From Leifsonia poae (GTDB taxonomy: Bacteria > Actinomycetota > Actinomycetes > Actinomycetales > Microbacteriaceae), in assembly GCF_027921845.1 (NCBI RefSeq), contig NZ_BSEN01000006.1, positions 301,154 through 365,153 on the forward strand: a stretch of DNA of 64,000 bases. Reading direction: 5' to 3'. The position numbers and the translations under genes were made by a program. Numbering within the stretch: the first letter of the stretch is position 1; each line of letters begins with the position of its first letter. This document shows positions 1-64,000 of this stretch, in pieces. The notes below the pieces were generated by a model. It made no database searches and was not told the origin of the DNA. It was given only the letters and a program-made list of their open reading frames with translations.

Positions 1-3000
1 CGCGGATTGTCCGCGTACTCGGCGGTTTGCTTTCGGTACTGCGAAGGCGAGGCCGGCGACAAAGGCGACCGCGCCGACGGCGGCGACCCACCAGGGGGTC
101 TCGGCCGGGATCCCGAGATAGACGCTGATGCCGAGGATGCGGGACAGGCCCCAGGGCAGCAGCGCCAACTGGTCGTTCCACAGGGTCAGCGCCTGTTCCA
201 GCCCGATCGCCCCCACGAGCGTCGCGAGGAGTGCGACCGCCGCGCCGGATGCCGCCATGACGATCCCGACCGCCCGCCGACGGCCCCATGAAGGCACGAG
301 CGACCACGCCGCACCGACGATCACCCACGCGAACAGGGCGAACGCCGCGATCGTGTACAGCGACCGGGACACCGGGTCGGTCCAGAACCCGAACCAGTAG
401 CCTCCGGGCCCGGTCGGAAGGAGGACCGCCGAGAGCAGTACGACCCGCAGCAGGCCGGCTCCGCCGACCGCGGCGAGCACGGGCAGTGCGCGGCCGCCGA
501 GCAGGCGGGTCGCTGCGACGAGAGCGGCGACGAACACGGCCCACGCGCCGAGCGTCACGACCAGGTGCGCGGGCGCTGCGAACCAGGTGAGGATGGCGCG
601 GCTGAGCACCAGGGCGACAGCGGGCGTCGCCAGGAGCAGCACACGATCAGCGACGCCCAGACCGGCCACGGCCTCCGCCGCGCGCCAGGGACGGGTGCCC
701 GCGATCACGAGTGCACGGGCGGCACGGGCGCCGGGCCAGCGGGAGACCCGCGACGCGAACCTCCCTTGCACCGGCCCGACGCCTCCCGCGACGGCGCCGT
801 AGGCCAGCCAAAGCACCACCAGTGCCAGCAGAATGCCGGACGCCCACGCCATCGGGAGGTCGCGGTCCGCGCGGTCGAGGCCGAGGTGCGCCGCGGTCAG
901 GTTGTACGCCGGGTAGTACGGGTCGCCGCCGTATTGCGACTCGTGGGCTGACGAGCTGGTGAGGAATGCCGTGCGTGCCGTCTGCCACTCGGCGTAGGCG
1001 GTGGGATCGCCGGTGTCGTTCCACTCCGCCTTGCGGAGGACCATCGCACGATAGTCCCCGAGCATCCGCAGCGTGCTCGCCTCGTACGCGAGTGTCTTCG
1101 TGAACATGCTCCGGAGCGACGGATCCTTCCAGGTCGACGGGTCCGTCGCGCCGACGAGAGCCTGCATTCGGGCGACGGCCGCGTTCGCGACCGCGCCGCC
1201 GTCGATGGCCTCATCGAGGTGGTCGCGGGAGATCGCGTAGATGACGTCGAGTGCCGCGCTGTCGCCTGTCACGATGTCCCACTCGAAGATCCACATCATG
1301 GGCGGCGGTTCGAGCCCGATCGCGAACACCCTCTTGTCGGCGTAGGGACCGATGTACAGGCCCTGCGTGATGGCCTCCCGAGAGCTCGCCATGGCCTCTG
1401 TGATGGCATGGAGGGTGGCGGGGTCGTCCGAGAACCAGCGCCGTGCCCAGCCGGCCGTCACCTCGGCGGGATCGGTGGACGGGTCCCGGGCGAGTCGCAC
1501 GGCGAGGACGGTGTCGAGTTCGGCGAGCTGCCAGAACCCGGTCTTGAGCTCGAGCGAGAGCGGGCCCGCCCGCCATGGACCGCCGTCCTGCGTCCAGGTC
1601 CAGATGCCCTCGATGTGCGGGTTCGCGGCGAGCAGCTCCTGGAACGCGGTGGCGTAGAGCGGGCCGAGGTCGTTCGGGAAGCTGCCGAAGTTCTCGAACT
1701 CGCGTCGGCTCTGGTACTCGATGATGCGTCGCTGGTCGCCGGTCTCGAGTGTCGTGTTGAGAGGGAGATGGCTGTAGAAGTCGCCGAGGGTGTACTTGGT
1801 CGAGACGATCAGGTGCGGGGAGTCGATCCCGTCGAGCACCGCGTGATACGAAGCGGGGTTCGTGTGCATGTCGCCGACCGCTCCGACCCCGACGCTCCAG
1901 CTGCGGAAGATCACCTCCCGGTCGACGTGCTCGGCCTGGGCGAGCAGCGTCGTCAGCATCGTGCGCACAGAAGCGACGGTCGTCACCGCGAGCTCCGACG
2001 TGTAATCCCAGCCCGGCAGGTCGTACACCGAGCCGGCCTCTCCGATCCGGATCAGCACGCCGTCCACGTAGGGCATCGTGCGGTAGAGCTCGTCCAGCCC
2101 TTTCGCGTACACCGACCAGAGGTCGGGGTTCTCGGTGTCGAGGCCGCCGAAGTGCTCGGTCAGGTACGCACGCAACGGCGGGGTGAGGGTGAGCATGTCG
2201 GTGCGGAAGTAGACCTTCAGCCCAGCGTCGTGCGCCGACTCCCACATCGCCCCGAACTCCTGGCGCATCGCCAGCGCCCGGGCGACATGCTCGTCGCCCT
2301 CGTGGTAGACCTGCCGGCCGTCGCCGACGTCGGAGAACGTCAGGTACTCCAGCAGCCCGGGGATGGCGATGGCCGTGTAGCCCTCGGCGAGCAGGTGCCG
2401 TACGTACGTGTCGAACTCGGTGCGTGCCGCGGCCAGCGCCACCGTGTCGACGTACGGCGCGTGCGGCAGGATGGCGTTCTCGAACGCTTTGGAGTTGTGC
2501 GAGTAGTCGTCGCCCTTCGACCATTCCTCTTCGTCGGGAACCACCCCGACGGCTCCGAGGTCGGCCATGCGGAACGGGAGTCGCGACGTGACGGTCTGCC
2601 CGAGCCGGGCGGACACCGACGTGCCGTCGCGCACCGCCGAGGCCAGGTCGTAGACGCCGCGCGCCGCCCCCGCCTCCGTGGCGGCGGAGACGCGGAGGGC
2701 GGAGGCCGTGCCGCTCAAGGTGTAGGTGTCGTCGTCCGCAGCGACGCCGGGAGCTGCGGCTCCGGTCACGTCGACCGACAGGGTCGCAGTTCCGGAGGTC
2801 GTCGCCGCTGAGCCGACGGCGTCGTCGAGCTCGGCGAGGGCGGTGGCGACTCTGGTGCTGCCGGTCGCCGCCGGGTGCAGGACCCGGGGAGGCGCGAGCG
2901 TTGCGGTGGCCGGTGCGACTGAGGGGGTCTCGGCGGGCACGTCGGACGCTTCGGACCGGATGCCGAGCGCGTCGGTGAGGACGAAGGCGATCCCCGCCCC

Positions 3001-3099
3001 GAGGGCCAGCAGGATCGCGAAGGCGACCACGGCGAGGAGGGGACGCCGTGCCGGGTGGGGGTCGCCGGCTGTCCGACGTCGTCGTCGGGGGTGCATCAT
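1..3099 (-). CDS. Membrane-anchored glycoside-hydrolase-like protein with polytopic C-terminus, partial
   Basis: This open frame has no stop before the window edge, so the 3' end of the gene is missing; 1033 codons are visible. Near the N-terminus there is an arginine-rich stretch followed by one hydrophobic segment (about residues 20-42), which is a signal anchor. Residues about 70-160 resemble the small alpha/beta domain that precedes the catalytic barrel in GH67 and GH20 enzymes. Residues about 170-700 look like a TIM-barrel hydrolase, with an IRIGEAG segment near residue 353 and a WTWTQDGGPW segment. From about residue 745 to the edge there are seven or more hydrophobic helices. An outward-facing enzyme on a membrane domain is inferred. 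ATG at 3099 is preceded by an in-frame GTG at 3102, and neither has a clear ribosome binding site. The family assignment is tentative. Confidence 0.6.
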   Translation of the reverse strand, partial: MMHPRRRRRTAGDPHPARRPLLAVVAFAILLALGAGIAFVLTDALGIRSEASDVPAETPSVAPATATLAPPRVLHPAATGSTRVATALAELDDAVGSAATTSGTATLSVDVTGAAAPGVAADDDTYTLSGTASALRVSAATEAGAARGVYDLASAVRDGTSVSARLGQTVTSRLPFRMADLGAVGVVPDEEEWSKGDDYSHNSKAFENAILPHAPYVDTVALAAARTEFDTYVRHLLAEGYTAIAIPGLLEYLTFSDVGDGRQVYHEGDEHVARALAMRQEFGAMWESAHDAGLKVYFRTDMLTLTPPLRAYLTEHFGGLDTENPDLWSVYAKGLDELYRTMPYVDGVLIRIGEAGSVYDLPGWDYTSELAVTTVASVRTMLTTLLAQAEHVDREVIFRSWSVGVGAVGDMHTNPASYHAVLDGIDSPHLIVSTKYTLGDFYSHLPLNTTLETGDQRRIIEYQSRREFENFGSFPNDLGPLYATAFQELLAANPHIEGIWTWTQDGGPWRAGPLSLELKTGFWQLAELDTVLAVRLARDPSTDPAEVTAGWARRWFSDDPATLHAITEAMASSREAITQGLYIGPYADKRVFAIGLEPPPMMWIFEWDIVTGDSAALDVIYAISRDHLDEAIDGGAVANAAVARMQALVGATDPSTWKDPSLRSMFTKTLAYEASTLRMLGDYRAMVLRKAEWNDTGDPTAYAEWQTARTAFLTSSSAHESQYGGDPYYPAYNLTAAHLGLDRADRDLPMAWASGILLALVVLWLAYGAVAGGVGPVQGRFASRVSRWPGARAARALVIAGTRPWRAAEAVAGLGVADRVLLLATPAVALVLSRAILTWFAAPAHLVVTLGAWAVFVAALVAATRLLGGRALPVLAAVGGAGLLRVVLLSAVLLPTGPGGYWFGFWTDPVSRSLYTIAAFALFAWVIVGAAWSLVPSWGRRRAVGIVMAASGAAVALLATLVGAIGLEQALTLWNDQLALLPWGLSRILGISVYLGIPAETPWWVAAVGAVAFVAGLAFAVPKANRRVRGQSA

Positions 3100-3268
3100 C
3101 ACGCGCCGGAGTGTAGCAAGAAATGGGACGGTCGTCCCAGTTCGGCGCGAAGCGCTATTCGGTGTCCCGCCGCCTGCTGATCTCCGACTCCCCTGGCACC
3201 CTCCTGGCCGAATATCCACAGCCCGCGCCCGGCACCAAATGCGTCGGCAGCGGCACCCCAGAGGACCA

Positions 3269-3290
3269 GTTCGAATCCCACGCCCTCCGC
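3269..3290 (+). other. Possible tRNA 3'-end remnant (T-loop and acceptor strand)
   Basis: The run TTCGAATCCCACGCCCTCCG reads like the T-loop, the 3' T-stem strand (CCCAC), the 3' acceptor strand (GCCCTCC) and a discriminator G of a serine-type tRNA. The 5' T-stem strand does not pair and no cloverleaf lies upstream, so this is not a whole tRNA. Such remnants can mark an attachment site left by integration. Otherwise the 345-base gap 3100-3444 holds only the stem-loop at 3406-3437. Confidence 0.3.
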
Positions 3291-3405
3291 TTGGCGGAAC
3301 AAACTCCGGGATGGCCGAGCCTATGAGCAAATGCAGCGACTCCGTCTAGAGGCCGATACTGGCCCCCTCTGAAGTCGGTCGAAGTCCGTTCGGTGAGGGT
3401 TCGGA

Positions 3406-3437
3406 CGAGGGCGGCGACGCTGCAGTCGTCGCCCTCG
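3406..3437 (-). terminator. Stem-loop terminator after the GH141-like gene
   Basis: Arms at 3406-3418 and 3425-3437 pair over 13 positions with one mismatch, around a 6-base loop. The structure starts 8 bases past the stop codon of the leftward gene ending at 3445. There is no long T-run, as is common in high-GC actinobacteria. Confidence 0.6.
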
Positions 3438-3444
3438 CCTGGGC

Positions 3445-6105
3445 TCAGTGCCTGGTTGTGTTGTCGATCGAGAACGAGTCGAACTGGTTGATCGCCGACT
3501 GTGCGACATCGTGCGAGGTCGAGAAGATTCCCGCATCCTGCGTCGCGGCAGCGGACGCCAGCGTCACCGGCGTCCCGACGGACACGAAGTTCGCGCCATC
3601 GTACGAGTACGCAGCCGAGAACGACGTGCCTGCGCGGGTCAACTGCACCCAGATCGGCCGATAGATGTCGATGTTCGCCTGGACTTGGGCATCGATGTAG
3701 CCATCACCGTTCGAATCCCATGCGAACACCACACCGTTCCTGGCGGTGACGGCGACCACGGCGTATCCGGCAGACGCCCCCGCCTTCGTCATGTCGTTGC
3801 GCACCATGACCCCGGACTTCGCCCAGGCATTGGCATCGTTGACCGATACCACGCGTGTAGTGACGGTCGAGCCGTCAGCGAAGGAGCCCGCACGGTAGAT
3901 CGCACCGAACTGGTCGTCGTGCTGGCCGCCGGCTCCCCAGATGTCCGCGCCCCGTGCGGCAACCCCGAAGGCGCCGCCGTGCTGGCCGAACACTGAGGAA
4001 GCCGCCGACGCGCCCGCGGTGCTCAGCCCGGAGTCAACCGGAGCGGTCGCCGGGCAGCCGGTGAAGCCGAACAGGTTCGCGTTGAGCGACGTGCGGTACT
4101 GGGCAGCGACTCCAGCGCCACAGATCACCGCCTGCGCGTCCGCCGGCCAGTTGGCGCCCGTCACCTTCACGTTGTTGGTCAGCGTGTTGTTGTGGGCGGC
4201 TGCGTTCGGAGCGGAAGCACCGCCGCTGTTGTACCAGTTGTTCCGGATGACGTTGTTGCTGGTGTTGTTGCGAAGGCTGTATGCGTTGGTGAATACGAAT
4301 GATCCGCCTTGCACAACGTTGTTCTCGTAGGTCAGCGAGTTGGATCCTTCGTCGAGATACAGACCGACGCCTGAGATGTTGAACAGGTAGTTCTTGTCGA
4401 CGACCGAGCCCGGACTCGCAGACAGGTTGTACACGGATCCGCCGTCAGCGAAGCGCGCCTTGGTATTGTGCACGAGGTTGCCTTCGACCCGGTTGTTCTT
4501 CAGAGTGGTCGGCGTCGTGTAGAGCGGGTTCCACTTGTAGTAGCCGCGGTCCACATAGTCGTTCGAGCCTCCGGCGTCGTTGATTCCCCAGCCGAAGCCG
4601 GTGTCGATGCCGTCGTACGGCACGTTCGAGACCTCGTTGTGGAGGATCTGCGCGTTCGTGACGTAGGTGCTGAGGATGCCGCTGTTGTCCTTGTAATCGA
4701 CGGACACGTGATCGATCGTGTTGTCCTGGATCAGGATGTCCTTGTTCGTCATCCGGACGTCGCTCGGGTGGTGCGCATCGGGGAGGACGCCGCCGACGGA
4801 GACGCCGTGACCGCCGTCCTCGGTGAACCGGTTGCCCACCACGTCGATGTTGCTGGCGCCGAGGCCCACTCCGGAGAGCGTTGCGTTGGCGTCGTTGCCG
4901 ATGCCGAGCGCTGACTGGCCGAGGTTGGTGAACGTGTTGCCGGTGAACGAGACCCGGTTGGCGGCGGACACCTGAACAGCGGCCGGCTCCTGGTACCAGT
5001 TCGTTCGGGCTCGTTCGAACATCTCGCAGCCACGCGAGCAGCTCGTGAATGCGTCGGTGGGGCGGTAGTCGTAGGTGCCCTTGATGTACGTTCCGTTCTG
5101 CTGGTCGGCGTAGCCGTCGGTCGACGGGCCGAGCCAGGAAGTGCCCGAGAACTGGATGCCGGCGAAGGCGAGACCCGTGACCGGCTTGTCATATGTGCCG
5201 CTCACGCTGATGAGGGACTGCAGGTGCGGAAGCTCCACGTCGAGCGTGTTGGGGTCGACCCCCGGCGCCGGCTTGTAGTACAGCTTTCCCGCTGCCGGGT
5301 CGATGTACCACTGCCCGGTGGAGGTGAGGAATCGCAGCGAGTTGTCCAGGTACCAGCTCGGTCCGGCGAGGAACGAGTTCTGGACGGTGTCCCAGCCCCA
5401 CGTGTTGTTGTCCCAGGCCGGTTGCTTCATCGTGATCTGGGTGGGGCTGATGCTCTGCACAGGAGAGTAGCGGTTGGTGAAGTCGCCCAGCGACTCGAAC
5501 TCGATGCGCCCCTGGCCGGGGAGAGTGGCGAGGTAGCTGAGCGCCGGGTTCTTGATGGTGAGACCGGTCGCCGTCGGCGTGACATCGGAATTGGCGAGCT
5601 TGATTGCGGCGCGTGGAGCGGTAACGCCGTTCACATAGAGCTGGCGGGTGTCGAGTCCCGCGGGGGTGTCGGTTTCCCAGATGCCGGTGCCCGCGTCGGA
5701 CTTGGACCATCCGGTTACCTGGGATGCGCCGGTGATCACCGGGTGCGCGCCGGGTGCCGCGGTCCAGGTGACGGTGTTGTCCCCGCCGCCGTCACCAGCG
5801 TCGAAGGTCAGGGGCTGCGAGAGCCGGTAAGTGCCGTCGGCCAGCTGTACGGTCACGTCGCCGTGCTTCACGGCCGGGCGCAGCACGTGCTGGGCGCGTT
5901 CGAGAGAGCAGGGCATGGATGCGCTGCAATGCCCAGCGTTCTTGCCATCGGGTGCCGCGTAGTAGATGGACGACGGTGCCGCCTGCGCTTCAAGCGGTAT
6001 CAACGCAGATGCGATGACGACGCCGGCCCCGAGGAGCGCGAGCATGGCCGACCTGCGTCCCCTTTGCCGTTTCGTCGATCGGTGCGTGTCTGACATCAAT
6101 GTCAT
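3445..6105 (-). CDS. Secreted right-handed beta-helix carbohydrate-active enzyme (GH141-like) with C-terminal jelly-roll domain
   Basis: This 886-residue exported protein has an RGRR-rich n-region, a hydrophobic core and an AQA-AP cleavage site near residue 43. The next part (IYYAAPDGKNAGHCSASMPC, then DGTYRLSQPLTF) is the usual opening of a parallel beta-helix enzyme. Many short N-rich turns (NTFTN, NRFTED, NNRVEGN, NNVVQGG) continue to about residue 660. The last 200 residues look like a concanavalin/DUF1349-type beta-sandwich, probably for sugar binding. The general layout fits GH141 (alpha-L-fucosidase/xylanase, known from rhamnogalacturonan II degradation) better than a pectate lyase. 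It sits beside an L-fucose-type oxidative pathway and has its own operator at 6157-6170, so release of the sugar used by that pathway is the inferred role. An AGGAAG site lies upstream of the first ATG; the fourth codon is also ATG. Confidence 0.72.
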   Translation of the reverse strand: MTLMSDTHRSTKRQRGRRSAMLALLGAGVVIASALIPLEAQAAPSSIYYAAPDGKNAGHCSASMPCSLERAQHVLRPAVKHGDVTVQLADGTYRLSQPLTFDAGDGGGDNTVTWTAAPGAHPVITGASQVTGWSKSDAGTGIWETDTPAGLDTRQLYVNGVTAPRAAIKLANSDVTPTATGLTIKNPALSYLATLPGQGRIEFESLGDFTNRYSPVQSISPTQITMKQPAWDNNTWGWDTVQNSFLAGPSWYLDNSLRFLTSTGQWYIDPAAGKLYYKPAPGVDPNTLDVELPHLQSLISVSGTYDKPVTGLAFAGIQFSGTSWLGPSTDGYADQQNGTYIKGTYDYRPTDAFTSCSRGCEMFERARTNWYQEPAAVQVSAANRVSFTGNTFTNLGQSALGIGNDANATLSGVGLGASNIDVVGNRFTEDGGHGVSVGGVLPDAHHPSDVRMTNKDILIQDNTIDHVSVDYKDNSGILSTYVTNAQILHNEVSNVPYDGIDTGFGWGINDAGGSNDYVDRGYYKWNPLYTTPTTLKNNRVEGNLVHNTKARFADGGSVYNLSASPGSVVDKNYLFNISGVGLYLDEGSNSLTYENNVVQGGSFVFTNAYSLRNNTSNNVIRNNWYNSGGASAPNAAAHNNTLTNNVKVTGANWPADAQAVICGAGVAAQYRTSLNANLFGFTGCPATAPVDSGLSTAGASAASSVFGQHGGAFGVAARGADIWGAGGQHDDQFGAIYRAGSFADGSTVTTRVVSVNDANAWAKSGVMVRNDMTKAGASAGYAVVAVTARNGVVFAWDSNGDGYIDAQVQANIDIYRPIWVQLTRAGTSFSAAYSYDGANFVSVGTPVTLASAAATQDAGIFSTSHDVAQSAINQFDSFSIDNTTRH

Positions 6106-6156
6106 GTTCGATCGCTTCCTGTGATGGAGGGCGTCGGTGCCCCCGCAACAGGGTTA

Positions 6157-6170
6157 TCATACGTATGATG
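6157..6170. promoter_or_regulatory. GntR/FadR-type operator, site 1
   Basis: ATCATACGTATGAT is a perfect 14-base palindrome 51 bases upstream of the start of the leftward beta-helix enzyme gene. On the minus strand its TATGAT half could also be the -10 box, so binding would block the promoter. Near copies occur at 7262, 9192 and 15641. Confidence 0.72.
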
Positions 6171-6202
6171 TTTCTCGCAAGGGACGTGTGATGTTTGCGA
6201 AG

Positions 6203-7207
6203 TCAGAGTCTCGCGGTGAGGCGAGCGGGATCGGGAGCAAGTCCCGTCGCGTCGAGTTCCTCCCAGAGCGACTCGGGAATGGCCAGGTTGTATCGCGCAA
6301 CCGTGCTGCGCACATGCTCGTCGGTGCGCATGCCCGTGACGACCGAGACCACGGCGGGGTGGCGCAGCGGGTACTGGATCGCGGCCGCCGGAAGCGTGGC
6401 GCCGTGCCGGGCGCAGACCTCCATGATCCGAGCGGCGCGCTCGATGACATCCTCCGGGGCTCGACCATAGTCGTAATGGGCTGCGCGGTCGACGGTCTCG
6501 CTGCTGAGCAGTCCCGAGTTGTACACGGCCGCGGCCACGACGCCGACGCCGCGCTCGTGGGCCATCGGGAGCAGATCGTCTGATGCCGATTGGTCGAGCA
6601 GGGTGAAGCGGCCGGCGACCATGACGATGTCCACATCGGTGCGCCGCACGAACTCGGTCAGCATCGGCGACTGGTTCATGCCGGCCCCGATGGCGCCGAC
6701 GACGCCCTGGTCGCGCAGCTCGATCAGGGCGTCGATACCCGAGGACGACGCGCTCGCCCACTTGTCGTCGGGATCGTGCAGGTAGGCGATGTCGAGTCGG
6801 TCGGTCCCCAGCCGTGTGAGGGACTCCTCCACCGAGCGGAGGATCCCGTCATGGCTGAAATCCCAGACGCGGCGCGTGGTGGCGGGAACGACGAAGCCGT
6901 CGTCATCGAGACGGCCGGCGGTCTCCGGGCTGTCGACGAGAAGGCGGCCGACCTTCGAGGAGATCACGACGTCGTCCCTAGGCGTGTCGTGCAGTGCGCG
7001 GCCGAGCCTGCGTTCGGAGAGGCCGAGGCCGTAGTGCGGCGCGGTGTCGAAATAGTTCATACCCGCGACCCGGGCGGCGGTGACGGCTCGCTGCGCGCTC
7101 TCGTCGGTGGTCTCCACGAAGAGATTGCCGAGCTGGGCCGCGCCGAACCCGAGTTCGGTGAGCTGGTGTCCGGTGCGGATGCTCCTGGTGGGCAGTGTGT
7201 GTGTCAT
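6203..7207 (-). CDS. Aldo/keto reductase, probable aldose (L-fucose-type) 1-dehydrogenase
   Basis: This 334-residue protein belongs to the aldo/keto reductase superfamily, closest in appearance to the D-threo-aldose/L-fucose 1-dehydrogenase group. That group oxidises the sugar to its lactone with NAD(P). The family tetrad is visible as D54 and Y59 in YFDTAPHYG, K85 in SSKVG and H144 in YLHDP. The length is normal. It lies between two copies of the shared operator and is transcribed away from the MDR/SDR pair, sharing the intergenic region 7208-7355 with it. The lactone product would be the substrate of the lactonase at 14039-14875. Catalytic residues make the superfamily certain; the substrate is inferred from the neighbours. 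Confidence 0.82.
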   Translation of the reverse strand: MTHTLPTRSIRTGHQLTELGFGAAQLGNLFVETTDESAQRAVTAARVAGMNYFDTAPHYGLGLSERRLGRALHDTPRDDVVISSKVGRLLVDSPETAGRLDDDGFVVPATTRRVWDFSHDGILRSVEESLTRLGTDRLDIAYLHDPDDKWASASSSGIDALIELRDQGVVGAIGAGMNQSPMLTEFVRRTDVDIVMVAGRFTLLDQSASDDLLPMAHERGVGVVAAAVYNSGLLSSETVDRAAHYDYGRAPEDVIERAARIMEVCARHGATLPAAAIQYPLRHPAVVSVVTGMRTDEHVRSTVARYNLAIPESLWEELDATGLAPDPARLTARL

Positions 7208-7261
7208 CGCCTGATACGCCTTCGTTCGAGTGGAGTTGCCATCGAGAGTCTAATCTCGGAG

Positions 7262-7275
7262 AGCATACGTATTAT
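7262..7275. promoter_or_regulatory. GntR/FadR-type operator, site 2 (divergent promoter region)
   Basis: AGCATACGTATTAT differs from the site-1 palindrome at two positions and keeps the ATACGTAT core. It lies between the divergent aldo/keto reductase (start 7207) and zinc dehydrogenase (start 7356), so one site could control both directions. Confidence 0.62.
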
Positions 7276-7355
7276 GTTTGCGGTGTCGGTTGGATAGGCT
7301 GACGCCCGCCGTCGGCCGTTCGGCCTCGGCGCATGCGAGAGAGGAGCGTCCGGCG

Positions 7356-8372
7356 ATGCTGGCGGCGAACTATAGAGGTGACCGGACCATCACGGTCGAC
7401 GAACGCGAGCCGGACGGACTGCGTCCGGGGGAGGTGCGCATCGGCGTGGCCTTTGTCGGCATCTGCGGAACCGATCTCCATGTATTCCACGGCGACATGG
7501 ATACCCGGGTGACGCGGCCTGCGACCATCGGGCACGAGATGTCGGGCACGATCCTCGAGGTCGCACCGGACGTCGACGGCTGGTCCATCGGCGATGCCGT
7601 GACCGTCATGCCGCTCGCCTGGGACGGAACCTGTCCGGCCTGCCTCGCCGGCAACGAGCACATCTGCCAGAACCTCGACTTCATCGGCATCGACAGCCCT
7701 GGAGCCCTGCAAGAGCAGTGGAACGTTCCGGCCTCGACCCTGGTGCGGCTTCCGGCGGAACTGTCGTTGCGCGACGCGGCCCTCGTCGAGCCGGTGGCCG
7801 TGGCGGTGCACGATGTCCGTCGCTCCGAGCTCGGCCCCGGCGACAAGGCCGTCGTCATCGGTGCCGGGCCCATCGGGGTGCTGATCGCCACCGTCGCTGC
7901 TGCGTTCGGGGCGGATGTCGTGATCTCGGAGCTCGACCCGAATCGGCGGGCCGCCGCCGCGGAGATGGGACTTCAGACGCTGGACCCCTCATCGGTCGAC
8001 CAGGTCGCCTGGGTGGAGCGGTGGACGGGCGGAGCCGGCGCCGACGTCGTGTTCGAGGTCTCGGGCTCGGCGGCCGCTGTCCTCAGTGCGACGAGCCTCG
8101 CCAAGGTGCGGGGCACTCTCGTGGTCGTCGCCATTCACTCGCAGCCGCGGCCCATCGATCTGCACCGCGTCTTCTGGCGGGAGCTGCGCATCCTGGGAGC
8201 GAGGGTCTATCAGCGCCGCGACTTCGAACGAGCGGTCGAACTGGTCGCACAGGGCGCGATCCCTGCCGACAAGCTGATCACGCGGGTCGTCCCCCTGACC
8301 GGGGTGGCCTCTGCTTTCGAGGCGCTGGAGGCCGGTCAGGCCATGAAGCTGCTCGTCGAGGTGCCGCAGTGA
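7356..8372 (+). CDS. Zinc-dependent alcohol/polyol dehydrogenase (MDR family)
   Basis: This 338-residue medium-chain dehydrogenase carries GICGTD (C37, catalytic zinc), GHE (H60, E61) and the nucleotide-binding VIGAGPIG segment (about residues 167-174). The structural-zinc loop reads DGTCPACLAGNEHIC: three of the four usual cysteines are present and Asp90 is at the first position. Sorbitol/butanediol and L-galactonate or L-fuconate-type dehydrogenases share this pattern. ATG 7356 is chosen over the upstream in-frame ATG at 7278 because GAGAGGAG precedes it and homology begins there. It is first in a pair with the SDR gene (4-base overlap) and likely works in the same oxidative sugar pathway; the exact step is unknown. 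Confidence 0.8.
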   Translation: MLAANYRGDRTITVDEREPDGLRPGEVRIGVAFVGICGTDLHVFHGDMDTRVTRPATIGHEMSGTILEVAPDVDGWSIGDAVTVMPLAWDGTCPACLAGNEHICQNLDFIGIDSPGALQEQWNVPASTLVRLPAELSLRDAALVEPVAVAVHDVRRSELGPGDKAVVIGAGPIGVLIATVAAAFGADVVISELDPNRRAAAAEMGLQTLDPSSVDQVAWVERWTGGAGADVVFEVSGSAAAVLSATSLAKVRGTLVVVAIHSQPRPIDLHRVFWRELRILGARVYQRRDFERAVELVAQGAIPADKLITRVVPLTGVASAFEALEAGQAMKLLVEVPQ

Positions 8373-9130
8373 CTCCCTTCGATCTGACCGGCAGGCTCGC
8401 CGTCGTGACCGGAGCCAAACGCGGGATCGGGTTCGCGATCGCGGACGCTCTTGCCGCCGCCGGCGCCGACATCATCGGCGTATCCGCCACACTTGACCCC
8501 CACTCCTCACGCATCGGCGACCGGGTCCGCGAACTGGGCCGGCATTTCGAGGGACACCGTGTCGACTTCGCCGACCGCGGGCAGGTTGTGGAATTCGGCG
8601 CGCGTCTCGCCTCGCAGGAGCGTGCGGTGGACATCCTGGTGAACAACGCCGGGACCATCCGCCGGGCTCCCGCTGCGGATCATCCGCTGGAATGGTTCGA
8701 CGAGGTTCTCGAGGTCGACCTGACCAGCGGCTTCGTGCTAAGTCAGGCACTCGGGCGGCGGATGCTCGACGTCGGTCGCGGCCGCATCATCTTCACTGCG
8801 TCGCTGCTGTCGTTCCAGGGGGGTATCAGCGTGCCCGGATACGCGGCAGCCAAGTCCGGGGTGGCCGGCCTGGTACGCGCCCTGTCGAACGAGTGGGCCG
8901 GCGGGGGCGTGACCGTGAACGGTATTGCGCCCGGCTACATCGCCACTGACAACACGCAGGCGTTGCAGGACGACCCGGACCGATCCCGTTCGATCCTCGA
9001 GCGCATTCCGGCTGGCCGGTGGGGCGACGCGGAGGACCTTGGAGGTGCCGCGGTGTTTCTCGCGTCGGATGCCGCGCGCTATGTCTCGGGGGCGATCCTC
9101 CCCGTCGATGGCGGCTGGCTTGGGCGGTGA
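8369..9130 (+). CDS. Short-chain dehydrogenase (SDR), probable 2-keto-3-deoxy sugar acid or deoxyaldonate dehydrogenase
   Basis: This 253-residue classical SDR has the cofactor loop TGAKRGIG (14-21), NNAG (92-95), catalytic S145, Y158 and K162, and the C-terminal GAILPVDGGW ending. It most resembles 2-deoxy-D-gluconate 3-dehydrogenase (KduD) types. In the known oxidative L-fucose pathway an SDR oxidises 2-keto-3-deoxy-L-fuconate, so this role is inferred here. The GTG start overlaps the stop of the MDR gene as GTGA, implying translational coupling. Confidence 0.82.
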   Translation: MTPFDLTGRLAVVTGAKRGIGFAIADALAAAGADIIGVSATLDPHSSRIGDRVRELGRHFEGHRVDFADRGQVVEFGARLASQERAVDILVNNAGTIRRAPAADHPLEWFDEVLEVDLTSGFVLSQALGRRMLDVGRGRIIFTASLLSFQGGISVPGYAAAKSGVAGLVRALSNEWAGGGVTVNGIAPGYIATDNTQALQDDPDRSRSILERIPAGRWGDAEDLGGAAVFLASDAARYVSGAILPVDGGWLGR

Positions 9131-9191
9131 CCGCCTGCCGTCAGGCGACGGAAGTAACGATCCGGTCTCGCGTTAGAAAACTGTAGTAAAC

Positions 9192-9205
9192 ATCATACGT
9201 ATGTT
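9192..9205. promoter_or_regulatory. GntR/FadR-type operator, site 3, with possible -10 box TATAGT
   Basis: ATCATACGTATGTT differs from the site-1 palindrome at one position. A TATAGT hexamer at 9207-9212 directly follows it and could be the -10 of the importer operon. The ATG inside the operator (9201) is not used as the start; the binding-protein start is at 9267. Confidence 0.68.
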
Positions 9206-9266
9206 CTATAGTCAATCACACGCCTCCTCGGAGTCGTCAACGAAGTCGACAAGACAAGGACATCTC

Positions 9267-10640
9267 ATGGTCGGAATCCACACTGTGGTGCATTCACGTC
9301 GTCGCTCGGCGCTGACTGTAGCCGCACTTGGCGCCGCGACGGCGCTCCTGGCTCTCACCGGTTGCAGTACCGGTGGGAGCTCGGCGAACGGGTCGTACGG
9401 CTTTCCCGAAGCCAAGCAGGACACCTCCTCGACGATTACCGTCTGGGTGGATGCGGACCGTCAGGCCGCAGCGAAGGCTTTCGAGAAAGCGAACCCGGAC
9501 ACAAAAATCAAGGTCGTGACCTACGACGGTTCGGCCAACGGCTCGAACTCGTTCCGTACGAAGATGCAGCTCTTCGACCGCGCGGGCAGCGGCTGGCCCG
9601 ATGTGGTCTTCTCCTCGCAGAACACGGATGCCTCGTGGGCGAGCCAGAAAAGCAACGGAAAACAAGCCTTCGCCGCGGTTCTCGACAAGGGACTGGTGAG
9701 CAAAGACACCCTCGACGGGTTCGCCGAGGGGGCGCTGAACCCGTGCACGGTGGAGGGGCACGTCTACTGCCTCCGCAACGACCTGGCCCAGGCGGTTCTC
9801 TGGTACAACAAGTCGCTCATGGATCAGTTCGGTTACAGCGTTCCGAAGACCTGGGAAGAGTTCCAGGAACTGGGAACGAAGGTCGCCAGCGAGCACCCCG
9901 GCTACATCGTCGGAACCGCCGGAGACGCCTGGACCCCCGAGGTGTACATGTGGGCCAGCAAATGCGAGGCCAACAATGTGACCGGGCCGAAAGCCGTCAC
10001 GGTGAAGACCGACACGACTGAGTGCAAGCGCGCTGCCGCGCTGCTCGACACGCTGCGTAAGAACGGAACGGTTCCCGCCGTTAGCGTGTTCACGCCGGAG
10101 TTCGTGAAGAACTACAGCGGCAAAGTGCTGATGATGCCTGGTCCCGCATGGTACGCAGGTGCCATCTTCAACAACCCGCAGTCGCTGAACGTCCCGGCTG
10201 GACAGCTCGGCGTCGCAGCCCCGCTGCCCTGGAAGGGTGAGGACAAAGCGGTCACCGGCAATGTCGGCGGCGGAACCTGGTTCATCTCGAGCCACTCGAA
10301 GAACCTCAAGGCCGCCGAGAAGTTCACGCAGTTCGTCACGACGTCGCCCGATTATCAGGTGGATGTCGCCCCCGGCTATCCGGCGTATGCGGATGCCGCG
10401 ACGAAGTGGATCGCCAAGCAGGAGTCCAGCAAGTACTTCGCCACCTCGCTGGAGCCGATCACCACCGCCGGATCGCAGATCTGGGATGGATGGGGCTACG
10501 GCCTCTTCAGCCAGGAAGCCATCTGGGCGAAGACGATCACTCCGGCCGTTGCCGGCGGCAAAACGATCGAGGAACTGCTGCCCACCTGGCAGCAGGCGAT
10601 CGAGAACCAGGCAAAAGTCGACGGATACAAGGTGAACTGA
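9267..10640 (+). CDS. ABC transporter sugar-binding lipoprotein (family 1 type)
   Basis: This extracellular sugar-binding lipoprotein of about 457 residues delivers substrate to the two permeases encoded next. A lipoprotein signal peptide with LALTGC places the lipidated cysteine at residue 33. SBP_bac_1 features follow (TITVWVDADRQ, WYNKSLMDQFGY, WEEFQELG). ATG 9267 is chosen because AAGGA lies 6 bases upstream and the signal peptide begins there; an earlier in-frame ATG falls inside operator site 3. It is first in the operon 9267-14875, and no ATPase gene is present, so a shared MsiK-type ATPase is expected. Substrate is inferred to be a fucose-like 6-deoxy sugar or its glycoside. Confidence 0.86.
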   Translation: MVGIHTVVHSRRRSALTVAALGAATALLALTGCSTGGSSANGSYGFPEAKQDTSSTITVWVDADRQAAAKAFEKANPDTKIKVVTYDGSANGSNSFRTKMQLFDRAGSGWPDVVFSSQNTDASWASQKSNGKQAFAAVLDKGLVSKDTLDGFAEGALNPCTVEGHVYCLRNDLAQAVLWYNKSLMDQFGYSVPKTWEEFQELGTKVASEHPGYIVGTAGDAWTPEVYMWASKCEANNVTGPKAVTVKTDTTECKRAAALLDTLRKNGTVPAVSVFTPEFVKNYSGKVLMMPGPAWYAGAIFNNPQSLNVPAGQLGVAAPLPWKGEDKAVTGNVGGGTWFISSHSKNLKAAEKFTQFVTTSPDYQVDVAPGYPAYADAATKWIAKQESSKYFATSLEPITTAGSQIWDGWGYGLFSQEAIWAKTITPAVAGGKTIEELLPTWQQAIENQAKVDGYKVN

Positions 10641-10641
10641 T

Positions 10642-11583
10642 ATGACCCTCGCTCCACCGAGCGATCAGCTGACCGCCGACGCGAAATCGCGTCGGCGGTC
10701 AGCCCGGCCCGAAGGCCGAGCTCCCGGGCGCACCCCGATCGGGTACGTCTTCGTCTCGCTCTACACGCTCCTCGCACTCGCATTCGGGATCCTCCCGGCT
10801 CTGTACGCCGTGCTCCTGGCGTTTACGAACACCGACGGCGGCTTCGCCGGCATTGACAACTTCGTCAAGGTCGTCACCGACTTCCGGTTCTGGCCCGCTG
10901 TACTCCACGTCACGCTCTACCTGGTGATCTGGCTGATCATGCTCGTGATCTTCGTGGTTGCACTGGCTTTGATCGTCCACGCGGTGAGGCTGCGCTGGGC
11001 CGGCACCACACTGCGCTTCATCTACTATCTTCCCGGCGCTCTCGCCGGCGCCTCGAGTGTGCTCCTCTGGCTGTTCGTGCTGGACCCGACGGCCAGCCCG
11101 GTCAGCGGTCTGCTGCATCTCATGGGCATGAACAGCTTCGTGCAGGTGATCCAGCCGGGAAACCTCCCCCTCATCTTCGCGATCATCGCATTCTGGACCG
11201 GGGCCGGCGGTTGGATCGTCATCATGTACGGCGCACTGAACAACATCAGTACCGACGTGCTCGAAGCGGCCCGCATCGACGGTGCCAACGCTGTGCAGAT
11301 CGCGATCCGGATCCAGCTCCCGATGCTCCGCAAGTGGATCGCCTACATGGGAGTCATGTCTCTCGCGGCGGGCACGCAGTTGTTCGTCGAGCCTCAGCTG
11401 CTCAGTCAGGCGAGCAACGCGGTGGTTCCCAACGACTATTCGCTCAACCAGCTCGCCTACCAGTACGCGTTCCAGCAGAACGATTTCAACGGCGCGGCAG
11501 CGATCTCGCTCATCCTGCTGGTCGTGGCACTACTGCTGTCGTGGGTCTTCGTGACGCGCGGTGGCCTCTTTGAGAAGGAATGA
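10642..11583 (+). CDS. ABC sugar transporter permease 1 (MalF type)
   Basis: This 313-residue integral membrane protein has six predicted helices and the cytoplasmic EAA loop EAARIDGANAVQIAIRIQLP, which contacts the ATPase. It begins 1 base after the binding-protein stop. The first 20 codons contain a perfect inverted repeat (10668-10703), so translation has to pass through a strong hairpin. No alternative start exists between the hairpin and the first helix, so ATG 10642 is kept although no clear ribosome binding site precedes it. It pairs with the next gene. Confidence 0.86.
   Translation: MTLAPPSDQLTADAKSRRRSARPEGRAPGRTPIGYVFVSLYTLLALAFGILPALYAVLLAFTNTDGGFAGIDNFVKVVTDFRFWPAVLHVTLYLVIWLIMLVIFVVALALIVHAVRLRWAGTTLRFIYYLPGALAGASSVLLWLFVLDPTASPVSGLLHLMGMNSFVQVIQPGNLPLIFAIIAFWTGAGGWIVIMYGALNNISTDVLEAARIDGANAVQIAIRIQLPMLRKWIAYMGVMSLAAGTQLFVEPQLLSQASNAVVPNDYSLNQLAYQYAFQQNDFNGAAAISLILLVVALLLSWVFVTRGGLFEKE
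10668..10703 (+). repeat. 17-bp perfect inverted repeat at the 5' end of the permease gene
   Basis: Arms GCTGACCGCCGACGCGA (10668-10684) and TCGCGTCGGCGGTCAGC (10687-10703) are exact reverse complements with two bases between them. The hairpin lies 28-64 bases past the binding-protein stop, the usual place for an intercistronic stem-loop that raises binding protein over permease, but here it is inside the permease reading frame. Confidence 0.9.
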
Positions 11584-11585
11584 CG

Positions 11586-12491
11586 ATGACCGCACTTTCC
11601 GCCGAACGGCAGCACAGCAGCCGGCTTGGAACCTGGAGCGGGCGCTCGGTCGCCGGCCTCGTCCTCGTTCTTTTCGTGCTGTTCTTCATCATCCCGATCG
11701 TCTGGCTGCTCTTCGCCGTCACGAAGTCGTCGCACGCGCTGACCGTGGCGAACCCCTTCTCCATCGGATCCTGGGCGGATTTCGTAGCCAACTGGAATCA
11801 GCTGTTCGGCTTCCAGGATGGCGCGGTCACCGTATGGATCGGCAACTCGGCCCTGTACACGATCGGCGCGCTCGTGATCACGCTCGTGGTGAGCGTGCCC
11901 GCCGGGTATGCGCTGGCGCTCACCGAGTTCAGGTTGCGCAAGGCGCTTCTTGTCCTCACTCTCGTGGTGATGCTCATCCCGAGCACCGCTCTCGTGCTGC
12001 CCATCTTCCTGGAACTGAATACCGTGGGACTGATCGGAACACCGCTCTCCGTCATCCTGCCGATGTCGTTCTTCCCCTTCGGGGTGTACCTCACCTACAT
12101 CTACTTCTCGACGAGCATCCCGCGTGATCTCCTAGCCGCGGCCCGAATCGACGGATGCAGTGAGACACAGGTGTTCACCCGCATCGCGCTGCCGCTCGCT
12201 GCCCCGATCGTGGCGCTCGTCGCGTTCTTCAGCTTCGTTCAGAACTGGAACAACTTCTTCCTGCCGTTCGTCATGCTGCCGTCGAGCGACGGCTATCCGG
12301 TACAGGTGGGGTTGACGTCGCTGCTCGCGGCGACTCCCGCCTTCAATCCGAGCTCGGCGGGATCAGACTCCGTTCAGTTGCCGACCCTGGCCCTGGCGAC
12401 AATCGTCTCGATTCTGCCAGTGCTCGTCGTGTTCCTGTTCTCGCAGAGATTCCTCGTTTCCGGCATGACGGCGGGAGGGACGAAGGAATGA
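11586..12491 (+). CDS. ABC sugar transporter permease 2 (MalG type)
   Basis: This inner-membrane protein of about 301 residues has six helices and the EAA-loop variant LLAAARIDGCSETQVFTRIALP; it forms the translocation channel with permease 1. Two ATGs stand six bases apart (11580 and 11586). AAGGA at 11575-11579 touches the first and is 6 bases from the second, so 11586 is preferred; the gene still starts within 3 bases of the upstream stop codon. The C-terminus ends LVSGMTAGGTKE, as usual in the family. Confidence 0.86.
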   Translation: MTALSAERQHSSRLGTWSGRSVAGLVLVLFVLFFIIPIVWLLFAVTKSSHALTVANPFSIGSWADFVANWNQLFGFQDGAVTVWIGNSALYTIGALVITLVVSVPAGYALALTEFRLRKALLVLTLVVMLIPSTALVLPIFLELNTVGLIGTPLSVILPMSFFPFGVYLTYIYFSTSIPRDLLAAARIDGCSETQVFTRIALPLAAPIVALVAFFSFVQNWNNFFLPFVMLPSSDGYPVQVGLTSLLAATPAFNPSSAGSDSVQLPTLALATIVSILPVLVVFLFSQRFLVSGMTAGGTKE

Positions 12492-12519
12492 TCATCCCCG
12501 CCCATCAGGAGAGCGCACT

Positions 12520-13704
12520 ATGAAGATCACCGGCTATCGCAGTCTGAGCACCGTACACGATTGGGGCCGAATCACCGGTGACGTGAACGGTGTGATGAAC
12601 GGAAACACCACGACCGTGCCCGTCCTCATCATCGAAACGGACGAAGGACTCGAAGGCGTCGGTCTCGGGGCGCACGTCGACATCGCACGCGTCTTTCCGG
12701 CTATCGAGGGCGAAGACCCGCGGTCGGTGGTGGCACTGTACGACCGGATGCTCGATTGGGTGTTCAAAGCCGGTCACTCCGGCGCGACCTTCGGCACGAT
12801 CGGCGCCGTGGACATGGCGCTCTGGGACCTCAAGGCGAAGGCCGCGGGGGAGCCGCTGTGGCGCATGCTGGGTGCGAGGGAGCGGTTCGTGCCCGGGTAC
12901 GCATCGGGGCTCGAGTTCGGCCTCGCGGACGATGAGCTGGCTGGGCTTTACGAGCGGTTCGCCGATCGCGGGTTCAAGGCAGGCAAGCTCAAAGGCGGCC
13001 GGGACCTCGACAGGGACCTGCCGCGACTGGAAATCATGAGAGACGTCTTCAGCCGAAATTCGAAGCGCCCTGCCATCATGTTCGACGTCAATGAGTCGTG
13101 GAACCACGCGCAGGCGACCCGCTTCGTCTCCGCGATCGAGGAGCACATGGACCTCACCTGGGTCGAGGAGCCGCTGCGCCGCTGGGACGCCGCCGGCATG
13201 GCCGCGCTGCGCGGAAAAGTCCGGGCGGCGATCGCCAGCGGGGAGAACCTGACGGGGCTGGAGCAATACCGTCCCCTTCTCGACGCTCGCGCACTCGATA
13301 TCGTCCAGGTCGGCAATGTGTGGGGTGTCACCCACTTCCTCCGGGTCGCCGCCGTCGCCCACTCGCACGACCTGCCCGTGAGTCCGGTCGCGTACAACTG
13401 CAATCCTGTCGCCCATGCAGCCGCAGCGGTCCCCAACCTTCTCACGCATGAAGTGCAGGACTTGAACTTCCCGGTCGGACTGGACGTCGACCAGCAGTTC
13501 GAAGACGGAGGCATCGTGTTGGGCGATCGACCGGGCCTCGGCATCGTTGTCGACGAGTCGAAGATGGTCCCGTTCGACACAGCGCCGATCAACCTTCCCG
13601 CCAGCGGCCCCCACATCAGACCAGAACGGGCAGCGTTGCGTCTTGTCGCGGAGCCCGACGTCATCGACGACTCCCTGGCTGCGATGCTGAGGCCGGCACA
13701 GTGA
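12520..13704 (+). CDS. Enolase-superfamily sugar-acid dehydratase (mandelate racemase/muconate lactonizing type)
   Basis: This 394-residue enzyme has the enolase-superfamily capping domain and barrel. The strand-2 KxK motif is K156/K158 (KAGKLKGG) and the metal ligands are D189, E216 and E242. It probably dehydrates the aldonate (L-fuconate-like) made by the neighbouring dehydrogenase and lactonase to a 2-keto-3-deoxy acid. Where mandelate-racemase-subgroup members usually carry the Asp and His of the catalytic dyad, this protein reads QVGNVWGV and SPVAYNCNP, so the dyad appears absent. The gene lies 28 bases after permease 2 with AGGAGAG upstream, and its stop overlaps the mutarotase start. 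Superfamily certain; substrate inferred from context. Confidence 0.8.
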   Translation: MKITGYRSLSTVHDWGRITGDVNGVMNGNTTTVPVLIIETDEGLEGVGLGAHVDIARVFPAIEGEDPRSVVALYDRMLDWVFKAGHSGATFGTIGAVDMALWDLKAKAAGEPLWRMLGARERFVPGYASGLEFGLADDELAGLYERFADRGFKAGKLKGGRDLDRDLPRLEIMRDVFSRNSKRPAIMFDVNESWNHAQATRFVSAIEEHMDLTWVEEPLRRWDAAGMAALRGKVRAAIASGENLTGLEQYRPLLDARALDIVQVGNVWGVTHFLRVAAVAHSHDLPVSPVAYNCNPVAHAAAAVPNLLTHEVQDLNFPVGLDVDQQFEDGGIVLGDRPGLGIVVDESKMVPFDTAPINLPASGPHIRPERAALRLVAEPDVIDDSLAAMLRPAQ

Positions 13705-14042
13705 CGGAGAAGGCGCCGGAGCGGCACGCACTCGTGGTCGGGGTGCGCCCGGAGAAGCGAGAAGAATACCTTCGGCTTCATAGTGCCGTCTGGCCGGGAG
13801 TCGAGGCCACGCTGAGCGAATGCAACATCCGCAACTACAGCATCCACATCTTCGGTGATGTGCTGTTCGCCTACTACGAATACGTGGGCGACGACCACGA
13901 CGCCGACATGGCGCGCATCGCGGCCGACCCGGTGTCGCAGGAGTGGTGGACGCACACGGACCCGTGCCAGGTGAGGATCGCCGACGAGCGGGAGCCGGGT
14001 TCGCTCTGGCAGCCCATCGACGAAGTGTGGCATCTGGCATGA
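13701..14042 (+). CDS. L-rhamnose/L-fucose mutarotase family protein
   Basis: This 113-residue protein of the L-rhamnose mutarotase family (COG3254) interconverts sugar anomers so that the dehydrogenase receives the right form. RLHSAVWP with H27, NYSIH with Y46 and the EWW segment at 81-83 are typical. The family folds as a ferredoxin-like dimer of about 105 residues, so the length is normal. The GTG start overlaps the dehydratase stop as GTGA, and its own stop overlaps the lactonase ATG. Fucose is favoured over rhamnose because of the co-encoded aldo/keto reductase and lactonase types. Confidence 0.85.
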   Translation: MTEKAPERHALVVGVRPEKREEYLRLHSAVWPGVEATLSECNIRNYSIHIFGDVLFAYYEYVGDDHDADMARIAADPVSQEWWTHTDPCQVRIADEREPGSLWQPIDEVWHLA

Positions 14043-14875
14043 CGGTGCGCGTCGACTCGCATGTGCACCTCTGGAACCGTGCCACCGACCCGCAGGACTG
14101 GATAGACCCGCAAAGCATGGCGCCGATCGATCGCGATTTCGGGCAAGCTGACCTGCGTTCGATGCTGGACGAAACGCACGTCGACCGCGCGGTCGTCGTG
14201 CACGCGTCGAACAGTGTGGAAGAGAGTGTGCGGCTTTCGCGTCTCGATCCGGAGGTCGTAGCGGGTCTGGTGGCGTGGGTCGATCTGACGGGGGATGTCG
14301 TCGCGCAACTCGATCTCATCCGCGCTACGGCAACGGTGCCTGTTGTCGGAACGCGGCATCTTGTCCAGATCGACCCCGATCCCGAGTGGCTCCTGCGCGA
14401 GGATGTCGGTCGTGGACTTTCCGCACTGGCGGACGAGGGGATGCGTTTCGATCTCGTCGTGCGTGACTGGCAGTTGCCGCAGGCCCGTACGGTCGCGTCG
14501 CGGCACAGCGACCTCATCTTCGTGCTCGATCATTTGGGCGGCCCTCCAGCTCCTGGTGAAGACCTCAGCGAGTGGGAAAGCGGCCTCCGGAACCTGGCGA
14601 GTCGCCCGAACGTAGTAGCGAAGCTCTCCGGTCTGATCTCCGGCCTCGCTCCCGGCTCGTGGCAGGTGGACGACCTGCGACGGGTGGTGGAGATCGCACT
14701 GACCGCCTTCGGCGCGGAACGGCTGCTGTACGGGTCCGACTGGCCGCTGGCCGAATTGGGCGGAGGCGCCGCAGGATGGGGCGCTGCCGCCGAGCACCTC
14801 CTCGCCGAACTCACGGACGAAGAACGCCGACGCGTCTTCGGGCTGAACGCTGTAGCGGTCTATTCGCTCGACTGA
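14039..14875 (+). CDS. Amidohydrolase-superfamily sugar lactonase (L-fuconolactonase type, COG3618)
   Basis: This 278-residue enzyme hydrolyses an aldonolactone to the aldonate, linking the aldo/keto reductase to the dehydratase. Superfamily marks are DSHVHLW at residues 7-13, a GTRH segment near 105, DHLGGP, KLSGL and YGSDWP near the C-terminus. Start ATG 14039 forms an ATGA overlap with the mutarotase stop; an earlier in-frame ATG (13943) would lie deep inside that gene. It is the last gene of the operon, and its end overlaps the convergent GntR gene by 16 bases. Confidence 0.85.
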   Translation: MTVRVDSHVHLWNRATDPQDWIDPQSMAPIDRDFGQADLRSMLDETHVDRAVVVHASNSVEESVRLSRLDPEVVAGLVAWVDLTGDVVAQLDLIRATATVPVVGTRHLVQIDPDPEWLLREDVGRGLSALADEGMRFDLVVRDWQLPQARTVASRHSDLIFVLDHLGGPPAPGEDLSEWESGLRNLASRPNVVAKLSGLISGLAPGSWQVDDLRRVVEIALTAFGAERLLYGSDWPLAELGGGAAGWGAAAEHLLAELTDEERRRVFGLNAVAVYSLD

Positions 14876-15645
14876 TCGCCGTCTGCGAGTGCGCGAACCC
14901 GTGGAGAGTGGTCCGGCAGCCGCCGGCGCTCCCACGACACGTGGATGTGGTCGTGCATTGCCTGCTGAGCGGCCGCAACATCGTTGCGAGCGATGGCGTC
15001 GACGATTGCGCCGTGCTCTTCCAAGGTCAGAGCGACCGCGTCGGGCGGATTGATCCCCTGGTACCGGTTGGACTCGACCGCTCGCTTGTAGAGGTGCTTC
15101 GCGATGTTCTCCGCCAGGCGATTGCGCGAGATCTCCATCAGGGCGTAGTGGAACACTACGTCAGCCTGCCGGAACGAATCCGTCTCGAATTCGCTCTCCC
15201 GCATGGCGGTGAGGGCGTTCTCGAGGCGGCGGAGCTCATCGGGATTGTGAGACTCGGCTACCGCGCCTGCCATCGCCGATTCGAGACTCGCCCGCACCAC
15301 TGTCAGCTCGTCGAGGACACCAAGGCTCTCGTCGTTGTCGATCAGGGCGGAGAGCACGATCGGATCAAGCATGTTCCAGTATCCGGGTGCCCGGACCTGC
15401 GTGCCTCGACCCTGCGAGACGATCACGAGGCCCTTCTCCTCCAGCCGTTTGACCGACTCGCGGAGCACCGTTCGGCTCACGCCGAAATGCTCACTGAGCG
15501 GGCCCTCCGGAGGCAGGAGGTCGCCCTCTTTCAACTGACCGGTCACGATCAGGTCCACCAGCTCGGCGACCACAGCCACCCCGAGGCGCCCCACGGGCAG
15601 CCTTTGAGGGATCAAGCGGGAGGTGTCCGTCGACTCGGTCGCCAT
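14860..15645 (-). CDS. GntR-family (FadR subfamily) transcriptional regulator of the sugar locus
   Basis: This 261-residue regulator has an N-terminal winged helix (LSEHFGVSRTVLRESVKRLEEKGLV, about residues 50-75) and an all-helical FCD ligand domain. The FCD domain carries the usual metal or effector residues (Asp/His in ADVVFHYAL, EHGAIVDAI and MHDHIHVSW). It is convergent with the lactonase operon. A copy of the shared palindrome overlaps its start codon (15641-15654), indicating self-control. The effector is probably a pathway intermediate such as the aldonate or the keto-deoxy acid. Confidence 0.85.
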   Translation of the reverse strand: MATESTDTSRLIPQRLPVGRLGVAVVAELVDLIVTGQLKEGDLLPPEGPLSEHFGVSRTVLRESVKRLEEKGLVIVSQGRGTQVRAPGYWNMLDPIVLSALIDNDESLGVLDELTVVRASLESAMAGAVAESHNPDELRRLENALTAMRESEFETDSFRQADVVFHYALMEISRNRLAENIAKHLYKRAVESNRYQGINPPDAVALTLEEHGAIVDAIARNDVAAAQQAMHDHIHVSWERRRLPDHSPRVRALADGDQSSE

Positions 15646-15654
15646 ACATATGAC
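15641..15654. promoter_or_regulatory. GntR/FadR-type operator, site 4 (autoregulatory)
   Basis: GCCATACATATGAC matches 10 of 14 positions of the site-1 palindrome and keeps CATAC and TATGA. It covers the regulator's own ATG (15643-15645), so bound protein would block initiation of its gene. Confidence 0.5.
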
Positions 15655-15786
15655 CTTACCGCGCTAGCCACCACCGGCTCGGCAATACGTACAGGAGTAT
15701 CGCGGCCGACCGAAGGCGACGAGACAGGATGCGCACAGCACGCTGATCGGATCAAAGCGGCCGGTCGCCGTCACAGCGTCGAGAAC

Positions 15787-15832
15787 GCACAGAACGCGGA
15801 CGGGGTCTAACGAGCCCGCCCGCGTTCTGTGC
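15787..15832 (-). terminator. Stem-loop terminator after the modular hydrolase gene
   Basis: Arms 15787-15804 and 15815-15832 pair over 18 positions with one mismatch around a 10-base loop, 10 bases past the stop of the leftward gene. There is no T-run. The rest of 15655-15842 shows nothing recognisable. Confidence 0.7.
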
Positions 15833-15842
15833 TACTGCTCGA

Positions 15843-18800
15843 CTATTTGACGACCGTGATCGTCATGGTCTTGCTGCTGGTCGTGCCGGCGGCGTTGATG
15901 AAGTCGACGCGGTACACGTAGGTGCCTTTGTCCTTCCCCTCCACCTTGAGCGTGGCGCTCTGCGCGTTCGGCGTCGCTGCGGTCAGGTCGCCCTGACCGG
16001 CGAGCGTGCCGTTCTCGTAGAACTTGTACGAGGTGGCATTGGTGCCCCACCACATGTTCGCCGTGACGGTGTACGTGCCGCCCCCGCTCCAGTTGTCATT
16101 GCTGAGCACCGGTGTCCCGGGATTCGCCTGCGTCACCGAGACCGTGGTCGAGGTGGTCGCCGTCGTGCCCTTGCTGTTGACGAGTTCGCCCGTGTAGACG
16201 TACTTGCCGTTGAGCTTGCCCTGTACGGGGATGGAGACGGACTGAGCGCCGACACCACCGAACGTGAGCTGCTTGGTCGCGATGAGCTTGCCGTTCTCGT
16301 AGAGGCGGTAGATCGATCCTTCTTCACCCCACCAGAGGTTCATGACGATGTTGTAGTCACCATCCTGAAGCCCCGTGTCCCAGCCGTTGTCGTTCGACAG
16401 CGCGGCCTGAGCCGGTTTGCCGGTCGCGCCATCGGGGACTGTGACCGGCGCACTCCAGCCCGAGGTCGCGCTCTCGCCCGCAGCGTTCACGGCGGAGATC
16501 GCGAACGTCGCCGTGTCGCCCGGCCAGACACCGGTGATCGACGCGGAGGTGGCATCGCCGGAGACCGTCGCCACCGGGTCGGTGGCTCCCTGCCGGTAGA
16601 TGCGATACCCGGTGATCGGAGTGCCGCCGTTGTCGGCTGACGGGGTCCAGCTGACCGTCACCGCGGAGGAACTGCTGGTTGCGCTGACTCCCGTCGGCAC
16701 CCCCGGTGCGCTCACGGAGTGGAGCGTCCAGAAGTGGTCGGCGGTTGCCGCATCCGTGGCGGATGTGTTCGTCGTGGCGGATGTGCCCGCGACCACGGCG
16801 CCGTTGCGACCGTTGCCCGACGAGTCGACGAGAGTCGTTCCGCCGGCCTCGTCGAACGCGTAGTGCACCACGTCGCCGCTTCCCGCCTGGCCGGACGCCA
16901 GCGTCGCGACCTCGGTGGCGCTGAGTGCCCGGCTGTACACGTTGAAATCGTCGACCGTCGCGTTGAGGGCGGGATCTCCGCCGTACTGCGACTTGCCGAT
17001 GTAGTTCTTCGTGCTCTGGCCGAAGGCCGACGGGTGGATCGTCATGTTGGTGTTTGTCGCCACCACCTGACCGTTGACGTACAGCGTGCCGGTCGTGCCG
17101 GCCACCGTCACCGTGACGAGAGACCATTGGTTGAGCGGGAGGGTCTTCGCGCTGCTGTTCAGCCGCTGTTCCCCTCCGCCACCGGTTGTCGTGATCGCGT
17201 AGCGCAGTTCGGTTCCGTCGTTCAACGTGAGGAACATGCTCGCGTTGCTGCTGGAACCGATGTCGAACAGGCGCTGCCAGGTGGCGTTGCTCGCCGGGTT
17301 CACCCAGGTGGAGACGGTGTAGTCGGCGGTGAGGCTGCTGACCGCTCCGGTCGGCAGGGTCGCGTACGCGGTGCTGTTGCAGAACGACAGCGCCGCTCCG
17401 ATCTTGCCGGTCTGACGCGGTCCGGTCGCGGTGCATCCCGAGGTCGACGAGCCGTCGGCCCACTGCACGACCCCGGCACCGGACGCCTTGCTCATCCCGT
17501 CGACCGCGAGCACCAGGCCGGTGCCGTAGTCCGCCAGTCGGTAGTTTCCCTTGCCGTCGGGGATGACCTGCCACAAATGATCGTCATCGCCGTTGTCCGT
17601 CCACACCACTGCGGGTGCGCCCGTCGAGGTCGACGCGCCCTGGATGCCCAGGACGAGGCCCGTCGCCGGGTTGACGACCTTGTAGAGACCCGAACCTGCG
17701 GCGACCAGCTTCCAGGTCTGGCTGCTGCTGCCGCCTGCAGCAGGCGTGCTCTGAACGGCGACTGTGCCGGATGCGGTGCCCGACGTCTTCGTGTCGAGTG
17801 CCAGACCGCTGTTGACGTTCGTGATCGTGTACGTGCCCGACAGATCGGTCGCATCCCCGGCCGGGGTGACAACCACGTGATAGCCGTAGGCCGGGTTCAT
17901 GACGATCGGAACCGTGATCGACCCGTCCGCGCCCACCTGGTAGTCGGTGCTCGAGATCGTGGTGGGCGCTGCGACGGCTGTCGTGCGGCCGTACGACGGG
18001 GTGAACTCCACCTTGACGTTGACCTTGGCACCGAGGGCGAGCTTGTCCAGACCGGCGACGCGGATGCCCGCGGCTCCGGAGGTGCCGCCCGTGATCACAT
18101 CCACTTCCTTCTTATCGGCGGTCACACTGGCGGCCGCGTCGAAGTTGTTGTTGCCCGGTGGGGTGGTCGTGACCATGTCGCCGTTCATGTCGGCGTACCA
18201 CTTGTAGAGCCAGTAAGCGCCGTTCGGGCTGCCACCCTGACCTGTCAGCAGATCGCCGAGCGCACCGGACTGGTTCCAGAACGCGAGTTCTGCGTTGTGG
18301 ATGCCGAGTCGCTCGAACTTGGCGATATAGCCCACCAGCGAGCCGGGGATCCCGACCTCGGCGGGAGCCGCGTACTCCTCGATGTCGATGGGGCGACGGG
18401 CGATGCCGAGCGCATCCTCCATGGCCTCGACTTTGGCGACGTCGCCGGCGATCTTCGACGAGCTGATCAGCTCGTGCCACGCGAGAACGTCCGGAACGGT
18501 GTTGGTCGCGACCGCGTTGTTGAGGAAGTTCTGCATGTCGTTGATGTTGTCCGAGAAGCTCGGCCCCTGGATCGGGGTGGTCGCATCCTGGCTTCTGATC
18601 AGCCGGTAGGTGTGCGTCCAGAAGTCCTCGAACGTGCCGTTCGCGGCCAGCCAGGTGTTGTCCGACTCGTTCCAGGGCGCGTAGGCGGTCAGGTTCGTCA
18701 TTCCTGACGCCTTGACCTGTTGGATCTGGTCGGTGACGACCTGATCCCAGGTGCTCCAGCTGAACTGATACGGCCAGCCCGCGTAGTAGTCGGACAGGCG

Positions 18801-19202
18801 GTCGACGACCTTGGCTCCGGCTGCCGCCGCCTTCTGCCAGGTCTTGCCGATGTCGCCGGAGCCCTGCTGATGCCCGCCGATTGGCATCATCACGAACGTG
18901 TTCGGCTTGATGGCCTGCACAAGACTGTCGGATGGTGTGGTGGCGTTCGCGAGCCCGTACAACGATCCTGTTGCGACATGGCTGACGGGCCGGAACGGCT
19001 GGTCGGCGTTGACGACGAGGGTGGATGCGGCCGAGGGGGCCGCCTGGGCCGGCAACGCGCTCAGCACACCGCCCGCGGCGAGCATCGCCGTGCCGGCGAT
19101 CCCTGCCGTGAGCCGGAGCATCGTGCTCCGTCGTCGCTGTGCGCGGACCTCTTCCGCTGGGCGGATCGGCGCTGCGCGCCGTGCCGCTGGTGAGATGGAC
19201 AT
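15843..19202 (-). CDS. Large secreted modular glycoside hydrolase (GH39/clan-A-like) with ricin, LamG, FN3 and two C-terminal beta-sandwich repeats
   Basis: This exported enzyme of about 1119 residues has a long RR-containing signal peptide ending AQA-AP near residue 55. The catalytic region (about 60-370) is TIM-barrel-like, with APWNESDN as probable acid/base Glu and DIEEYAAP as probable nucleophile Glu. A ricin-type beta-trefoil (about 450-590), a LamG-like domain (about 600-760), an FN3 domain (about 800-890) and two repeats sharing LSNDN and NxWWG follow; such repeats are common in chitinase-like proteins. Start ATG 19202 has GGAG 8 bases upstream; the longer frame to 19346 crosses the untranslated leader. 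The promoter is bracketed by LacI operators, so it is expected to belong to the regulon of the adjacent lacI genes. The exact GH family is uncertain. Confidence 0.72.
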   Translation of the reverse strand: MSISPAARRAAPIRPAEEVRAQRRRSTMLRLTAGIAGTAMLAAGGVLSALPAQAAPSAASTLVVNADQPFRPVSHVATGSLYGLANATTPSDSLVQAIKPNTFVMMPIGGHQQGSGDIGKTWQKAAAAGAKVVDRLSDYYAGWPYQFSWSTWDQVVTDQIQQVKASGMTNLTAYAPWNESDNTWLAANGTFEDFWTHTYRLIRSQDATTPIQGPSFSDNINDMQNFLNNAVATNTVPDVLAWHELISSSKIAGDVAKVEAMEDALGIARRPIDIEEYAAPAEVGIPGSLVGYIAKFERLGIHNAELAFWNQSGALGDLLTGQGGSPNGAYWLYKWYADMNGDMVTTTPPGNNNFDAAASVTADKKEVDVITGGTSGAAGIRVAGLDKLALGAKVNVKVEFTPSYGRTTAVAAPTTISSTDYQVGADGSITVPIVMNPAYGYHVVVTPAGDATDLSGTYTITNVNSGLALDTKTSGTASGTVAVQSTPAAGGSSSQTWKLVAAGSGLYKVVNPATGLVLGIQGASTSTGAPAVVWTDNGDDDHLWQVIPDGKGNYRLADYGTGLVLAVDGMSKASGAGVVQWADGSSTSGCTATGPRQTGKIGAALSFCNSTAYATLPTGAVSSLTADYTVSTWVNPASNATWQRLFDIGSSSNASMFLTLNDGTELRYAITTTGGGGEQRLNSSAKTLPLNQWSLVTVTVAGTTGTLYVNGQVVATNTNMTIHPSAFGQSTKNYIGKSQYGGDPALNATVDDFNVYSRALSATEVATLASGQAGSGDVVHYAFDEAGGTTLVDSSGNGRNGAVVAGTSATTNTSATDAATADHFWTLHSVSAPGVPTGVSATSSSSAVTVSWTPSADNGGTPITGYRIYRQGATDPVATVSGDATSASITGVWPGDTATFAISAVNAAGESATSGWSAPVTVPDGATGKPAQAALSNDNGWDTGLQDGDYNIVMNLWWGEEGSIYRLYENGKLIATKQLTFGGVGAQSVSIPVQGKLNGKYVYTGELVNSKGTTATTSTTVSVTQANPGTPVLSNDNWSGGGTYTVTANMWWGTNATSYKFYENGTLAGQGDLTAATPNAQSATLKVEGKDKGTYVYRVDFINAAGTTSSKTMTITVVK

Positions 19203-19383
19203 GCGTGGTCTCCGTCTTTCAGAGGATGGAACAGGCAGCGCATCGGATGCGCGTGCGAGAGTCGGCGGCGTGTGCCAGGGGACATGCAGCGGATGGAGCA
19301 GCCTTCGCCATCGAGGAGGTGCTTCACCAGAGATGCTCCCTTGCATCGCGTCGGCGGCGGTCGGTGCCTGCCGAGAGGATCAA

Positions 19384-19403
19384 ATGTCGAACCGGTTCGA
19401 CAT
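19384..19403. promoter_or_regulatory. LacI-type operator O1, downstream of the hydrolase promoter
   Basis: ATGTCGAACCGGTTCGACAT is a perfect 20-base palindrome. It lies between the predicted leftward transcription start and the hydrolase ATG, where a bound repressor blocks elongation. Confidence 0.8.
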
Positions 19404-19416
19404 GTGATGTTTGCAA

Positions 19417-19444
19417 ATTAGACCCGTCCGAACGAATTCGTCAA
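19417..19444 (-). promoter_or_regulatory. Sigma70-like promoter of the modular hydrolase
   Basis: On the minus strand TTGACG (19444-19439) and TCTAAT (19422-19417) are separated by 16 bases, close to the consensus. The predicted start near 19410 is directly followed by operator O1, and operator O2 lies just upstream of the -35 box. Confidence 0.6.
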
Positions 19445-19453
19445 GAGCAGTTG

Positions 19454-19467
19454 GCGAACCGATTCGA
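19454..19467. promoter_or_regulatory. LacI-type operator O2, upstream of the hydrolase promoter
   Basis: GCGAACCGATTCGA matches the TCGAACCGGTTCGA core at 12 of 14 positions. Its centre is 67 bases from that of O1, so looping across the promoter is possible. The rest of 19203-19573 is leader and the lacI 5' region. Confidence 0.55.
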
Positions 19468-19573
19468 CAGGCGGTTCGAAGCGCGGCGGCGAGCGGATGC
19501 GAACCGTCGCGGCACCGCTCCCGGCCGATGAGCACGCACCGTGGGACAATCGTGAGGATGTTCGAGGAGGAAG

Positions 19574-20590
19574 ATGGCGGCCACGATCGGCGACGTCGCA
19601 CGTGCGGCCGGTGTTTCACGGAGCACCGTCTCCTACGCGCTGTCGGGTAAGCGCGCGATCTCCGAGGAGACGCGGGATCGCATCCAGGCGGCCATCGCCG
19701 AACTCGGCTTCACGCCCAATGCCGGCGCCCGCGCTCTCGCTACGTCGCAGACGAAGGTGCTCGGACTGTATCTGCAGTTCCAGGAGGACGAGTTCGCGCC
19801 GGCGATGCTGCAGTACGTGCTTCCGGTCTCGACCGCGGCCCGCGAGAACGGGTTCGATTTGCTCATGGTCACCGACAGCGACGTGGCCGGTGCGGTGAAA
19901 CGCACCACGTCGTCCGCGATGGTCGACGGCGTCGTCCTGCTCGACGTGACCTACGACGACGTGCGTCTCGAGGCTCTGCGTGAGGCGGTCCAGCCCGCCG
20001 TTCTCATCGGATACGCCCGCAACGGCGAGGGATTCGACAGCTACGACCTCGACTTCGGCGAAGCGGCCCGACTCGTCGTCGACCATCTGGCCGAGCTCGG
20101 GCATCGGGATGTGGTGCTGATCACGCCGCCACGCCACGTCTATGATCGCGGAGGCTCGTATGCCTGGCGCTTCCGGGACGCGGCGATCGAGCGCGCTGCC
20201 CGCTACGGCATCCGGGTCTCGTCTCACTACGGCGATTCGCGCCAGCCGGCCATCGTCGAGGCGCTGGATGCGGCGCTCGCCTCCTCGCCGGAAGCCACTG
20301 CGCTCATCATCCACAACGACGCGACCATCGCAGCTCTGCCGTCGTACCTGCACGAACGGGGGCTCCACGCGCCGGAGGATCTCTCGGTCGTCGGCGTGTT
20401 CTCGCGCGAGTTCGGGCAAGCGTTCTCGCTGCCGTTCACCTCGGTGGAGACGTCGCCCGACCGGCTCGGGCAGGAGGCCGTGAGGCGGCTGATCCGGCGG
20501 ATCGCGGGGGACCCGGACGTCGGGGCGCCCCTCGTGCGTTTCGTGGAGCCGGTGCTTGTCGACCGGGGGAGCACCCGCACGCTCGCCTGA
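19574..20590 (+). CDS. LacI-family transcriptional regulator 1
   Basis: This 338-residue repressor has the helix-turn-helix TIGDVARAAGVSRSTVSYALSGK at residues 4-26, the hinge NAGARALATSQT and a periplasmic-binding-protein-like effector domain. GAGGAGGAAG precedes ATG 19574. It is a close tandem paralogue of the next gene; both share the DEFAPAMLQYVLPVS, PPRHV, RGG and IVHND/IIHND-ATIAALPS segments. It is divergent from the modular hydrolase and probably represses it through the TCGAACCGGTTCGA sites. Confidence 0.88.
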   Translation: MAATIGDVARAAGVSRSTVSYALSGKRAISEETRDRIQAAIAELGFTPNAGARALATSQTKVLGLYLQFQEDEFAPAMLQYVLPVSTAARENGFDLLMVTDSDVAGAVKRTTSSAMVDGVVLLDVTYDDVRLEALREAVQPAVLIGYARNGEGFDSYDLDFGEAARLVVDHLAELGHRDVVLITPPRHVYDRGGSYAWRFRDAAIERAARYGIRVSSHYGDSRQPAIVEALDAALASSPEATALIIHNDATIAALPSYLHERGLHAPEDLSVVGVFSREFGQAFSLPFTSVETSPDRLGQEAVRRLIRRIAGDPDVGAPLVRFVEPVLVDRGSTRTLA

Positions 20591-20634
20591 TCCGGCCGCA
20601 TCTTGATGGCCCTCGCATGGTCGCATCGAAATTG

Positions 20635-20648
20635 TCGAACCGCTTCGA
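20635..20648. promoter_or_regulatory. LacI-type operator O3
   Basis: TCGAACCGCTTCGA differs from the perfect core at one position. It lies directly upstream of the -35 box of the second lacI gene. Confidence 0.65.
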
Positions 20649-20649
20649 C

Positions 20650-20678
20650 TTGTTTCCGCGCCCGGTGGGCGCTACATT
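20650..20678 (+). promoter_or_regulatory. Sigma70-like promoter of the second lacI gene
   Basis: TTGTTT (20650-20655) and TACATT (20673-20678) are 17 bases apart. The promoter sits exactly between operators O3 and O4 and may drive the importer operon as well. Confidence 0.6.
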
Positions 20679-20680
20679 GA

Positions 20681-20694
20681 TCGAACCGGTTCGA
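20681..20694. promoter_or_regulatory. LacI-type operator O4
   Basis: TCGAACCGGTTCGA is a perfect palindrome covering the predicted transcription start of the second lacI gene. It is centred 46 bases from O3. Confidence 0.75.
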
Positions 20695-20711
20695 CGATGA
20701 GGAGGTGGAGT

Positions 20712-21719
20712 GTGGCGATCACGATCATGGACGTGGCGCGGCATGCGGGCGTATCGCCCAGCACCGTCTCGTACGCCATCTCGGGCAAGCGGCCCATCTC
20801 CCCCTCGACCCGCGCCCGCATCGACAAGGCGATCGTCGCCCTCGGATTCACGGCCAACGCGGGAGCGCGGGCGCTCGCGACATCCCAGACCATGGTCATC
20901 GGACTGCTCACGCAGTTCCACCAGGACGAGTTCGCGCCCGCGATGCTCCAGTACGTGCTCCCGGTCTCGGACACGGCGCGGGAACTGGGCTACGACATCC
21001 TGCTCGTGACCGAGACGGATGCGACCGGAGCGCTGCGCCGGGTGACCGGAACAGGCATGGTCGACGGCGTCGTGCTGCTCGACGTCGTGCACGAGGATCC
21101 CCGCCTCGACACGCTGCGTGCGGCGCCGCAGCCCGGCGCCCTGGTCGGGCTCCCTAAACGCACCGAGGGTCTCGACGTCTTCGACCTCGATTTCGGTGAG
21201 TCGGCGCGAATTCTCGTCGACCACCTGCACGCGCTCGGACACCGGGAGATCATCGTTGTCTCGCCGCCTCGGCACGTCTTCGACCGTGGAGGTGCATACG
21301 GCTGGCGGTTCCGGGACGCTGCGCTCGAGCGCGGCGCGCGTTACGGACTCCAGATCCATCCCTATTACGGAGAGGCTCAGCAGCCGGCAATCGGTTTGAG
21401 CATCAACGCCATCCTGGATGCACGACCCACGGCGACCGCGCTGATCGTGCACAACGACGCGACCATCGCGGCCCTGCCGTCGGTGCTCGCTACACGCGGA
21501 ACCCGCGTGCCCGACGACCTTTCGGTCGTCAGCCTCTATTCGAAGGACTTCGGTCGAGCGTTCTCCCTGCCGTACACGGCGGTGGAGAGCTCGCCCGATC
21601 AGCTGGGCCAGCAAGCGGTCCGGCAACTGGTGCGGAGGATCGCCGAACCGGAGCTCGCAGGAGCACCGGTCACCCGGTTCATCGCACCCGATCTCACCGT
21701 TCGCGGAAGCACCCGATAG
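20712..21719 (+). CDS. LacI-family transcriptional regulator 2
   Basis: This repressor of about 335 residues is a tandem paralogue of the gene at 19574. The helix-turn-helix is TIMDVARHAGVSPSTVSYAISGK, with the same hinge and effector-domain signature segments. GTG 20712 follows an AGGAGGTGGAG ribosome binding site; the in-frame ATG at 20697 overlaps that site and is less likely. No terminator is seen before the binding-protein gene 66 bases downstream, so co-transcription with the importer is plausible. Two paralogous regulators sharing one operator type suggests hetero-oligomers or two effectors. Confidence 0.87.
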   Translation: MAITIMDVARHAGVSPSTVSYAISGKRPISPSTRARIDKAIVALGFTANAGARALATSQTMVIGLLTQFHQDEFAPAMLQYVLPVSDTARELGYDILLVTETDATGALRRVTGTGMVDGVVLLDVVHEDPRLDTLRAAPQPGALVGLPKRTEGLDVFDLDFGESARILVDHLHALGHREIIVVSPPRHVFDRGGAYGWRFRDAALERGARYGLQIHPYYGEAQQPAIGLSINAILDARPTATALIVHNDATIAALPSVLATRGTRVPDDLSVVSLYSKDFGRAFSLPYTAVESSPDQLGQQAVRQLVRRIAEPELAGAPVTRFIAPDLTVRGSTR

Positions 21720-21785
21720 ACCCGTGACCATGACAGCACATTCAGCTTCCCGAGCCACACAATGCACAATTCAAGGAGGAATACT

Positions 21786-23036
21786 GTGATCGCACACAAG
21801 CGCGCGCGCCTCATCGGCGCGGCGGTGCTCGCCGCCGCCGTCGTCGGTGGCGTCGCAGCCTGCTCGAGCTCCGGCTCGGGGTCCAGCGGCAGCGCTGGAG
21901 GCTCGTACACATTCTGGGATCCGTACCCCCAGTTCGACGCGTCGTCCGACTGGACGAAGCTGGTCGAGCAGTGCGGCACGGATGCGGGAGTCACCGTCAA
22001 GCGCACCGGTTACGACACCAGCGATCTGACCAACAAGGCCCTGCTCGCCGGTCAGCAGGGGAGCTCGCCCGATCTGCTGCTCGTCGACAACCCGGTCGTC
22101 TCCACCCTGGCGGATGCGGGCATCCTGACCAGCACCTCGGAGAACAAGCTCGACACCGCCGACATCCAGAAGAACATCCTGGCCGCCGGTGTGCTGGACG
22201 GGAAGACCTACGGAGTTCCGATCGGCGCAAACACCCTGGCCCTGTACTACAACAAGACTGTTCTGAAGGCAGCCGGCGTCGACATCGCCACTGTCAAGGA
22301 CTGGAGCAGTCTCACGGATGCTCTCGGCAAGGTCACCGCCGCGGGCAAGAAGGGCATCACCTTCTCCGCGATCGGCACCGAAGAGGGCAGCTTCCAGTTC
22401 CTGCCGTGGTTCTGGGGTTCCGGCGCGAACCTCAAGCAGCTCGACTCCGACAAGGCCGTCCAGTCCCTCGCACTGTGGACCGACTGGGTCAAGAAGGGGT
22501 ACGCACCCAACTCGGTGATCAACAACACGCAGACCACCAGCTGGCAGGAGTTCGCCACGGGTGACTTCGCATTCGGCGAGAACGGCACGTGGCAGCTCGG
22601 CAACGTCAAGAAGGCGGGCATCGACTACGGCATCCTCACCGTTCCCGGCATCGACGGCGGAGACGCTGCTGCGCCGACCGGTGGCGAATTCATGACGCTT
22701 CCCGTCCAGAAGGACACCGCGCGGTATGCGACGTCGAAGAAGATCGCCGAATGTCTGACGAGCACGAAGAACTTCGTCAAGACCGACACGACCCTCTCGT
22801 ACATCGCTCCGACAGAGGCTGCTCAGAAGGAGCAGGTCGCAGCCAACCCCGAGCTGAAGCCCTGGGTGGATGCGGTCGCCGCAGCCAAGGGCCGCACCAG
22901 CGACGACCTCGGCACCGACTACCCGAAGATCTCGCAGCAGCTGTGGGGTGCGGTACAGAATGCGCTGAGCGGTTCCCAGACGCCGCAGGCCGCACTCAAG
23001 GCAGCCCAATCCGCGGCCGAAGCGGCGACCAAGTAA
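21786..23036 (+). CDS. ABC transporter sugar-binding lipoprotein
   Basis: This lipoprotein of about 416 residues has a lipobox ending GVAAC (C26), a low-complexity SSGSGSSGSAGG linker and SBP_bac_1 features (LYYNKTVLKAAGVD, FGENGTWQL). GTG 21786 is chosen because AAGGAGGA stands 5 bases upstream; the earlier ATG at 21762 lacks a site. First of five genes ending with two intracellular glycosidases, so an oligosaccharide or glycoside is the likely cargo. No ATPase is encoded here. Confidence 0.86.
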   Translation: MIAHKRARLIGAAVLAAAVVGGVAACSSSGSGSSGSAGGSYTFWDPYPQFDASSDWTKLVEQCGTDAGVTVKRTGYDTSDLTNKALLAGQQGSSPDLLLVDNPVVSTLADAGILTSTSENKLDTADIQKNILAAGVLDGKTYGVPIGANTLALYYNKTVLKAAGVDIATVKDWSSLTDALGKVTAAGKKGITFSAIGTEEGSFQFLPWFWGSGANLKQLDSDKAVQSLALWTDWVKKGYAPNSVINNTQTTSWQEFATGDFAFGENGTWQLGNVKKAGIDYGILTVPGIDGGDAAAPTGGEFMTLPVQKDTARYATSKKIAECLTSTKNFVKTDTTLSYIAPTEAAQKEQVAANPELKPWVDAVAAAKGRTSDDLGTDYPKISQQLWGAVQNALSGSQTPQAALKAAQSAAEAATK

Positions 23037-23063
23037 TCGAAACAACGCACCAAAGGTAAACCG

Positions 23064-24038
23064 ATGACAACCACTCAGACAGTTCCTCCCGGTTCTGTCG
23101 GACACCCCGGTGGGGTGGCGGCCTCCGCCACCCCGCCGCGGCCTCGACCCCGGCGCCGGCGATCCCCGCAGTGGGCCGCCTGGGCGTTCCTCGCTCCGGT
23201 AGTGATCTACCTGGCGGTGTTCTACGCCTACCCCCTGTATCGCAACATCGAGCTGAGCCTGCGCGACTACACGGTGCGCTCGTTCGTTCAGGGGGGTGCG
23301 CCGTTCGTCGGATTCGACAATTACATCAAGATCTTCCAGAACCCGACCTTCGGGCCGGCCTTCCTGCACACGGCTCTCTTCACCATCGTGTCGATCATCT
23401 TCCAGTTCACGATCGGCATGGCGCTGGCCGTGTTCTTCTACCAGAACTTCCGTCTGTCGGCGACTCTTCGCGCGCTGTTCCTCGTTCCGTGGCTCCTTCC
23501 GCTCATCGTCTCGGCGTCCACCTGGTCGTGGATGCTGAACAGCGACTCCGGCGTTGTGAACTCGGTGCTCAACGCATTCGGGCTGCACGGCATCAACTGG
23601 CTGACGTCGCCGGACTGGGCGCTCACGAGCGTCATCATCGCGAACATCTGGATCGGCATCCCGTTCAATCTGGTGATCATCTACTCGGGTCTTCAGAACA
23701 TCCCCACCGACCTCTACGAAGCGGCGTCGCTCGACGGCGCCAACGGGTGGCAGAAGTTCTGGCGCATCACCTTCCCGCTGTTGAAGCCGGTCTCGGCGAT
23801 CACGATCCTGCTCGGCCTCATCTACACCCTCAAGGTGTTCGACATCATCTGGATCATGACCAGGGGAGGTCCCGGCACATCGTCGACGACCTTCGCGACG
23901 TGGTCGTATCAGCTCGGGTTCGCATCGACCCTGCCCGACTTCAGCCCGGCGGCCGCGGTCGGCAACGTGCTGATCGTCATCGCCCTGATCTTCGGATTCA
24001 TCTATATCCGCACCCAGCGAAAGCAGGACATCGCATGA
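23064..24038 (+). CDS. ABC sugar transporter permease 1 (MalF type)
   Basis: This 324-residue membrane protein has a Pro/Arg-rich cytoplasmic N-tail (residues about 20-40), six helices and the EAA loop YEAASLDGANGWQKFWRITFP. It starts 27 bases after the binding-protein gene, preceded by AAAGGTAA. Its TGA overlaps the ATG of the next permease (ATGA). Confidence 0.88.
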   Translation: MTTTQTVPPGSVGHPGGVAASATPPRPRPRRRRSPQWAAWAFLAPVVIYLAVFYAYPLYRNIELSLRDYTVRSFVQGGAPFVGFDNYIKIFQNPTFGPAFLHTALFTIVSIIFQFTIGMALAVFFYQNFRLSATLRALFLVPWLLPLIVSASTWSWMLNSDSGVVNSVLNAFGLHGINWLTSPDWALTSVIIANIWIGIPFNLVIIYSGLQNIPTDLYEAASLDGANGWQKFWRITFPLLKPVSAITILLGLIYTLKVFDIIWIMTRGGPGTSSTTFATWSYQLGFASTLPDFSPAAAVGNVLIVIALIFGFIYIRTQRKQDIA

Positions 24039-24853
24039 ACGGGAAGCGTCCTTGGTGGAAGACGATCGTCGGGCTCGTTCTGACGCTCATCATGCTCTTC
24101 CCGGTCTACTGGATGATCAACGTCTCGCTCACGCCGACGACCGAGATGCGCAAGAGCCCGCCGAACCTGTTCCCCATCCATGCGACATTCGAGGGCTATC
24201 AGGCGGTGCTGAGCGACCAGCTCCCATACCTCGGAACCAGCCTGCTGATCGGACTCGGAACGGTCGTGCTGACCGTCGCCATCTCGGCACCGGCCGCGTA
24301 CTCCCTGGCGAAGCTGCGCCCGAAGGGTCGCGGAGCGATGAACTTCGTGCTGCTGATCGCCCAGATGATCCCGGGCATCATCATGGCGATGGGCTTCTAC
24401 GCCATCTACCTGAACCTCGGCATCCTGAACACGCTCTGGGGACTCATCATCGCCGACTCCACGCTCGCCGTCCCGTTCGGCGTGCTGATCTTCAGCGCCT
24501 TCATGTCGGGCATCCCCGACGAGCTGATGAGCGCCGCGAAGATCGACGGCGCAGGCACGTGGCGCACGTTCCGCTCGATCGTGCTACCCGTCAGCCGCAA
24601 CTCGATCGTCACGGTGTCGTTGTTCGCGTTCCTGTGGGCGTGGTCCGACTTCATCTTCTCGTCCACGCTCAACAGCGGCGGCACGATGCAGACGATCACA
24701 CTCGGCATCTACAAGTACATCGGCAACAACAACCAGGAATGGAATGCCATCATGGCCACCGCGGTCGTCGCATCCATACCCGCCGCGCTGCTGCTCGTCA
24801 TCGCCCAGAAGTACGTCGCAGCCGGCGTGACCGCCGGTGCGGTCAAGGACTGA
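24035..24853 (+). CDS. ABC sugar transporter permease 2 (MalG type)
   Basis: This 272-residue inner-membrane protein has six helices and the EAA-type loop MSAAKIDGAGTWRTFRSIVLP; it is the partner of permease 1. The start is set by the ATGA overlap at 24035-24038, although the same frame is open far upstream. The C-terminus ends VAAGVTAGAVKD as typical for the family. Confidence 0.88.
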   Translation: MNGKRPWWKTIVGLVLTLIMLFPVYWMINVSLTPTTEMRKSPPNLFPIHATFEGYQAVLSDQLPYLGTSLLIGLGTVVLTVAISAPAAYSLAKLRPKGRGAMNFVLLIAQMIPGIIMAMGFYAIYLNLGILNTLWGLIIADSTLAVPFGVLIFSAFMSGIPDELMSAAKIDGAGTWRTFRSIVLPVSRNSIVTVSLFAFLWAWSDFIFSSTLNSGGTMQTITLGIYKYIGNNNQEWNAIMATAVVASIPAALLLVIAQKYVAAGVTAGAVKD

Positions 24854-24857
24854 GCCC

Positions 24858-26582
24858 GTGCTGCAGACCACAGACCTCGAACTCGACATCGACGAGGTGC
24901 CGTTCTCCACTCGCGGCGCCTGGATCGACCTCTCCCGAGTCGTGGGACTCCACCGGCGCTCCGACGAAGTGCATCTGGTCACCCACCAGACGGGAATGCA
25001 CCCGATTCTCGGGTTGATCCCGGTGGTGGGCGACGAACCGGTCTCCGCGGACACGGTCATGATGCCGCATGTGCTCGCCTGGCGTTCGTCCGCCGGATCC
25101 ATCGAGGCCGTCTTCGACGGACCGAGCGCGATCCGCCTGCGCGGCACCGGGCTCGGGATGCGGTTCGTCGCGTCGTCGGAGCTCACGCCGTTCACCGGCG
25201 GCTACCTCTTCATCGACCCGTTCGACGGTTCGACAGTTCTCACGAGCTACGAGTCCGGGCGGCGCTACCGTCTCACGGTCGTGACCGGCGATTCCCGCGT
25301 AACCGGGGCCGGTGTCGTCGGAGCGGCGGAGCGGGACATCACCCTCGACTCGGCCGTTCCGTGGGAGATCGCGCTCGAGGAGTTCGAGACGGCCGCTTCT
25401 CCGTACGATCGCCGCTCGACCTTCGACGAGCTTCTCTCCCGGCAGCGGCTCGAGTTCCAGAAGTACGCCCGCGGAGTACTCGGCGACCCCGGGGAAAGCG
25501 CTGCACAGGTGAAGGCGGCGTACGTGCTCTGGTCGGCCACTGTCTCTCCGTCGGGTTTCGTCGGTAGAGAAGCGATCCTGATGTCGAAGCACTGGATGGA
25601 CAAGGTGTGGAGCTGGGATCACTGCTTCAACGCCATCGCTCTGGCCGATGCCGATCCGGATGCTGCTCTCGCCCAGTTCCTGCTGCCCTTCGACCACCAG
25701 GACGCATCGGGCGCACTGCCGGATTCCATCACTCACTCCGAGGTGCTCTACAACTTCGTCAAACCCCCGATCCACGGCTGGGCCTTCGCCCAGCTGAGGG
25801 CGCGATCCGCACGACCGTTCACCGCCGAGGAGCTGAAGCTGGTCCACGGACGATTGGCCGACTGGTCCCGCTTCTGGCTGAACTACCGTCGGGCGCCAGG
25901 AGCACCACTTCCCTACTATCAGCACGGGAACGACAGCGGCTGGGACAACTCGACCACGTTCGACGCGTCTCGGGTGATCGTCTCGCCCGATCTCGCCGCG
26001 TTCCTCCTTCTGCAGCTCCGCGAACTCAGCACCCTGGCAGCCGTTCTCGATGAATCGGGCGACGAGTGGGACTCGGCCGCTGCGGCGATCGAGTCAGCCC
26101 TGTTCTCGGAGTTGTGGACCGGCTCCGGCTTCATCGCCAAGGATGCGGTCAGCGGTGCGACGGCACCGGCGACGAGCCTGCTGAACTCGCTGCCGATCGT
26201 TCTCGGTGATCAACTGCCGCACGACGTCGCCGCTGTTCTCGCGGCGACGATCGGAGAGCACCTGACGGAGTGGGGACCGGCGACCGAGCCGGTCGCCTCC
26301 GACCTCTATGAGAGCGACGGCTATTGGCGCGGTCCGATCTGGGCACCGTCGACCTTCCTCATCGAGGACGGATTGCGGCGCGCGGGTCACACCGACCTCG
26401 CCGACCGGGTGAGCAGCAGCTTCCGTGCAGCGTGCGAGCGCTCGGGATTCGCGGAGAACTTCGACGCGGTGACCGGCGAAGGCCTCCGTGATCGCGCGTA
26501 CACCTGGACCGCGAGCTGCTACCTCACTTTGACGACCGATGCGGCACGCCGCAACCGTGCCAAGACTTCAGGAGAACGATGA
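24858..26582 (+). CDS. Intracellular (alpha/alpha)6-barrel glycosidase, GH63/MGH-like
   Basis: This protein of about 574 residues has no signal peptide. An N-terminal beta-sandwich region (about 1-175) is followed by an (alpha/alpha)6 barrel with MDKVWSWDHCFNAIAL, HGNDSGWDNSTTF (probable catalytic Asp) and GYWRGPIWAPSTFLIEDGL (probable catalytic region). These are marks of the GH63 / mannosylglycerate-hydrolase-like group. It would trim imported oligosaccharides. GTG 24858 follows AAGGA by 8 bases and sits 4 bases after the permease stop; an in-frame ATG at 24837 would overlap the permease gene by 17 bases. Its end overlaps the GH127 start as ATGA. The bond it cleaves cannot be told from sequence. 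Confidence 0.75.
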   Translation: MLQTTDLELDIDEVPFSTRGAWIDLSRVVGLHRRSDEVHLVTHQTGMHPILGLIPVVGDEPVSADTVMMPHVLAWRSSAGSIEAVFDGPSAIRLRGTGLGMRFVASSELTPFTGGYLFIDPFDGSTVLTSYESGRRYRLTVVTGDSRVTGAGVVGAAERDITLDSAVPWEIALEEFETAASPYDRRSTFDELLSRQRLEFQKYARGVLGDPGESAAQVKAAYVLWSATVSPSGFVGREAILMSKHWMDKVWSWDHCFNAIALADADPDAALAQFLLPFDHQDASGALPDSITHSEVLYNFVKPPIHGWAFAQLRARSARPFTAEELKLVHGRLADWSRFWLNYRRAPGAPLPYYQHGNDSGWDNSTTFDASRVIVSPDLAAFLLLQLRELSTLAAVLDESGDEWDSAAAAIESALFSELWTGSGFIAKDAVSGATAPATSLLNSLPIVLGDQLPHDVAAVLAATIGEHLTEWGPATEPVASDLYESDGYWRGPIWAPSTFLIEDGLRRAGHTDLADRVSSSFRAACERSGFAENFDAVTGEGLRDRAYTWTASCYLTLTTDAARRNRAKTSGER

Positions 26583-28489
26583 CCGACACCCTCGACGCGA
26601 CCACGGCCGGTGGTCCGGTCAGCCCGTCCCGATCGGTCTTCCGGCCGCTCGGATCGGAGGAAGCGCGCATCGTCGGCGGCTTCTGGGCGCACAAGCAGGA
26701 CCTCAACGCGACCACGATCATCGACCACTGCCTCACCTGGATGGAGCGCATCGGCTGGATCGGAAACTTCGACCGTGCCGCAGACGGCACCGTCGCCGAT
26801 CATCACGACGGAATCGAGTTCGTCGACTCGGAGGTCTATAAGCTGCTCGAAGCGATGGCGTGGGAACTGGGCCGAAGCAACAATTCCGAACTCGACCGGA
26901 CCTACCGCTCCCTCGTCTCCCGTGTCGCGGCAGCGCAGGAGCCGGACGGCTATCTACACACCTCGTTCGGGCGTGAAGGCCAGAGGCCGAGGTTCTCCGA
27001 CCTCGAATGGGGTCACGAGCTCTACTGCTTCGGGCACCTGTTCCAGGCAGCGGTCGCCCGGCTTCGAACGGGGCACGACGACCTCATCGTCGACGTCGCC
27101 CGGCGTCTCGCTGACCACGTGTACATCGAGTTCGGGCCGAACGGCCGCGACGCGATCTGCGGGCATCCCGAGATCGAACCGGCGCTCGCCGAACTAGGAC
27201 GAGCACTGTCGGAACCCCGGTATCTGGAGCTCGCCCGTATCTTCATCGAGCGCCGCGGCCGCGGCCGGCTCAAGACCACACTCTTCCAATCGAGCGAGTA
27301 CTTCCTCGACGACATCCCCGTGCGAGACGCGAACGTTCTGAGAGGTCACGCCGTGCGAGCGGAGTACCTCGCGGCCGGTGCCGTCGACGTTGCGACCGAG
27401 TTCGGTGACGCCGAGCTGCTCGACGCCGTGAAACGTCAGTGGACGAACACGCTGGCTGCGCGGACGTATCTCACCGGCGGAGTGGGGTCGCATCATCAGA
27501 ACGAGGAGTTCGGAAGCGACTTCGAGCTGCCCGCCGATCGGGCTTACGCGGAGACCTGCGCTGCGATCGGATCGGTGATGCTCAGCTGGCGGCTGCTCCT
27601 CGCCACCGGCGAGGCCAAGTATTCGGACCTGATCGAGCGCACCCTGCTCAACGCCGTACTCGTATCACCGAGGGAGGACGGGAAAGCCTTCTACTACACG
27701 AACACCCTGCACCAGCGAACCCTCGGGTCCGAACCCGTGGAGGACGAGCTGAGCGAGCGTGCCGAAGCGAGTCTCCGGGCGCCCTGGTTCGAGGTCTCGT
27801 GCTGTCCGACCAACGTCGCCCGCACCCTGGCGAGCGTCGCGTCCTACTTCGCGACGGCGTCGTCCGATGGCCTGCAGCTCCACCAGTTCGGCGACCTCGA
27901 TGTCGCGACGTCCGTCAACGGCTCGCCGGTCCGGCTGCAGATGCGAACACTCGGCTACCCCTTCGATGGACACGTCTCGATCACTGTGGAGGCGGACGAC
28001 GAGCTCGAGTTGAGCGTGCGCATCCCGTCGTGGGCTGGGGATGCTGCCATCACGATCGGCGGGGGAACGCTCGCCGCCGAGGACGGGTACGTGCGCCTGC
28101 GGAGGCGCTTCGACCCGAACGAGCCGCTGCTGCTCGACCTTCCGCTGGCCCCGCGATTGACATATCCCGATCCCCGCATCGATGCACTGCGTGGCACCGC
28201 CGCCGTCGAACGCGGCCCGCTGGTGCTGTGCGTCGAATCGACCGACCTCCCCGCGGCGCTGCAGGTGGACTCCGTCAGCCTGAGAACCGGCAGCCCGCTG
28301 CGGGAGACGCCGGACGGCGCCTCGGTGTCGATCGCGATCACCGAGCCTGGCTCCGCGGTGTGGCCGTACGGCTCATCCCCGTCCGCCGACGGACGATCCG
28401 AGACGACCGTCGAACTTCGCCCCTACTTCCAGTGGGCGAACCGCGGACCGAGCACGATGAGAGTCTTCCTGCCGCTTGCCGGCGAATAG
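26579..28489 (+). CDS. GH127-family beta-L-arabinofuranosidase
   Basis: This 636-residue cytoplasmic enzyme has the GH127 (formerly DUF1680) architecture: an (alpha/alpha)6 barrel followed by beta-sandwich domains. The three-cysteine-plus-glutamate zinc site of the family is intact as E325 and C327 in AETCAA and C408, C409 in EVSCCPTN. The retaining mechanism uses one of these cysteines as nucleophile. The known substrate is beta-L-arabinofuranosyl linkages from plant cell-wall glycoproteins or pectin. It ends the importer operon and overlaps the upstream gene by 4 bases. A 20-base tandem repeat spans its stop codon. Confidence 0.88.
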   Translation: MTDTLDATTAGGPVSPSRSVFRPLGSEEARIVGGFWAHKQDLNATTIIDHCLTWMERIGWIGNFDRAADGTVADHHDGIEFVDSEVYKLLEAMAWELGRSNNSELDRTYRSLVSRVAAAQEPDGYLHTSFGREGQRPRFSDLEWGHELYCFGHLFQAAVARLRTGHDDLIVDVARRLADHVYIEFGPNGRDAICGHPEIEPALAELGRALSEPRYLELARIFIERRGRGRLKTTLFQSSEYFLDDIPVRDANVLRGHAVRAEYLAAGAVDVATEFGDAELLDAVKRQWTNTLAARTYLTGGVGSHHQNEEFGSDFELPADRAYAETCAAIGSVMLSWRLLLATGEAKYSDLIERTLLNAVLVSPREDGKAFYYTNTLHQRTLGSEPVEDELSERAEASLRAPWFEVSCCPTNVARTLASVASYFATASSDGLQLHQFGDLDVATSVNGSPVRLQMRTLGYPFDGHVSITVEADDELELSVRIPSWAGDAAITIGGGTLAAEDGYVRLRRRFDPNEPLLLDLPLAPRLTYPDPRIDALRGTAAVERGPLVLCVESTDLPAALQVDSVSLRTGSPLRETPDGASVSIAITEPGSAVWPYGSSPSADGRSETTVELRPYFQWANRGPSTMRVFLPLAGE

Positions 28490-28515
28490 CTCCTGTTGCC
28501 GGCGAATAGCTCCTG
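28476..28515 (+). repeat. Perfect 20-bp tandem duplication across the GH127 stop codon
   Basis: TTGCCGGCGAATAGCTCCTG occurs twice in direct succession (28476-28495 and 28496-28515). The first copy carries the in-frame TAG of the GH127 gene; the second repeats it outside the frame end. Confidence 0.95.
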
Positions 28516-28549
28516 GCCGCCATCGAAGTCATCGGCGATGGCGGCCAGG
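28512..28549 (+). terminator. Stem-loop terminator of the importer/GH63/GH127 operon
   Basis: A perfect 14-bp stem (28512-28525 with 28536-28549) encloses a 10-base loop. It lies 23 bases past the GH127 stop and starts within the second copy of the tandem repeat. Confidence 0.8.
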
Positions 28550-28606
28550 TCCCTAGCGGCAACGTCGGCGCGCCGGTCACGACAGCGCGCGATGATGATG
28601 GCGATG

Positions 28607-28633
28607 GCTCACAGTAGGACCCGTTGCTTCGTC
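28607..28633 (+). promoter_or_regulatory. Candidate ECF41-type promoter before the sigma factor gene
   Basis: GCTCACA (28607-28613), 16 bases, then CGTC (28630-28633) resembles the TGTCACA/CGTC pattern described for ECF41 sigma factors. A similar pair precedes the VOC gene at 29589. Confidence 0.4.
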
Positions 28634-28651
28634 GAAGAAGTGGAGGACATC

Positions 28652-29575
28652 GTGAACGACAGACAAGGACGTACAGACGAGGACGTGCCCAGGGAACACT
28701 CCGTCCTCGCCGAGCAGCGGTCATTGCTGAATCTGGCTTACCGGATGCTCGGCTCCCTTGCCGACGCGCAGGATGCCGTTCAAGAGGGATACGCCCGGTG
28801 GTACGGCCTTTCCGCTGAACAGCAGGAGGCGATCACATCGCCGGGCGCCTGGCTGAACACCGTCGTCAGTCGCGTATGCCTCGATCTGCTCGGCTCGGCG
28901 CGCGCCCGACGGGAGCGCTATGTCGGCGAATGGCTCCCGGAACCCGTGCCTGATGCGGTCGAGTGGCACGGCGGCGGGGCAGGGGACCCTCGTGATCCGG
29001 CGGACCGGATCACGCTCGACGAGTCTGTCGACATGGCCTTCCTGGTGATACTCGACTCGATGACTCCCGCCGAACGCGTAGCGTTTCTCCTCCACGATGT
29101 CTTCCGGTTCCCGTTCCCCGAGATCGCCGAGATCGTGGGGCGCACACCGGCGGCCTGCCGCCAACTGGCGTCTTCGGCCAGGCGTCGGATCAAAGATGCC
29201 AGGCCGGCTGCGGTTCCCGCGGCTGAACGGGCAGGAGTCGTCCGGGAGTTCAAGCGAGCATGGGAGTTGAAGGACATCGGTGCGCTGATCGAAGTCCTCG
29301 ACCCGTCGGCTACAGCCGTGGCGGACGGCGGCGGCCGTGCCACTGCGTCGGTAATCCCTATCGAGGGTGGCGAGCAGATCGCCCGCTACCTCGTCGCCCT
29401 CGCACAGCGAGCCGGTGCGTTGGCGCTGCTCGAACGTACGGTCAACGGCCAGCCGGGCCTCGTCGCGATCGACGAGGGCGTCACGGTCGCCGTGTACGCA
29501 TTCGACATCGCGGAGCACCGTGTCCAACGGCTCTGGGTCATCAGGAACCCCGAGAAGCTGCGCAACTGGGCCTAG
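28652..29575 (+). CDS. ECF41-family RNA polymerase sigma factor (SigJ-like)
   Basis: This sigma factor of about 307 residues has region 2 (LLNLAYRMLGSLADAQDAVQEGYARWY, about 25-51), region 4 (LVILDSMTPAERVAFLLHDVF..FPEIAEIVGRTPAACRQLASSARRRI) and a C-terminal SnoaL-like extension. ECF41 members carry three short conserved motifs, and all are visible: WLPEP at 94-98, DGGGR at 225-229 and NPEKL near the end. In this group the extension regulates the sigma factor in place of an anti-sigma protein. GTG 28652 follows GGAGG by 5 bases; the frame is open to 28496 but lacks a site there. The VOC gene downstream is a candidate target. Confidence 0.88.
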   Translation: MNDRQGRTDEDVPREHSVLAEQRSLLNLAYRMLGSLADAQDAVQEGYARWYGLSAEQQEAITSPGAWLNTVVSRVCLDLLGSARARRERYVGEWLPEPVPDAVEWHGGGAGDPRDPADRITLDESVDMAFLVILDSMTPAERVAFLLHDVFRFPFPEIAEIVGRTPAACRQLASSARRRIKDARPAAVPAAERAGVVREFKRAWELKDIGALIEVLDPSATAVADGGGRATASVIPIEGGEQIARYLVALAQRAGALALLERTVNGQPGLVAIDEGVTVAVYAFDIAEHRVQRLWVIRNPEKLRNWA

Positions 29576-29588
29576 GCCGGGAACCGTC

Positions 29589-29614
29589 CCTCACATTCCG
29601 CAGGCTGCGTCGTC
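29589..29614 (+). promoter_or_regulatory. Candidate ECF41-type promoter before the VOC gene
   Basis: CCTCACA (29589-29595), 15 bases, then CGTC (29611-29614) parallels the candidate element before the sigma factor gene. It fits the habit of ECF41 factors to control an adjacent gene; the evidence is pattern resemblance only. Confidence 0.35.
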
Positions 29615-29655
29615 GTACTGATGAAACGACTTGTTCACGACCCCCGGAGGAAGAT

Positions 29656-30120
29656 ATGGATCCGTCGACCACGACAACACCTCACTTCGCATTGCATCTG
29701 ATCGTCGACGACATCGAGCGCAGCATCGCATGGTACGAGCAGGCTCTGGGCGCGACGGTGACCCGGATCCTTCGCCTGCCGGATGGGTCCATCGCGACTG
29801 CTGACCTGCGCGTGCACGGTCTGCAGCTCGCTCTGGCTAAGCCGGTTCCGGGCACGACGCTGGCCGCTCCCTCCTCGACCGGGGTCTCCGTGGCTGCCTA
29901 CCGGCTCGGTGTCGACGATGCCGACGCGGCGATGCAGCAGGCGGTGGCGGGCGGGGCGGTGGTGAGCGCTGACGTTCATGACGCGTTCTGGGGTGTCCGG
30001 ACGGGTGAGGTTCTCGACCCTTCCGGGCATCGCTGGGCGTTCGATCAGCACCTGCGGGAGGTGCCGGACGAGGAGATCGAGAATCGCCTGGCCGAGCTTC
30101 AGCAGCGGAAGCCGTCATGA
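29656..30120 (+). CDS. VOC-superfamily (glyoxalase/PhnB-like) protein
   Basis: This 154-residue protein has two beta-alpha-beta-beta-beta modules (FALHLIVDDIERSIAWYEQALGA, then VAAYRLGVDDADAAMQQAVAGGA) and a GEVLDPSGHRWAFDQH ending. It resembles the PhnB/glyoxalase-bleomycin-resistance group. Its role is unknown; detoxification or binding of a small electrophile or metal-bound ligand is possible. ATG 29656 follows GGAGGAAG. It overlaps the LUD gene by ATGA and follows the ECF41 gene, which makes it a likely target of that sigma factor. Confidence 0.82.
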   Translation: MDPSTTTTPHFALHLIVDDIERSIAWYEQALGATVTRILRLPDGSIATADLRVHGLQLALAKPVPGTTLAAPSSTGVSVAAYRLGVDDADAAMQQAVAGGAVVSADVHDAFWGVRTGEVLDPSGHRWAFDQHLREVPDEEIENRLAELQQRKPS

Positions 30121-30746
30121 CCGGCGTGACGCCGGCCGCACTCTTCACCGAACCGGCATCCGCGTCTCGGTTGGAACGGGTCGCCGATGCCCTGAGTGCT
30201 CGGGGGTTCGCCGCTGAAGTGCTCGATGGTCCGGATGCGGCGCGAGTTCGCGTTCGGCAACTGATTCCCGAAAGCGCCAGTGTGTTCACCAGCGCGAGCG
30301 AGACGCTTCGTCTCTCCGGCATCGAAGGCGATATCAATGCCAGCGGCCGCTACAACGCGCTGAAGCCCCTCGCGGTGAGCATGGACCGTGCCACCCAGCT
30401 GAACGACATCCGACAGCTGCTCGCCGCGCCCGACGTCGTCGTCGGTAGTGTCGCAGCCGTCACGGAAGCGGGCTCGCTAGTCATCGCTTCCGCAACCGGA
30501 AGTCAGCTGCCCTCATACTCCGGAGGCGCTGCCAACCGGATCTGGGTCGTGGGAGCGCAGAAGATCGTTCCCGACCTGAGCACTGCGTTGGAGCGCATCG
30601 AGCAACACTGCCTCCCGCTGGAGAGTGGTCGTGCCCAGGCCCTTTATGGCGCGCCGAGTGCAGTGAACCACGTCCTCGTCCTGAACGCAGAGCCGCAACC
30701 CGGTCGCAGCACAGTACTACTGCTGCGCGCTGCCATCGGATTCTGA
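30117..30746 (+). CDS. LUD-domain (LutC-like, DUF162) protein
   Basis: This 209-residue protein carries the LUD fold: LSARGFAAEVL, VFTSASETLRLSGI, then VVVGSVAAVTEAGSLVIAS and RIWVVGAQKIVPDLSTALERI. LutC-type proteins take part in lactate oxidation with LutA and LutB, which are not nearby, so lactate use is not implied. It is translationally coupled to the VOC gene. A role in a stress response set off by the sigma factor is an inference only. Confidence 0.75.
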   Translation: MTGVTPAALFTEPASASRLERVADALSARGFAAEVLDGPDAARVRVRQLIPESASVFTSASETLRLSGIEGDINASGRYNALKPLAVSMDRATQLNDIRQLLAAPDVVVGSVAAVTEAGSLVIASATGSQLPSYSGGAANRIWVVGAQKIVPDLSTALERIEQHCLPLESGRAQALYGAPSAVNHVLVLNAEPQPGRSTVLLLRAAIGF

Positions 30747-30800
30747 TCCGGCCGGCATGACAAGCACGATGACACACGAATGAGCGGGAGGAGTGGAGCA

Positions 30801-31268
30801 ATGCCGACACAACACGAGGTGGACGAAGCCGCGATCCGACGCCAGGTCGACAGGCTCGCATACTGCCTGCATGCGAAGGATGTCGAAGGCCTACGCCGGC
30901 TGTACACAACGGACGTCGTGTCCTTCGACATCGACCCGCCGCTGCAGCATGTCGGGCTCGACGCGAAAATGAAGAACTGGGAGAACGCGTTCGCGTTCTT
31001 CGACGAGCTCGCATACGAGATCCGCGATTTCACGGTGGTGGCGAGTGACGATGTCGCATTCGGGCACGGCTTCGGCCGGTTGAGTGGGACGCTGAAGAAC
31101 GGGGTGGCGACAAGCGGGATGTGGGTTCGCGCCACATTCGGCTTTCGGAGACTCGGAGACGGGTGGGTGATCGCCCACGACCAGGTCTCTGTCCCGCTCG
31201 ACATCGCAACCGGCAACGGCGTCACCGATCTGGAGCCTGCGACCAGGAGCACCGACGAGCCGGAGTGA
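30801..31268 (+). CDS. SnoaL-like (NTF2 fold) protein
   Basis: This 155-residue cone-fold protein begins EVDEAAIRRQVDRLAYCLHAKDVEGLRRLYTTDVVSFDI, the usual opening of SnoaL_3 proteins, and ends with a GDGWVIAHDQVSVPLD strand pair. Members can be isomerases, hydrolases or ligand binders, and no catalytic set points to one reaction. ATG 30801 follows GGAGGAGTGGAG and is preferred to an in-frame ATG at 30780. It faces the convergent oxidoreductase gene across 26 bases. Confidence 0.72.
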   Translation: MPTQHEVDEAAIRRQVDRLAYCLHAKDVEGLRRLYTTDVVSFDIDPPLQHVGLDAKMKNWENAFAFFDELAYEIRDFTVVASDDVAFGHGFGRLSGTLKNGVATSGMWVRATFGFRRLGDGWVIAHDQVSVPLDIATGNGVTDLEPATRSTDEPE

Positions 31269-31294
31269 GTCCGCACAATGTTGGACCGAGTCGG

Positions 31295-32254
31295 TCATGG
31301 GGTCAGGACGATGCGGCCGAAGACGGTGCCCTCGTCCATGAGGCGGTGCGCCTCCGCCGCACGCTCGAGCGGCATGATCGCGTGGACGACGGGGTGGAGT
31401 TCGCGGCGCGCGGTCGCCTCGAACAGTTGGGTGCGAGCGGACGATCGCGTGGACGGGGCGATGGAGGCGAGGCTGAAGGTGGCGACGGATCGTGACTCCT
31501 GGAAGCTCTGTAGGAGGCGCATCCCGAAGTCCGCGGGCGGGAAGCCCGCCACAGCGCCGACGAGCACCATGCGGCCATTGGGTGCGAGCCGGTCGATGAA
31601 GGTCGGCACGGCGTCGCCTCCGACGATGTCCACGATCACGTCGAACCGCCGGACGATACCGCCGCTGCCGTTGCCGGATCGGTCGAGCACGTCGGTGGCT
31701 CCGAGTGCCGCGAGCCGCCGCCCGCGCTCCGCGGATGACGTGGTCACGGCGACCACGGACGCTCCTCCGCGTGCGGCGAGCTCCACCGCGGCAATGCCGA
31801 TACTGCCCGCCGCGCCGCGGATCAGGACCGACTCGCCGGAAGCGAAGGGTGCTCGGGCAAGGGCGAACCTGGCGACGGTGGCGGCGCTGCCGATCGTCAC
31901 GGCGTCCACCGGCGACAGGCCGGCGGAGAGCGGGGTCACGTCGACCGCCTCCGCGACGACGAGCTCACCGTAACCGCCCGCCGTGCCCGTGAACGCCCAG
32001 ACGTGCTGACCGATCCATGAGGGAGCAACGCCGGCACCCACGCCGATGATCGTGCCGGCGACCTCGCTGCCAGGGATCATCCCACGCGGGTAGCCGGAGC
32101 CGAGCGTTCCCCGCCGGATGACCGCGTCGACGCCGCCTACCCCGATCGCCTCCGTCTCGATCAGCACCTGCCCGGCGCCAGGTTCTGGTGCGGGGAGATC
32201 AACCACCGCCATCCCGCCCGGGTCGCCGAATTCCTGGATCGCAATCGCACGCAC
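31295..32254 (-). CDS. NADPH:quinone oxidoreductase-like MDR protein
   Basis: This protein of about 319 residues is a zinc-free medium-chain reductase: GSEVAGTIIGVG, the Rossmann loop RGAAGSIGIAAVELAARGG and the C-terminal RLMDEGTVFGRIVLTP. It probably reduces quinones or reactive enones with NADPH. GTG 32254 follows AGAAGGAGAAC; an in-frame ATG at 32341 would overlap the divergent tetR start and is rejected. It pairs with the TetR regulator and is related to the gene at 56737-57726. Confidence 0.82.
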   Translation of the reverse strand: MRAIAIQEFGDPGGMAVVDLPAPEPGAGQVLIETEAIGVGGVDAVIRRGTLGSGYPRGMIPGSEVAGTIIGVGAGVAPSWIGQHVWAFTGTAGGYGELVVAEAVDVTPLSAGLSPVDAVTIGSAATVARFALARAPFASGESVLIRGAAGSIGIAAVELAARGGASVVAVTTSSAERGRRLAALGATDVLDRSGNGSGGIVRRFDVIVDIVGGDAVPTFIDRLAPNGRMVLVGAVAGFPPADFGMRLLQSFQESRSVATFSLASIAPSTRSSARTQLFEATARRELHPVVHAIMPLERAAEAHRLMDEGTVFGRIVLTP

Positions 32255-32290
32255 GTGTTCTCCTTCTCGCTGCGGTATTCTCTTCACGGT

Positions 32291-32310
32291 AGTGGACGCC
32301 CCCGTCCGCT
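32291..32310. promoter_or_regulatory. Candidate TetR operator in the oxidoreductase/tetR gap
   Basis: AGTGGACG, CCCC, CGTCCGCT is an inverted repeat with one mismatch, midway between the divergent starts at 32254 and 32340. Confidence 0.45.
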
Positions 32311-32339
32311 TGGCCGAAGTGAGAACGACAAGAGGGTGC

Positions 32340-32915
32340 ATGACTCAGATGCTCCGCGCAGATGCGCAGGACAACCGGGACCGCATCCTCACGACAGCGC
32401 GCACGCTCTTCTCGGAACGCGGCCTCGACGTCGGGATGCGCGAGGTCGCCCGCCGCGCTGAGGTCGGCCCCGCCACGCTGTACCGTCGGTTCCCGACGAA
32501 ACAGGCACTGATCGACGAGGCATTCGACATCGAGCTGGCAGCGTGCCGCACGATCGTCGAAGAAGGCTGTGCCGATCCCGATCCGTGGCACGGCTTCACC
32601 ACGGTCATCGAGCGCCTGACCGCCCTCAACGTCCGCAACCACGGCTTCGTCGACGCCTTCCTCTCCGTCGGCCCCGGCGCAGCTGTGTTCGCCCAGCATC
32701 GACGCGAACTGCTTGGGATGCTGGGCGGCCTCGCCGCGAGGGCGAAGAGGCGAGGACGACTGCGGCCCGACTTCACGATCGACGACCTGGTGCTCGTACT
32801 GCTCGCCGGCCGCGGGCTGGCATCCGTGTCCGCGCCTAGCCGGGATGCGGCAGCGCGTCGGTTCGCCACGCTCGCCGTCGACGCCTTGCGGGCAGAACGC
32901 GACGCGACCCCCTGA
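32340..32915 (+). CDS. TetR-family transcriptional regulator
   Basis: This repressor of about 191 residues has an N-terminal helix-turn-helix (RILTTARTLFSERGLDVGMREVARRAEVGPATLYRRFPTKQALIDEAF spans about 15-62) and an effector domain that fits the SbtR-like group. It is divergent from the quinone oxidoreductase gene and most likely represses it. The start ATG 32340 is chosen because the family motif begins shortly after; the frame is open farther upstream through the intergenic region. Confidence 0.85.
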   Translation: MTQMLRADAQDNRDRILTTARTLFSERGLDVGMREVARRAEVGPATLYRRFPTKQALIDEAFDIELAACRTIVEEGCADPDPWHGFTTVIERLTALNVRNHGFVDAFLSVGPGAAVFAQHRRELLGMLGGLAARAKRRGRLRPDFTIDDLVLVLLAGRGLASVSAPSRDAAARRFATLAVDALRAERDATP

Positions 32916-32941
32916 GGATGAGCCTGCTGGCGGGCTTGCGG

Positions 32942-32974
32942 GTCGGCTGCCGGCTGAGTCGACCGGCAGCCGAC
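32942..32974. terminator. Bidirectional stem-loop between tetR and the permease gene
   Basis: Perfect 12-bp arms GTCGGCTGCCGG (32942-32953) and CCGGCAGCCGAC (32963-32974) enclose 9 bases. It serves both convergent genes, which end at 32915 and 32979. Confidence 0.8.
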
Positions 32975-32978
32975 GGGT

Positions 32979-34150
32979 TCACACCCCGACCGAGCGACGC
33001 TTGTTGTACACGTCGAACGCGACGGCCGCGAGCAGCACGAGCCCCTTGATGAGCAGCTGATAGTCGCTGTCGACGCCCAGGATGGACATGCCGTTGTTCA
33101 GCACGCCGATGATCAGGCCACCGATGATCGCGCCTGGCACCGTGCCGATGCCGCCGGTGACCGCGGCGCCACCGATGAACACCGCGGAGATCGCGTCGAG
33201 CTCGAACCCTGTTCCTGCGCTCGGACTCGCCAGATTGAGGCCCGCGGTGAACACCAGGCCGGCGATCGCCGAGATCACCCCCATGTTCACGAAGAGCAGG
33301 AAGGTCACCCGCTTCGTCTTGACGCCGGAGAGCTGCGCGGCCGCCAAGTTGCCACCGATCGCGTAGATGTGCCGTCCGAATACCGACCGGTTCATGATCG
33401 CCGTGTAGCCGACGACCAGCGCGCCCAGGATGATCAGCACGATCGGCGTGCCGTTGTAGCTCGCGAGCAGGAGCGTGACGATCATCACGAGCAGCACCAG
33501 GAAGACGACCTTGAGGAGGAACCACCAGATCGGTTCGTCCTCGAGATCGTATTTGCGGCGCACCAGGCGTTGACGGACGGCTCCGGCAACGATCGCGATG
33601 GATGCCAGGAGGCCGATGATCAGTGTGAGCGGTTCGTAGCCCGACGTGCCGAACGTGGGGAGGAAGCCTGAGCCGATCGCCCGGAACTCTTTCGGGAAGA
33701 AGGAGATCTGCTGGTTGCCGAGAGCGATCTGGGCCGCACCGCGGAAGACGAGCATGCCCGCCAGCGTCACGATGAAGGCCGGGATTCCGAAGTAGGCGAT
33801 CCAATATCCCTGCCAGGCGCCGACCAGAGCCCCGAGCACGAGGCAGAGCACGACGGCGAGCGGCCACGGAAGGTGCCAGGTCGAGATCATGACGCCGGCC
33901 ATGGCGCCGATAAAGGCCACGACGCTACCGACGGAGAGGTCGATGTGCCCCGCGATGATCACCATCACCATGCCGACCGCCAGAATCAGGATGTAGCTGT
34001 TCTGGACGATGAGGTTGGAGACGTTGATCGGCGCGAGCGTGATGCCGTTGGTCGTGATCTGGAAGAACAGCACGATCACGATCAGTGCGATGAACAGGCC
34101 GATCTGGCGGAGCTGGCTGGTCAGGTAGTTGAGGGCGGTGGTGAGCGCTT

Positions 34151-34154
<4 letters not shown>
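32979..34154 (-). CDS. ABC sugar transporter permease (XylH/MmsB/RbsC type)
   Basis: This membrane protein of about 391 residues has about ten helices, the [16 protein letters not shown] segment and the [19 protein letters not shown] and [20 protein letters not shown] segments of the ribose/xylose permease family. ATG 34154 overlaps the ATPase stop (ATGA on the minus strand). The longer frame to 34571 is only a shadow within the ATPase gene. It is the last gene of a leftward importer operon, SBP-ATPase-permease, and is followed by a bidirectional terminator. Confidence 0.88.
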
Positions 34155-35695
<1,541 letters not shown>

Positions 35696-35718
35696 GGTCT
35701 CCCTTGCTTCGTCGCGTG

Positions 35719-35751
35719 CGGGTGGGCGTGGCCGATGACCACGCCCACCCG
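35719..35751 (-). terminator. Intercistronic stem-loop between binding-protein and ATPase genes
   Basis: Perfect 13-bp arms (35719-35731 and 35739-35751) flank a 7-base loop, 17 bases after the binding-protein stop. It is an attenuator or 3'-end stabiliser that would keep binding protein in excess. Confidence 0.75.
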
Positions 35752-35768
35752 TCTGATGCCCGGCGGGG

Positions 35769-36896
35769 CTACTTCAGGTCGGATTCCTTGTAGTAGCCGC
35801 TGTCGATCAGCACCTTCTGGTAGTTGTCCTTGGTGACGACGACCGGCTGGAAGAGGTAGCTCGGCACGATCTTGGTCTTGTTGTCGTAGCTCTTCGTGTC
35901 GTTCACCTCGGGCTTCGTGCCGGTGAGGATGTCGTTGGCCATCTTGGCGGCCTCGTTGGCGAGCTGGCGGGTGTCCTTGTAGATCGTCGAGTACTGCGTG
36001 CCGGCGATGATCTGCTTCACGCTGGCGACCTCGGCGTCCTGGCCGGTGATGATCGGGAGCTTCTTCCCGCCCGACCCGTAGCCTGCGCCCTCGAGTGCGC
36101 TCAGGATGCCGTCGGAGAGTCCGTCGTACGGTGAGAGCACGCCCTGCACGGCTGCTCCGCCGGAGTAGGACTTGGCGACCAGGTCCTGCATGCGCGCCTT
36201 GGCGGTCGCCGGGTCCCAACGCAGGATGGCCACCTGGTTGAACGCGGTCTGCCCGCTTTTCACCACGAGAGTGCCGTCGGCGATGTACGGCTTCAGCGTG
36301 TCCATCGCCCCGTTGAAGAAGAACGTCGCGTTGTTGTCGTCGGGGCTACCGGCGAAGACCTCGATGTTGAACGGACCCTTGGCTCCGGTCTTGTTGCCGG
36401 AAGCGTCGAGAACGCCGAGACCGGTCAGCAGGGAGTTGGCCTGGTAGACGCCGACTTTGTAGTTGTCGAACGACACGTAGTAGTCGACATTCTTGTCGCC
36501 CGTCAGCAAGCGGTCGTACGAGATGACCTTGATGCCCGCCTTCGCTGCCGCGTCGAGCTGGTCGGTCAGAGAACCGCCGTCGATGGAGGCGACGATGAGG
36601 ACCTTCGCGCCCTTGGTGATCATCGTGTTGACCTGCTGCACCTGCGTGGGGATGTCGTTGTTCGCGTACTCCAGATCGACTTTGTAGCCGTTCTTCTCGA
36701 GGTCGCTCTTGACGGCGTTGCCGTCGGCGATCCAGCGCTCGGACACCTTGGTCGGCATCGCGACGCCGACCAGCGCGCCCTTGTTGTCCGTGCTTCCTTC
36801 GCCGGATCCTGTCGCCGGCCGACCGCCGGAACATGCAGCGAGCATGATGGCCACGCTGATAGCAGCGGCCCCGATCGCGATTCTCTTGAACTTCAC
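35769..36896 (-). CDS. Monosaccharide-binding lipoprotein (ChvE/XylF type)
   Basis: This periplasmic-binding-protein-fold lipoprotein of about 375 residues has the lipobox MLAAC (C22) and the peripla_BP_4 segments [28 protein letters not shown] and [13 protein letters not shown] that line monosaccharide sites in xylose/multiple-sugar binders. GTG 36896 has GAAGGGA upstream; the longer frame to 37127 runs through the operator region. First gene of the leftward importer, divergent from a LacI gene. Confidence 0.88.
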
Positions 36897-37080
36897 TGTG
36901 ATTCCCTTCCAGAGAGGTAGTGGGCCGCGCGCAGATCGCGCGCGGATTCCAGTGATCGGGAAACGGTCCTTCGCGGTGCGGGCAGTACCTCGGCGGCGTC
37001 GTGGAGCGAATCGCTTCCTTGCAACTCGTGGTCCATCGTGTGTGCGACTCCCTCGTCGTCCGCTAGGTTTGTCCCAAATC

Positions 37081-37094
37081 TGTGACCGGTCCCA
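37081..37094. promoter_or_regulatory. Candidate LacI operator in the divergent importer/lacI region
   Basis: TGTGACCGGTCCCA is palindromic at 12 of 14 positions around ACCGGT, a centre typical of LacI operators. The 368-base gap 36897-37264 otherwise holds leader sequence with no recognisable gene. Confidence 0.5.
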
Positions 37095-37264
37095 GAACGG
37101 TAAGACGTTATGCCCCATCTCACCCACGCGTCAAGCAGCACGCCGCAAGTCGTCTCCGACGGGCGCCCATCGGCTGTGGGCCGCGCGCCATCCGTCGGCT
37201 CTAAGATCAGCACATCACCGCGAGTGCCGGCGTCGCCGCCGCACCGCCCGGAACCGGAGCAGGT

Positions 37265-38293
37265 ATGACGGACAAGGTCGAAGACGGGTCCTCCCGCCCG
37301 CTGTCGATCCGCGACATCGCCCGGCTCGCCGGCGTCTCGCGCCAGACGGTCTCCCGCGTGCTCAACGGGGAGCGATACATCAAGCCGTCGACCGAGGCGC
37401 AGGTGCGCAAGGTCATCGACGAGCTCGCGTGGCGCCCCAACAGCGCCGCGCGCGCTCTGGCCACGTCCCGGTTCAAGACGATCGGGGTCGTCGTCACGGC
37501 GCGATCCCACTATGGGCCCTTCAGTGCTGCGGCGGCCGTCGACCAAGCGGCACGAGCGCGTGGGTACGCGATCGTGTCGGCGACACTCGCCCGTGAAGAC
37601 GAGGCGAGTCTCGCCGCGGCGCTGGACACGTTTCTTGCGCACGGCGTCGACGGAGTGGTGATGATCGCTCCGCAGCAGCGGGCTCACGAGGCGCTGCAGC
37701 GTGTCTCGATCCGGGTGCCGTTCATCAGCCTCCAATGGCGGGATGCGCCCGGTGAGCGGGTCATCGCGTTCGACCAGCGGGAAGGAGCGAGGCTCGCCAC
37801 CCGACATCTCCTCGAGCTCGGCCATTCGCGCATCCTGCACCTAGCGGGTCCCCAGGACTGGAACGAGGCCGAGGAGCGGATGCACGGATTCCTCGAGGAG
37901 ATGTCGTCATGGGACATCGCCCCTCCGCCGCCCGCGCTCGGGGACTGGACGTCCGATCTCGGCTACGACGTCGGGCTCAAGCTCCTTCGTCCGCGCGACT
38001 TCACCGCGGTGTTCGCCTCCAATGATCAGATGGCTCTCGGCATCATCCACGCCGCGGCGGATCTCGGGCTCTCGGTCCCCGGCGACATCAGCGTCGTCGG
38101 CTTCGACGACATCCCGGAGGCGAAGCATTTCTCGCCCCCGTTGACGACGGTGCGTCAGGACTTCAGCCTGCTCGGCATCGGTGCGATCGACCTGCTCATC
38201 GCCGAGATCGAAGGCTCGACCCCGCCCGAGCCGGCCCACTTTCCGGTGCCGGAATTGATCGTGCGCACGAGCACCGCTGCGCTCATGCCTTGA
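37265..38293 (+). CDS. LacI-family transcriptional regulator 3
   Basis: This 342-residue repressor has the helix-turn-helix SIRDIARLAGVSRQTVSRVLNGE (about 14-36), hinge NSAARALATSRFKTIGVV and an effector domain with the segments VFASNDQMALGIIHAA and GDISVVGFDDIPEAKHFSPPLTTVRQD. It is divergent from the xylose/ribose-type importer and presumably controls it. Unlike the two LacI proteins at 19.6-21.7 kb it belongs to the common GFDD type, so its operator should differ, as the palindrome at 37081 does. Confidence 0.88.
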   Translation: MTDKVEDGSSRPLSIRDIARLAGVSRQTVSRVLNGERYIKPSTEAQVRKVIDELAWRPNSAARALATSRFKTIGVVVTARSHYGPFSAAAAVDQAARARGYAIVSATLAREDEASLAAALDTFLAHGVDGVVMIAPQQRAHEALQRVSIRVPFISLQWRDAPGERVIAFDQREGARLATRHLLELGHSRILHLAGPQDWNEAEERMHGFLEEMSSWDIAPPPPALGDWTSDLGYDVGLKLLRPRDFTAVFASNDQMALGIIHAAADLGLSVPGDISVVGFDDIPEAKHFSPPLTTVRQDFSLLGIGAIDLLIAEIEGSTPPEPAHFPVPELIVRTSTAALMP

Positions 38294-38464
38294 TCCCCCG
38301 CGCGAGCTTGCGCGCAGAATTCCGTGGGCTGACGCGCCGCGACGCCCCCGTCTGAGCCCGAGCCCTGATCCACCGCCACGACTGGAAGCGTCCGGGCTGG
38401 CGGCAGCCTGTCAGCGAGGGCTAGACACGGCCCTGGGTAGCGTGCGAGTACATGCGCCGGACCG

Positions 38465-38749
38465 CTAACGGAACACTGCTCTGGCCGAGACCGCGACCGC
38501 TATGTCCGCCTCCATCAGCAGCAGGTGCAGCGCGACGGTCCAGTCCTCCCGGTCCGCCCCGCCGATGGACTCATCCCCGGGGCACCGTGCCTGGTAGCCG
38601 TTGCCCCATTCCCTGACGATACCGGCGTACCGGCCGTTCGCGGTGACCGACCACCGGGCGTGGCCCAGGTACCCGAGCGCGACCTCGACGTGGCCATCGA
38701 GCACGGCCACTTCGAGGCCTGCATCCCCACGAGGCAGACGAGCGTTCAT
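38465..38749 (-). CDS. Unrecognised 94-residue protein at the end of an ABC importer operon
   Basis: The start ATG (38749) overlaps the permease stop as ATGA, which supports real coupled translation. The protein is soluble, with no signal peptide or helix long enough to cross a membrane. Its body reads as alternating short strands (EVAVLDGHVEVALGYLGHARWSV, GRYAGIVREWGNGYQA) followed by a helix (EDWTVALHLLLMEADIAVAV), and it has a single cysteine. I do not recognise the family. The position after the permease suggests an accessory protein of this importer or of its regulation; this is an inference. Confidence 0.6.
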   Translation of the reverse strand: MNARLPRGDAGLEVAVLDGHVEVALGYLGHARWSVTANGRYAGIVREWGNGYQARCPGDESIGGADREDWTVALHLLLMEADIAVAVSARAVFR

Positions 38750-40029
38750 TGTCTGATGAGTGAACCGCCGGCCCGACGCCGCGACAGCGCATCGACGGTC
38801 GCGGCGAGAATGAGGACGCCGCCCGTGACCAAGAAGTTCACGCCGCCGGGGAGGTTGAGCAGGCCGAGACCGTTCGTGATGACGGCGATCACCAGGGCGC
38901 CGATCGCGGCGTGGATGAGCCGTCCGCGTCCGCCGAAAAGGCTGACGCCGCCGACCACCGCGGCCGCGATACCGCTGAGTACGATGTCGCGGCCGAACGC
39001 CGCATCCACCGACCCCACCTTGCTCGCACTGAACACGCCGGAGACGACGGCGAGGGTGGAGCACACTGCGAAGGCGGCCCACTTGATCGCGATCACCTTC
39101 ACGCCCGCACGGCGGGCGGCCTCCGCGTTGCCACCGATCGCGTATATGTAGCGGCCGAACCGGGTTCGATCGAGCACGAACGTGCCGAGCCAGAGGATCG
39201 CGAGAGTGATCGGAACCACGATGGGCACGCCGGACACGGCGAGGAAGCCCGTGCCGCGGTCCTGATTGAGGAGGGCCACGACAACTCCGCCGGCGACGGC
39301 GATCGCTATGAGACGAGCCCACACCAGGGCGATCGTGCGATTCGGCACACCCGCTCGCGTGCGTCGACGGCGATCGAAGTAGGACGTGCCCGCGGAGACC
39401 AGAAGCATGATGGCCAGCATCACCCACCCGCCCCAGGTGGGGAGGTTGCTGTTCTGGATCGCCAGGATCTCGGCCTGCTGGATGCGATAGAGGCCGCCAT
39501 TGCCGATGATGATGAGCTGCACCCCTTGAAAGCCGAGGAACAGACCGAGTGTCACCACGAACGAGGGGATCCCGACGCGGGCGACGAAGAACCCGATGAA
39601 CAGGCCGATGATGACGCCGGCGACGAGGGCGACGATGAGCGCCACGATCCAGTTCATGGCGAGGCCACCTGGGTCGGAGAGCACGACGAACAGAGACATC
39701 GCTACGCCCGAGGTGACACCGGCGGAGAGGTCGATCTCTCCGAGCAGGATCACGAATACCAAGGCCATCGCCAGCATCACGAGCGTTGCCGCCTGGGTCA
39801 GGAGGTTCGCGAAGTTGCGCTCCGTCAGGAAGTACGGGCTGAGCAGAGTGAACAGGATGCTCAGCACAATGAACCCGGCGATGGCGGGGAGCGCGCCCAT
39901 GTCGCCATTGCGGAGTCGCTGCAGGTAGGCAGTCACCTGATCGCGGAGGTTGCCCTCCTGGCCGCTTCCGATGAGGTCGGGCGGCGACGTCTCCGGCGCG
40001 GGGGTCACTGATTCTTCGAGTGCGCTCAT
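38746..40029 (-). CDS. xylH: ABC sugar transporter permease (XylH type)
   Basis: This 427-residue polytopic protein has ILLGEIDLSAGVTSGVAMSL, GRYIYAIGGNAEAARRAGVKV and GGVSLFGGRGRLIHAAIGAL, segments of xylose-type permeases, with about twelve helices. A hydrophilic N-tail of about 45 residues precedes the first helix. The start overlaps the ATPase stop by 4 bases and the end overlaps the 94-residue gene. The length and the single-domain ATPase partner fit D-xylose importers. Confidence 0.87.
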   Translation of the reverse strand: MSALEESVTPAPETSPPDLIGSGQEGNLRDQVTAYLQRLRNGDMGALPAIAGFIVLSILFTLLSPYFLTERNFANLLTQAATLVMLAMALVFVILLGEIDLSAGVTSGVAMSLFVVLSDPGGLAMNWIVALIVALVAGVIIGLFIGFFVARVGIPSFVVTLGLFLGFQGVQLIIIGNGGLYRIQQAEILAIQNSNLPTWGGWVMLAIMLLVSAGTSYFDRRRRTRAGVPNRTIALVWARLIAIAVAGGVVVALLNQDRGTGFLAVSGVPIVVPITLAILWLGTFVLDRTRFGRYIYAIGGNAEAARRAGVKVIAIKWAAFAVCSTLAVVSGVFSASKVGSVDAAFGRDIVLSGIAAAVVGGVSLFGGRGRLIHAAIGALVIAVITNGLGLLNLPGGVNFLVTGGVLILAATVDALSRRRAGGSLIRQ

Positions 40030-40778
40030 CTCTCTGCTCCCGTGTAGGTCTTGCTGCCGGTGATGTATCCGACGACATCGTCGCTGGTCGTCTTGGATCT
40101 CTCGACGGAGGCCACCATCTGGCCGAGGTAGAGAACGTTGATGTGGTCGGCGACTTGGAAGACGTCGACCAGGTTGTGGCTGATCATCAAGACGCCGACG
40201 CCGCGTTCGGCAAGTCGTTTGACGAGCGAGAGCACCTGTTCGGTCTGTGCGACACCGAGTGCGGCCGTCGGCTCGTCGAGGATGACGACTCTGGCGGACT
40301 TGAGCACGGAACGCGCGATGGCGACCGTCTGTCGTTGCCCACCGGAGAGCGACGACACCTTCTGCCGCACCGACTTGACCGTCCGCACGGACAGCGAGCG
40401 CAGGGTCTCGGATGCCTCGCGTTCCATCCGGCCCTCGTCGAAGGTGCCGGCGGCGAGTTCCTCGCGACCGAGGAACATGTTCTGGACGATATCCAGGTTG
40501 TCGCAGAGCGCGAGGTCCTGGTATACGACTTCGATGCCCAGCCGTGCGGCCTCGCGAGGGTTGTGCAATGCGACGAGCTCGCCGTCGACCCTCACCTCGC
40601 CCTCATCGTAGGGTTGCACCCCGGCGAGGCCCTTGATCAGCGTCGACTTTCCGGCGCCGTTGTCGCCGACGAGTGCCGTGACCTTACCGGGATAGATGCT
40701 GAGCGAGACGCCCTTGAGGACGCTCACTGGACCGAAGCTCTTCTTGACGTCGGTCAGTTCGATGATGGGCGAGTTCAT
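40026..40778 (-). CDS. xylG: ABC sugar transporter ATP-binding protein, single domain (XylG type)
   Basis: This 250-residue ATPase has Walker A GDNGAGKST (about 38-46), signature SLSGGQRQTVAIARSVL and Walker [13 protein letters not shown]. It has one nucleotide-binding domain and so must act as a dimer, unlike the double ATPase at 34151. The gene follows the binding protein after a 151-base gap containing a long stem-loop, and overlaps the permease start. Confidence 0.9.
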   Translation of the reverse strand: MNSPIIELTDVKKSFGPVSVLKGVSLSIYPGKVTALVGDNGAGKSTLIKGLAGVQPYDEGEVRVDGELVALHNPREAARLGIEVVYQDLALCDNLDIVQNMFLGREELAAGTFDEGRMEREASETLRSLSVRTVKSVRQKVSSLSGGQRQTVAIARSVLKSARVVILDEPTAALGVAQTEQVLSLVKRLAERGVGVLMISHNLVDVFQVADHINVLYLGQMVASVERSKTTSDDVVGYITGSKTYTGAER

Positions 40779-40867
40779 GCCTGATTCCTTGATCTCGGAC
40801 GCCCCAATCGCTCAGGCGTCGCGGTCCTCGTGAGGGAGAGACGGCCGCGGGGTCGCCCGGGCCGTCC

Positions 40868-40917
40868 ACGAGAAGACTCCGCGTCGCATCCTCTGGGACG
40901 ACGCGGAGCCTTCTCGT
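40868..40917 (-). terminator. Intercistronic stem-loop between binding-protein and ATPase genes
   Basis: Arms 40868-40886 and 40899-40917 pair over 19 positions with a single mismatch, 12 bases past the binding-protein stop. It is in the same position as the element at 35719-35751 in the other importer and probably limits read-through. Confidence 0.75.
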
Positions 40918-40929
40918 CTGGCTATCTGT

Positions 40930-42021
40930 CTACTTGACGCCGTACTTGGCGCACGCTGCGGCGACCTCAGCCGTGCAGATGTCGGATGCCTTCGCGTCGC
41001 CGGCGGTGACGACCGTCTCGACCTTCTCCGGGGTGATCAGGATCGGGGTGGTGGCGATGAACGGCTTTCCGTACAGCTGGGTATCCGTTGACGGCTTGTT
41101 GCCCTTCAGCAACTGGATCGCCAGTTTGGATGCCGCGTCGGCCTCGAGCTTGAACGGCTTGTAGACCGTGGCGGTCTGCTTGCCGAGAAGCACGTTCTGC
41201 AGTCCGGCGGTCGAGGCGTCCTGTCCGGAGACGGGAACCTTCAGTCCGTTCTTGTCGAGAACCGTGATGATGCCAGCTGCGTTGGTGTCGTTGGCAGCCC
41301 AGACGGCGTCGACCTTACCGCCGAGCGAGGTCAGGGCCTGCTCGAAGTTGGTCGCCGACTTCTGGCCGTCCCAGACACCGGTCGGCTCAGCGGCCGGCTT
41401 GATTCCAGCGGCGCTCATCACTTCGACGGCACCATCGTGGAAGAGCTTGGCATTGCCGTCGGTCGGGTCTCCACCCATGTACACGACCTTCGCTGTCGCG
41501 GGGTCCTTGCCTGCGGCCTTGAGACCGTCGACGACGGACTGGCCTTCCAGTGCGCCGACCTTCTTGTTGTCGAAGGACACGTAGTAGTCGGCGAGCATCG
41601 ACGGGTTGGCCGCGGTGCCTGTGGTGATCGGACGGTCGTATGCGATGACCGGGATGCCCTGCTTCTGGGCCTTCTCGGTCACGGCGACGGCGGCACCGTT
41701 GTAGTCGACCAGGATCATGACGCCACAGCCCTTGGTGAGCTGCTGGTCGGCGATCGTGGCGTATTTGTTCGGGTCGCCTTGCGCGTTCTGGATGTCGGCG
41801 GTGAAGCCGGCATCGGTGAACGCCTTGTCGAGGGCGGGGCGGTCGCCGTTCTCCCATCGTGGGGATGATGACGAGTCGGGAAGGATGACGCACGCCCGGG
41901 TGGCCGTGGCGGCGCCTGTGCTGGTACCGGAGCCGCCGCTGCCTGATCCGGAACAAGCGCTGAGCAGCAGCGCGGACGCTGCAACAACCAGTGTGACGGG
42001 GATCAATGAAGACTTCTTCAT
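40930..42021 (-). CDS. xylF: Sugar-binding lipoprotein (XylF-like)
   Basis: This lipoprotein of about 363 residues has lipobox LLSAC (C23), a Gly/Ser linker and the peripla_BP_4 segments [41 protein letters not shown] and AVWAANDTNAAGIITVL. ATG 42021 follows AAAGGGAG; an in-frame ATG at 42051 lacks a site. It is the first gene of the second xylose-type importer operon. D-xylose is the likely ligand, not proven. Confidence 0.85.
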   Translation of the reverse strand: MKKSSLIPVTLVVAASALLLSACSGSGSGGSGTSTGAATATRACVILPDSSSSPRWENGDRPALDKAFTDAGFTADIQNAQGDPNKYATIADQQLTKGCGVMILVDYNGAAVAVTEKAQKQGIPVIAYDRPITTGTAANPSMLADYYVSFDNKKVGALEGQSVVDGLKAAGKDPATAKVVYMGGDPTDGNAKLFHDGAVEVMSAAGIKPAAEPTGVWDGQKSATNFEQALTSLGGKVDAVWAANDTNAAGIITVLDKNGLKVPVSGQDASTAGLQNVLLGKQTATVYKPFKLEADAASKLAIQLLKGNKPSTDTQLYGKPFIATTPILITPEKVETVVTAGDAKASDICTAEVAAACAKYGVK

Positions 42022-42129
42022 GTCTCTCCCTTTCTCATGCGAGGAGGGCACTCTCCTGGGTGGCCAGGCTCGACGGTGAGCGATGGCTCCTAAAGTGTGT
42101 GCCTATTCGGTGTGTGTGGCAACATATTC

Positions 42130-42164
42130 CGGTAACAGTTCGGTAAACACGCAATGCCTAGGCA
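42130..42164. promoter_or_regulatory. Short repeats upstream of the xylF-like gene
   Basis: Two CGGTAA boxes (42130-42135 and 42141-42146) are spaced 11 bases apart, one helical turn, and are followed by the palindrome TGCCTAGGCA (42155-42164). They lie in a locally less GC-rich part of the gap 42022-42267 and may bind the importer's regulator. Confidence 0.3.
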
Positions 42165-42267
42165 AACACTCGGATGGGAGCGGTTTCACGCTCGGCACGG
42201 CACGTGCATGTCCGACGCGTATGTGCTGCTGAAGCGAGCGACTACCCAGGATCGCGGCCCTCCGCAC

Positions 42268-44634
42268 CTACTGTCTGGCCATCGTGATGCGGAAGCGTTC
42301 CTCCGGGTCGATGTAGTGGTCGTTGTCGTCGTCACCGATGTCGATCTGGACCCAGTTGATCTTGCCGGTGAATCTGCTGGTCTGCGGCGTGTAGTCGGCT
42401 GCGACCGCCGTGCCGGATTCGTAGCCGACGTCTGTGGTCTCGTCGGCTGAGAAGATCATCGCCTGCGTGGCCTCGACTCGTCCGCTGCCGATGGCGTCGC
42501 CGTCGCAGTAGATGGTCACGTCTCCGCCCTTACCGAGACCGCCGCCGTCGTAGGCGAATTCTGTCCGAACCTGATGCGTCCCTGCGGGTACCGGCTGTGC
42601 GCCTTCGATGACGAACTCCTGGATGCCGAGCACGTTGTAGGCGAACTTGGGTATCCCTTGCTTCACATAGAAGCTCCATCCGCCGAAGCGGCCGCCCTGG
42701 GCGACGATCACACCATCGACTCCGGACTCGGGCACGACGATTTCGGCGGTGATCGAGAACGATTTGTTCTTGATGCTGATGACGCTGTTCTCGGAGAGTC
42801 GGCCCATGCCCGCGAACAGGAGTTGGGTGTTGCCGTGAACAAGAGTCGGCCGACCTGCGGTGTCGGGGGAGAAGCGCTCAGCACCACGGTCGTCGAGGGG
42901 CAGCACGTTGTATTTCGTTGCTTCGATGAGCCAGAGTCGTTGGTACGTGGCGAGCAGCTCGGGATGATCTGCGACAAGGTTGTGGGCCTGGCTGAAGTCG
43001 TTGCTGCCGTCGTAGAGTTCCCAGTTGTCGTCGTCGAATGCCGGGATCTTCTCGCCCGTCATGATCCAGGGAGTGCGGTGTTTGGTGACGGCGCTCCACC
43101 CCTTGTAGTACAGGCCTCGGTTGCCGAACATCTCGAAGTACTGGAGGTCATGGCGTTCGGGCGCGGCGGGTTCGTCGAAGGTGTAGACCATGCTGGTGCC
43201 CTCCATCGGGGACTGCTGCACACCGTTGACGACGGTCGGCTCGGGTAGACCGGCTGCCTCGAGGACGGTCGGCGCGACATCGATCACGTGAGTGAACTGG
43301 GAGCGCTGGCCGCCCTTCTCCTCGATGCCGTTCGGCCAATGCACGATCGTGCCGTTGCGCGTGCCGCCCCAGTGCGAAGCGACCTGCTTCGTCCACTGAA
43401 ACGGGGTGTCCATCGCCCAGGCCCACCCGACGGCGTAATGGTTGTACGAAGTGGGGCCGCCGAACTCGTCCATCTTGGATGCCATGAACTCGGGCGTCTC
43501 CAGGCCGGCCATCCCGTTGAAATTCGCCATTTCGTTGAAGGCGCCGTTGAGGGTTCCTTCGGCGGACGCCCCGTTGTCGCCGATGATGTAGTAGATCAAC
43601 GTGTCGTCGAGGATGCCGAGGTCTTCGATGGCGTCGAGCACCCGGCCGACGTGGAAGTCGGTGTGCTCCATGAACCCGGCGTACACCTCCATCTCACGTT
43701 CGAGCACCGGTTTGAGCGCGGCGGGCATGTCGTCCCATGCCGGGATTTCAGCGTGGCGCGCCGTGAGTTCAGCATCCGCCGGGATCACGCCCAGCTCCTT
43801 CTGGCGGGCGAACGTCCGCTCGCGCTGGGCGTCCCACCCGTCCGAGAATTGGCCCTTGTATTTGTCGGCCCACTCCTTCGGGACGTGGTGCGGTGCGTGC
43901 GTCGCACCGGGCGCGAAGTAGACGAAGAACGGCTTATCCGGCATCAGGGCCTTCTGGCTCCGGATCCAGCTGATCGCGTGATCGGCGAGATCCTCGGTGA
44001 GGTGATACCCCTCCTCCGGTGTCGCAGGCGGCTCCACCGCGGTCGTCCCGTCGTAGAGAGCGGGATCCCACTGGTTGCTCTCCCCGCCGATGAAGCCGTA
44101 GAAGGTCTCGAACCCGCCCCCACCCGACGGCCACGCGTCGAACGGACCCATCGGGGAGGACTGCCACACCGGCACCTCGTGACACTTGCCGAACTGCGCC
44201 GTCGAATACCCGTTCAACTTCAAAGTCATCGCCAGCGGGGCTTTGGTGTTCGGCCGCACCGAGCTGTTGCCGGGCGCCGACGTCGCGGTCTCGGTGACGC
44301 TCCCCATCCCGACGGAGTGATGATTGCGGCCGGTGAGCAGCGCCTGCCGCGTCGGCGCACAGAGTGCCGTCGTGTGAAACCGGTTGTACTTCAGACCGCC
44401 CGCCGCGAGCCTTTCAGCGTTCGGGGTCGCACACGGACCGCCGAACGCGCTCGTCGCCCCGAACCCGGCGTCGTCGATCAGGACGATCAGCACATTCGGT
44501 GCGCCTTCAGGCGGCATCAGAGGCTCGATGGGTGGATACGCCGTGTCGGGATCCCTGGCGTCATAGGTGGTCAAACCGGGTGCCGGGCGGTCAGGAATCG
44601 GCAGCAGTGCGCGAGCGTGGCGATCGGGTTTCAT
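42268..44634 (-). CDS. Long arylsulfatase of the mycobacterial AtsA/AtsD type
   Basis: This 788-residue sulfatase has metal ligands D54/D55 (LIDDAGFG) and the formylglycine site LCAPTRQALLTGR with C92, matching C-x-P-x-R. A GKCHEVPVWQ segment and YYIIGDNGASAEGT carry further family residues. The last 170 residues form a beta-rich domain. There is no signal peptide, so a cytoplasmic or non-classically exported location is expected. The maturing enzyme (formylglycine-generating) is not in the window. GGAGGAAGCTC precedes the ATG. It is divergent from cydA across a 320-base gap. Substrate unknown; sulfated phenols or sugars are possible. Confidence 0.88.
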   Translation of the reverse strand: MKPDRHARALLPIPDRPAPGLTTYDARDPDTAYPPIEPLMPPEGAPNVLIVLIDDAGFGATSAFGGPCATPNAERLAAGGLKYNRFHTTALCAPTRQALLTGRNHHSVGMGSVTETATSAPGNSSVRPNTKAPLAMTLKLNGYSTAQFGKCHEVPVWQSSPMGPFDAWPSGGGGFETFYGFIGGESNQWDPALYDGTTAVEPPATPEEGYHLTEDLADHAISWIRSQKALMPDKPFFVYFAPGATHAPHHVPKEWADKYKGQFSDGWDAQRERTFARQKELGVIPADAELTARHAEIPAWDDMPAALKPVLEREMEVYAGFMEHTDFHVGRVLDAIEDLGILDDTLIYYIIGDNGASAEGTLNGAFNEMANFNGMAGLETPEFMASKMDEFGGPTSYNHYAVGWAWAMDTPFQWTKQVASHWGGTRNGTIVHWPNGIEEKGGQRSQFTHVIDVAPTVLEAAGLPEPTVVNGVQQSPMEGTSMVYTFDEPAAPERHDLQYFEMFGNRGLYYKGWSAVTKHRTPWIMTGEKIPAFDDDNWELYDGSNDFSQAHNLVADHPELLATYQRLWLIEATKYNVLPLDDRGAERFSPDTAGRPTLVHGNTQLLFAGMGRLSENSVISIKNKSFSITAEIVVPESGVDGVIVAQGGRFGGWSFYVKQGIPKFAYNVLGIQEFVIEGAQPVPAGTHQVRTEFAYDGGGLGKGGDVTIYCDGDAIGSGRVEATQAMIFSADETTDVGYESGTAVAADYTPQTSRFTGKINWVQIDIGDDDNDHYIDPEERFRITMARQ

Positions 44635-44748
44635 GAGCTTCCTCCAGCTGGAACGGCAGCGGCGACGTGATGCGAAGGTATGGGAGACGGAACGGAAGTC
44701 ACATCACCCGTCGGGGATGATGTCCCGATCGCACGCCCAAGAACGAGA

Positions 44749-44770
44749 CGCTCGTCTACGAAGACGAGCG
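44749..44770. repeat. Inverted repeat in the sulfatase/cydA gap
   Basis: Perfect 9-bp arms CGCTCGTCT and AGACGAGCG enclose ACGA. It is the only structure seen in the 320-base gap 44635-44954 and is a candidate regulatory site or leader hairpin. Confidence 0.45.
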
Positions 44771-44954
44771 CCTGGCGGGGTTGTGACACGGCGCCACGTC
44801 GGATCTCCTCAAACCGTTGCGGTCGGGTCGTGGGGGGGAGCACACTAGGACCCGCGACCGCCGGTTTCGACCGTTACGCAGGCTCGAGCCGATTGCGTGA
44901 ACACGCTCGACGGGACGGGATTCCCGTCTGGACGGACCAGAGGGGGCCGTTGTC

Positions 44955-46346
44955 GTGGATCTGGTAGACCTGGCTCGACTGCAGTTCGCGTCGACGAGCA
45001 TCTACCACTTCTTCTTCGTTCCGGTGACGATCGGGCTCGCGTTCCTCGTGGCGCTCCTCCACACCGCGTGGTTCCGCTCCCACGATCCGCGGCACAAGGG
45101 CCTCACGAAATTCTTCGGCACTCTCCTGTTGATCAACGTCGCGATCGGCGTGGTGACCGGGCTCGTGCAGGAGTTCCAATTCGGGATGAACTGGTCGAAG
45201 TACTCGGTGTTCGTCGGCGATGTGTTCGGTGCTCCTCTGGCCATGGAGGGGCTGGCAGCGTTCTTCCTGGAGTCGACGTTCCTCGGGCTCTGGGTGTTCG
45301 GCTGGAACGTGCTGCCACGCGGCGTGCATCTGCTCTCGGTCTGGCTGGTGGCGGCGGGTGCTGTGCTGTCGGCGGCGTTCATCATGGCTGCCAACTCGTG
45401 GATGCAGCATCCGGTGGGGTACGCCACCGATACGGCGACCGGGCGACCCGTCCTCAATTCGATCGGCGACCTCTTCACCAACCCCGTGTTCGTGTGGGGA
45501 TACCTCCACGTGATCCTCGCATCGCTGGTGACCGGGGCGATGGTGATGCTCGCGGTGTCGGCGTGGCAGCTGCGCAGAGGGCGGAGGCTCTTCAAGACAT
45601 CCGCGGTGCTGTCGCTCGTGGTCCTGCTGCCGGCCTCCGCTCTGGCCCTCGGCGTCGGGAGCCACCTCGGCGTGATCGAGACCGGCTATCAGCCGATGAA
45701 GATCGCTGCCGCGGAAGCGCAATGGACGACGTGCCAGCCCTGCTCGTTCTCGCTGTTCCAGATCGGCGGGGGCAACAACGACGAGACGCCGACGAAGATC
45801 ATCGAAGTCCCGCACCTTCTCTCGATATTGGCGACCGGCACCTGGGACGGCAAAGTCGTCGGGCTCAACGAACTGCAGCAACAATCGGTCGAGCAATACG
45901 GAGCCGGCAATTACGTGCCGAATGTGTTCGTGCAGTACTGGGGGATGCGCGTCATGGCGTATCTCGGAACGCTCGTGTTCCTCTTCGCTCTGTGGGGCGC
46001 GTGGCTGGCATTGCGGCGCAAACTTCCCACGTCCCGAGCGTTCCTGTTCATCGCGACGTGGGCTGTGCCCATACCATTCATCATCAACACGGCCGGCTGG
46101 TTCCTCACCGAGAACGGGCGTCAACCGTGGATCGTGCAGGGCCTGATGAAGACCTCTGACGGGGCCAGCACGACGGTCTCCGCCACGGAGCTGATCATCA
46201 GCCTCGTGGCCTTCTTCTTGGTCTACATCGTGCTCGCCGTCCTCGATCTGGTGTTGATGCTGCGCTTCGGCCGGCGCGATCTGGAAGAGATCGATGAGAG
46301 CTCCGACGACGACGCCCGCACCGACACCCCTGTCCTGACCTACTGA
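44955..46346 (+). CDS. cydA: Cytochrome bd ubiquinol/menaquinol oxidase subunit I
   Basis: This 463-residue membrane subunit holds the haem groups of the bd oxidase, which reduces oxygen with high affinity. Haem ligands H18 (TSIYHFFF) and H185 (WGYLHVILAS), the acidic pair E98/E106 (MEGLAAFFLES) and the quinol-loop end motif GRQPW are present. The Q-loop is the short type usual in actinobacteria. The GTG start 44955 matches the conserved N-terminus. cydB follows after 28 bases; cydC and cydD are not in the window. Confidence 0.93.
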   Translation: MDLVDLARLQFASTSIYHFFFVPVTIGLAFLVALLHTAWFRSHDPRHKGLTKFFGTLLLINVAIGVVTGLVQEFQFGMNWSKYSVFVGDVFGAPLAMEGLAAFFLESTFLGLWVFGWNVLPRGVHLLSVWLVAAGAVLSAAFIMAANSWMQHPVGYATDTATGRPVLNSIGDLFTNPVFVWGYLHVILASLVTGAMVMLAVSAWQLRRGRRLFKTSAVLSLVVLLPASALALGVGSHLGVIETGYQPMKIAAAEAQWTTCQPCSFSLFQIGGGNNDETPTKIIEVPHLLSILATGTWDGKVVGLNELQQQSVEQYGAGNYVPNVFVQYWGMRVMAYLGTLVFLFALWGAWLALRRKLPTSRAFLFIATWAVPIPFIINTAGWFLTENGRQPWIVQGLMKTSDGASTTVSATELIISLVAFFLVYIVLAVLDLVLMLRFGRRDLEEIDESSDDDARTDTPVLTY

Positions 46347-46374
46347 CCGATAGAGCCGAGGAGGAGCGCGCGCC

Positions 46375-47412
46375 GTGAATCTTGCCGATCTGTGGTTCAT
46401 CATCATCGCCGTGTTCTGGACCGGGTTCTTCGTGCTCGAGGGCTTCGACTTCGGTGTCGGCGCCATCCACTCCGTCATCGGCCGCTCCGACACCGAACGG
46501 CGCGTCGCCATCAACACCGTCGGTCCGTTCTGGGACGGCAACGAAGTGTGGCTGGTCGTGGGAGCTGCCGCCATCTTCGCGGCCTTTCCGGCCTGGTACG
46601 CCACCTGGATCTCGGCGTCGTATCTGGCCATCGTGCTTCTGCTCGTGGCCCTGATCGTGCGCGGGATCTCGTTCGAATGGCGCGGCCGGGGTCGAGGGGA
46701 CGGCTGGCGCTGGGGCTGGAGTCTGTGCCTCACTCTCGGCAGCATCGTCGCGCCGACCGTGCTGGGGATCGCGCTCGGCGACCTGGTGGCCGGTCTCCCG
46801 ATCGACAGCGATGGCAACTTCACCGGCGACTTCGCGAGTCTGTTCACGGGTCTCGGCGTCTGGACCGGTCTCACCATGCTGGCGCTCTGCCTTCTGCAGG
46901 GCTCCACCTTCCTCGCATTGCGCACGACCGACGCGGTGCGGGGGCGCGCCCGTCGGTTCGGTCACGTGATCGGTTTCGTCGACCTGGCCATGGTCGCGGT
47001 CTTCGGATTGTGGATGGCTCTGGTCGCGCATCCGGGGCCGGGCGGCTACGCGGTGCTCGCCGTGGCGCTGCTCGCGGTGCTGGCTTCGCTCATCGCCCAG
47101 TTCCGCGCACGGGACGGACTCGCGTTCTCGGCGAGCTCGATCGCGATCGCGGCCGTGGTCGCCTCCCTGTTCGTCAGCCTCTACCCGAATGTGCTCGTGT
47201 CGAGCACGAGCGCTTCGAACAGCCTGACCGTCGCGGGAAGCGCATCAGGGGACTACGCATTGAGCGTGATGAGCATCGTCGCGCTGGTCTGCTTCCCCAT
47301 CGTCCTGCTGTACCAGGCGTACTCGTACGTCGTGTTTCGCCGCCGCGTCGCCGGACCACCGCCGACGGCCGAACCGTCAACCACAGAGTCTGCAGCGGCT
47401 GCCGCGGACTGA
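46375..47412 (+). CDS. cydB: Cytochrome bd oxidase subunit II
   Basis: This 345-residue protein has about nine helices and the family opening LADLWFIIIAVFWTGFFVLEGFDFGVGAI, followed by the conserved NTVGPFWDGNEVWLV segment. It completes the oxidase with cydA. The GTG start at 46375 follows GAGGAGCG. The zwf start lies 20 bases after its stop, so a single transcript is likely. Confidence 0.93.
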   Translation: MNLADLWFIIIAVFWTGFFVLEGFDFGVGAIHSVIGRSDTERRVAINTVGPFWDGNEVWLVVGAAAIFAAFPAWYATWISASYLAIVLLLVALIVRGISFEWRGRGRGDGWRWGWSLCLTLGSIVAPTVLGIALGDLVAGLPIDSDGNFTGDFASLFTGLGVWTGLTMLALCLLQGSTFLALRTTDAVRGRARRFGHVIGFVDLAMVAVFGLWMALVAHPGPGGYAVLAVALLAVLASLIAQFRARDGLAFSASSIAIAAVVASLFVSLYPNVLVSSTSASNSLTVAGSASGDYALSVMSIVALVCFPIVLLYQAYSYVVFRRRVAGPPPTAEPSTTESAAAAAD

Positions 47413-47432
47413 TCAAAAGTATGGAGACAGCG

Positions 47433-48890
47433 ATGACAAGCTCAACCGCGCCGACGACATCCTCAGCCCAGGACCAGTGGTCGGCCGTCGCCGACGTGCT
47501 GGTGATCTTCGGGATAACCGGCGACCTCGCCCGGGTGATGACCTTCCGTTCCCTGTATCGACTCGAACGCCGCGGGCTCCTCGACTGCCCCATCGTCGGC
47601 GTGGCCGTCGACGACTGGACGCTTGAACAATTGGTGCAGCGCGCGCGGGACTCGATCGCCGCCACCGGCGAACAACTCGACGAGGATGTGTTCCAACGCT
47701 TCGCCGGACGGTTGGCCTATGTGCAGGGCGACTTCGGCGACGCGGCGACGTACGAGAGGGTCGGTGCGGCGATCAGCGGAGCCAAGCATCCGGTGTTCTA
47801 CCTCGAGATTCCCCCGTTCCTGTTCGGCAGAGTCGCACAGGGACTCTCGGAGGCCGGCCTCACTGCTGCCGGGCGCGTCGTGGTGGAGAAGCCGTTCGGT
47901 CACGACCTCGAGTCCGCGAAGGAACTGGCATCCGAACTGCACAAATACCTCGATGAAGCGCAGCTGTACCGGATCGATCACTACCTCGGGAAGATGGGCT
48001 ACGAGGAGATCCTCTACCTCCGGTTCGCCAACACCGTGCTGGAGCCGTTGTGGAATCGCAGCTACGTGGAGTGCGTGGAGATCACGATGGCCGAGGATTT
48101 CGGCGTCGAAGACCGTGGCCACTTCTACGACCCGGTCGGTGCTCTGCGGGATGTGGTCGTCAACCACCTGATGCAGGTGGTGGCCGCGGCTGCGATGGAG
48201 CCGCCGTCCGGAGACGATCCTGACGCACTCCGCGACGCGGTGGTCACGCTGTTCCGGGCCGTGAAGGCAGCCGATCCCGCGCACTACGTGAGGGGACAGT
48301 ACGACGGCTATCAACGGATCAAGGGAGTCGCCGAGGGGTCGACGACCGAGACCTACGCGGCTCTGCGGCTCGAGATCGACAACTGGCGGTGGGCGGGCGT
48401 GCCGTTCTACATCCGCACCGGAAAGAAGCTTCCTGTCACGCAGACGGAACTGCGCGTCGTCTTCCGTGCGCCGCCTCCCGTGCACCTCGGGCTGGGTGCC
48501 GGCGAGGATCGCAAGCCCGTCCGTGACGAATTCGTCGTCAAGCTGGATCCTTCTACCGGTGCTCGCCTCGTCGTGGATGCGCACCGCGCCGATGGCAAGG
48601 GGCCCCAGGCGATAACACTGGACGCGGAGTTCGCGGACGAGGGCGGTGAGGGAGCCACCCCCTACGAGGTGCTGCTGCACGCGGCCATCGTCGGAGACTC
48701 CGGCCGTTTCAAGCGCCAGGACGTGGTGGAGGAGAACTGGCGGATCATGCAGCCGCTGATCGACAACCCGCCGGCCGTGCATCCGTACGCGCCGGGAACC
48801 TGGGGACCCGCGATCGCGTCGACCCTCGTGGCGGATCACGGTGGCTGGCAGGGCCCGTGGATCGTGGAGTCCGAGGGAGACGCGAAATGA
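47433..48890 (+). CDS. zwf: Glucose-6-phosphate dehydrogenase (divergent)
   Basis: This protein of about 485 residues has the cofactor loop FGITGDLAR (26-34), EKPFGHDLESA and the active-site RIDHYLGK at 180-187. It oxidises glucose 6-phosphate and makes NADPH. The sequence departs from the common enzyme in two places: HYLGK is followed by Met188 where Glu is usual, and the GDLAR loop continues VMTF instead of the usual lysine-containing segment. It may be a secondary paralogue with a different cofactor or substrate. ATG 47433 has GGAGA upstream; an in-frame ATG at 47421 does not. Its stop overlaps the GH15 start. Confidence 0.88.
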   Translation: MTSSTAPTTSSAQDQWSAVADVLVIFGITGDLARVMTFRSLYRLERRGLLDCPIVGVAVDDWTLEQLVQRARDSIAATGEQLDEDVFQRFAGRLAYVQGDFGDAATYERVGAAISGAKHPVFYLEIPPFLFGRVAQGLSEAGLTAAGRVVVEKPFGHDLESAKELASELHKYLDEAQLYRIDHYLGKMGYEEILYLRFANTVLEPLWNRSYVECVEITMAEDFGVEDRGHFYDPVGALRDVVVNHLMQVVAAAAMEPPSGDDPDALRDAVVTLFRAVKAADPAHYVRGQYDGYQRIKGVAEGSTTETYAALRLEIDNWRWAGVPFYIRTGKKLPVTQTELRVVFRAPPPVHLGLGAGEDRKPVRDEFVVKLDPSTGARLVVDAHRADGKGPQAITLDAEFADEGGEGATPYEVLLHAAIVGDSGRFKRQDVVEENWRIMQPLIDNPPAVHPYAPGTWGPAIASTLVADHGGWQGPWIVESEGDAK

Positions 48891-50746
48891 GCCTCACGTC
48901 GCCCTTCCCGCCCATTGCCGACTACGCGTTCCTGTCGAACTGTCACACCGGGGCGCTCGTCGCTCCGGACGGCTCGGTCGACTGGTTATGCGTACCCGCG
49001 TTCGACTCGCCGAGCGCATTCGGCAACCTGCTCGACAGGGGAGCCGGCTCATTCCGGTTCGGCCCGTACGGCATCAACGTGCCGACCCAGCGGTCCTACG
49101 TGCCAGGGACGAACGTGCTGACGACGACCTGGCACACGCCGGGTGGATGGCTGCTGGTGCACGACGCCCTGACGATGGGCCCGCGTACTGGTCCCGACCG
49201 CATCACGCCGCACACGAGACCTCCCGCTGACGACGATGCAGACCATATGTTGGTGCGATTGGTGGAGTGTCTCGAGGGCTCCGTCGAAGTCGAACTGAAC
49301 TGCGAGCCGGCGTTCGACTACGGCCGCCAGCCCGCGGGCTGGTCGCTCGTCGACGACGACCTGCATGCGGCCGACGCCACGGGTGCTGGGCAGCAGTTCC
49401 GGCTGAGCACGAACATGGCCATCGGTTTGGAGGGCAGTTCTGCCCGCGCGCGGCATACCCTCGCGGCGGGCCAGAAGGCGTACTGCGCGCTGTCCTGGGC
49501 TGAGGAGTTCGCGTCCCCGCGCGACGTGGACGATGCCGCAGACCGGATCGAACGCACCGTGCTGTTCTGGCGCCGCTGGCTGGCCCGAGCGCGCATCCCC
49601 GACCACCCTCTTCGACACCCACTTGAGCGGTCCGCACTGACGATCAAGGGCCTCACCTACATGCCGACCGGCGCAACGGTCGCCGCACTAACGACCTCGC
49701 TTCCCGAGACGCCGGGCGGCGAGCGGAACTGGGATTATCGGTACACCTGGATGCGGGACACCACCTTCACCCTGCAGGCGCTGCACTTCCTCAATCTGGA
49801 CTGGGAAGCCGATGAGTTCATGCAGTTCGTGGCCGACTTGGAACCGAACGAGGACGGCGGCCTGCAGATCATGTACGGCATCGATGGCCGTCGCGACCTG
49901 ACCGAGTCGACCAGGGATGACCTCTCCGGGTACGAGGGCGCTCGACCGGTCAGGATCGGGAATGGAGCCTTCAACCAAAGACAGAACGATGTCTACGGTG
50001 CGGTTCTCGACTCGCTTCTCCTGCACACGCGACGCAACCAGCACCTGCCCCGGCGACTCTGGCCGCTTGTGAAAGCGCAAGCCGAGTCCGCGCTGGCCTC
50101 ATGGCGAGAACCCGACCAGGGCATCTGGGAAGCACGCGGAGCGCCGCAACACTACGTGTCGTCGAAACTGATGGGGTGGGTGGCGTTGGATCGTGCCGCG
50201 AAGCTCGCCGAGATCAGGGGAGACCTCGAGCTCGAAAAGTCCTGGAGCGCGGCCGCGGACGAGATTCGCGCCGACATTCTCGAACACGGCGTGAGCGAAC
50301 GCGGTGTGCTGCGTCAGCACTATGACACCGACGCGCTGGACGCTTCAACGCTGCTCGCAGCGATCTTCGGATTCCTGCCCGGTGATGACGAGCGGATGAG
50401 GAAGACCGTCGATGCCATCGCGACGGAGCTCACGGAGCACGGCTTCGTGCTGCGCTACGTCACGGGCGAGACCGACGACGGGCTGTCGGGCAAGGAGGGC
50501 ACGTTCCTGATCTGCTCGTTCTGGCTCGTCTCAGCCTTCTCGATCGTCGGGGAGGGCGAACAGGCCGCCGACCTGCTCGAGCGCCTCTTGAGGATCGCGT
50601 CGCCGCTCGGCCTGTACGCGGAGGAGTTCGAGGTCGGCCGCTCTCGGCACCTGGGGAACTTCCCGCAGGCGTTCTCCCATTTGGCGCTCATCGAAGCGGG
50701 GGCCCGAATCATCCTCGCCGATCGACTCGCAGAGTTGTCGCTGTAA
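48887..50746 (+). CDS. GH15-family glucoamylase/trehalase-like glycosidase
   Basis: This cytoplasmic enzyme of about 619 residues begins with the GH15 N-terminal beta domain (PPIADYAFLSNCHTGALVAPDGSVDWLCVP) followed by an (alpha/alpha)6 barrel: NWDYRYTWMRDTTFTLQAL, NGAFNQRQNDVYG, GIWEARGAPQHYVSSKLMGWVALDRA (probable general acid Glu) and LGNFPQAFSHLALI (general base region). Actinobacterial members of this type include trehalases. Coupling to zwf through an ATGA overlap suggests that the glucose it frees feeds the oxidative pentose-phosphate branch. Trehalose or a maltooligosaccharide as substrate is an inference. Confidence 0.88.
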   Translation: MSLTSPFPPIADYAFLSNCHTGALVAPDGSVDWLCVPAFDSPSAFGNLLDRGAGSFRFGPYGINVPTQRSYVPGTNVLTTTWHTPGGWLLVHDALTMGPRTGPDRITPHTRPPADDDADHMLVRLVECLEGSVEVELNCEPAFDYGRQPAGWSLVDDDLHAADATGAGQQFRLSTNMAIGLEGSSARARHTLAAGQKAYCALSWAEEFASPRDVDDAADRIERTVLFWRRWLARARIPDHPLRHPLERSALTIKGLTYMPTGATVAALTTSLPETPGGERNWDYRYTWMRDTTFTLQALHFLNLDWEADEFMQFVADLEPNEDGGLQIMYGIDGRRDLTESTRDDLSGYEGARPVRIGNGAFNQRQNDVYGAVLDSLLLHTRRNQHLPRRLWPLVKAQAESALASWREPDQGIWEARGAPQHYVSSKLMGWVALDRAAKLAEIRGDLELEKSWSAAADEIRADILEHGVSERGVLRQHYDTDALDASTLLAAIFGFLPGDDERMRKTVDAIATELTEHGFVLRYVTGETDDGLSGKEGTFLICSFWLVSAFSIVGEGEQAADLLERLLRIASPLGLYAEEFEVGRSRHLGNFPQAFSHLALIEAGARIILADRLAELSL

Positions 50747-50764
50747 TCCTGGAGGAGAGAAGTC

Positions 50765-52312
50765 ATGGCTGATGAATACGACGTGATCATCGTTGGGTCG
50801 GGTGCCGGGGGAGGCACGCTCGCCCACCGGCTCGCGACCTCCGGCAAGCGGATACTGATCCTCGAACGCGGTGACTGGCTTCCCCGAGAACCTGAGAACT
50901 GGGATGCGACGGCCGTCTTCGTCGACAACCGCTACATCTCGAAGGACACCTGGTACGACCAACACGGGAAGGCATTCCAGCCTCAGGTGCACTACTTCGT
51001 GGGCGGCGCAACGAAGTTCTACGGGGCTGCTCTGTACCGGTTGCGTGAGGCAGATTTCGGTGAGCTGAAGCACCACGGGGGCATCTCGCCGGCATGGCCG
51101 ATCAGCTACACCGACCTCGCGCCCTACTACGAGCAAGCCGAAGACCTCTATCAGGTGCACGGCATCCGTGGTGAGGATCCCACCGACCCGCCCGGCGGAC
51201 CATACCCGTACCCGCCGGTGTCTCACGAGCCGCGCATCCAGGAGTTGTTCGACGACCTGAGCCGGGTGGGGTTGCATCCCTTCCACTCCCCGAACGGTGT
51301 CATGCTCGACGAGGCGAATCCCGCGTTCAGCCCCTGCATCCGCTCGGCGACCTGCGACGGGTTCCCCTGTCTCTTGCATGCGAAATCGGACGCCGAGGTG
51401 ATCGCCGTTCGTCCCGCGATCACGCACGACAACGTCACCCTGGTGCGCAATGCGGAGGTCCGACGGCTCGAGACCGACGCATCCGGCCGCGCCGTGACCT
51501 CCATCGTCGCGGATGTCGACGGTGAAGAACAGCGGTTCACGGGTTCGATCGTCGTGGTCTCCGCCGGTGCGGCAAATTCCGCGAAGCTTCTGCTCGCCAG
51601 CGCGAACGACCGTCACCCGAGCGGGCTCGCCAATGGGTCCGATCAGGTCGGCCGCAACTACGTCTTCCACAACAGCCGGGCATTCCTGGCGATCTCGATG
51701 GAGAAGAACGACACCCGATTCCAGAAGACACTCGGACTCAACGACTGGTATCTCGGCGACGACGACTTCGAGTTCCCCATGGGCAACGTGCAGATGGTCG
51801 GCAAATCATCGCCGCCGATGTACCGGGGCGAGAAGCACATCGCGAAGCTCGCGCCAGAGTTCACCCTGCAGGAGATGGCCGAGCACGCGGTCGATTTCTG
51901 GCTCTCGGCAGAAGATCTGCCGGTTCCCGACAACAGGGTCACGCTGAACAAAGACGGCGATGTTGTGCTGAGTTACACCCAGAACAACCGGGAGCCGCTC
52001 GAGCAGCTCTATCGCCGGGTGAAGGGTCACCTCAGCCATCTGGGCATGCACCCGCATCACTTGATTCCACGCGACGCCTACATGAAGAACGACATCCCCG
52101 TCGCCGGCTGTGCGCACCAAGCCGGGACGGTGCGCTTCGGCCGCGATCCGTCGACATCGGTGCTGGACTCCGACTGCAAAGCGCACGAGGTGGACAACCT
52201 CTATGTCGTCGACACCAGCTTCTTTCCCAGCATCGGAGCGGTGAACCCGGCCCTCACCGCGATGGCGAACGCTCTCCGTGTGGGCGATCACCTGCTCGAC
52301 CGGCTGCGCTGA
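50765..52312 (+). CDS. GMC-family FAD-dependent oxidoreductase
   Basis: This 515-residue flavoenzyme has the dinucleotide fold YDVIIVGSGAGGGTLA at its N-terminus, the GMC segment FVGGATKFYGAALYRLR and the C-terminal substrate side with GCAHQAGT (catalytic His) and GAVNPALTAMANALR (Asn of the His-Asn pair). Such enzymes oxidise alcohols or sugars, passing electrons to oxygen, quinones or cytochromes. It follows the GH15 gene after 18 bases with GGAGGAGAG upstream, apparently in the cydAB-zwf-GH15 transcript, so a sugar or sugar-derived alcohol donor is plausible. Confidence 0.85.
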   Translation: MADEYDVIIVGSGAGGGTLAHRLATSGKRILILERGDWLPREPENWDATAVFVDNRYISKDTWYDQHGKAFQPQVHYFVGGATKFYGAALYRLREADFGELKHHGGISPAWPISYTDLAPYYEQAEDLYQVHGIRGEDPTDPPGGPYPYPPVSHEPRIQELFDDLSRVGLHPFHSPNGVMLDEANPAFSPCIRSATCDGFPCLLHAKSDAEVIAVRPAITHDNVTLVRNAEVRRLETDASGRAVTSIVADVDGEEQRFTGSIVVVSAGAANSAKLLLASANDRHPSGLANGSDQVGRNYVFHNSRAFLAISMEKNDTRFQKTLGLNDWYLGDDDFEFPMGNVQMVGKSSPPMYRGEKHIAKLAPEFTLQEMAEHAVDFWLSAEDLPVPDNRVTLNKDGDVVLSYTQNNREPLEQLYRRVKGHLSHLGMHPHHLIPRDAYMKNDIPVAGCAHQAGTVRFGRDPSTSVLDSDCKAHEVDNLYVVDTSFFPSIGAVNPALTAMANALRVGDHLLDRLR

Positions 52313-52329
52313 TCATCGGCGGGTAGCCA

Positions 52330-53715
52330 CTATCCGACGATCACGCCGAGCACTTCGTTCAGTGCCTCGGTCGAGCTCGGGTGGGTATAGATCGCGTTCT
52401 TCAGAGTCGTCGCGGTGACGCGCTGGCGCATGGCGAGAGCGACCGTGTTGATGATCTCCTGCGCGTCGATGCTGAGGATCGCTGCGCCCAGGATGAGGTC
52501 GGTGTCGGCGTCGAGGATGAATTTCATCACTCCGCGGGTCTCCTCCACCGTGTACGCGCGGGGCATCGCGACGATGTCCGCCACATTCTCGCGTGCCACC
52601 CGGATGTTCAGTCCCTGTTCGCGCGCCTCGCGCTCGGTCAGCCCGACGGTGGCCAGCGGCGGGGTGATGAACAGGGTTCTCGGGACCGCGACGCGGTCGC
52701 TGGTAGCACGCGTACCGTCTCCCAGCAACTGGTCGATGACGATACGGGCGTCGTCGAGGGAGACATAGGTGAACTGCGGTCCGCCGTTCACATCGCCGAG
52801 GGCGAAGATGTGCGGCCGGCTCGTCCTCAGGTGCTCGTCGACGATCACGGCGCCGCGTGCGGTGGTTTCGACCCCCGCGGCCGGGAGGTCCAGCGAGTCC
52901 GTGGCGGGCCGGCGGCCCGTCGCAGCGAGGAACGCGTCCGCCTCGACCGTGTGGCTCTCGCCGTCCTTCACGTACGTGATGACCGCGTTCGACGCGGTGT
53001 CGGTGATTCCCGTGACGGTGGCACCGGTGATGATCCGGATGCCGTCGCCAGCGAGAATGCCGGTGGCGACCTCGGCGACGTCCGTGTCTTCCTTCGCCAG
53101 GAGCCGGTCTGCCTCCTCCAGAACGGTGACCTGCGCGCCGAACTGCCGATAGATCGACGCGAACTCCAGGCCCAGGTATCCGCCTCCGATGATCGCAAGG
53201 TGGCGGGGGAGCCGCTCCGCGTGGATCAGATCCGTGCTGCTCACCTGGAAGGCGCTCGCGCCGGCACCCTCGATGTCGGGCACGATCGGCTCCGAGCCGG
53301 TGTTGATCAGAATCGTCGGCGCGGTGACCGTGATGCGGTCGTCCCCTTCGCCGATCGAGACGGTGTGCTCGTCGACGAACCGCGCGGCACCCGTGATGAC
53401 GGTGGCGGTGTCCTTGCCGTCCAAGGAGGCGAAGTTCCCGGCCCGGAACGCGCTCGTCAGAGCGCGGACGCCCTCGATCGAGTTGGCGAAGAACTGCTGG
53501 GCCTCGTCCTCCAGCCGCTTGGAGTTGGAGTAGTGCACGAGCATCTTCGTCGGCACGCAGCCGACGTTCGGGCAGGTGCCGCCGTACATCTGATCGGACT
53601 GCTCGACGAGGATGACGCGCTTGCCGGCGTCGGTGAGGGCGTGTGCTGCGGTCTTGCCCCCCTTGCCGAAACCGATCACGAGGACGTCGGCGGTGAGTGC
53701 TGTTGTTGTGTCCAT
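52330..53715 (-). CDS. RclA-like FAD/NAD(P)-dependent disulfide-type oxidoreductase
   Basis: This protein of about 461 residues is a class I pyridine nucleotide-disulfide oxidoreductase. It has an FAD fold VLVIGFGKGGKTAAHAL, the redox pair C48/C53 in GGTCPNVGCVPTKMLV, an NAD(P) fold IIGGGYLGLEFA, IFALGDVNGGPQFTYVS and the dimer-interface YTHPSSTEALNE. The GGTCxNxGCxPTK-x-LVH pattern is that of RclA, the copper-dependent reductase of the reactive-chlorine response. The ATG at 53715 is 72 bases from the divergent AraC-type gene whose N-terminus resembles RclR. Mercuric reductase-like enzymes are the alternative, but no mer genes are present. Confidence 0.84.
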   Translation of the reverse strand: MDTTTALTADVLVIGFGKGGKTAAHALTDAGKRVILVEQSDQMYGGTCPNVGCVPTKMLVHYSNSKRLEDEAQQFFANSIEGVRALTSAFRAGNFASLDGKDTATVITGAARFVDEHTVSIGEGDDRITVTAPTILINTGSEPIVPDIEGAGASAFQVSSTDLIHAERLPRHLAIIGGGYLGLEFASIYRQFGAQVTVLEEADRLLAKEDTDVAEVATGILAGDGIRIITGATVTGITDTASNAVITYVKDGESHTVEADAFLAATGRRPATDSLDLPAAGVETTARGAVIVDEHLRTSRPHIFALGDVNGGPQFTYVSLDDARIVIDQLLGDGTRATSDRVAVPRTLFITPPLATVGLTEREAREQGLNIRVARENVADIVAMPRAYTVEETRGVMKFILDADTDLILGAAILSIDAQEIINTVALAMRQRVTATTLKNAIYTHPSSTEALNEVLGVIVG

Positions 53716-53787
53716 GCCTTGAGTCTGTATCGCTCGATGTGATACGAATAGTCCGTTTCGTCGCAACAAATAGCCCGAAAGTCTCAC

Positions 53788-54700
53788 ATGGACGACATCA
53801 GCCGGTTGCTGAGGATGGCGCGCCTCGACGCCACCCTCGACAAGCGCTGCCTGTTGGCAGCCTCCACCCGGATGGAAGTCGACAGCATGGGGGAACGCGA
53901 GGTGCCGTTCCACGTGCTGCTGGAGGGGGAATGCCGGCTCGAGGTGGAGGGCACGCTGATCACGATGCGCCGGAGACGTGGTGGTGATCCCCGCCGGCAG
54001 CAGTCATCGCGTCGTCACCGAGGGCGCCGGCGTGCTGCGGCCGACTACGGAGCGCCAGGGTCGGACTTTCGCGCTGACGAGCAGCGAGGGCGGCGGGCAT
54101 CCGGTGATCGACCTGTTCTGCGGTCACTACACGGTCGGCGCCGGAGCCGGGGCCATCCTCTTCGGTTCCCTTCCGACCCCGACCCATGTGTCGCTGTTCC
54201 GTTCCGAGGGTGGACGGGACCTGCTGACCGGCCTCAGCTCGCTGATGCGATCGGAAGCCTCCCACGACGGCGCCGGGTCGGCCGCCATCATGTCCGCCTT
54301 CTGCACGGTGCTGATGGCGCTCGTGCTGCGCACGCCGGCCAGCAGTGGGGGGAACTCGCTCCTCTGGACCGCCGTCAGCGAACCGAGGATGGGCGAGATC
54401 GTGCGCCTCGTGCTCGACGATCCGGGCGGGGACTGGTCGATCGACCGGTTGAGGCGGCGATCGTCAATGTCGCGCGCGACATTCATCCGGCACTTTCAGG
54501 CGGCCACTGGCATGACCTTCGGCCGCTTTCTAGCGCGTGCGCGCCTCATGACGGCGGCGGATCAGCTGGTGGGGACGGATCTATCCGTCGCCGCGATCGC
54601 CGCCGCCGTGGGATTTCGTTCGGAGTCGGCTTTCGCCCGCGCCTTCCGCGCAGAGCTCGGTGACACCCCTGCCCGGTTTCGCCGGTCTCAGGCGGAGTGA
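53788..54700 (+). pseudogene. AraC-family RclR-like regulator, frameshifted near 53966-53973
   Basis: The N-terminal cupin half (MDDISRLLRMARLDATLDKRC, then VPFHVLLEGECRLEVEGTLITM) is read from 53788. The rest of the cupin and the C-terminal AraC helix-turn-helix pair (WSIDRLRRRSSMSRATFIRHFQ, LSVAAIAAAVGFRSESAFARAF) continue in the next frame to 54700. Restoring two bases in the GCGC run at ATGCGCCGGAGAC gives a smooth MRAGDVVVIPAGSSHR. C21 lies at the position of the sensing cysteine of E. coli RclR, and a second cysteine (DLFCGHY, near 54120) matches the other one. As given, the gene is broken; a separate start at GTG 53978 would make only the second part. A sequencing error cannot be excluded. 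Confidence 0.75.
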
Positions 54701-54725
54701 GAAGAACGAGCGGCCATACAGCCGG

Positions 54726-55115
54726 CTAGCCCTCGCCGGGGCGGTAGCTTCCGAAGGTCCACTCACGCCCTCCCGGGTCCAGCACCCGCGCACGCCGTGC
54801 GCCCCACGCGGTTTCCTCCGGGGCGAACACGCCCTGACCTCCCCGAGCTACGGCAGCGGCATAGAGCTCGTCGACCTCCATCGGTTCGACAACCAGGTAG
54901 GCGCCGACGCCAGTTGAGGCCCCCAGCAGCGGGGGACGGGTGTATTGCGCATCGTCAACTGCCAACATCACTACTGCGTCGCCGCGGCGCATTTCGCAAT
55001 GGTTGACTCGACCGCCCTCTTCATTCCGGACGACGATGCGAAAGCCGAGAATCTGAAGCCAATCGATGACCGGGGCTGGTTCCGGGTAGCTCAGATAGAT
55101 CGCGAGATCAGCCAT
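54726..55115 (-). CDS. VOC-superfamily (glyoxalase/bleomycin-resistance-like) protein
   Basis: This protein of about 129 residues shows the VOC pattern AIYLSYPEPAPVIDWLQILGFRIVVRNEEGG, HCEMRRGDAVVMLAV and GVGAYLVVEPMEVDELYAAAVARGGQ, ending RARVLDPGGREWTFGSYRPGE. ATG 55115 is chosen because the fold begins there; the frame is open to 55223. No clear ribosome binding site is seen. It may bind or detoxify a small ligand; nothing in the neighbourhood specifies which. Confidence 0.75.
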   Translation of the reverse strand: MADLAIYLSYPEPAPVIDWLQILGFRIVVRNEEGGRVNHCEMRRGDAVVMLAVDDAQYTRPPLLGASTGVGAYLVVEPMEVDELYAAAVARGGQGVFAPEETAWGARRARVLDPGGREWTFGSYRPGEG

Positions 55116-55234
55116 GAACTCAGAATATGAGCGATCTGCTAGCCAGGCTAGGGGCCTCGCACAGGCCGACGGAGGCCCGAGTCCTGACACCCGGCGATTC
55201 GGCACGCCATACCGTCGGCGCACGAACGGATGCC

Positions 55235-55240
55235 TAGGCT
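55235..55240 (+). promoter_or_regulatory. Leaderless-type -10 box before the alpha/beta hydrolase
   Basis: TAGGCT ends 6 bases before the GTG at 55247, where transcription would be expected to start. No ribosome binding site is present, so a leaderless mRNA is likely. No clear -35 is seen. Confidence 0.45.
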
Positions 55241-55246
55241 ACGAGG

Positions 55247-56140
55247 GTGACCTTGTCTCCCCGATTCGCGCGCACCACCGATCTCGAGGTCGCGTACCTG
55301 GAGAGCGGGGAAGCGGCGGGGGTGCCCGTAGTCCTGCTTCACGGGTTCCCGTATGACGTGAGCGCTTACGACGAGGTCGCTCGACGGCTCCACGGCGCTC
55401 GCGTCATCGTGCCGTGGTTGCGGGGTTTCGGGCCGACCCGATTTCGGAGCGATCAGCTGATCAGGAGCGGCCAGCAAGCAGCCCTCGGGACTGACCTGTT
55501 CGAACTCCTCGATGCCTTGCAGCTCGAGCGCTGCGTCGTCGCCGGTTACGACTGGGGTGGGCGTGCGGCGTGCATTCTCGCCGCACTGCACCCCGAGCGG
55601 GTGTCCGGGCTGGTCACGGTCGACGGCTACAACGTGCAGGATTTGAGTGGCCAGCCGCGCCCGCTTCCGCCGGAGGACGAGAGGCGGCGCTGGTATCAGT
55701 ACTATCTGCACTCGCAGTGGGGAGCTGCCGCGTTCGCTGCGGACCCCGAGGAGTTCGCCCGAGTGCTGTGGGAGACCTGGTCGCCGACCTGGACGGCCGG
55801 CCGAGGGGCGTTTCAGCGCAGCAGGGAGAGCTTGGCCAACCCGGACTTTGTGGAGGTGGTCGTTCACTCGTACCGGCACCGGTTCGGGCTGGCAGAGGGC
55901 GACCCGCGTCTGCAGCCGGTTGAGGACGCGCTGGCCGAGCGGCCGCCGATCACGGTGCCGACCATTGTGCTGGAGGCCGGCGCGGACGGCGTGACGGGGT
56001 CGCCCCGGGGCGACATCGAGCGTGCCGAGTTCACCGGTCGCTATGCCTACCGCCTGATCGAAGGTGTCGGCCACAACGTGCCGCAGGAGGCGCCGGTCGC
56101 GTTCGCCGCGGCCGTACAGGAACTCATCGACGGGAGCTGA
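55247..56140 (+). CDS. Alpha/beta hydrolase with Asp nucleophile (epoxide hydrolase/dehalogenase-like)
   Basis: This 297-residue alpha/beta-hydrolase has the oxyanion segment LLHGFPYDV (30-38), a nucleophile elbow GYDWGG with D102, and a catalytic His in EGVGHNVPQEAP near the C-terminus. An Asp in place of Ser at the elbow indicates epoxide hydrolase or haloalkane dehalogenase chemistry rather than esterase activity. The cap region (YYLHSQWGAAAF) is of the epoxide-hydrolase length. The GTG start appears to be leaderless. Substrate unknown. Confidence 0.82.
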   Translation: MTLSPRFARTTDLEVAYLESGEAAGVPVVLLHGFPYDVSAYDEVARRLHGARVIVPWLRGFGPTRFRSDQLIRSGQQAALGTDLFELLDALQLERCVVAGYDWGGRAACILAALHPERVSGLVTVDGYNVQDLSGQPRPLPPEDERRRWYQYYLHSQWGAAAFAADPEEFARVLWETWSPTWTAGRGAFQRSRESLANPDFVEVVVHSYRHRFGLAEGDPRLQPVEDALAERPPITVPTIVLEAGADGVTGSPRGDIERAEFTGRYAYRLIEGVGHNVPQEAPVAFAAAVQELIDGS

Positions 56141-56284
56141 CCCGTTCGCAGTTCGGTCGACTACGCCTCGCGGGCTTGAGCCACCGGCGCCTGCGACCTT
56201 TGCCCGCATGTGGGTCACAAAACCCTCGCCCGATCGGTCTTAGTTGTAGCGGCGCTGAGAGCAGGCCGGATGGAGGCGATCGAA

Positions 56285-56740
56285 ATGTCCGAGATCACAC
56301 GAGGGGCGACGGCGACGGGACGGATGCTCGGTCCTGCGATCGCTCGCTGCGGCTGGTCCGTCTGGGAGTGGCTCGCGCGTCCGCTTCACTATCGAGCTGT
56401 CCACCACTTGCATGTGGCCGCCGAGACGCACGACAGAGACAGGCTGCGCACTTTCGTGGCGCCGACTGTCTCGGTCGTTGTCGACTCCGGCCACGGCGGG
56501 CCCTCGGGCATTCGTGTCGTTCAGGGCTTCGAGGACGCCTCCATCGTGCTCGAGCACGGGTTCACGCGGACGGCGGATGTCCTCGTCGACGAACGATCGG
56601 TGAACAATCAGGCCGGACTGATCATCACTCGTGCCGGAGCGCCGATCGCGTCGGTCGCCGTGGACTTCACGGGCCGATTCATCACCATGATCTGGATTCG
56701 TCTCGAACCGGCTGGGCTCCGGCACTGGAACTCCGTCTAA
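56285..56740 (+). CDS. Small SnoaL/NTF2-like protein, unassigned
   Basis: This protein of about 151 residues starts with a basic/aromatic N-terminus (RCGWSVWEWLARPLHYRAVHHLHVAAETHDRDRLRTFVAPTVSVVVDSG), then strands ending FITMIWIRLEPAGL. Helix followed by sheet and the VAPTVSVVVDSG segment suggest the NTF2 fold, but I do not recognise a family. GGAGG lies 8 bases before ATG 56285; the frame is open upstream. The end overlaps the convergent oxidoreductase gene by 4 bases. Confidence 0.55.
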   Translation: MSEITRGATATGRMLGPAIARCGWSVWEWLARPLHYRAVHHLHVAAETHDRDRLRTFVAPTVSVVVDSGHGGPSGIRVVQGFEDASIVLEHGFTRTADVLVDERSVNNQAGLIITRAGAPIASVAVDFTGRFITMIWIRLEPAGLRHWNSV

Positions 56741-57726
56741 AGTCGACGTTCTGAGGTCACGGGCGTGAGCACGATTCGGCCGACCGCCTCGCGGCTCTCC
56801 AATCGGCGGTGAGCCTCGGCGGCTTGTTCCAGCGGAAGGCTTTCGACCGGCACGATCACCGCGCCTGCGCGCACGAGGTCGATGGCCCGCGCGGCCAAAG
56901 ATCGCACCCGTTGCGGACGGGCCTCCAGAAGCGCGGCGATGTTCAACCCGACCACCCCCGTGTTGCTGAGCCAGAGATCGTTGGTGCCGACGAGCACTTG
57001 TTCGGCATCCGACGCGTTGCCGACGGCGATCAAGCGCCCGAGGGGCTGCAACAGACTGAGGGCCGCGACCCTCGAGGCGCCACCGACCGGGTCCACGATC
57101 ACGTCGAACCGTGCCGCCGTGTGGGGCAACTCGTCGGTGAGCAGAACGTCGTCGTATCCCAGGGCGAGCGCCCGCTCGACACTGCCGGCCCGGCTGACGG
57201 CGCCAGTCACCCTGCCGGCGCCGAGCGCCTTCGCAACCGACGGGAACACGCTTGCAAGGCCGCCCGTGGCACCGAGGACCAGGACCTCGTCCTCCGCCCG
57301 GAGTCGCGCCGCGTCGTCGAGAGCCGCAAGTGCCGTGACGACGTTGGGGATGCCGGCAACGGCGGTGTCCGGCGCTATCGGCCCTGAATCGTCATCGAGC
57401 GGGAGGACCACGCTCGCCGGCACGACGACGATCTCGGCGTAGCCGGAGGTGCCCGGACGGCTGAGGGTGACCACTGGCTGCCCTGGCGTCAGCCCTTCCA
57501 CATCGTCGCCCACCTCGAGTATCCGGCCGGCGACCTCGATGCCAGGGATGAACGGAACGGGGACCAGCCCGCCCAGCCCGTCGCGGCGGAACAGGACGTC
57601 GATGAGACCCACTGCCGCGGCCTGCACCGCGATGCTCACCTGGTCGCCGCCCGGCGTCGGCGCCGTCACGTCTGTGAGGCGCAGTGCTTCTGGTCCGCCG
57701 TACTGCTCGACAACGATCGCGCGCAT
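56737..57726 (-). CDS. NADPH:quinone oxidoreductase-like MDR protein
   Basis: This 329-residue zinc-free MDR enzyme has MRAIVVEQYGGPEALRL at the start, PGIEVAGRILEVGDDVEGL, the Rossmann loop LGATGGLASVFPSVAKALGAG and the ending HRRLESREAVGRIVLTP. It probably reduces quinones or enones. It resembles the gene at 31295-32254. A palindrome at 57800-57815 lies 74 bases upstream and could be its operator, although the regulator is not adjacent. Confidence 0.82.
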   Translation of the reverse strand: MRAIVVEQYGGPEALRLTDVTAPTPGGDQVSIAVQAAAVGLIDVLFRRDGLGGLVPVPFIPGIEVAGRILEVGDDVEGLTPGQPVVTLSRPGTSGYAEIVVVPASVVLPLDDDSGPIAPDTAVAGIPNVVTALAALDDAARLRAEDEVLVLGATGGLASVFPSVAKALGAGRVTGAVSRAGSVERALALGYDDVLLTDELPHTAARFDVIVDPVGGASRVAALSLLQPLGRLIAVGNASDAEQVLVGTNDLWLSNTGVVGLNIAALLEARPQRVRSLAARAIDLVRAGAVIVPVESLPLEQAAEAHRRLESREAVGRIVLTPVTSERRL

Positions 57727-57799
57727 CCGGACAAGTCCCCTTCTCTCATGATCGGCACTCCACTATCGCATCCGTCGTCGCCGCCAGCCCAGAATTCAC

Positions 57800-57815
57800 T
57801 CGAACAAATGTTCGA
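57800..57815. promoter_or_regulatory. Palindromic candidate operator between divergent genes
   Basis: TCGAACA, AA, TGTTCGA is a 16-base site with perfect 7-base arms. It lies between the leftward oxidoreductase (start 57726) and the rightward small gene (start 57863). Confidence 0.45.
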
Positions 57816-57862
57816 ATGTTAATGGTTCAATAGGACCATCCCCGACCCCTTTGGAGGCCCTC

Positions 57863-58132
57863 ATGAGCATGACGCACGCGACCGACATCGTCTCTGTCTG
57901 GACCGACAACGGACGCCCCACCCGGATCGTCTGGCGTGGCACCCGCTACGTCGTCACCGATCAGCCGACACCGCTGCTGCGGGACACCTGGCACGACGCC
58001 CTGACGCACCCGGCCGGCCGGATCTTCGGCTGGCGATTCCAGGGCTGCTCGGTCGCTGACGGCGACGTGCGGATGTTCGACGTCCGCCCCGCCGCCGACG
58101 GCGGTTGGGAACTGCTGCGCACCTACGTCTGA
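57863..58132 (+). CDS. Small DUF6504-like protein
   Basis: This 89-residue protein reads VWTDNGRPTRIVWRGTRYVVTD in its first half, as in a small actinobacterial all-beta family (DUF6504-like), and ends RMFDVRPAADGGWELLRTYV. GGAGG stands 5 bases before ATG 57863. The function of the family is not established; its members often lie near DNA-repair polymerase genes, and a LigD-type polymerase lies 1 kb away, but a link is speculative. Confidence 0.65.
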   Translation: MSMTHATDIVSVWTDNGRPTRIVWRGTRYVVTDQPTPLLRDTWHDALTHPAGRIFGWRFQGCSVADGDVRMFDVRPAADGGWELLRTYV

Positions 58133-58196
58133 ATTCGGGGATGGGAACGCTGTGCCCCTCAGCGCTTCCGCCACCCGCGCGCAGCGATGGCCCGAC

Positions 58197-58547
58197 CTAG
58201 ACGGCGGCGAAAAACGAGGTGACGGTGTCGAGCGCCCCGGGGGCGAGCCGGTAATACGCCCAGGTCCCGCGCTTGCTGCGGGTCAGAAAGCCGGCGTCGG
58301 TCAGAATCTTCAAATGGTGCGACACGGTCGGCTGCGACAGTGCCAGTGGTTCGGTGAGGTCGCACACGCACGCCTCCCCATCCGCATGCGCGGCGATCAT
58401 CGACAGCAGCCGCAACCGTGCCGGGTCGGCGAGCGCCTTCAAGGCGCGGGACAACGAGATCGCATTCTCCTCGCTGATCACCTCCCCGGTGATCGGCGCA
58501 CAGCAGGCCTGCAGATCGCGCAAGGGGAGGAGCTCGATGGTCGACAT
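58197..58547 (-). CDS. arsR: ArsR-family arsenite-responsive repressor
   Basis: This repressor of about 116 residues has a winged helix with CVCDLTEPLALSQPTVSHHLKILTDAGFL. Candidate arsenite-binding cysteines are C15 and C16 (LQACCAP) plus C60 or C62, the arrangement known from corynebacterial ArsR. ATG 58547 is preceded on its strand by sequence containing the operator at 58564-58587, so binding would block both directions. The frame is open farther upstream through that operator, which is rejected as coding. It is divergent from the cysteine-rich peptide and arsC. Confidence 0.88.
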   Translation of the reverse strand: MSTIELLPLRDLQACCAPITGEVISEENAISLSRALKALADPARLRLLSMIAAHADGEACVCDLTEPLALSQPTVSHHLKILTDAGFLTRSKRGTWAYYRLAPGALDTVTSFFAAV

Positions 58548-58563
58548 GCATCGATTCTCATCG

Positions 58564-58587
58564 ATACATTGACAAACGTCAATGTAT
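58564..58587. promoter_or_regulatory. ArsR operator
   Basis: Perfect 10-bp arms ATACATTGAC (58564-58573) and GTCAATGTAT (58578-58587) are spaced by AAAC. This is the size and position typical for ArsR/SmtB sites between arsR and its target operon. Confidence 0.8.
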
Positions 58588-58638
58588 TCGTTCACCCTGG
58601 GTTCATCGACAACCGTCGATGAAGAAGGGAGAATCATC

Positions 58639-58701
58639 ATGGGATGTTGCGACGACTGCCAGACGCTGCCCGACGGTTCGTGCGCGCCTGACTGCTGCTG
58701 A
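58639..58701 (+). CDS. 20-residue cysteine-rich peptide in the ars locus
   Basis: This tiny frame encodes MGCCDDCQTLPDGSCAPDCC, 20 residues of which six are cysteine, with a near-symmetrical CC-x2-C and C-x3-CC layout. A good ribosome binding site (GAAGGGAG, 58624-58631) stands 7 bases before the ATG. It lies between the ArsR operator and arsC, 63 bases before the arsC start, so it should be induced together with arsC. Binding of arsenite or another thiophilic metal, like a minimal metallothionein, is the natural inference. Too short for standard gene finders; I know no named family for it. Confidence 0.6.
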   Translation: MGCCDDCQTLPDGSCAPDCC

Positions 58702-58764
58702 CACGTCACGGGCCGTCGCCCCTCCCGGGTGGCGGCCCACCCCAACGAATTCACGGAGACACCT

Positions 58765-59169
58765 ATGACCGACATCACGCCGACCGTCCTCTTCGTCTGC
58801 GTCCACAACGCAGGCCGTTCACAGATCGCCGCCGGTTACCTGCGCGAACTCGGCGGCGACCGCGTCCGAGTCCTCTCCGGCGGATCCGAACCGGGCACAG
58901 CATTGAACCCGGTCGCCGTTGCGGCGATGGCCGAAGAAGGAATCGACATCTCCGACCAGGTCCCTTCGATTCTGGAGACCGAGCAGGTCCGCGAGTCGGA
59001 CGTCGTGATCACCATGGGCTGCGGCGACGCCTGCCCGATCTTCCCCGGCAAGCGTTACGAGGACTGGGAACTCGAGGACCCCGCGGGCAAGGACATCGAT
59101 ACCGTCCGCCGCATCCGCGACGACATCCGGGGCCGCGTCGACGGACTGATCGCCTCCCTGCCGATCTGA
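58765..59169 (+). CDS. arsC: Arsenate reductase of the low-molecular-weight phosphatase fold (mycothiol-dependent type)
   Basis: This reductase of about 134 residues has the P-loop CVHNAGRSQ with catalytic C12 and the segments VVITMGCGDACPIFPGKRYEDWELEDPAGK and DDIRGRVDGLIASL. Lacking the third cysteine arrangement of thioredoxin-coupled ArsC, it fits the actinobacterial enzymes that use mycothiol and mycoredoxin. ATG 58765 follows GGAG by 6 bases. No arsenite pump (ArsB/Acr3) is in the window, which is a gap in the resistance pathway. Confidence 0.87.
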   Translation: MTDITPTVLFVCVHNAGRSQIAAGYLRELGGDRVRVLSGGSEPGTALNPVAVAAMAEEGIDISDQVPSILETEQVRESDVVITMGCGDACPIFPGKRYEDWELEDPAGKDIDTVRRIRDDIRGRVDGLIASLPI

Positions 59170-59171
59170 GG

Positions 59172-60395
59172 TCAGGCCCGTCCGCGCCAGGGGTCGTACT
59201 CGGCGAGGAGTGGGCCCTGCGCGGGTCGGTCGCCCTCGGGCACGTGCTGCAGGTTGACCCGGACGCGGTACCAGAGCGAGCTCGCGCCGCGCATCCCGTC
59301 CACGAGCTCGTCGGCGGGATGCAGGTGGCCGGCGGCGACCGGATTCTGCACTCGCCACCGTTCCAGCGCTGCGAGCGCCTCGGGCTTCGTCTTCGTGCGC
59401 GCGATTTCGATGAGCGGCATCAGCGAGACGCGGCGGCCCCCGCCGTCGGCCGTCCGCGGCGGCTTTTCCGACGGCCCGAGTCGTTCGGCGAGGGCGAGCA
59501 GGGCGTCCAGCGAACCGACCGCGTCGTCGATGCCGGCGTGCGGATCGCCGCGCTCGGCGAACCGCTGCAGCACGGTCGGCACGGTGAACTCCTCGGGGCG
59601 CCGCGAGCGCACCTCGTCCCAGTCGAGCGGCGTCGAGACCCGGGCATCCGGCAGCGGCCGGATGGAGTAGGCGGACGCCACGGTACGGTCCTTGGCGTTC
59701 TGGTTGAAGTCGACGAAGACGCTCTCGCCGCGCTCCTCCTTCCACCAGCGCGCCGTGGCCAGCCCGGGCGCGCGGTTCTCGACCTCCCTGGCGAGCGTTT
59801 CAGCGGCGAGGCGCACGTCGGCGAATCCCCAGTTCGGTGCGATGCGAACGAGGATGTGGAGACCGCGTGAGCCGCTCGTCTTCGGCCAGCCGACGAGACC
59901 GTGATCCTCGAGGACCTCGCGTGCCGTGAATGCGACGTCGACAATCTGCGACCAGTCGACGCCGGGCATCGGGTCGAGGTCCACCCGCAGTTCGTCGGGA
60001 TGGTCGAGGTCATCGGCGCGCACGGCGTGCGGGTTGAGGTCGAGGCAGCCGAGGTTCGACACCCAGACGAGTCCGGCGGCGTTCCGGAGGACGGCCTCTT
60101 CGGCCGAGGTGCCGCGCGCGTAGTGGAGCGTCGCCGTCTCGATGTAGCCGGGGTGATCATCCGGGACGCGCTTCTGGAAGAACGGCTCCTGCGCGATGCC
60201 TTTGACGAAGCGCTTGAGCACCATCGGGCGCCCGCCCGCGCCACGGAGGGCGCCGTCGGCGACGGCGACGTAATAGCGTGCCAGGTCGAGCTTGGTCAGG
60301 CCCGGCTCAGGGAAGACGACCTTGTCGGGATGCGAGATGCGCACCTTCTCACCGGCGACCTCCAGGAACGTCTCGGATCTCGACGACGGGCTCAT
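59172..60395 (-). CDS. LigD-type primase-polymerase domain protein (stand-alone)
   Basis: This 407-residue archaeo-eukaryotic-primase-fold polymerase has the catalytic pair D139/D141 in LRVDLDPMPG, the SGSRGLH motif (174-180) and VFVDFNQNAKDRTVASAYSIR. It corresponds to the polymerase domain of LigD, which fills gaps or adds ribonucleotides during non-homologous end joining. No ligase or nuclease domain is fused, and ku is not in the window. A C-terminal extension of about 100 residues (LLALAERLGPSEKPPRT onward) is beyond the core. It ends 2 bases from the convergent arsC. Confidence 0.88.
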   Translation of the reverse strand: MSPSSRSETFLEVAGEKVRISHPDKVVFPEPGLTKLDLARYYVAVADGALRGAGGRPMVLKRFVKGIAQEPFFQKRVPDDHPGYIETATLHYARGTSAEEAVLRNAAGLVWVSNLGCLDLNPHAVRADDLDHPDELRVDLDPMPGVDWSQIVDVAFTAREVLEDHGLVGWPKTSGSRGLHILVRIAPNWGFADVRLAAETLAREVENRAPGLATARWWKEERGESVFVDFNQNAKDRTVASAYSIRPLPDARVSTPLDWDEVRSRRPEEFTVPTVLQRFAERGDPHAGIDDAVGSLDALLALAERLGPSEKPPRTADGGGRRVSLMPLIEIARTKTKPEALAALERWRVQNPVAAGHLHPADELVDGMRGASSLWYRVRVNLQHVPEGDRPAQGPLLAEYDPWRGRA

Positions 60396-60570
60396 GCCAC
60401 CACGGTAACCGCGTCAGCCCCCGCCGACCAAGGCCGGTCGGCTGACCTCGACCCGCCGGTTCAACGCCAGCGGGCACGAAAGGGACTCGGTCTTCGGCAC
60501 CATTTCTCGAGGCGATCGACTACCCCGGCTACGGGTCGTACGTGCCCTGACCGCTCGTAACGTGTTCGGC

Positions 60571-60576
60571 TAGGGT
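60571..60576 (+). promoter_or_regulatory. Leaderless-type -10 box before the kinase-like gene
   Basis: TAGGGT ends 7 bases before ATG 60584, which has no ribosome binding site. This is a second case of the leaderless pattern seen at 55235. Confidence 0.45.
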
Positions 60577-60583
60577 CGCCCCT

Positions 60584-61489
60584 ATGGCTATGCACTCCGA
60601 CGAACTCCAGATCGAGGATGCGCTTGTCCAGCAGTTGATCGTCGAGCAGTTCCCGACGTGGCGGCACGAGCCGATCCGCCGCGTAGCGAGCACCGGAACC
60701 GTCAACGCGATCTACCGGATCGGGTCTGAGTTCACCGCACGGTTCCCGCTCCGAGACATCGACCCGGCGGACGTTGCGGCCGACATCGCCCGGGAAGCCG
60801 AAGCGATGCGGGAGTTGAGTGCATGCTGCCCGTTCCCGACGCCCGTCCACGTCGCGATGGGTGAACCCGGCCACGGCTATCCGCTGCCGTGGTCCGTGCA
60901 GACGTGGCTGACCGGGGACGTTGCGACACCCGATGGTTTGGCCGGGTCCACGCGATTCGCACGAGATCTCGCTGCCCTGCTGAAAGCGTTCCGTGGCGCG
61001 GATACCAGAGGGCGCGGGTTCATGAGTACGGGGCGCGGCGGTCGGTTGCAGGATTCCGACGAATGGATGGACGTCTGTTTTCGCGAGAGCGAAGGTCTAC
61101 TCCCGGTCGAGCGGCTCCGTGCCCTCTGGAACGGGTTCCGCTCCCTTCCGCCGGCCGCCGAGGTCGTCATGAGCCATCGCGACCTCATCCCGGCCAATGT
61201 CTTGGTCGATGGTGAGCGACTCGCCGGGGTCCTCGACGGCGGCGATTTCGCGCCGGCCGACCCGGCGCTCGACCTCGTCGCTGCCTGGCACATGCTCGAC
61301 GGCGATGCCCGCGCGACCTTTCGCTCCGAGCTGGGATGCGACGACGTCGAGTGGCAGCGTGGTGCGGCCTGGGCGTTCCAGCAGGCGATGGGCCTCCCGT
61401 GGTACTACCGGGAATCGAACCCGGAAATGAGCGCCCTCGGCCGAAGCACACTGACCCGGATACTCACCGACCCCGACGTAGCCGGCTGA
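60584..61489 (+). CDS. Aminoglycoside-phosphotransferase-family kinase-like protein
   Basis: This 301-residue protein of the APH/choline kinase fold has the catalytic loop VVMSHRDLIPANVLVDG (HxDxxxxN) and the metal-site segment LAGVLDGGDFAPADPALDLVAAWHML. In the latter the usual IDW/D-x-x-GD pattern is altered to DGGDF...D. The N-lobe carries TARFPLRD for nucleotide binding. It probably phosphorylates a small hydroxylated molecule; antibiotic resistance cannot be claimed. It appears to be leaderless. Confidence 0.8.
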   Translation: MAMHSDELQIEDALVQQLIVEQFPTWRHEPIRRVASTGTVNAIYRIGSEFTARFPLRDIDPADVAADIAREAEAMRELSACCPFPTPVHVAMGEPGHGYPLPWSVQTWLTGDVATPDGLAGSTRFARDLAALLKAFRGADTRGRGFMSTGRGGRLQDSDEWMDVCFRESEGLLPVERLRALWNGFRSLPPAAEVVMSHRDLIPANVLVDGERLAGVLDGGDFAPADPALDLVAAWHMLDGDARATFRSELGCDDVEWQRGAAWAFQQAMGLPWYYRESNPEMSALGRSTLTRILTDPDVAG

Positions 61490-61630
61490 GCACCGAGTAC
61501 AAAGAGACCAGCGAGGGCGGTCTCGCCCTGGTGGTGTCCCCTGATCGGGTTACGCAACGGTCAGCTAGTGGTCGATCGCGGTTCACTCGTGCGTCGTTTT
61601 CTCGACGATGCGGTCGGAGACTGTCGAGGC

Positions 61631-63238
61631 ATGGACTTTCGTGAAGACAGTGTGACATCTGGTCCCCGTGAAGCGGGCCTCTCGCGGCGCTCTCTTCTCG
61701 CTGCGATCGGAGCCGGTGCTGGTGTGGCGCTTCTTCCGATGGTCTTCTCCGAGGTGTCAGCACAGGCGGCTACCACTGCTGGGACGCAGACCAAGGCGAT
61801 CACGGGGCACCTCGTTCCTGGTTCTCCGGACTTTGTCTACCTGCCGGTGGTCGTCCCGGCAGGTACAGCTCAGATCTCGGTTTCGTACACATACTCGAAG
61901 CCCGGCGTCCCAGCTGGAACGCCCGGAAACGCGTGCGACATCGGCATATTCGACGCGCGCGGTATCGATGTCGGCGGCGAAGGGTTTCGCGGTTGGTCCG
62001 GCGGATTCCGCACAGAGTTCTCCATCAGCCGCTCGGAGGCGACACCCGGTTATCTGCCCGGCGACGTGATGCCCGGCACGTGGCACGTGGTGCTCGGCCC
62101 TTACCAGATCGCACCTCAGGGCATGGACTACCAGGTCCAGGTCACCCTGGTCTCTGGCGCGCGCGGCGCTGCATTCAAGCCGTCCTACCCCGCCACGACT
62201 GCCTCGGGGCGCGGCCGCGCTTGGTACCGCGGCGACTGTCACCTGCACACGGTGTACTCCGACGGACGTAATACGCCTGACCAGGTCGCAGCCGGCGCCC
62301 GCGCCCGCGGACTCGACTTCATGGTCTCCACTGATCACAACACGACCTCATCGCATGGTGTCTGGGGTCCGCTCGCGGGGCCGGATCTCTTGATCATCAC
62401 CGGCGAAGAGGTCACGACTAGAAACGGTCACTGGCTCGCACTTGGAACTCGACCTGGTGACTTCATCGATTGGCGCTACCGGGCGCGGGACGGCGTGTTC
62501 CCGAAGTTCCAGGAACGGGTTGAAGCCGACGGGGGCCTCAATGTGTCGGCACATATGTACTGCCCGTGGATTGCGAGCGAGTGGAAGTACGGCTGGGACG
62601 GTCTCGACGGCACCGAGGTTTGGACCGGTCCCTGGGGCTGGGACGATGACGCTGCGGTCTCGACCTGGGACAACCTGCTCGCGGAGTCCGCACGCACAGG
62701 CAAGAAGTGGTTGCCCGCGTTTGGGAACAGCGACGCGCACAACCCGACCGATGTGATCGGGCTGCCTCACAATGTCGTGCTGGCGGACGATCTCTCCCGG
62801 ACTGCGATCCTGGCGGGGCTGAAAGCCGGGCGGTCATGGCTCGCGGAGTCAGCCGATGTCGATCTGACCTTCGTCGCCGCGACGTCACGCGGTGTCGTGG
62901 CCGGCATCGGCGAGACGTTGCGGGCCGCGCGCGACGAAGACATCACTGTCACCGTCGACGTTTCCGGTGTGCCCAATGGCACGGTTCGCCTCTTCACCGA
63001 CGAGGGTCAAATGCTTCAGTCGACCCTGCCCGCGTCCGGCGCCGCAACCATCACTTGGCTCACGCGACCGGAGATCGCCGCCTATGTGCGGGCTGAAGTC
63101 CGCCACCCCATGGCCGACGGATCAGCCGGTGCAACCTCCATGGGGCCAAAGCTCAATTTCGGGTCGATGGCAGCGATGACCAACCCGATCTGGCTGCACA
63201 CAACGAGTTCCCGTGGCGGCCACCCCGGCCCGAAATGA
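61631..63238 (+). CDS. Tat-exported PHP-domain metallohydrolase (CehA/McbA family)
   Basis: This protein of about 535 residues starts with a twin-arginine signal (SRRSLLAAIGAGAGVALLPMVF, RR at 19-20). A beta-sandwich (about 50-200) is followed by a PHP domain with GDCHLHTVYSDG (metal HxH), MVSTDHNTTSSHG, ITGEEVTTRNGHW, NVSAHMY and FGNSDAHNPTD. CehA/McbA enzymes hydrolyse carbamate or phosphate esters. Export by Tat fits a folded metal enzyme. ATG 61631 is preferred over the earlier frame start at 61568 because the signal peptide begins soon after; a GGAGA lies upstream. Substrate unknown. Confidence 0.82.
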   Translation: MDFREDSVTSGPREAGLSRRSLLAAIGAGAGVALLPMVFSEVSAQAATTAGTQTKAITGHLVPGSPDFVYLPVVVPAGTAQISVSYTYSKPGVPAGTPGNACDIGIFDARGIDVGGEGFRGWSGGFRTEFSISRSEATPGYLPGDVMPGTWHVVLGPYQIAPQGMDYQVQVTLVSGARGAAFKPSYPATTASGRGRAWYRGDCHLHTVYSDGRNTPDQVAAGARARGLDFMVSTDHNTTSSHGVWGPLAGPDLLIITGEEVTTRNGHWLALGTRPGDFIDWRYRARDGVFPKFQERVEADGGLNVSAHMYCPWIASEWKYGWDGLDGTEVWTGPWGWDDDAAVSTWDNLLAESARTGKKWLPAFGNSDAHNPTDVIGLPHNVVLADDLSRTAILAGLKAGRSWLAESADVDLTFVAATSRGVVAGIGETLRAARDEDITVTVDVSGVPNGTVRLFTDEGQMLQSTLPASGAATITWLTRPEIAAYVRAEVRHPMADGSAGATSMGPKLNFGSMAAMTNPIWLHTTSSRGGHPGPK

Positions 63239-63287
63239 CCACCTGAACAAGCTTGAAATCGCACACCGAGGACGGCGTGGTCGTGCC

Positions 63288-64000
63288 TCAGGCAGTGAAC
63301 TGAACCGCTAGTTCGGAGAGTCGGTCCTCGAGCGACTCCTCGTGCGCCGTGATCGTCACAACGGCGTCGCCGTGCACAACGACGAACTGGCCGTATCGTC
63401 CCTCGAGTCGCCAGGCCTCGTCCGGTCCCGCCCAGGTCGCTAATCCGTATCGGTCCATCGGTGACGGGCGCCCTGTTTCGACCCAGGAGGTGTGCATGGC
63501 ATCCACCCAGCCCGGTGACACGAGGACGTCGCCCTTCCAGCTCCCGCGATCGATGAGTACATCGCCGATGCGCGCCAGTTCGTCGGTGCGAAGTTCAAGG
63601 CCGGTGCCGCCGATGATGAAGCCGAGCGGGCAACGATGCCACTGCGGGTTGTCGATCTCCAACGGCTCGAACAGGCGTGGCATCAGCCAGTCGCGAACAT
63701 CACCCACCCGCTCGGCCAGCATCCGCATCGCCACATACGTGCTCACGTCGGAGTACTGGAACCGACGACCGGCAGAGGGACGGCGAAGCATTTCCGCCGC
63801 CAGGTCGGGCCAGGGGATCGGCTCGTGGCCGAACCACAGGAAGTCGATTCCGCTGGTCATTGTGAGCAGCTGTCTGAGGGTGACGTCACCGACTCCCTCC
63901 CCGAGGGATAAGTCCCCGAAAACGTCGATGACGCGGAGGTCCAGGTCGAGCAGGCCCTCATCGATGGCCATGCCAGTGGCCAACACGCACACACCCTTGG
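63288..64000 (-). CDS. Serine beta-lactamase-family hydrolase, partial (5' end outside window)
   Basis: The frame stays open to the window edge. The first visible codons read K-G-V-C-V-L-A, which should be the lysine of the catalytic S-x-x-K, so about 235 C-terminal residues are present and the nucleophile serine lies just outside. YSDVSTYVAMRML supplies the Y-x-N-like motif (YSD) and LATWAGPDEAW..LEGRYGQFVVVHGD the third motif region. The class C/esterase type (Pfam Beta-lactamase) is usual for such proteins, which are often esterases or peptidases rather than resistance enzymes. Confidence 0.8.
   Translation of the reverse strand, partial: KGVCVLATGMAIDEGLLDLDLRVIDVFGDLSLGEGVGDVTLRQLLTMTSGIDFLWFGHEPIPWPDLAAEMLRRPSAGRRFQYSDVSTYVAMRMLAERVGDVRDWLMPRLFEPLEIDNPQWHRCPLGFIIGGTGLELRTDELARIGDVLIDRGSWKGDVLVSPGWVDAMHTSWVETGRPSPMDRYGLATWAGPDEAWRLEGRYGQFVVVHGDAVVTITAHEESLEDRLSELAVQFTA

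Follow-up and report, generated by a model that had tools for sequence, protein, structure and literature searches.

ArsD is a folded protein of about 120 residues. Metallothioneins are small and acidic, with about 30% cysteine and few aromatic or basic residues, and cysteine attenuators are known in mycobacteria. The arsenite site of ArsD is formed by Cys12, Cys13 and Cys18, a CC-x4-C spacing (partial text of PMC4562236). In Lysinibacillus OR-15, QueF and QueE are ArsR-controlled, cysteine-based arsenic binders for which intracellular fixation has been proposed, and the same account stated in 2025 that no specific intracellular arsenic sequestration genes had been found within the ars operon (partial text of PMC12093948).

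We analysed a 64,000-nucleotide stretch of DNA (the window) from Leifsonia poae, whose genus belongs to the Microbacteriaceae. Between a divergent arsR and an arsC it holds a gene for a 20-residue peptide with six cysteines. We propose, with a probability of about 0.6, that this is a ribosomally made, arsenite-binding mini-peptide, comparable to a very small metallothionein, that would buffer arsenite in the absence of a pump gene close by. The elements of the locus are as follows.

58197..58547, minus strand: arsR, divergent ArsR-family repressor with Cys15-Cys16 and Cys60/Cys62; nearest solved relative 6j0e
58564..58587, no strand: first ArsR-type palindrome, ATACATTGACaaaCGTCAATGTAT, from a pattern scan
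58602..58623, no strand: second ArsR-type palindrome, TTCATCGACaacCGTCGATGAA, from a pattern scan
58625..58631, plus strand: Shine-Dalgarno sequence AAGGGAG, 7 nt before the peptide ATG
58639..58701, plus strand: gene for the six-cysteine, 20-aa peptide, stop included (reading frame, homologues, selection)
58710..58738, plus strand: 12-bp GC hairpin between the peptide stop and arsC (58710-58721 pairs with 58727-58738)
58765..59169, plus strand: arsC, arsenate reductase of the low-molecular-weight phosphatase type (LMWPc, PF01451), from Pfam and a solved relative

The peptide, MGCCDDCQTLPDGSCAPDCC, is read from the ATG at 58639 to a stop at 58699-58701, and its six cysteines (30%) form the motifs CC-x2-C and C-x3-CC. 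A preliminary description of this DNA had given the same length, cysteine content and motifs, and had credited the frame with a good ribosome binding site and a position downstream of an ArsR palindrome; all of this agrees with the sequence, except that the palindromes upstream are in fact two, ATTGACaaaCGTCAAT and ATCGACaacCGTCGAT, with starts 38 bp apart. Shine-Dalgarno-like sites also precede the homologous frames described below, where the scan filter itself demanded one. The gene appears to be translated from the start given here; an alternative in-frame ATG at 58582 (39-aa extension) is absent from relatives such as that at locus L045. The 20-aa frame matched no NCBIfam family and the 39-aa extension no Pfam or NCBIfam family, queries this short being insensitive.

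Neither palindrome pattern recurs in the window at up to three mismatches (shuffle mean 0.02 each). The TTGACA inside the first could serve as a -35 element; it was not listed by a promoter consensus scan. The best solved relative of the ArsR is 6j0e, named as an arsenic responsive repressor (E 2.3e-19), and that of the ArsC is 3t38, named as an arsenate reductase (E 7e-37); against the NCBIfam arsC models the ArsC scores under their cut-offs. The next called gene past arsC lies on the other strand, so that no arsenite efflux gene follows, as had been claimed. On the far side, a 93-residue frame at 57851-58132, without a Pfam or NCBIfam match, adjoins arsR, and a similar sequence is encoded near a locus (L018) of the sister genus.

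A tblastn search with the 20 residues found 16 copies of the peptide in 15 of 28 Leifsonia genomes. The same 15 genomes hold 16 ArsR copies of at least 79% identity, each adjoined by the peptide; in the other 13, ArsR matches reach 65% identity at most or are lacking at E <= 1e-20. The majority consensus of this Leifsonia type is MGCCDTDECQVLPDGSC(S/A/P)PDCC, and length differences within it are whole codons. Across 18 sequences (16 from the genus and two from the sister genus, g29), pN/pS is 0.19 and dN/dS 0.145, and the six cysteines are invariant, all 108 cysteine codons being retained with TGC/TGT changes only. Selection acts on the peptide at the protein level. Codon-level conservation in relatives was the check that the preliminary description had proposed, and a dN/dS of about 0.14 with every one of the six cysteines kept in these 18 sequences answers it in favour of the gene.

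Beyond the genus, a profile of the peptide reached only g29: of 398 genomes 27 matched, 11 of them convincingly, and the remaining 16 matches (E 0.002 to 0.1) look like chance. A search of plasmids with the Leifsonia consensus gave no match, a 22-aa tblastn being weak. We therefore turn to the neighbourhoods of relatives of the window ArsR, searched in 299 family, 28 genus and 396 order genomes, where strongly diverged, tiny cysteine-rich frames lie beside arsR (MNGCCDPEEGCCEPGCC, MDEDCCDPLTCPPELCGTGCC, MADGCCGTDASCCEGCCENGCCETSCC, MTDLTVCADCGCDPCCCQDDCC, MDECCEGCC and others). A fixed filter (a start, a Shine-Dalgarno-like site, 9-40 codons, at least four cysteines making up at least 15%, and CC within the last three residues) was applied to 125 distinct arsR loci, picked by ArsR similarity and not covering every search match. 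Within 700 nt it found a peptide in 43 of the 125. Control sequence from the same loci, 1.11 Mb in all, contained a single match, which is the tail of an ArsO-like protein; first-order shuffling yielded 0.015 matches per set. Another 40 loci (20 from lower in the family list and 20 from the order list) were then scanned at the same thresholds with the CC condition dropped, and this later set yielded five further peptides within 700 nt, all ending in CC; the near matches also end in CC under two filters that do not require it. Combined, 48 of 165 loci in 19 genera (counted by group codes) carry a peptide. A looser scan added seven cysteine-rich frames at +1266 to +1404, which we judged from position and motif to be tails of ArsO-like genes.

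A chance cysteine-rich frame is ruled out by the control and shuffle counts, the dN/dS and the recurrence in the 40 further loci, and the window frame is, on this comparison of sequences, a real and conserved small gene of ars loci. Genes of such small size are usually passed over in annotation, which would explain why the family was missed.

The family is concentrated in one taxon. In other families of the order, one of the 38 arsR loci examined carries a peptide; this is in family f10, at a locus labelled both L138 and L195, and a second search found an ArsR of that type above 66% identity in one of 47 f10 genomes. At class level, no peptide occurred at 29 other arsC loci (17 of the same family, 12 of others), which with the window make up the best 30 of a longer list. 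The preliminary description had suspected an overlooked and widespread part of actinobacterial ars loci: a conserved, large family (48/165 loci, 19 genera) does exist, but it is common in one family, the Microbacteriaceae (1/38 loci in other families of the order).

The f10 locus, L195 (genome G759), holds the sole peptide seen outside the main family and has no arsC within 3.5 kb; the gene downstream of it has a start that resembles, by eye, that of a cation-diffusion transporter. This peptide was possibly acquired by transfer.

The first set comprises 38 distinct peptides, 9-27 residues long (up to 28 with the later set), the shortest being MDECCEGCC. They contain 4-10 cysteines (31%), 21% aspartate plus glutamate, no lysine, 0.4% arginine and 0.1% tyrosine. 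Of 43 distinct forms, 37 contain the motif CC-x4-C. With the Leifsonia type set aside the figure is 26 of 30, against a mean of 5.0 and a maximum of 12 when residues are shuffled; CC-x3-C occurs in 15 of 30 against 5.1, raised because many forms hold CC-x3-CC. The window member is an exception, with a CC-x2-C that we read as a shortened form of the family motif.

Short, encoded and rich in cysteine, such peptides also recall precursors of modified peptides (RiPPs), an origin that we rate as extremely improbable: they have no leader part, and inspection of the operon gene calls by eye revealed no recurrent modifying enzyme. Clusters of cysteine, moreover, bind many soft metals, so the ligand could be antimonite, cadmium, zinc or copper, with arsenic incidental, and the arsC-less member outside the family would suit such a role. 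We nonetheless place little weight on it, given the resemblance of the window ArsR to 6j0e, the retention of Cys15 in 120 and of Cys16 in 119 of 124 aligned ArsR rows, and the presence of arsC at 35 of 43 loci.

In the first set, 36 of the 43 peptides are encoded by the frame nearest the promoter and the other seven come after arsC; in the later set the corresponding numbers are three and two. Its usual partner is arsC (35/43), which may stand before or after it. Ten of the 48 peptide loci have no arsC nearby: eight of the 43 have none within 3.5 kb, and L250 and L252 have none in the shorter stretches examined. ArsC is therefore not the local source of arsenite at these ten. A simple GC3 script for calling genes places the gene after the peptide on the opposite strand at five of the arsC-less loci (L166, L170, L179, L196 and L197). 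The peptide gene had been described as lying between an ArsR operator and arsC; this is so in the window, but across the family the linkage is to arsR more than to arsC.

The frequency of arsC on either side of the peptide raises the question of whether its vicinal cysteines are a thiol partner of ArsC, acting as reductant or resolving dithiol in arsenate reduction. The ten loci without a nearby arsC, and among them the five followed by an opposite-strand gene, argue against this, and we consider such a partnership very unlikely.

A loose ArsR-type palindrome is present in the arsR intergenic region of 47 of the 48 peptide loci, twice in 42 of them. It is also found at 69 of 82 peptide-less loci, compared with 258 of 5,000 random windows, so that these palindromes mark arsR as much as the peptide.

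A stem of at least 10 pairs, with G-T pairs and one mismatch allowed, follows the peptide stop at 37 of the 43 first-set loci; at random places the count is 96 of 827, and at the ends of other genes 22 of 118. Covariation is weak: across 13 of the 18 Leifsonia-type loci three pairs changed on both sides, where shuffles average 1.5 and attain three in 70 of 500 cases. The case for the hairpin is therefore made by the length of its stem and by its recurrence. Single-sequence folding gave z-scores against shuffles of 0.4 to -4.0, mostly weak; no U-rich terminator was found by consensus within 58400-58900, and no Rfam family scored over threshold, the single match having 17.9 bits (gathering 46.7).

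A first frame followed by a long stem is also what a regulatory leader peptide would provide, translation of its cysteine codons or binding of arsenite by the nascent chain setting the hairpin and hence arsC expression; a hairpin attenuator of an ars operon has been described in Bacillus CDB3 (partial text of PMC4562236). The window and the majority of loci do fit this in position. What lowers it as the main reading is that nine of 48 peptides are encoded downstream of arsC and five are solitary, with an opposite-strand gene next, which leaves little to regulate, while the stem persists after five of the seven post-arsC peptides of the first set and four of the five stand-alone ones. Selection, furthermore, retains the amino acids, and the peptides do not carry an arrest motif of the RAPP type reported for CruR (partial text of PMC9426467). 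The odds of a leader function thus seem to us slim.

A gene for acr3 or an ArsO-like flavoprotein lies within 1.5 kb at none of the 43 peptide loci and at 63 of 82 peptide-less ones (Fisher 6.5e-19); in the later set the figures are none of five against 29 of 35 (Fisher 7e-4). These values are not independent tests, because peptide states cluster by clade on the ArsR tree (124 of the 125 rows, one being dropped as too short): the tree has seven changes of state, and independent pairs number one on well-supported branches and seven on the best tree regardless of support. For the same reason the absence of acr3 and ArsO-like genes is an association and not proof of replacement. Eight of the 82 peptide-less loci have arsC with neither gene within 1.5 kb, so that an arsC operon of minimal form can exist without it.

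Whole-genome searches covered 41 peptide genomes (46 less the five of the later set). ACR3 occurs in four of them, all among the 12 that have an ArsO-like protein; at the limits used, the remaining 29 have neither. Within Leifsonia none of the 28 genomes, the window genome included, has ACR3 at E <= 1e-40, and the window genome has no ArsO-like flavoprotein at E <= 1e-50. It does encode, elsewhere, one distant permease of the ArsB/CitMHS type (PF02040, 56.8 bits, above the Pfam cut-off), which falls far under the cut-offs of three NCBIfam ArsB models.

MIP (aquaporin-type) channels are a known alternative exit for arsenite in other bacteria. An MIP channel gene lies between the peptide and arsC at two of the 43 loci (L175 and L190) and after the peptide at L238 of the later set.

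Next after arsenite buffering we rank a detached ArsD-like metallochaperone, which would carry arsenite to an unlinked permease, an MIP channel or ArsR. The CC-x4-C spacing shared with ArsD, the three MIP genes and the distant permease of the window genome would all suit a carrier; the peptide operons, however, contain no acr3, the pump gene searched for there, and apart from the cysteines the sequences vary too much for a shared docking face to be likely. On balance we think a carrier role improbable.

In the peptide-less sister operons, the ArsO-like proteins have CC within the last three residues in 26 of the 28 listed; two members matched the ArsO model weakly, at 49 and 61 bits (cut-off 425). 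No CC occurs in the last 30 residues of the eight ACR3 proteins listed beside them. Together with the peptides, these tails mean that one kind of operon shows a C-terminal CC on several unrelated bodies. The tail of the flavoprotein is variable, commonly LPxTGVCST...CC (L072, L082, L094, L099, L128 and others), and at L099 it has repeated SCCAPE units.

Two further arrangements were seen. At L066 the space between arsR and arsC holds an open frame of about 55 residues, some 88-250 nt from the arsR start; it ends in ACC, adding a third type of body that bears CC at its C terminus. The sister operon at L128 encodes an ArsR-ArsC fusion (HTH_5 plus LMWPc, 2310-3305) and an ArsC that carries a phosphatase-like domain (PF21234) at its N terminus (3776-4417).

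The members of this family of soil actinobacteria, then, are probably arsenite binders in settings that lack a neighbouring gene for the usual pump. The preliminary description had likewise suggested a chelating peptide that could buffer the arsenite made by ArsC, an interpretation that the present results support in part. In the arsenite-buffering model, ArsR would repress the peptide gene and arsenite would relieve the repression. A short, hairpin-ended transcript would give much peptide, and read-through would give less ArsC. ArsC would reduce arsenate to arsenite, which the vicinal cysteines (CC, often CC-x4-C, and the C-terminal CC) would hold by three thiolates, away from proteins; this buffering would operate in operons without a nearby arsenite pump gene.

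A broader proposal, to which we give even odds, is that these are an undescribed class of ribosomal arsenite-binding oligopeptides (9-28 residues, with a CC-x4-C core and a C-terminal CC), a gene-encoded bacterial counterpart of phytochelatins, which replace efflux in the minimal arsR-peptide-arsC operons of one actinobacterial family and have a similar cysteine tail fused to the ArsO-like flavoprotein of sister operons. A literature search, with subscription papers mostly outside its reach, found no description of such a peptide, and there is no mention of one in the portions available of PMC9144182 and PMC6205960. If the proposal is true, the family would be a sequestration gene inside the ars operon, of the kind that the 2025 statement above says had not been found (partial text of PMC12093948). 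Natural arsenite ligands of minimal size, MDECCEGCC being the shortest, would also become available for research, biosensors and remediation, and the question of arsenite as ligand can be tested with synthetic peptides.

Several known systems can be set beside this locus. The nearest solved relatives of its ArsR and ArsC, 6j0e and 3t38, are both from Corynebacterium glutamicum. Our reading of the alignment places no cysteine in the window ArsR at the position of Cys55 of the 6j0e chain, the third ligand there; it has Cys60 and Cys62 instead. C. glutamicum has ACR3, as a control search confirmed, whereas the window genome does not.

CruR and the cysteine attenuators resemble the window in having a cysteine-bearing frame ahead of a metal-related gene, here with a hairpin after it. 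The peptides differ in also following arsC or standing alone, and inspection of the 43 distinct ones by eye revealed no RAPP-type arrest motif. The CruR upstream frame has more than 140 codons, with CXXC and RAPP (partial text of PMC9426467), compared with the 9-28 codons found here. QueF and QueE share with the peptides ArsR control and arsenic binding by cysteine, predicted in the case of the peptides, but are full-size proteins encoded outside the ars operon (partial text of PMC12093948), whereas ours are dedicated and tiny, and encoded beside arsR.

Like metallothioneins, the peptides are small and acidic, with about 30% cysteine and almost no aromatic or basic residues; they are far shorter, lie beside an arsenic-type ArsR, end in CC and match no Pfam or NCBIfam family, short queries being insensitive. 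From ArsD, a folded protein, they differ in their 9-28 residues; the window peptide, 20 aa long and without an NCBIfam match, does not match the ArsD family and has CC-x2-C. What the peptides have in common with ArsD is the linkage to arsR, the vicinal cysteine pairs and, in 37 of the 43 distinct forms, the CC-x4-C spacing of Cys12-Cys13-Cys18 (partial text of PMC4562236).
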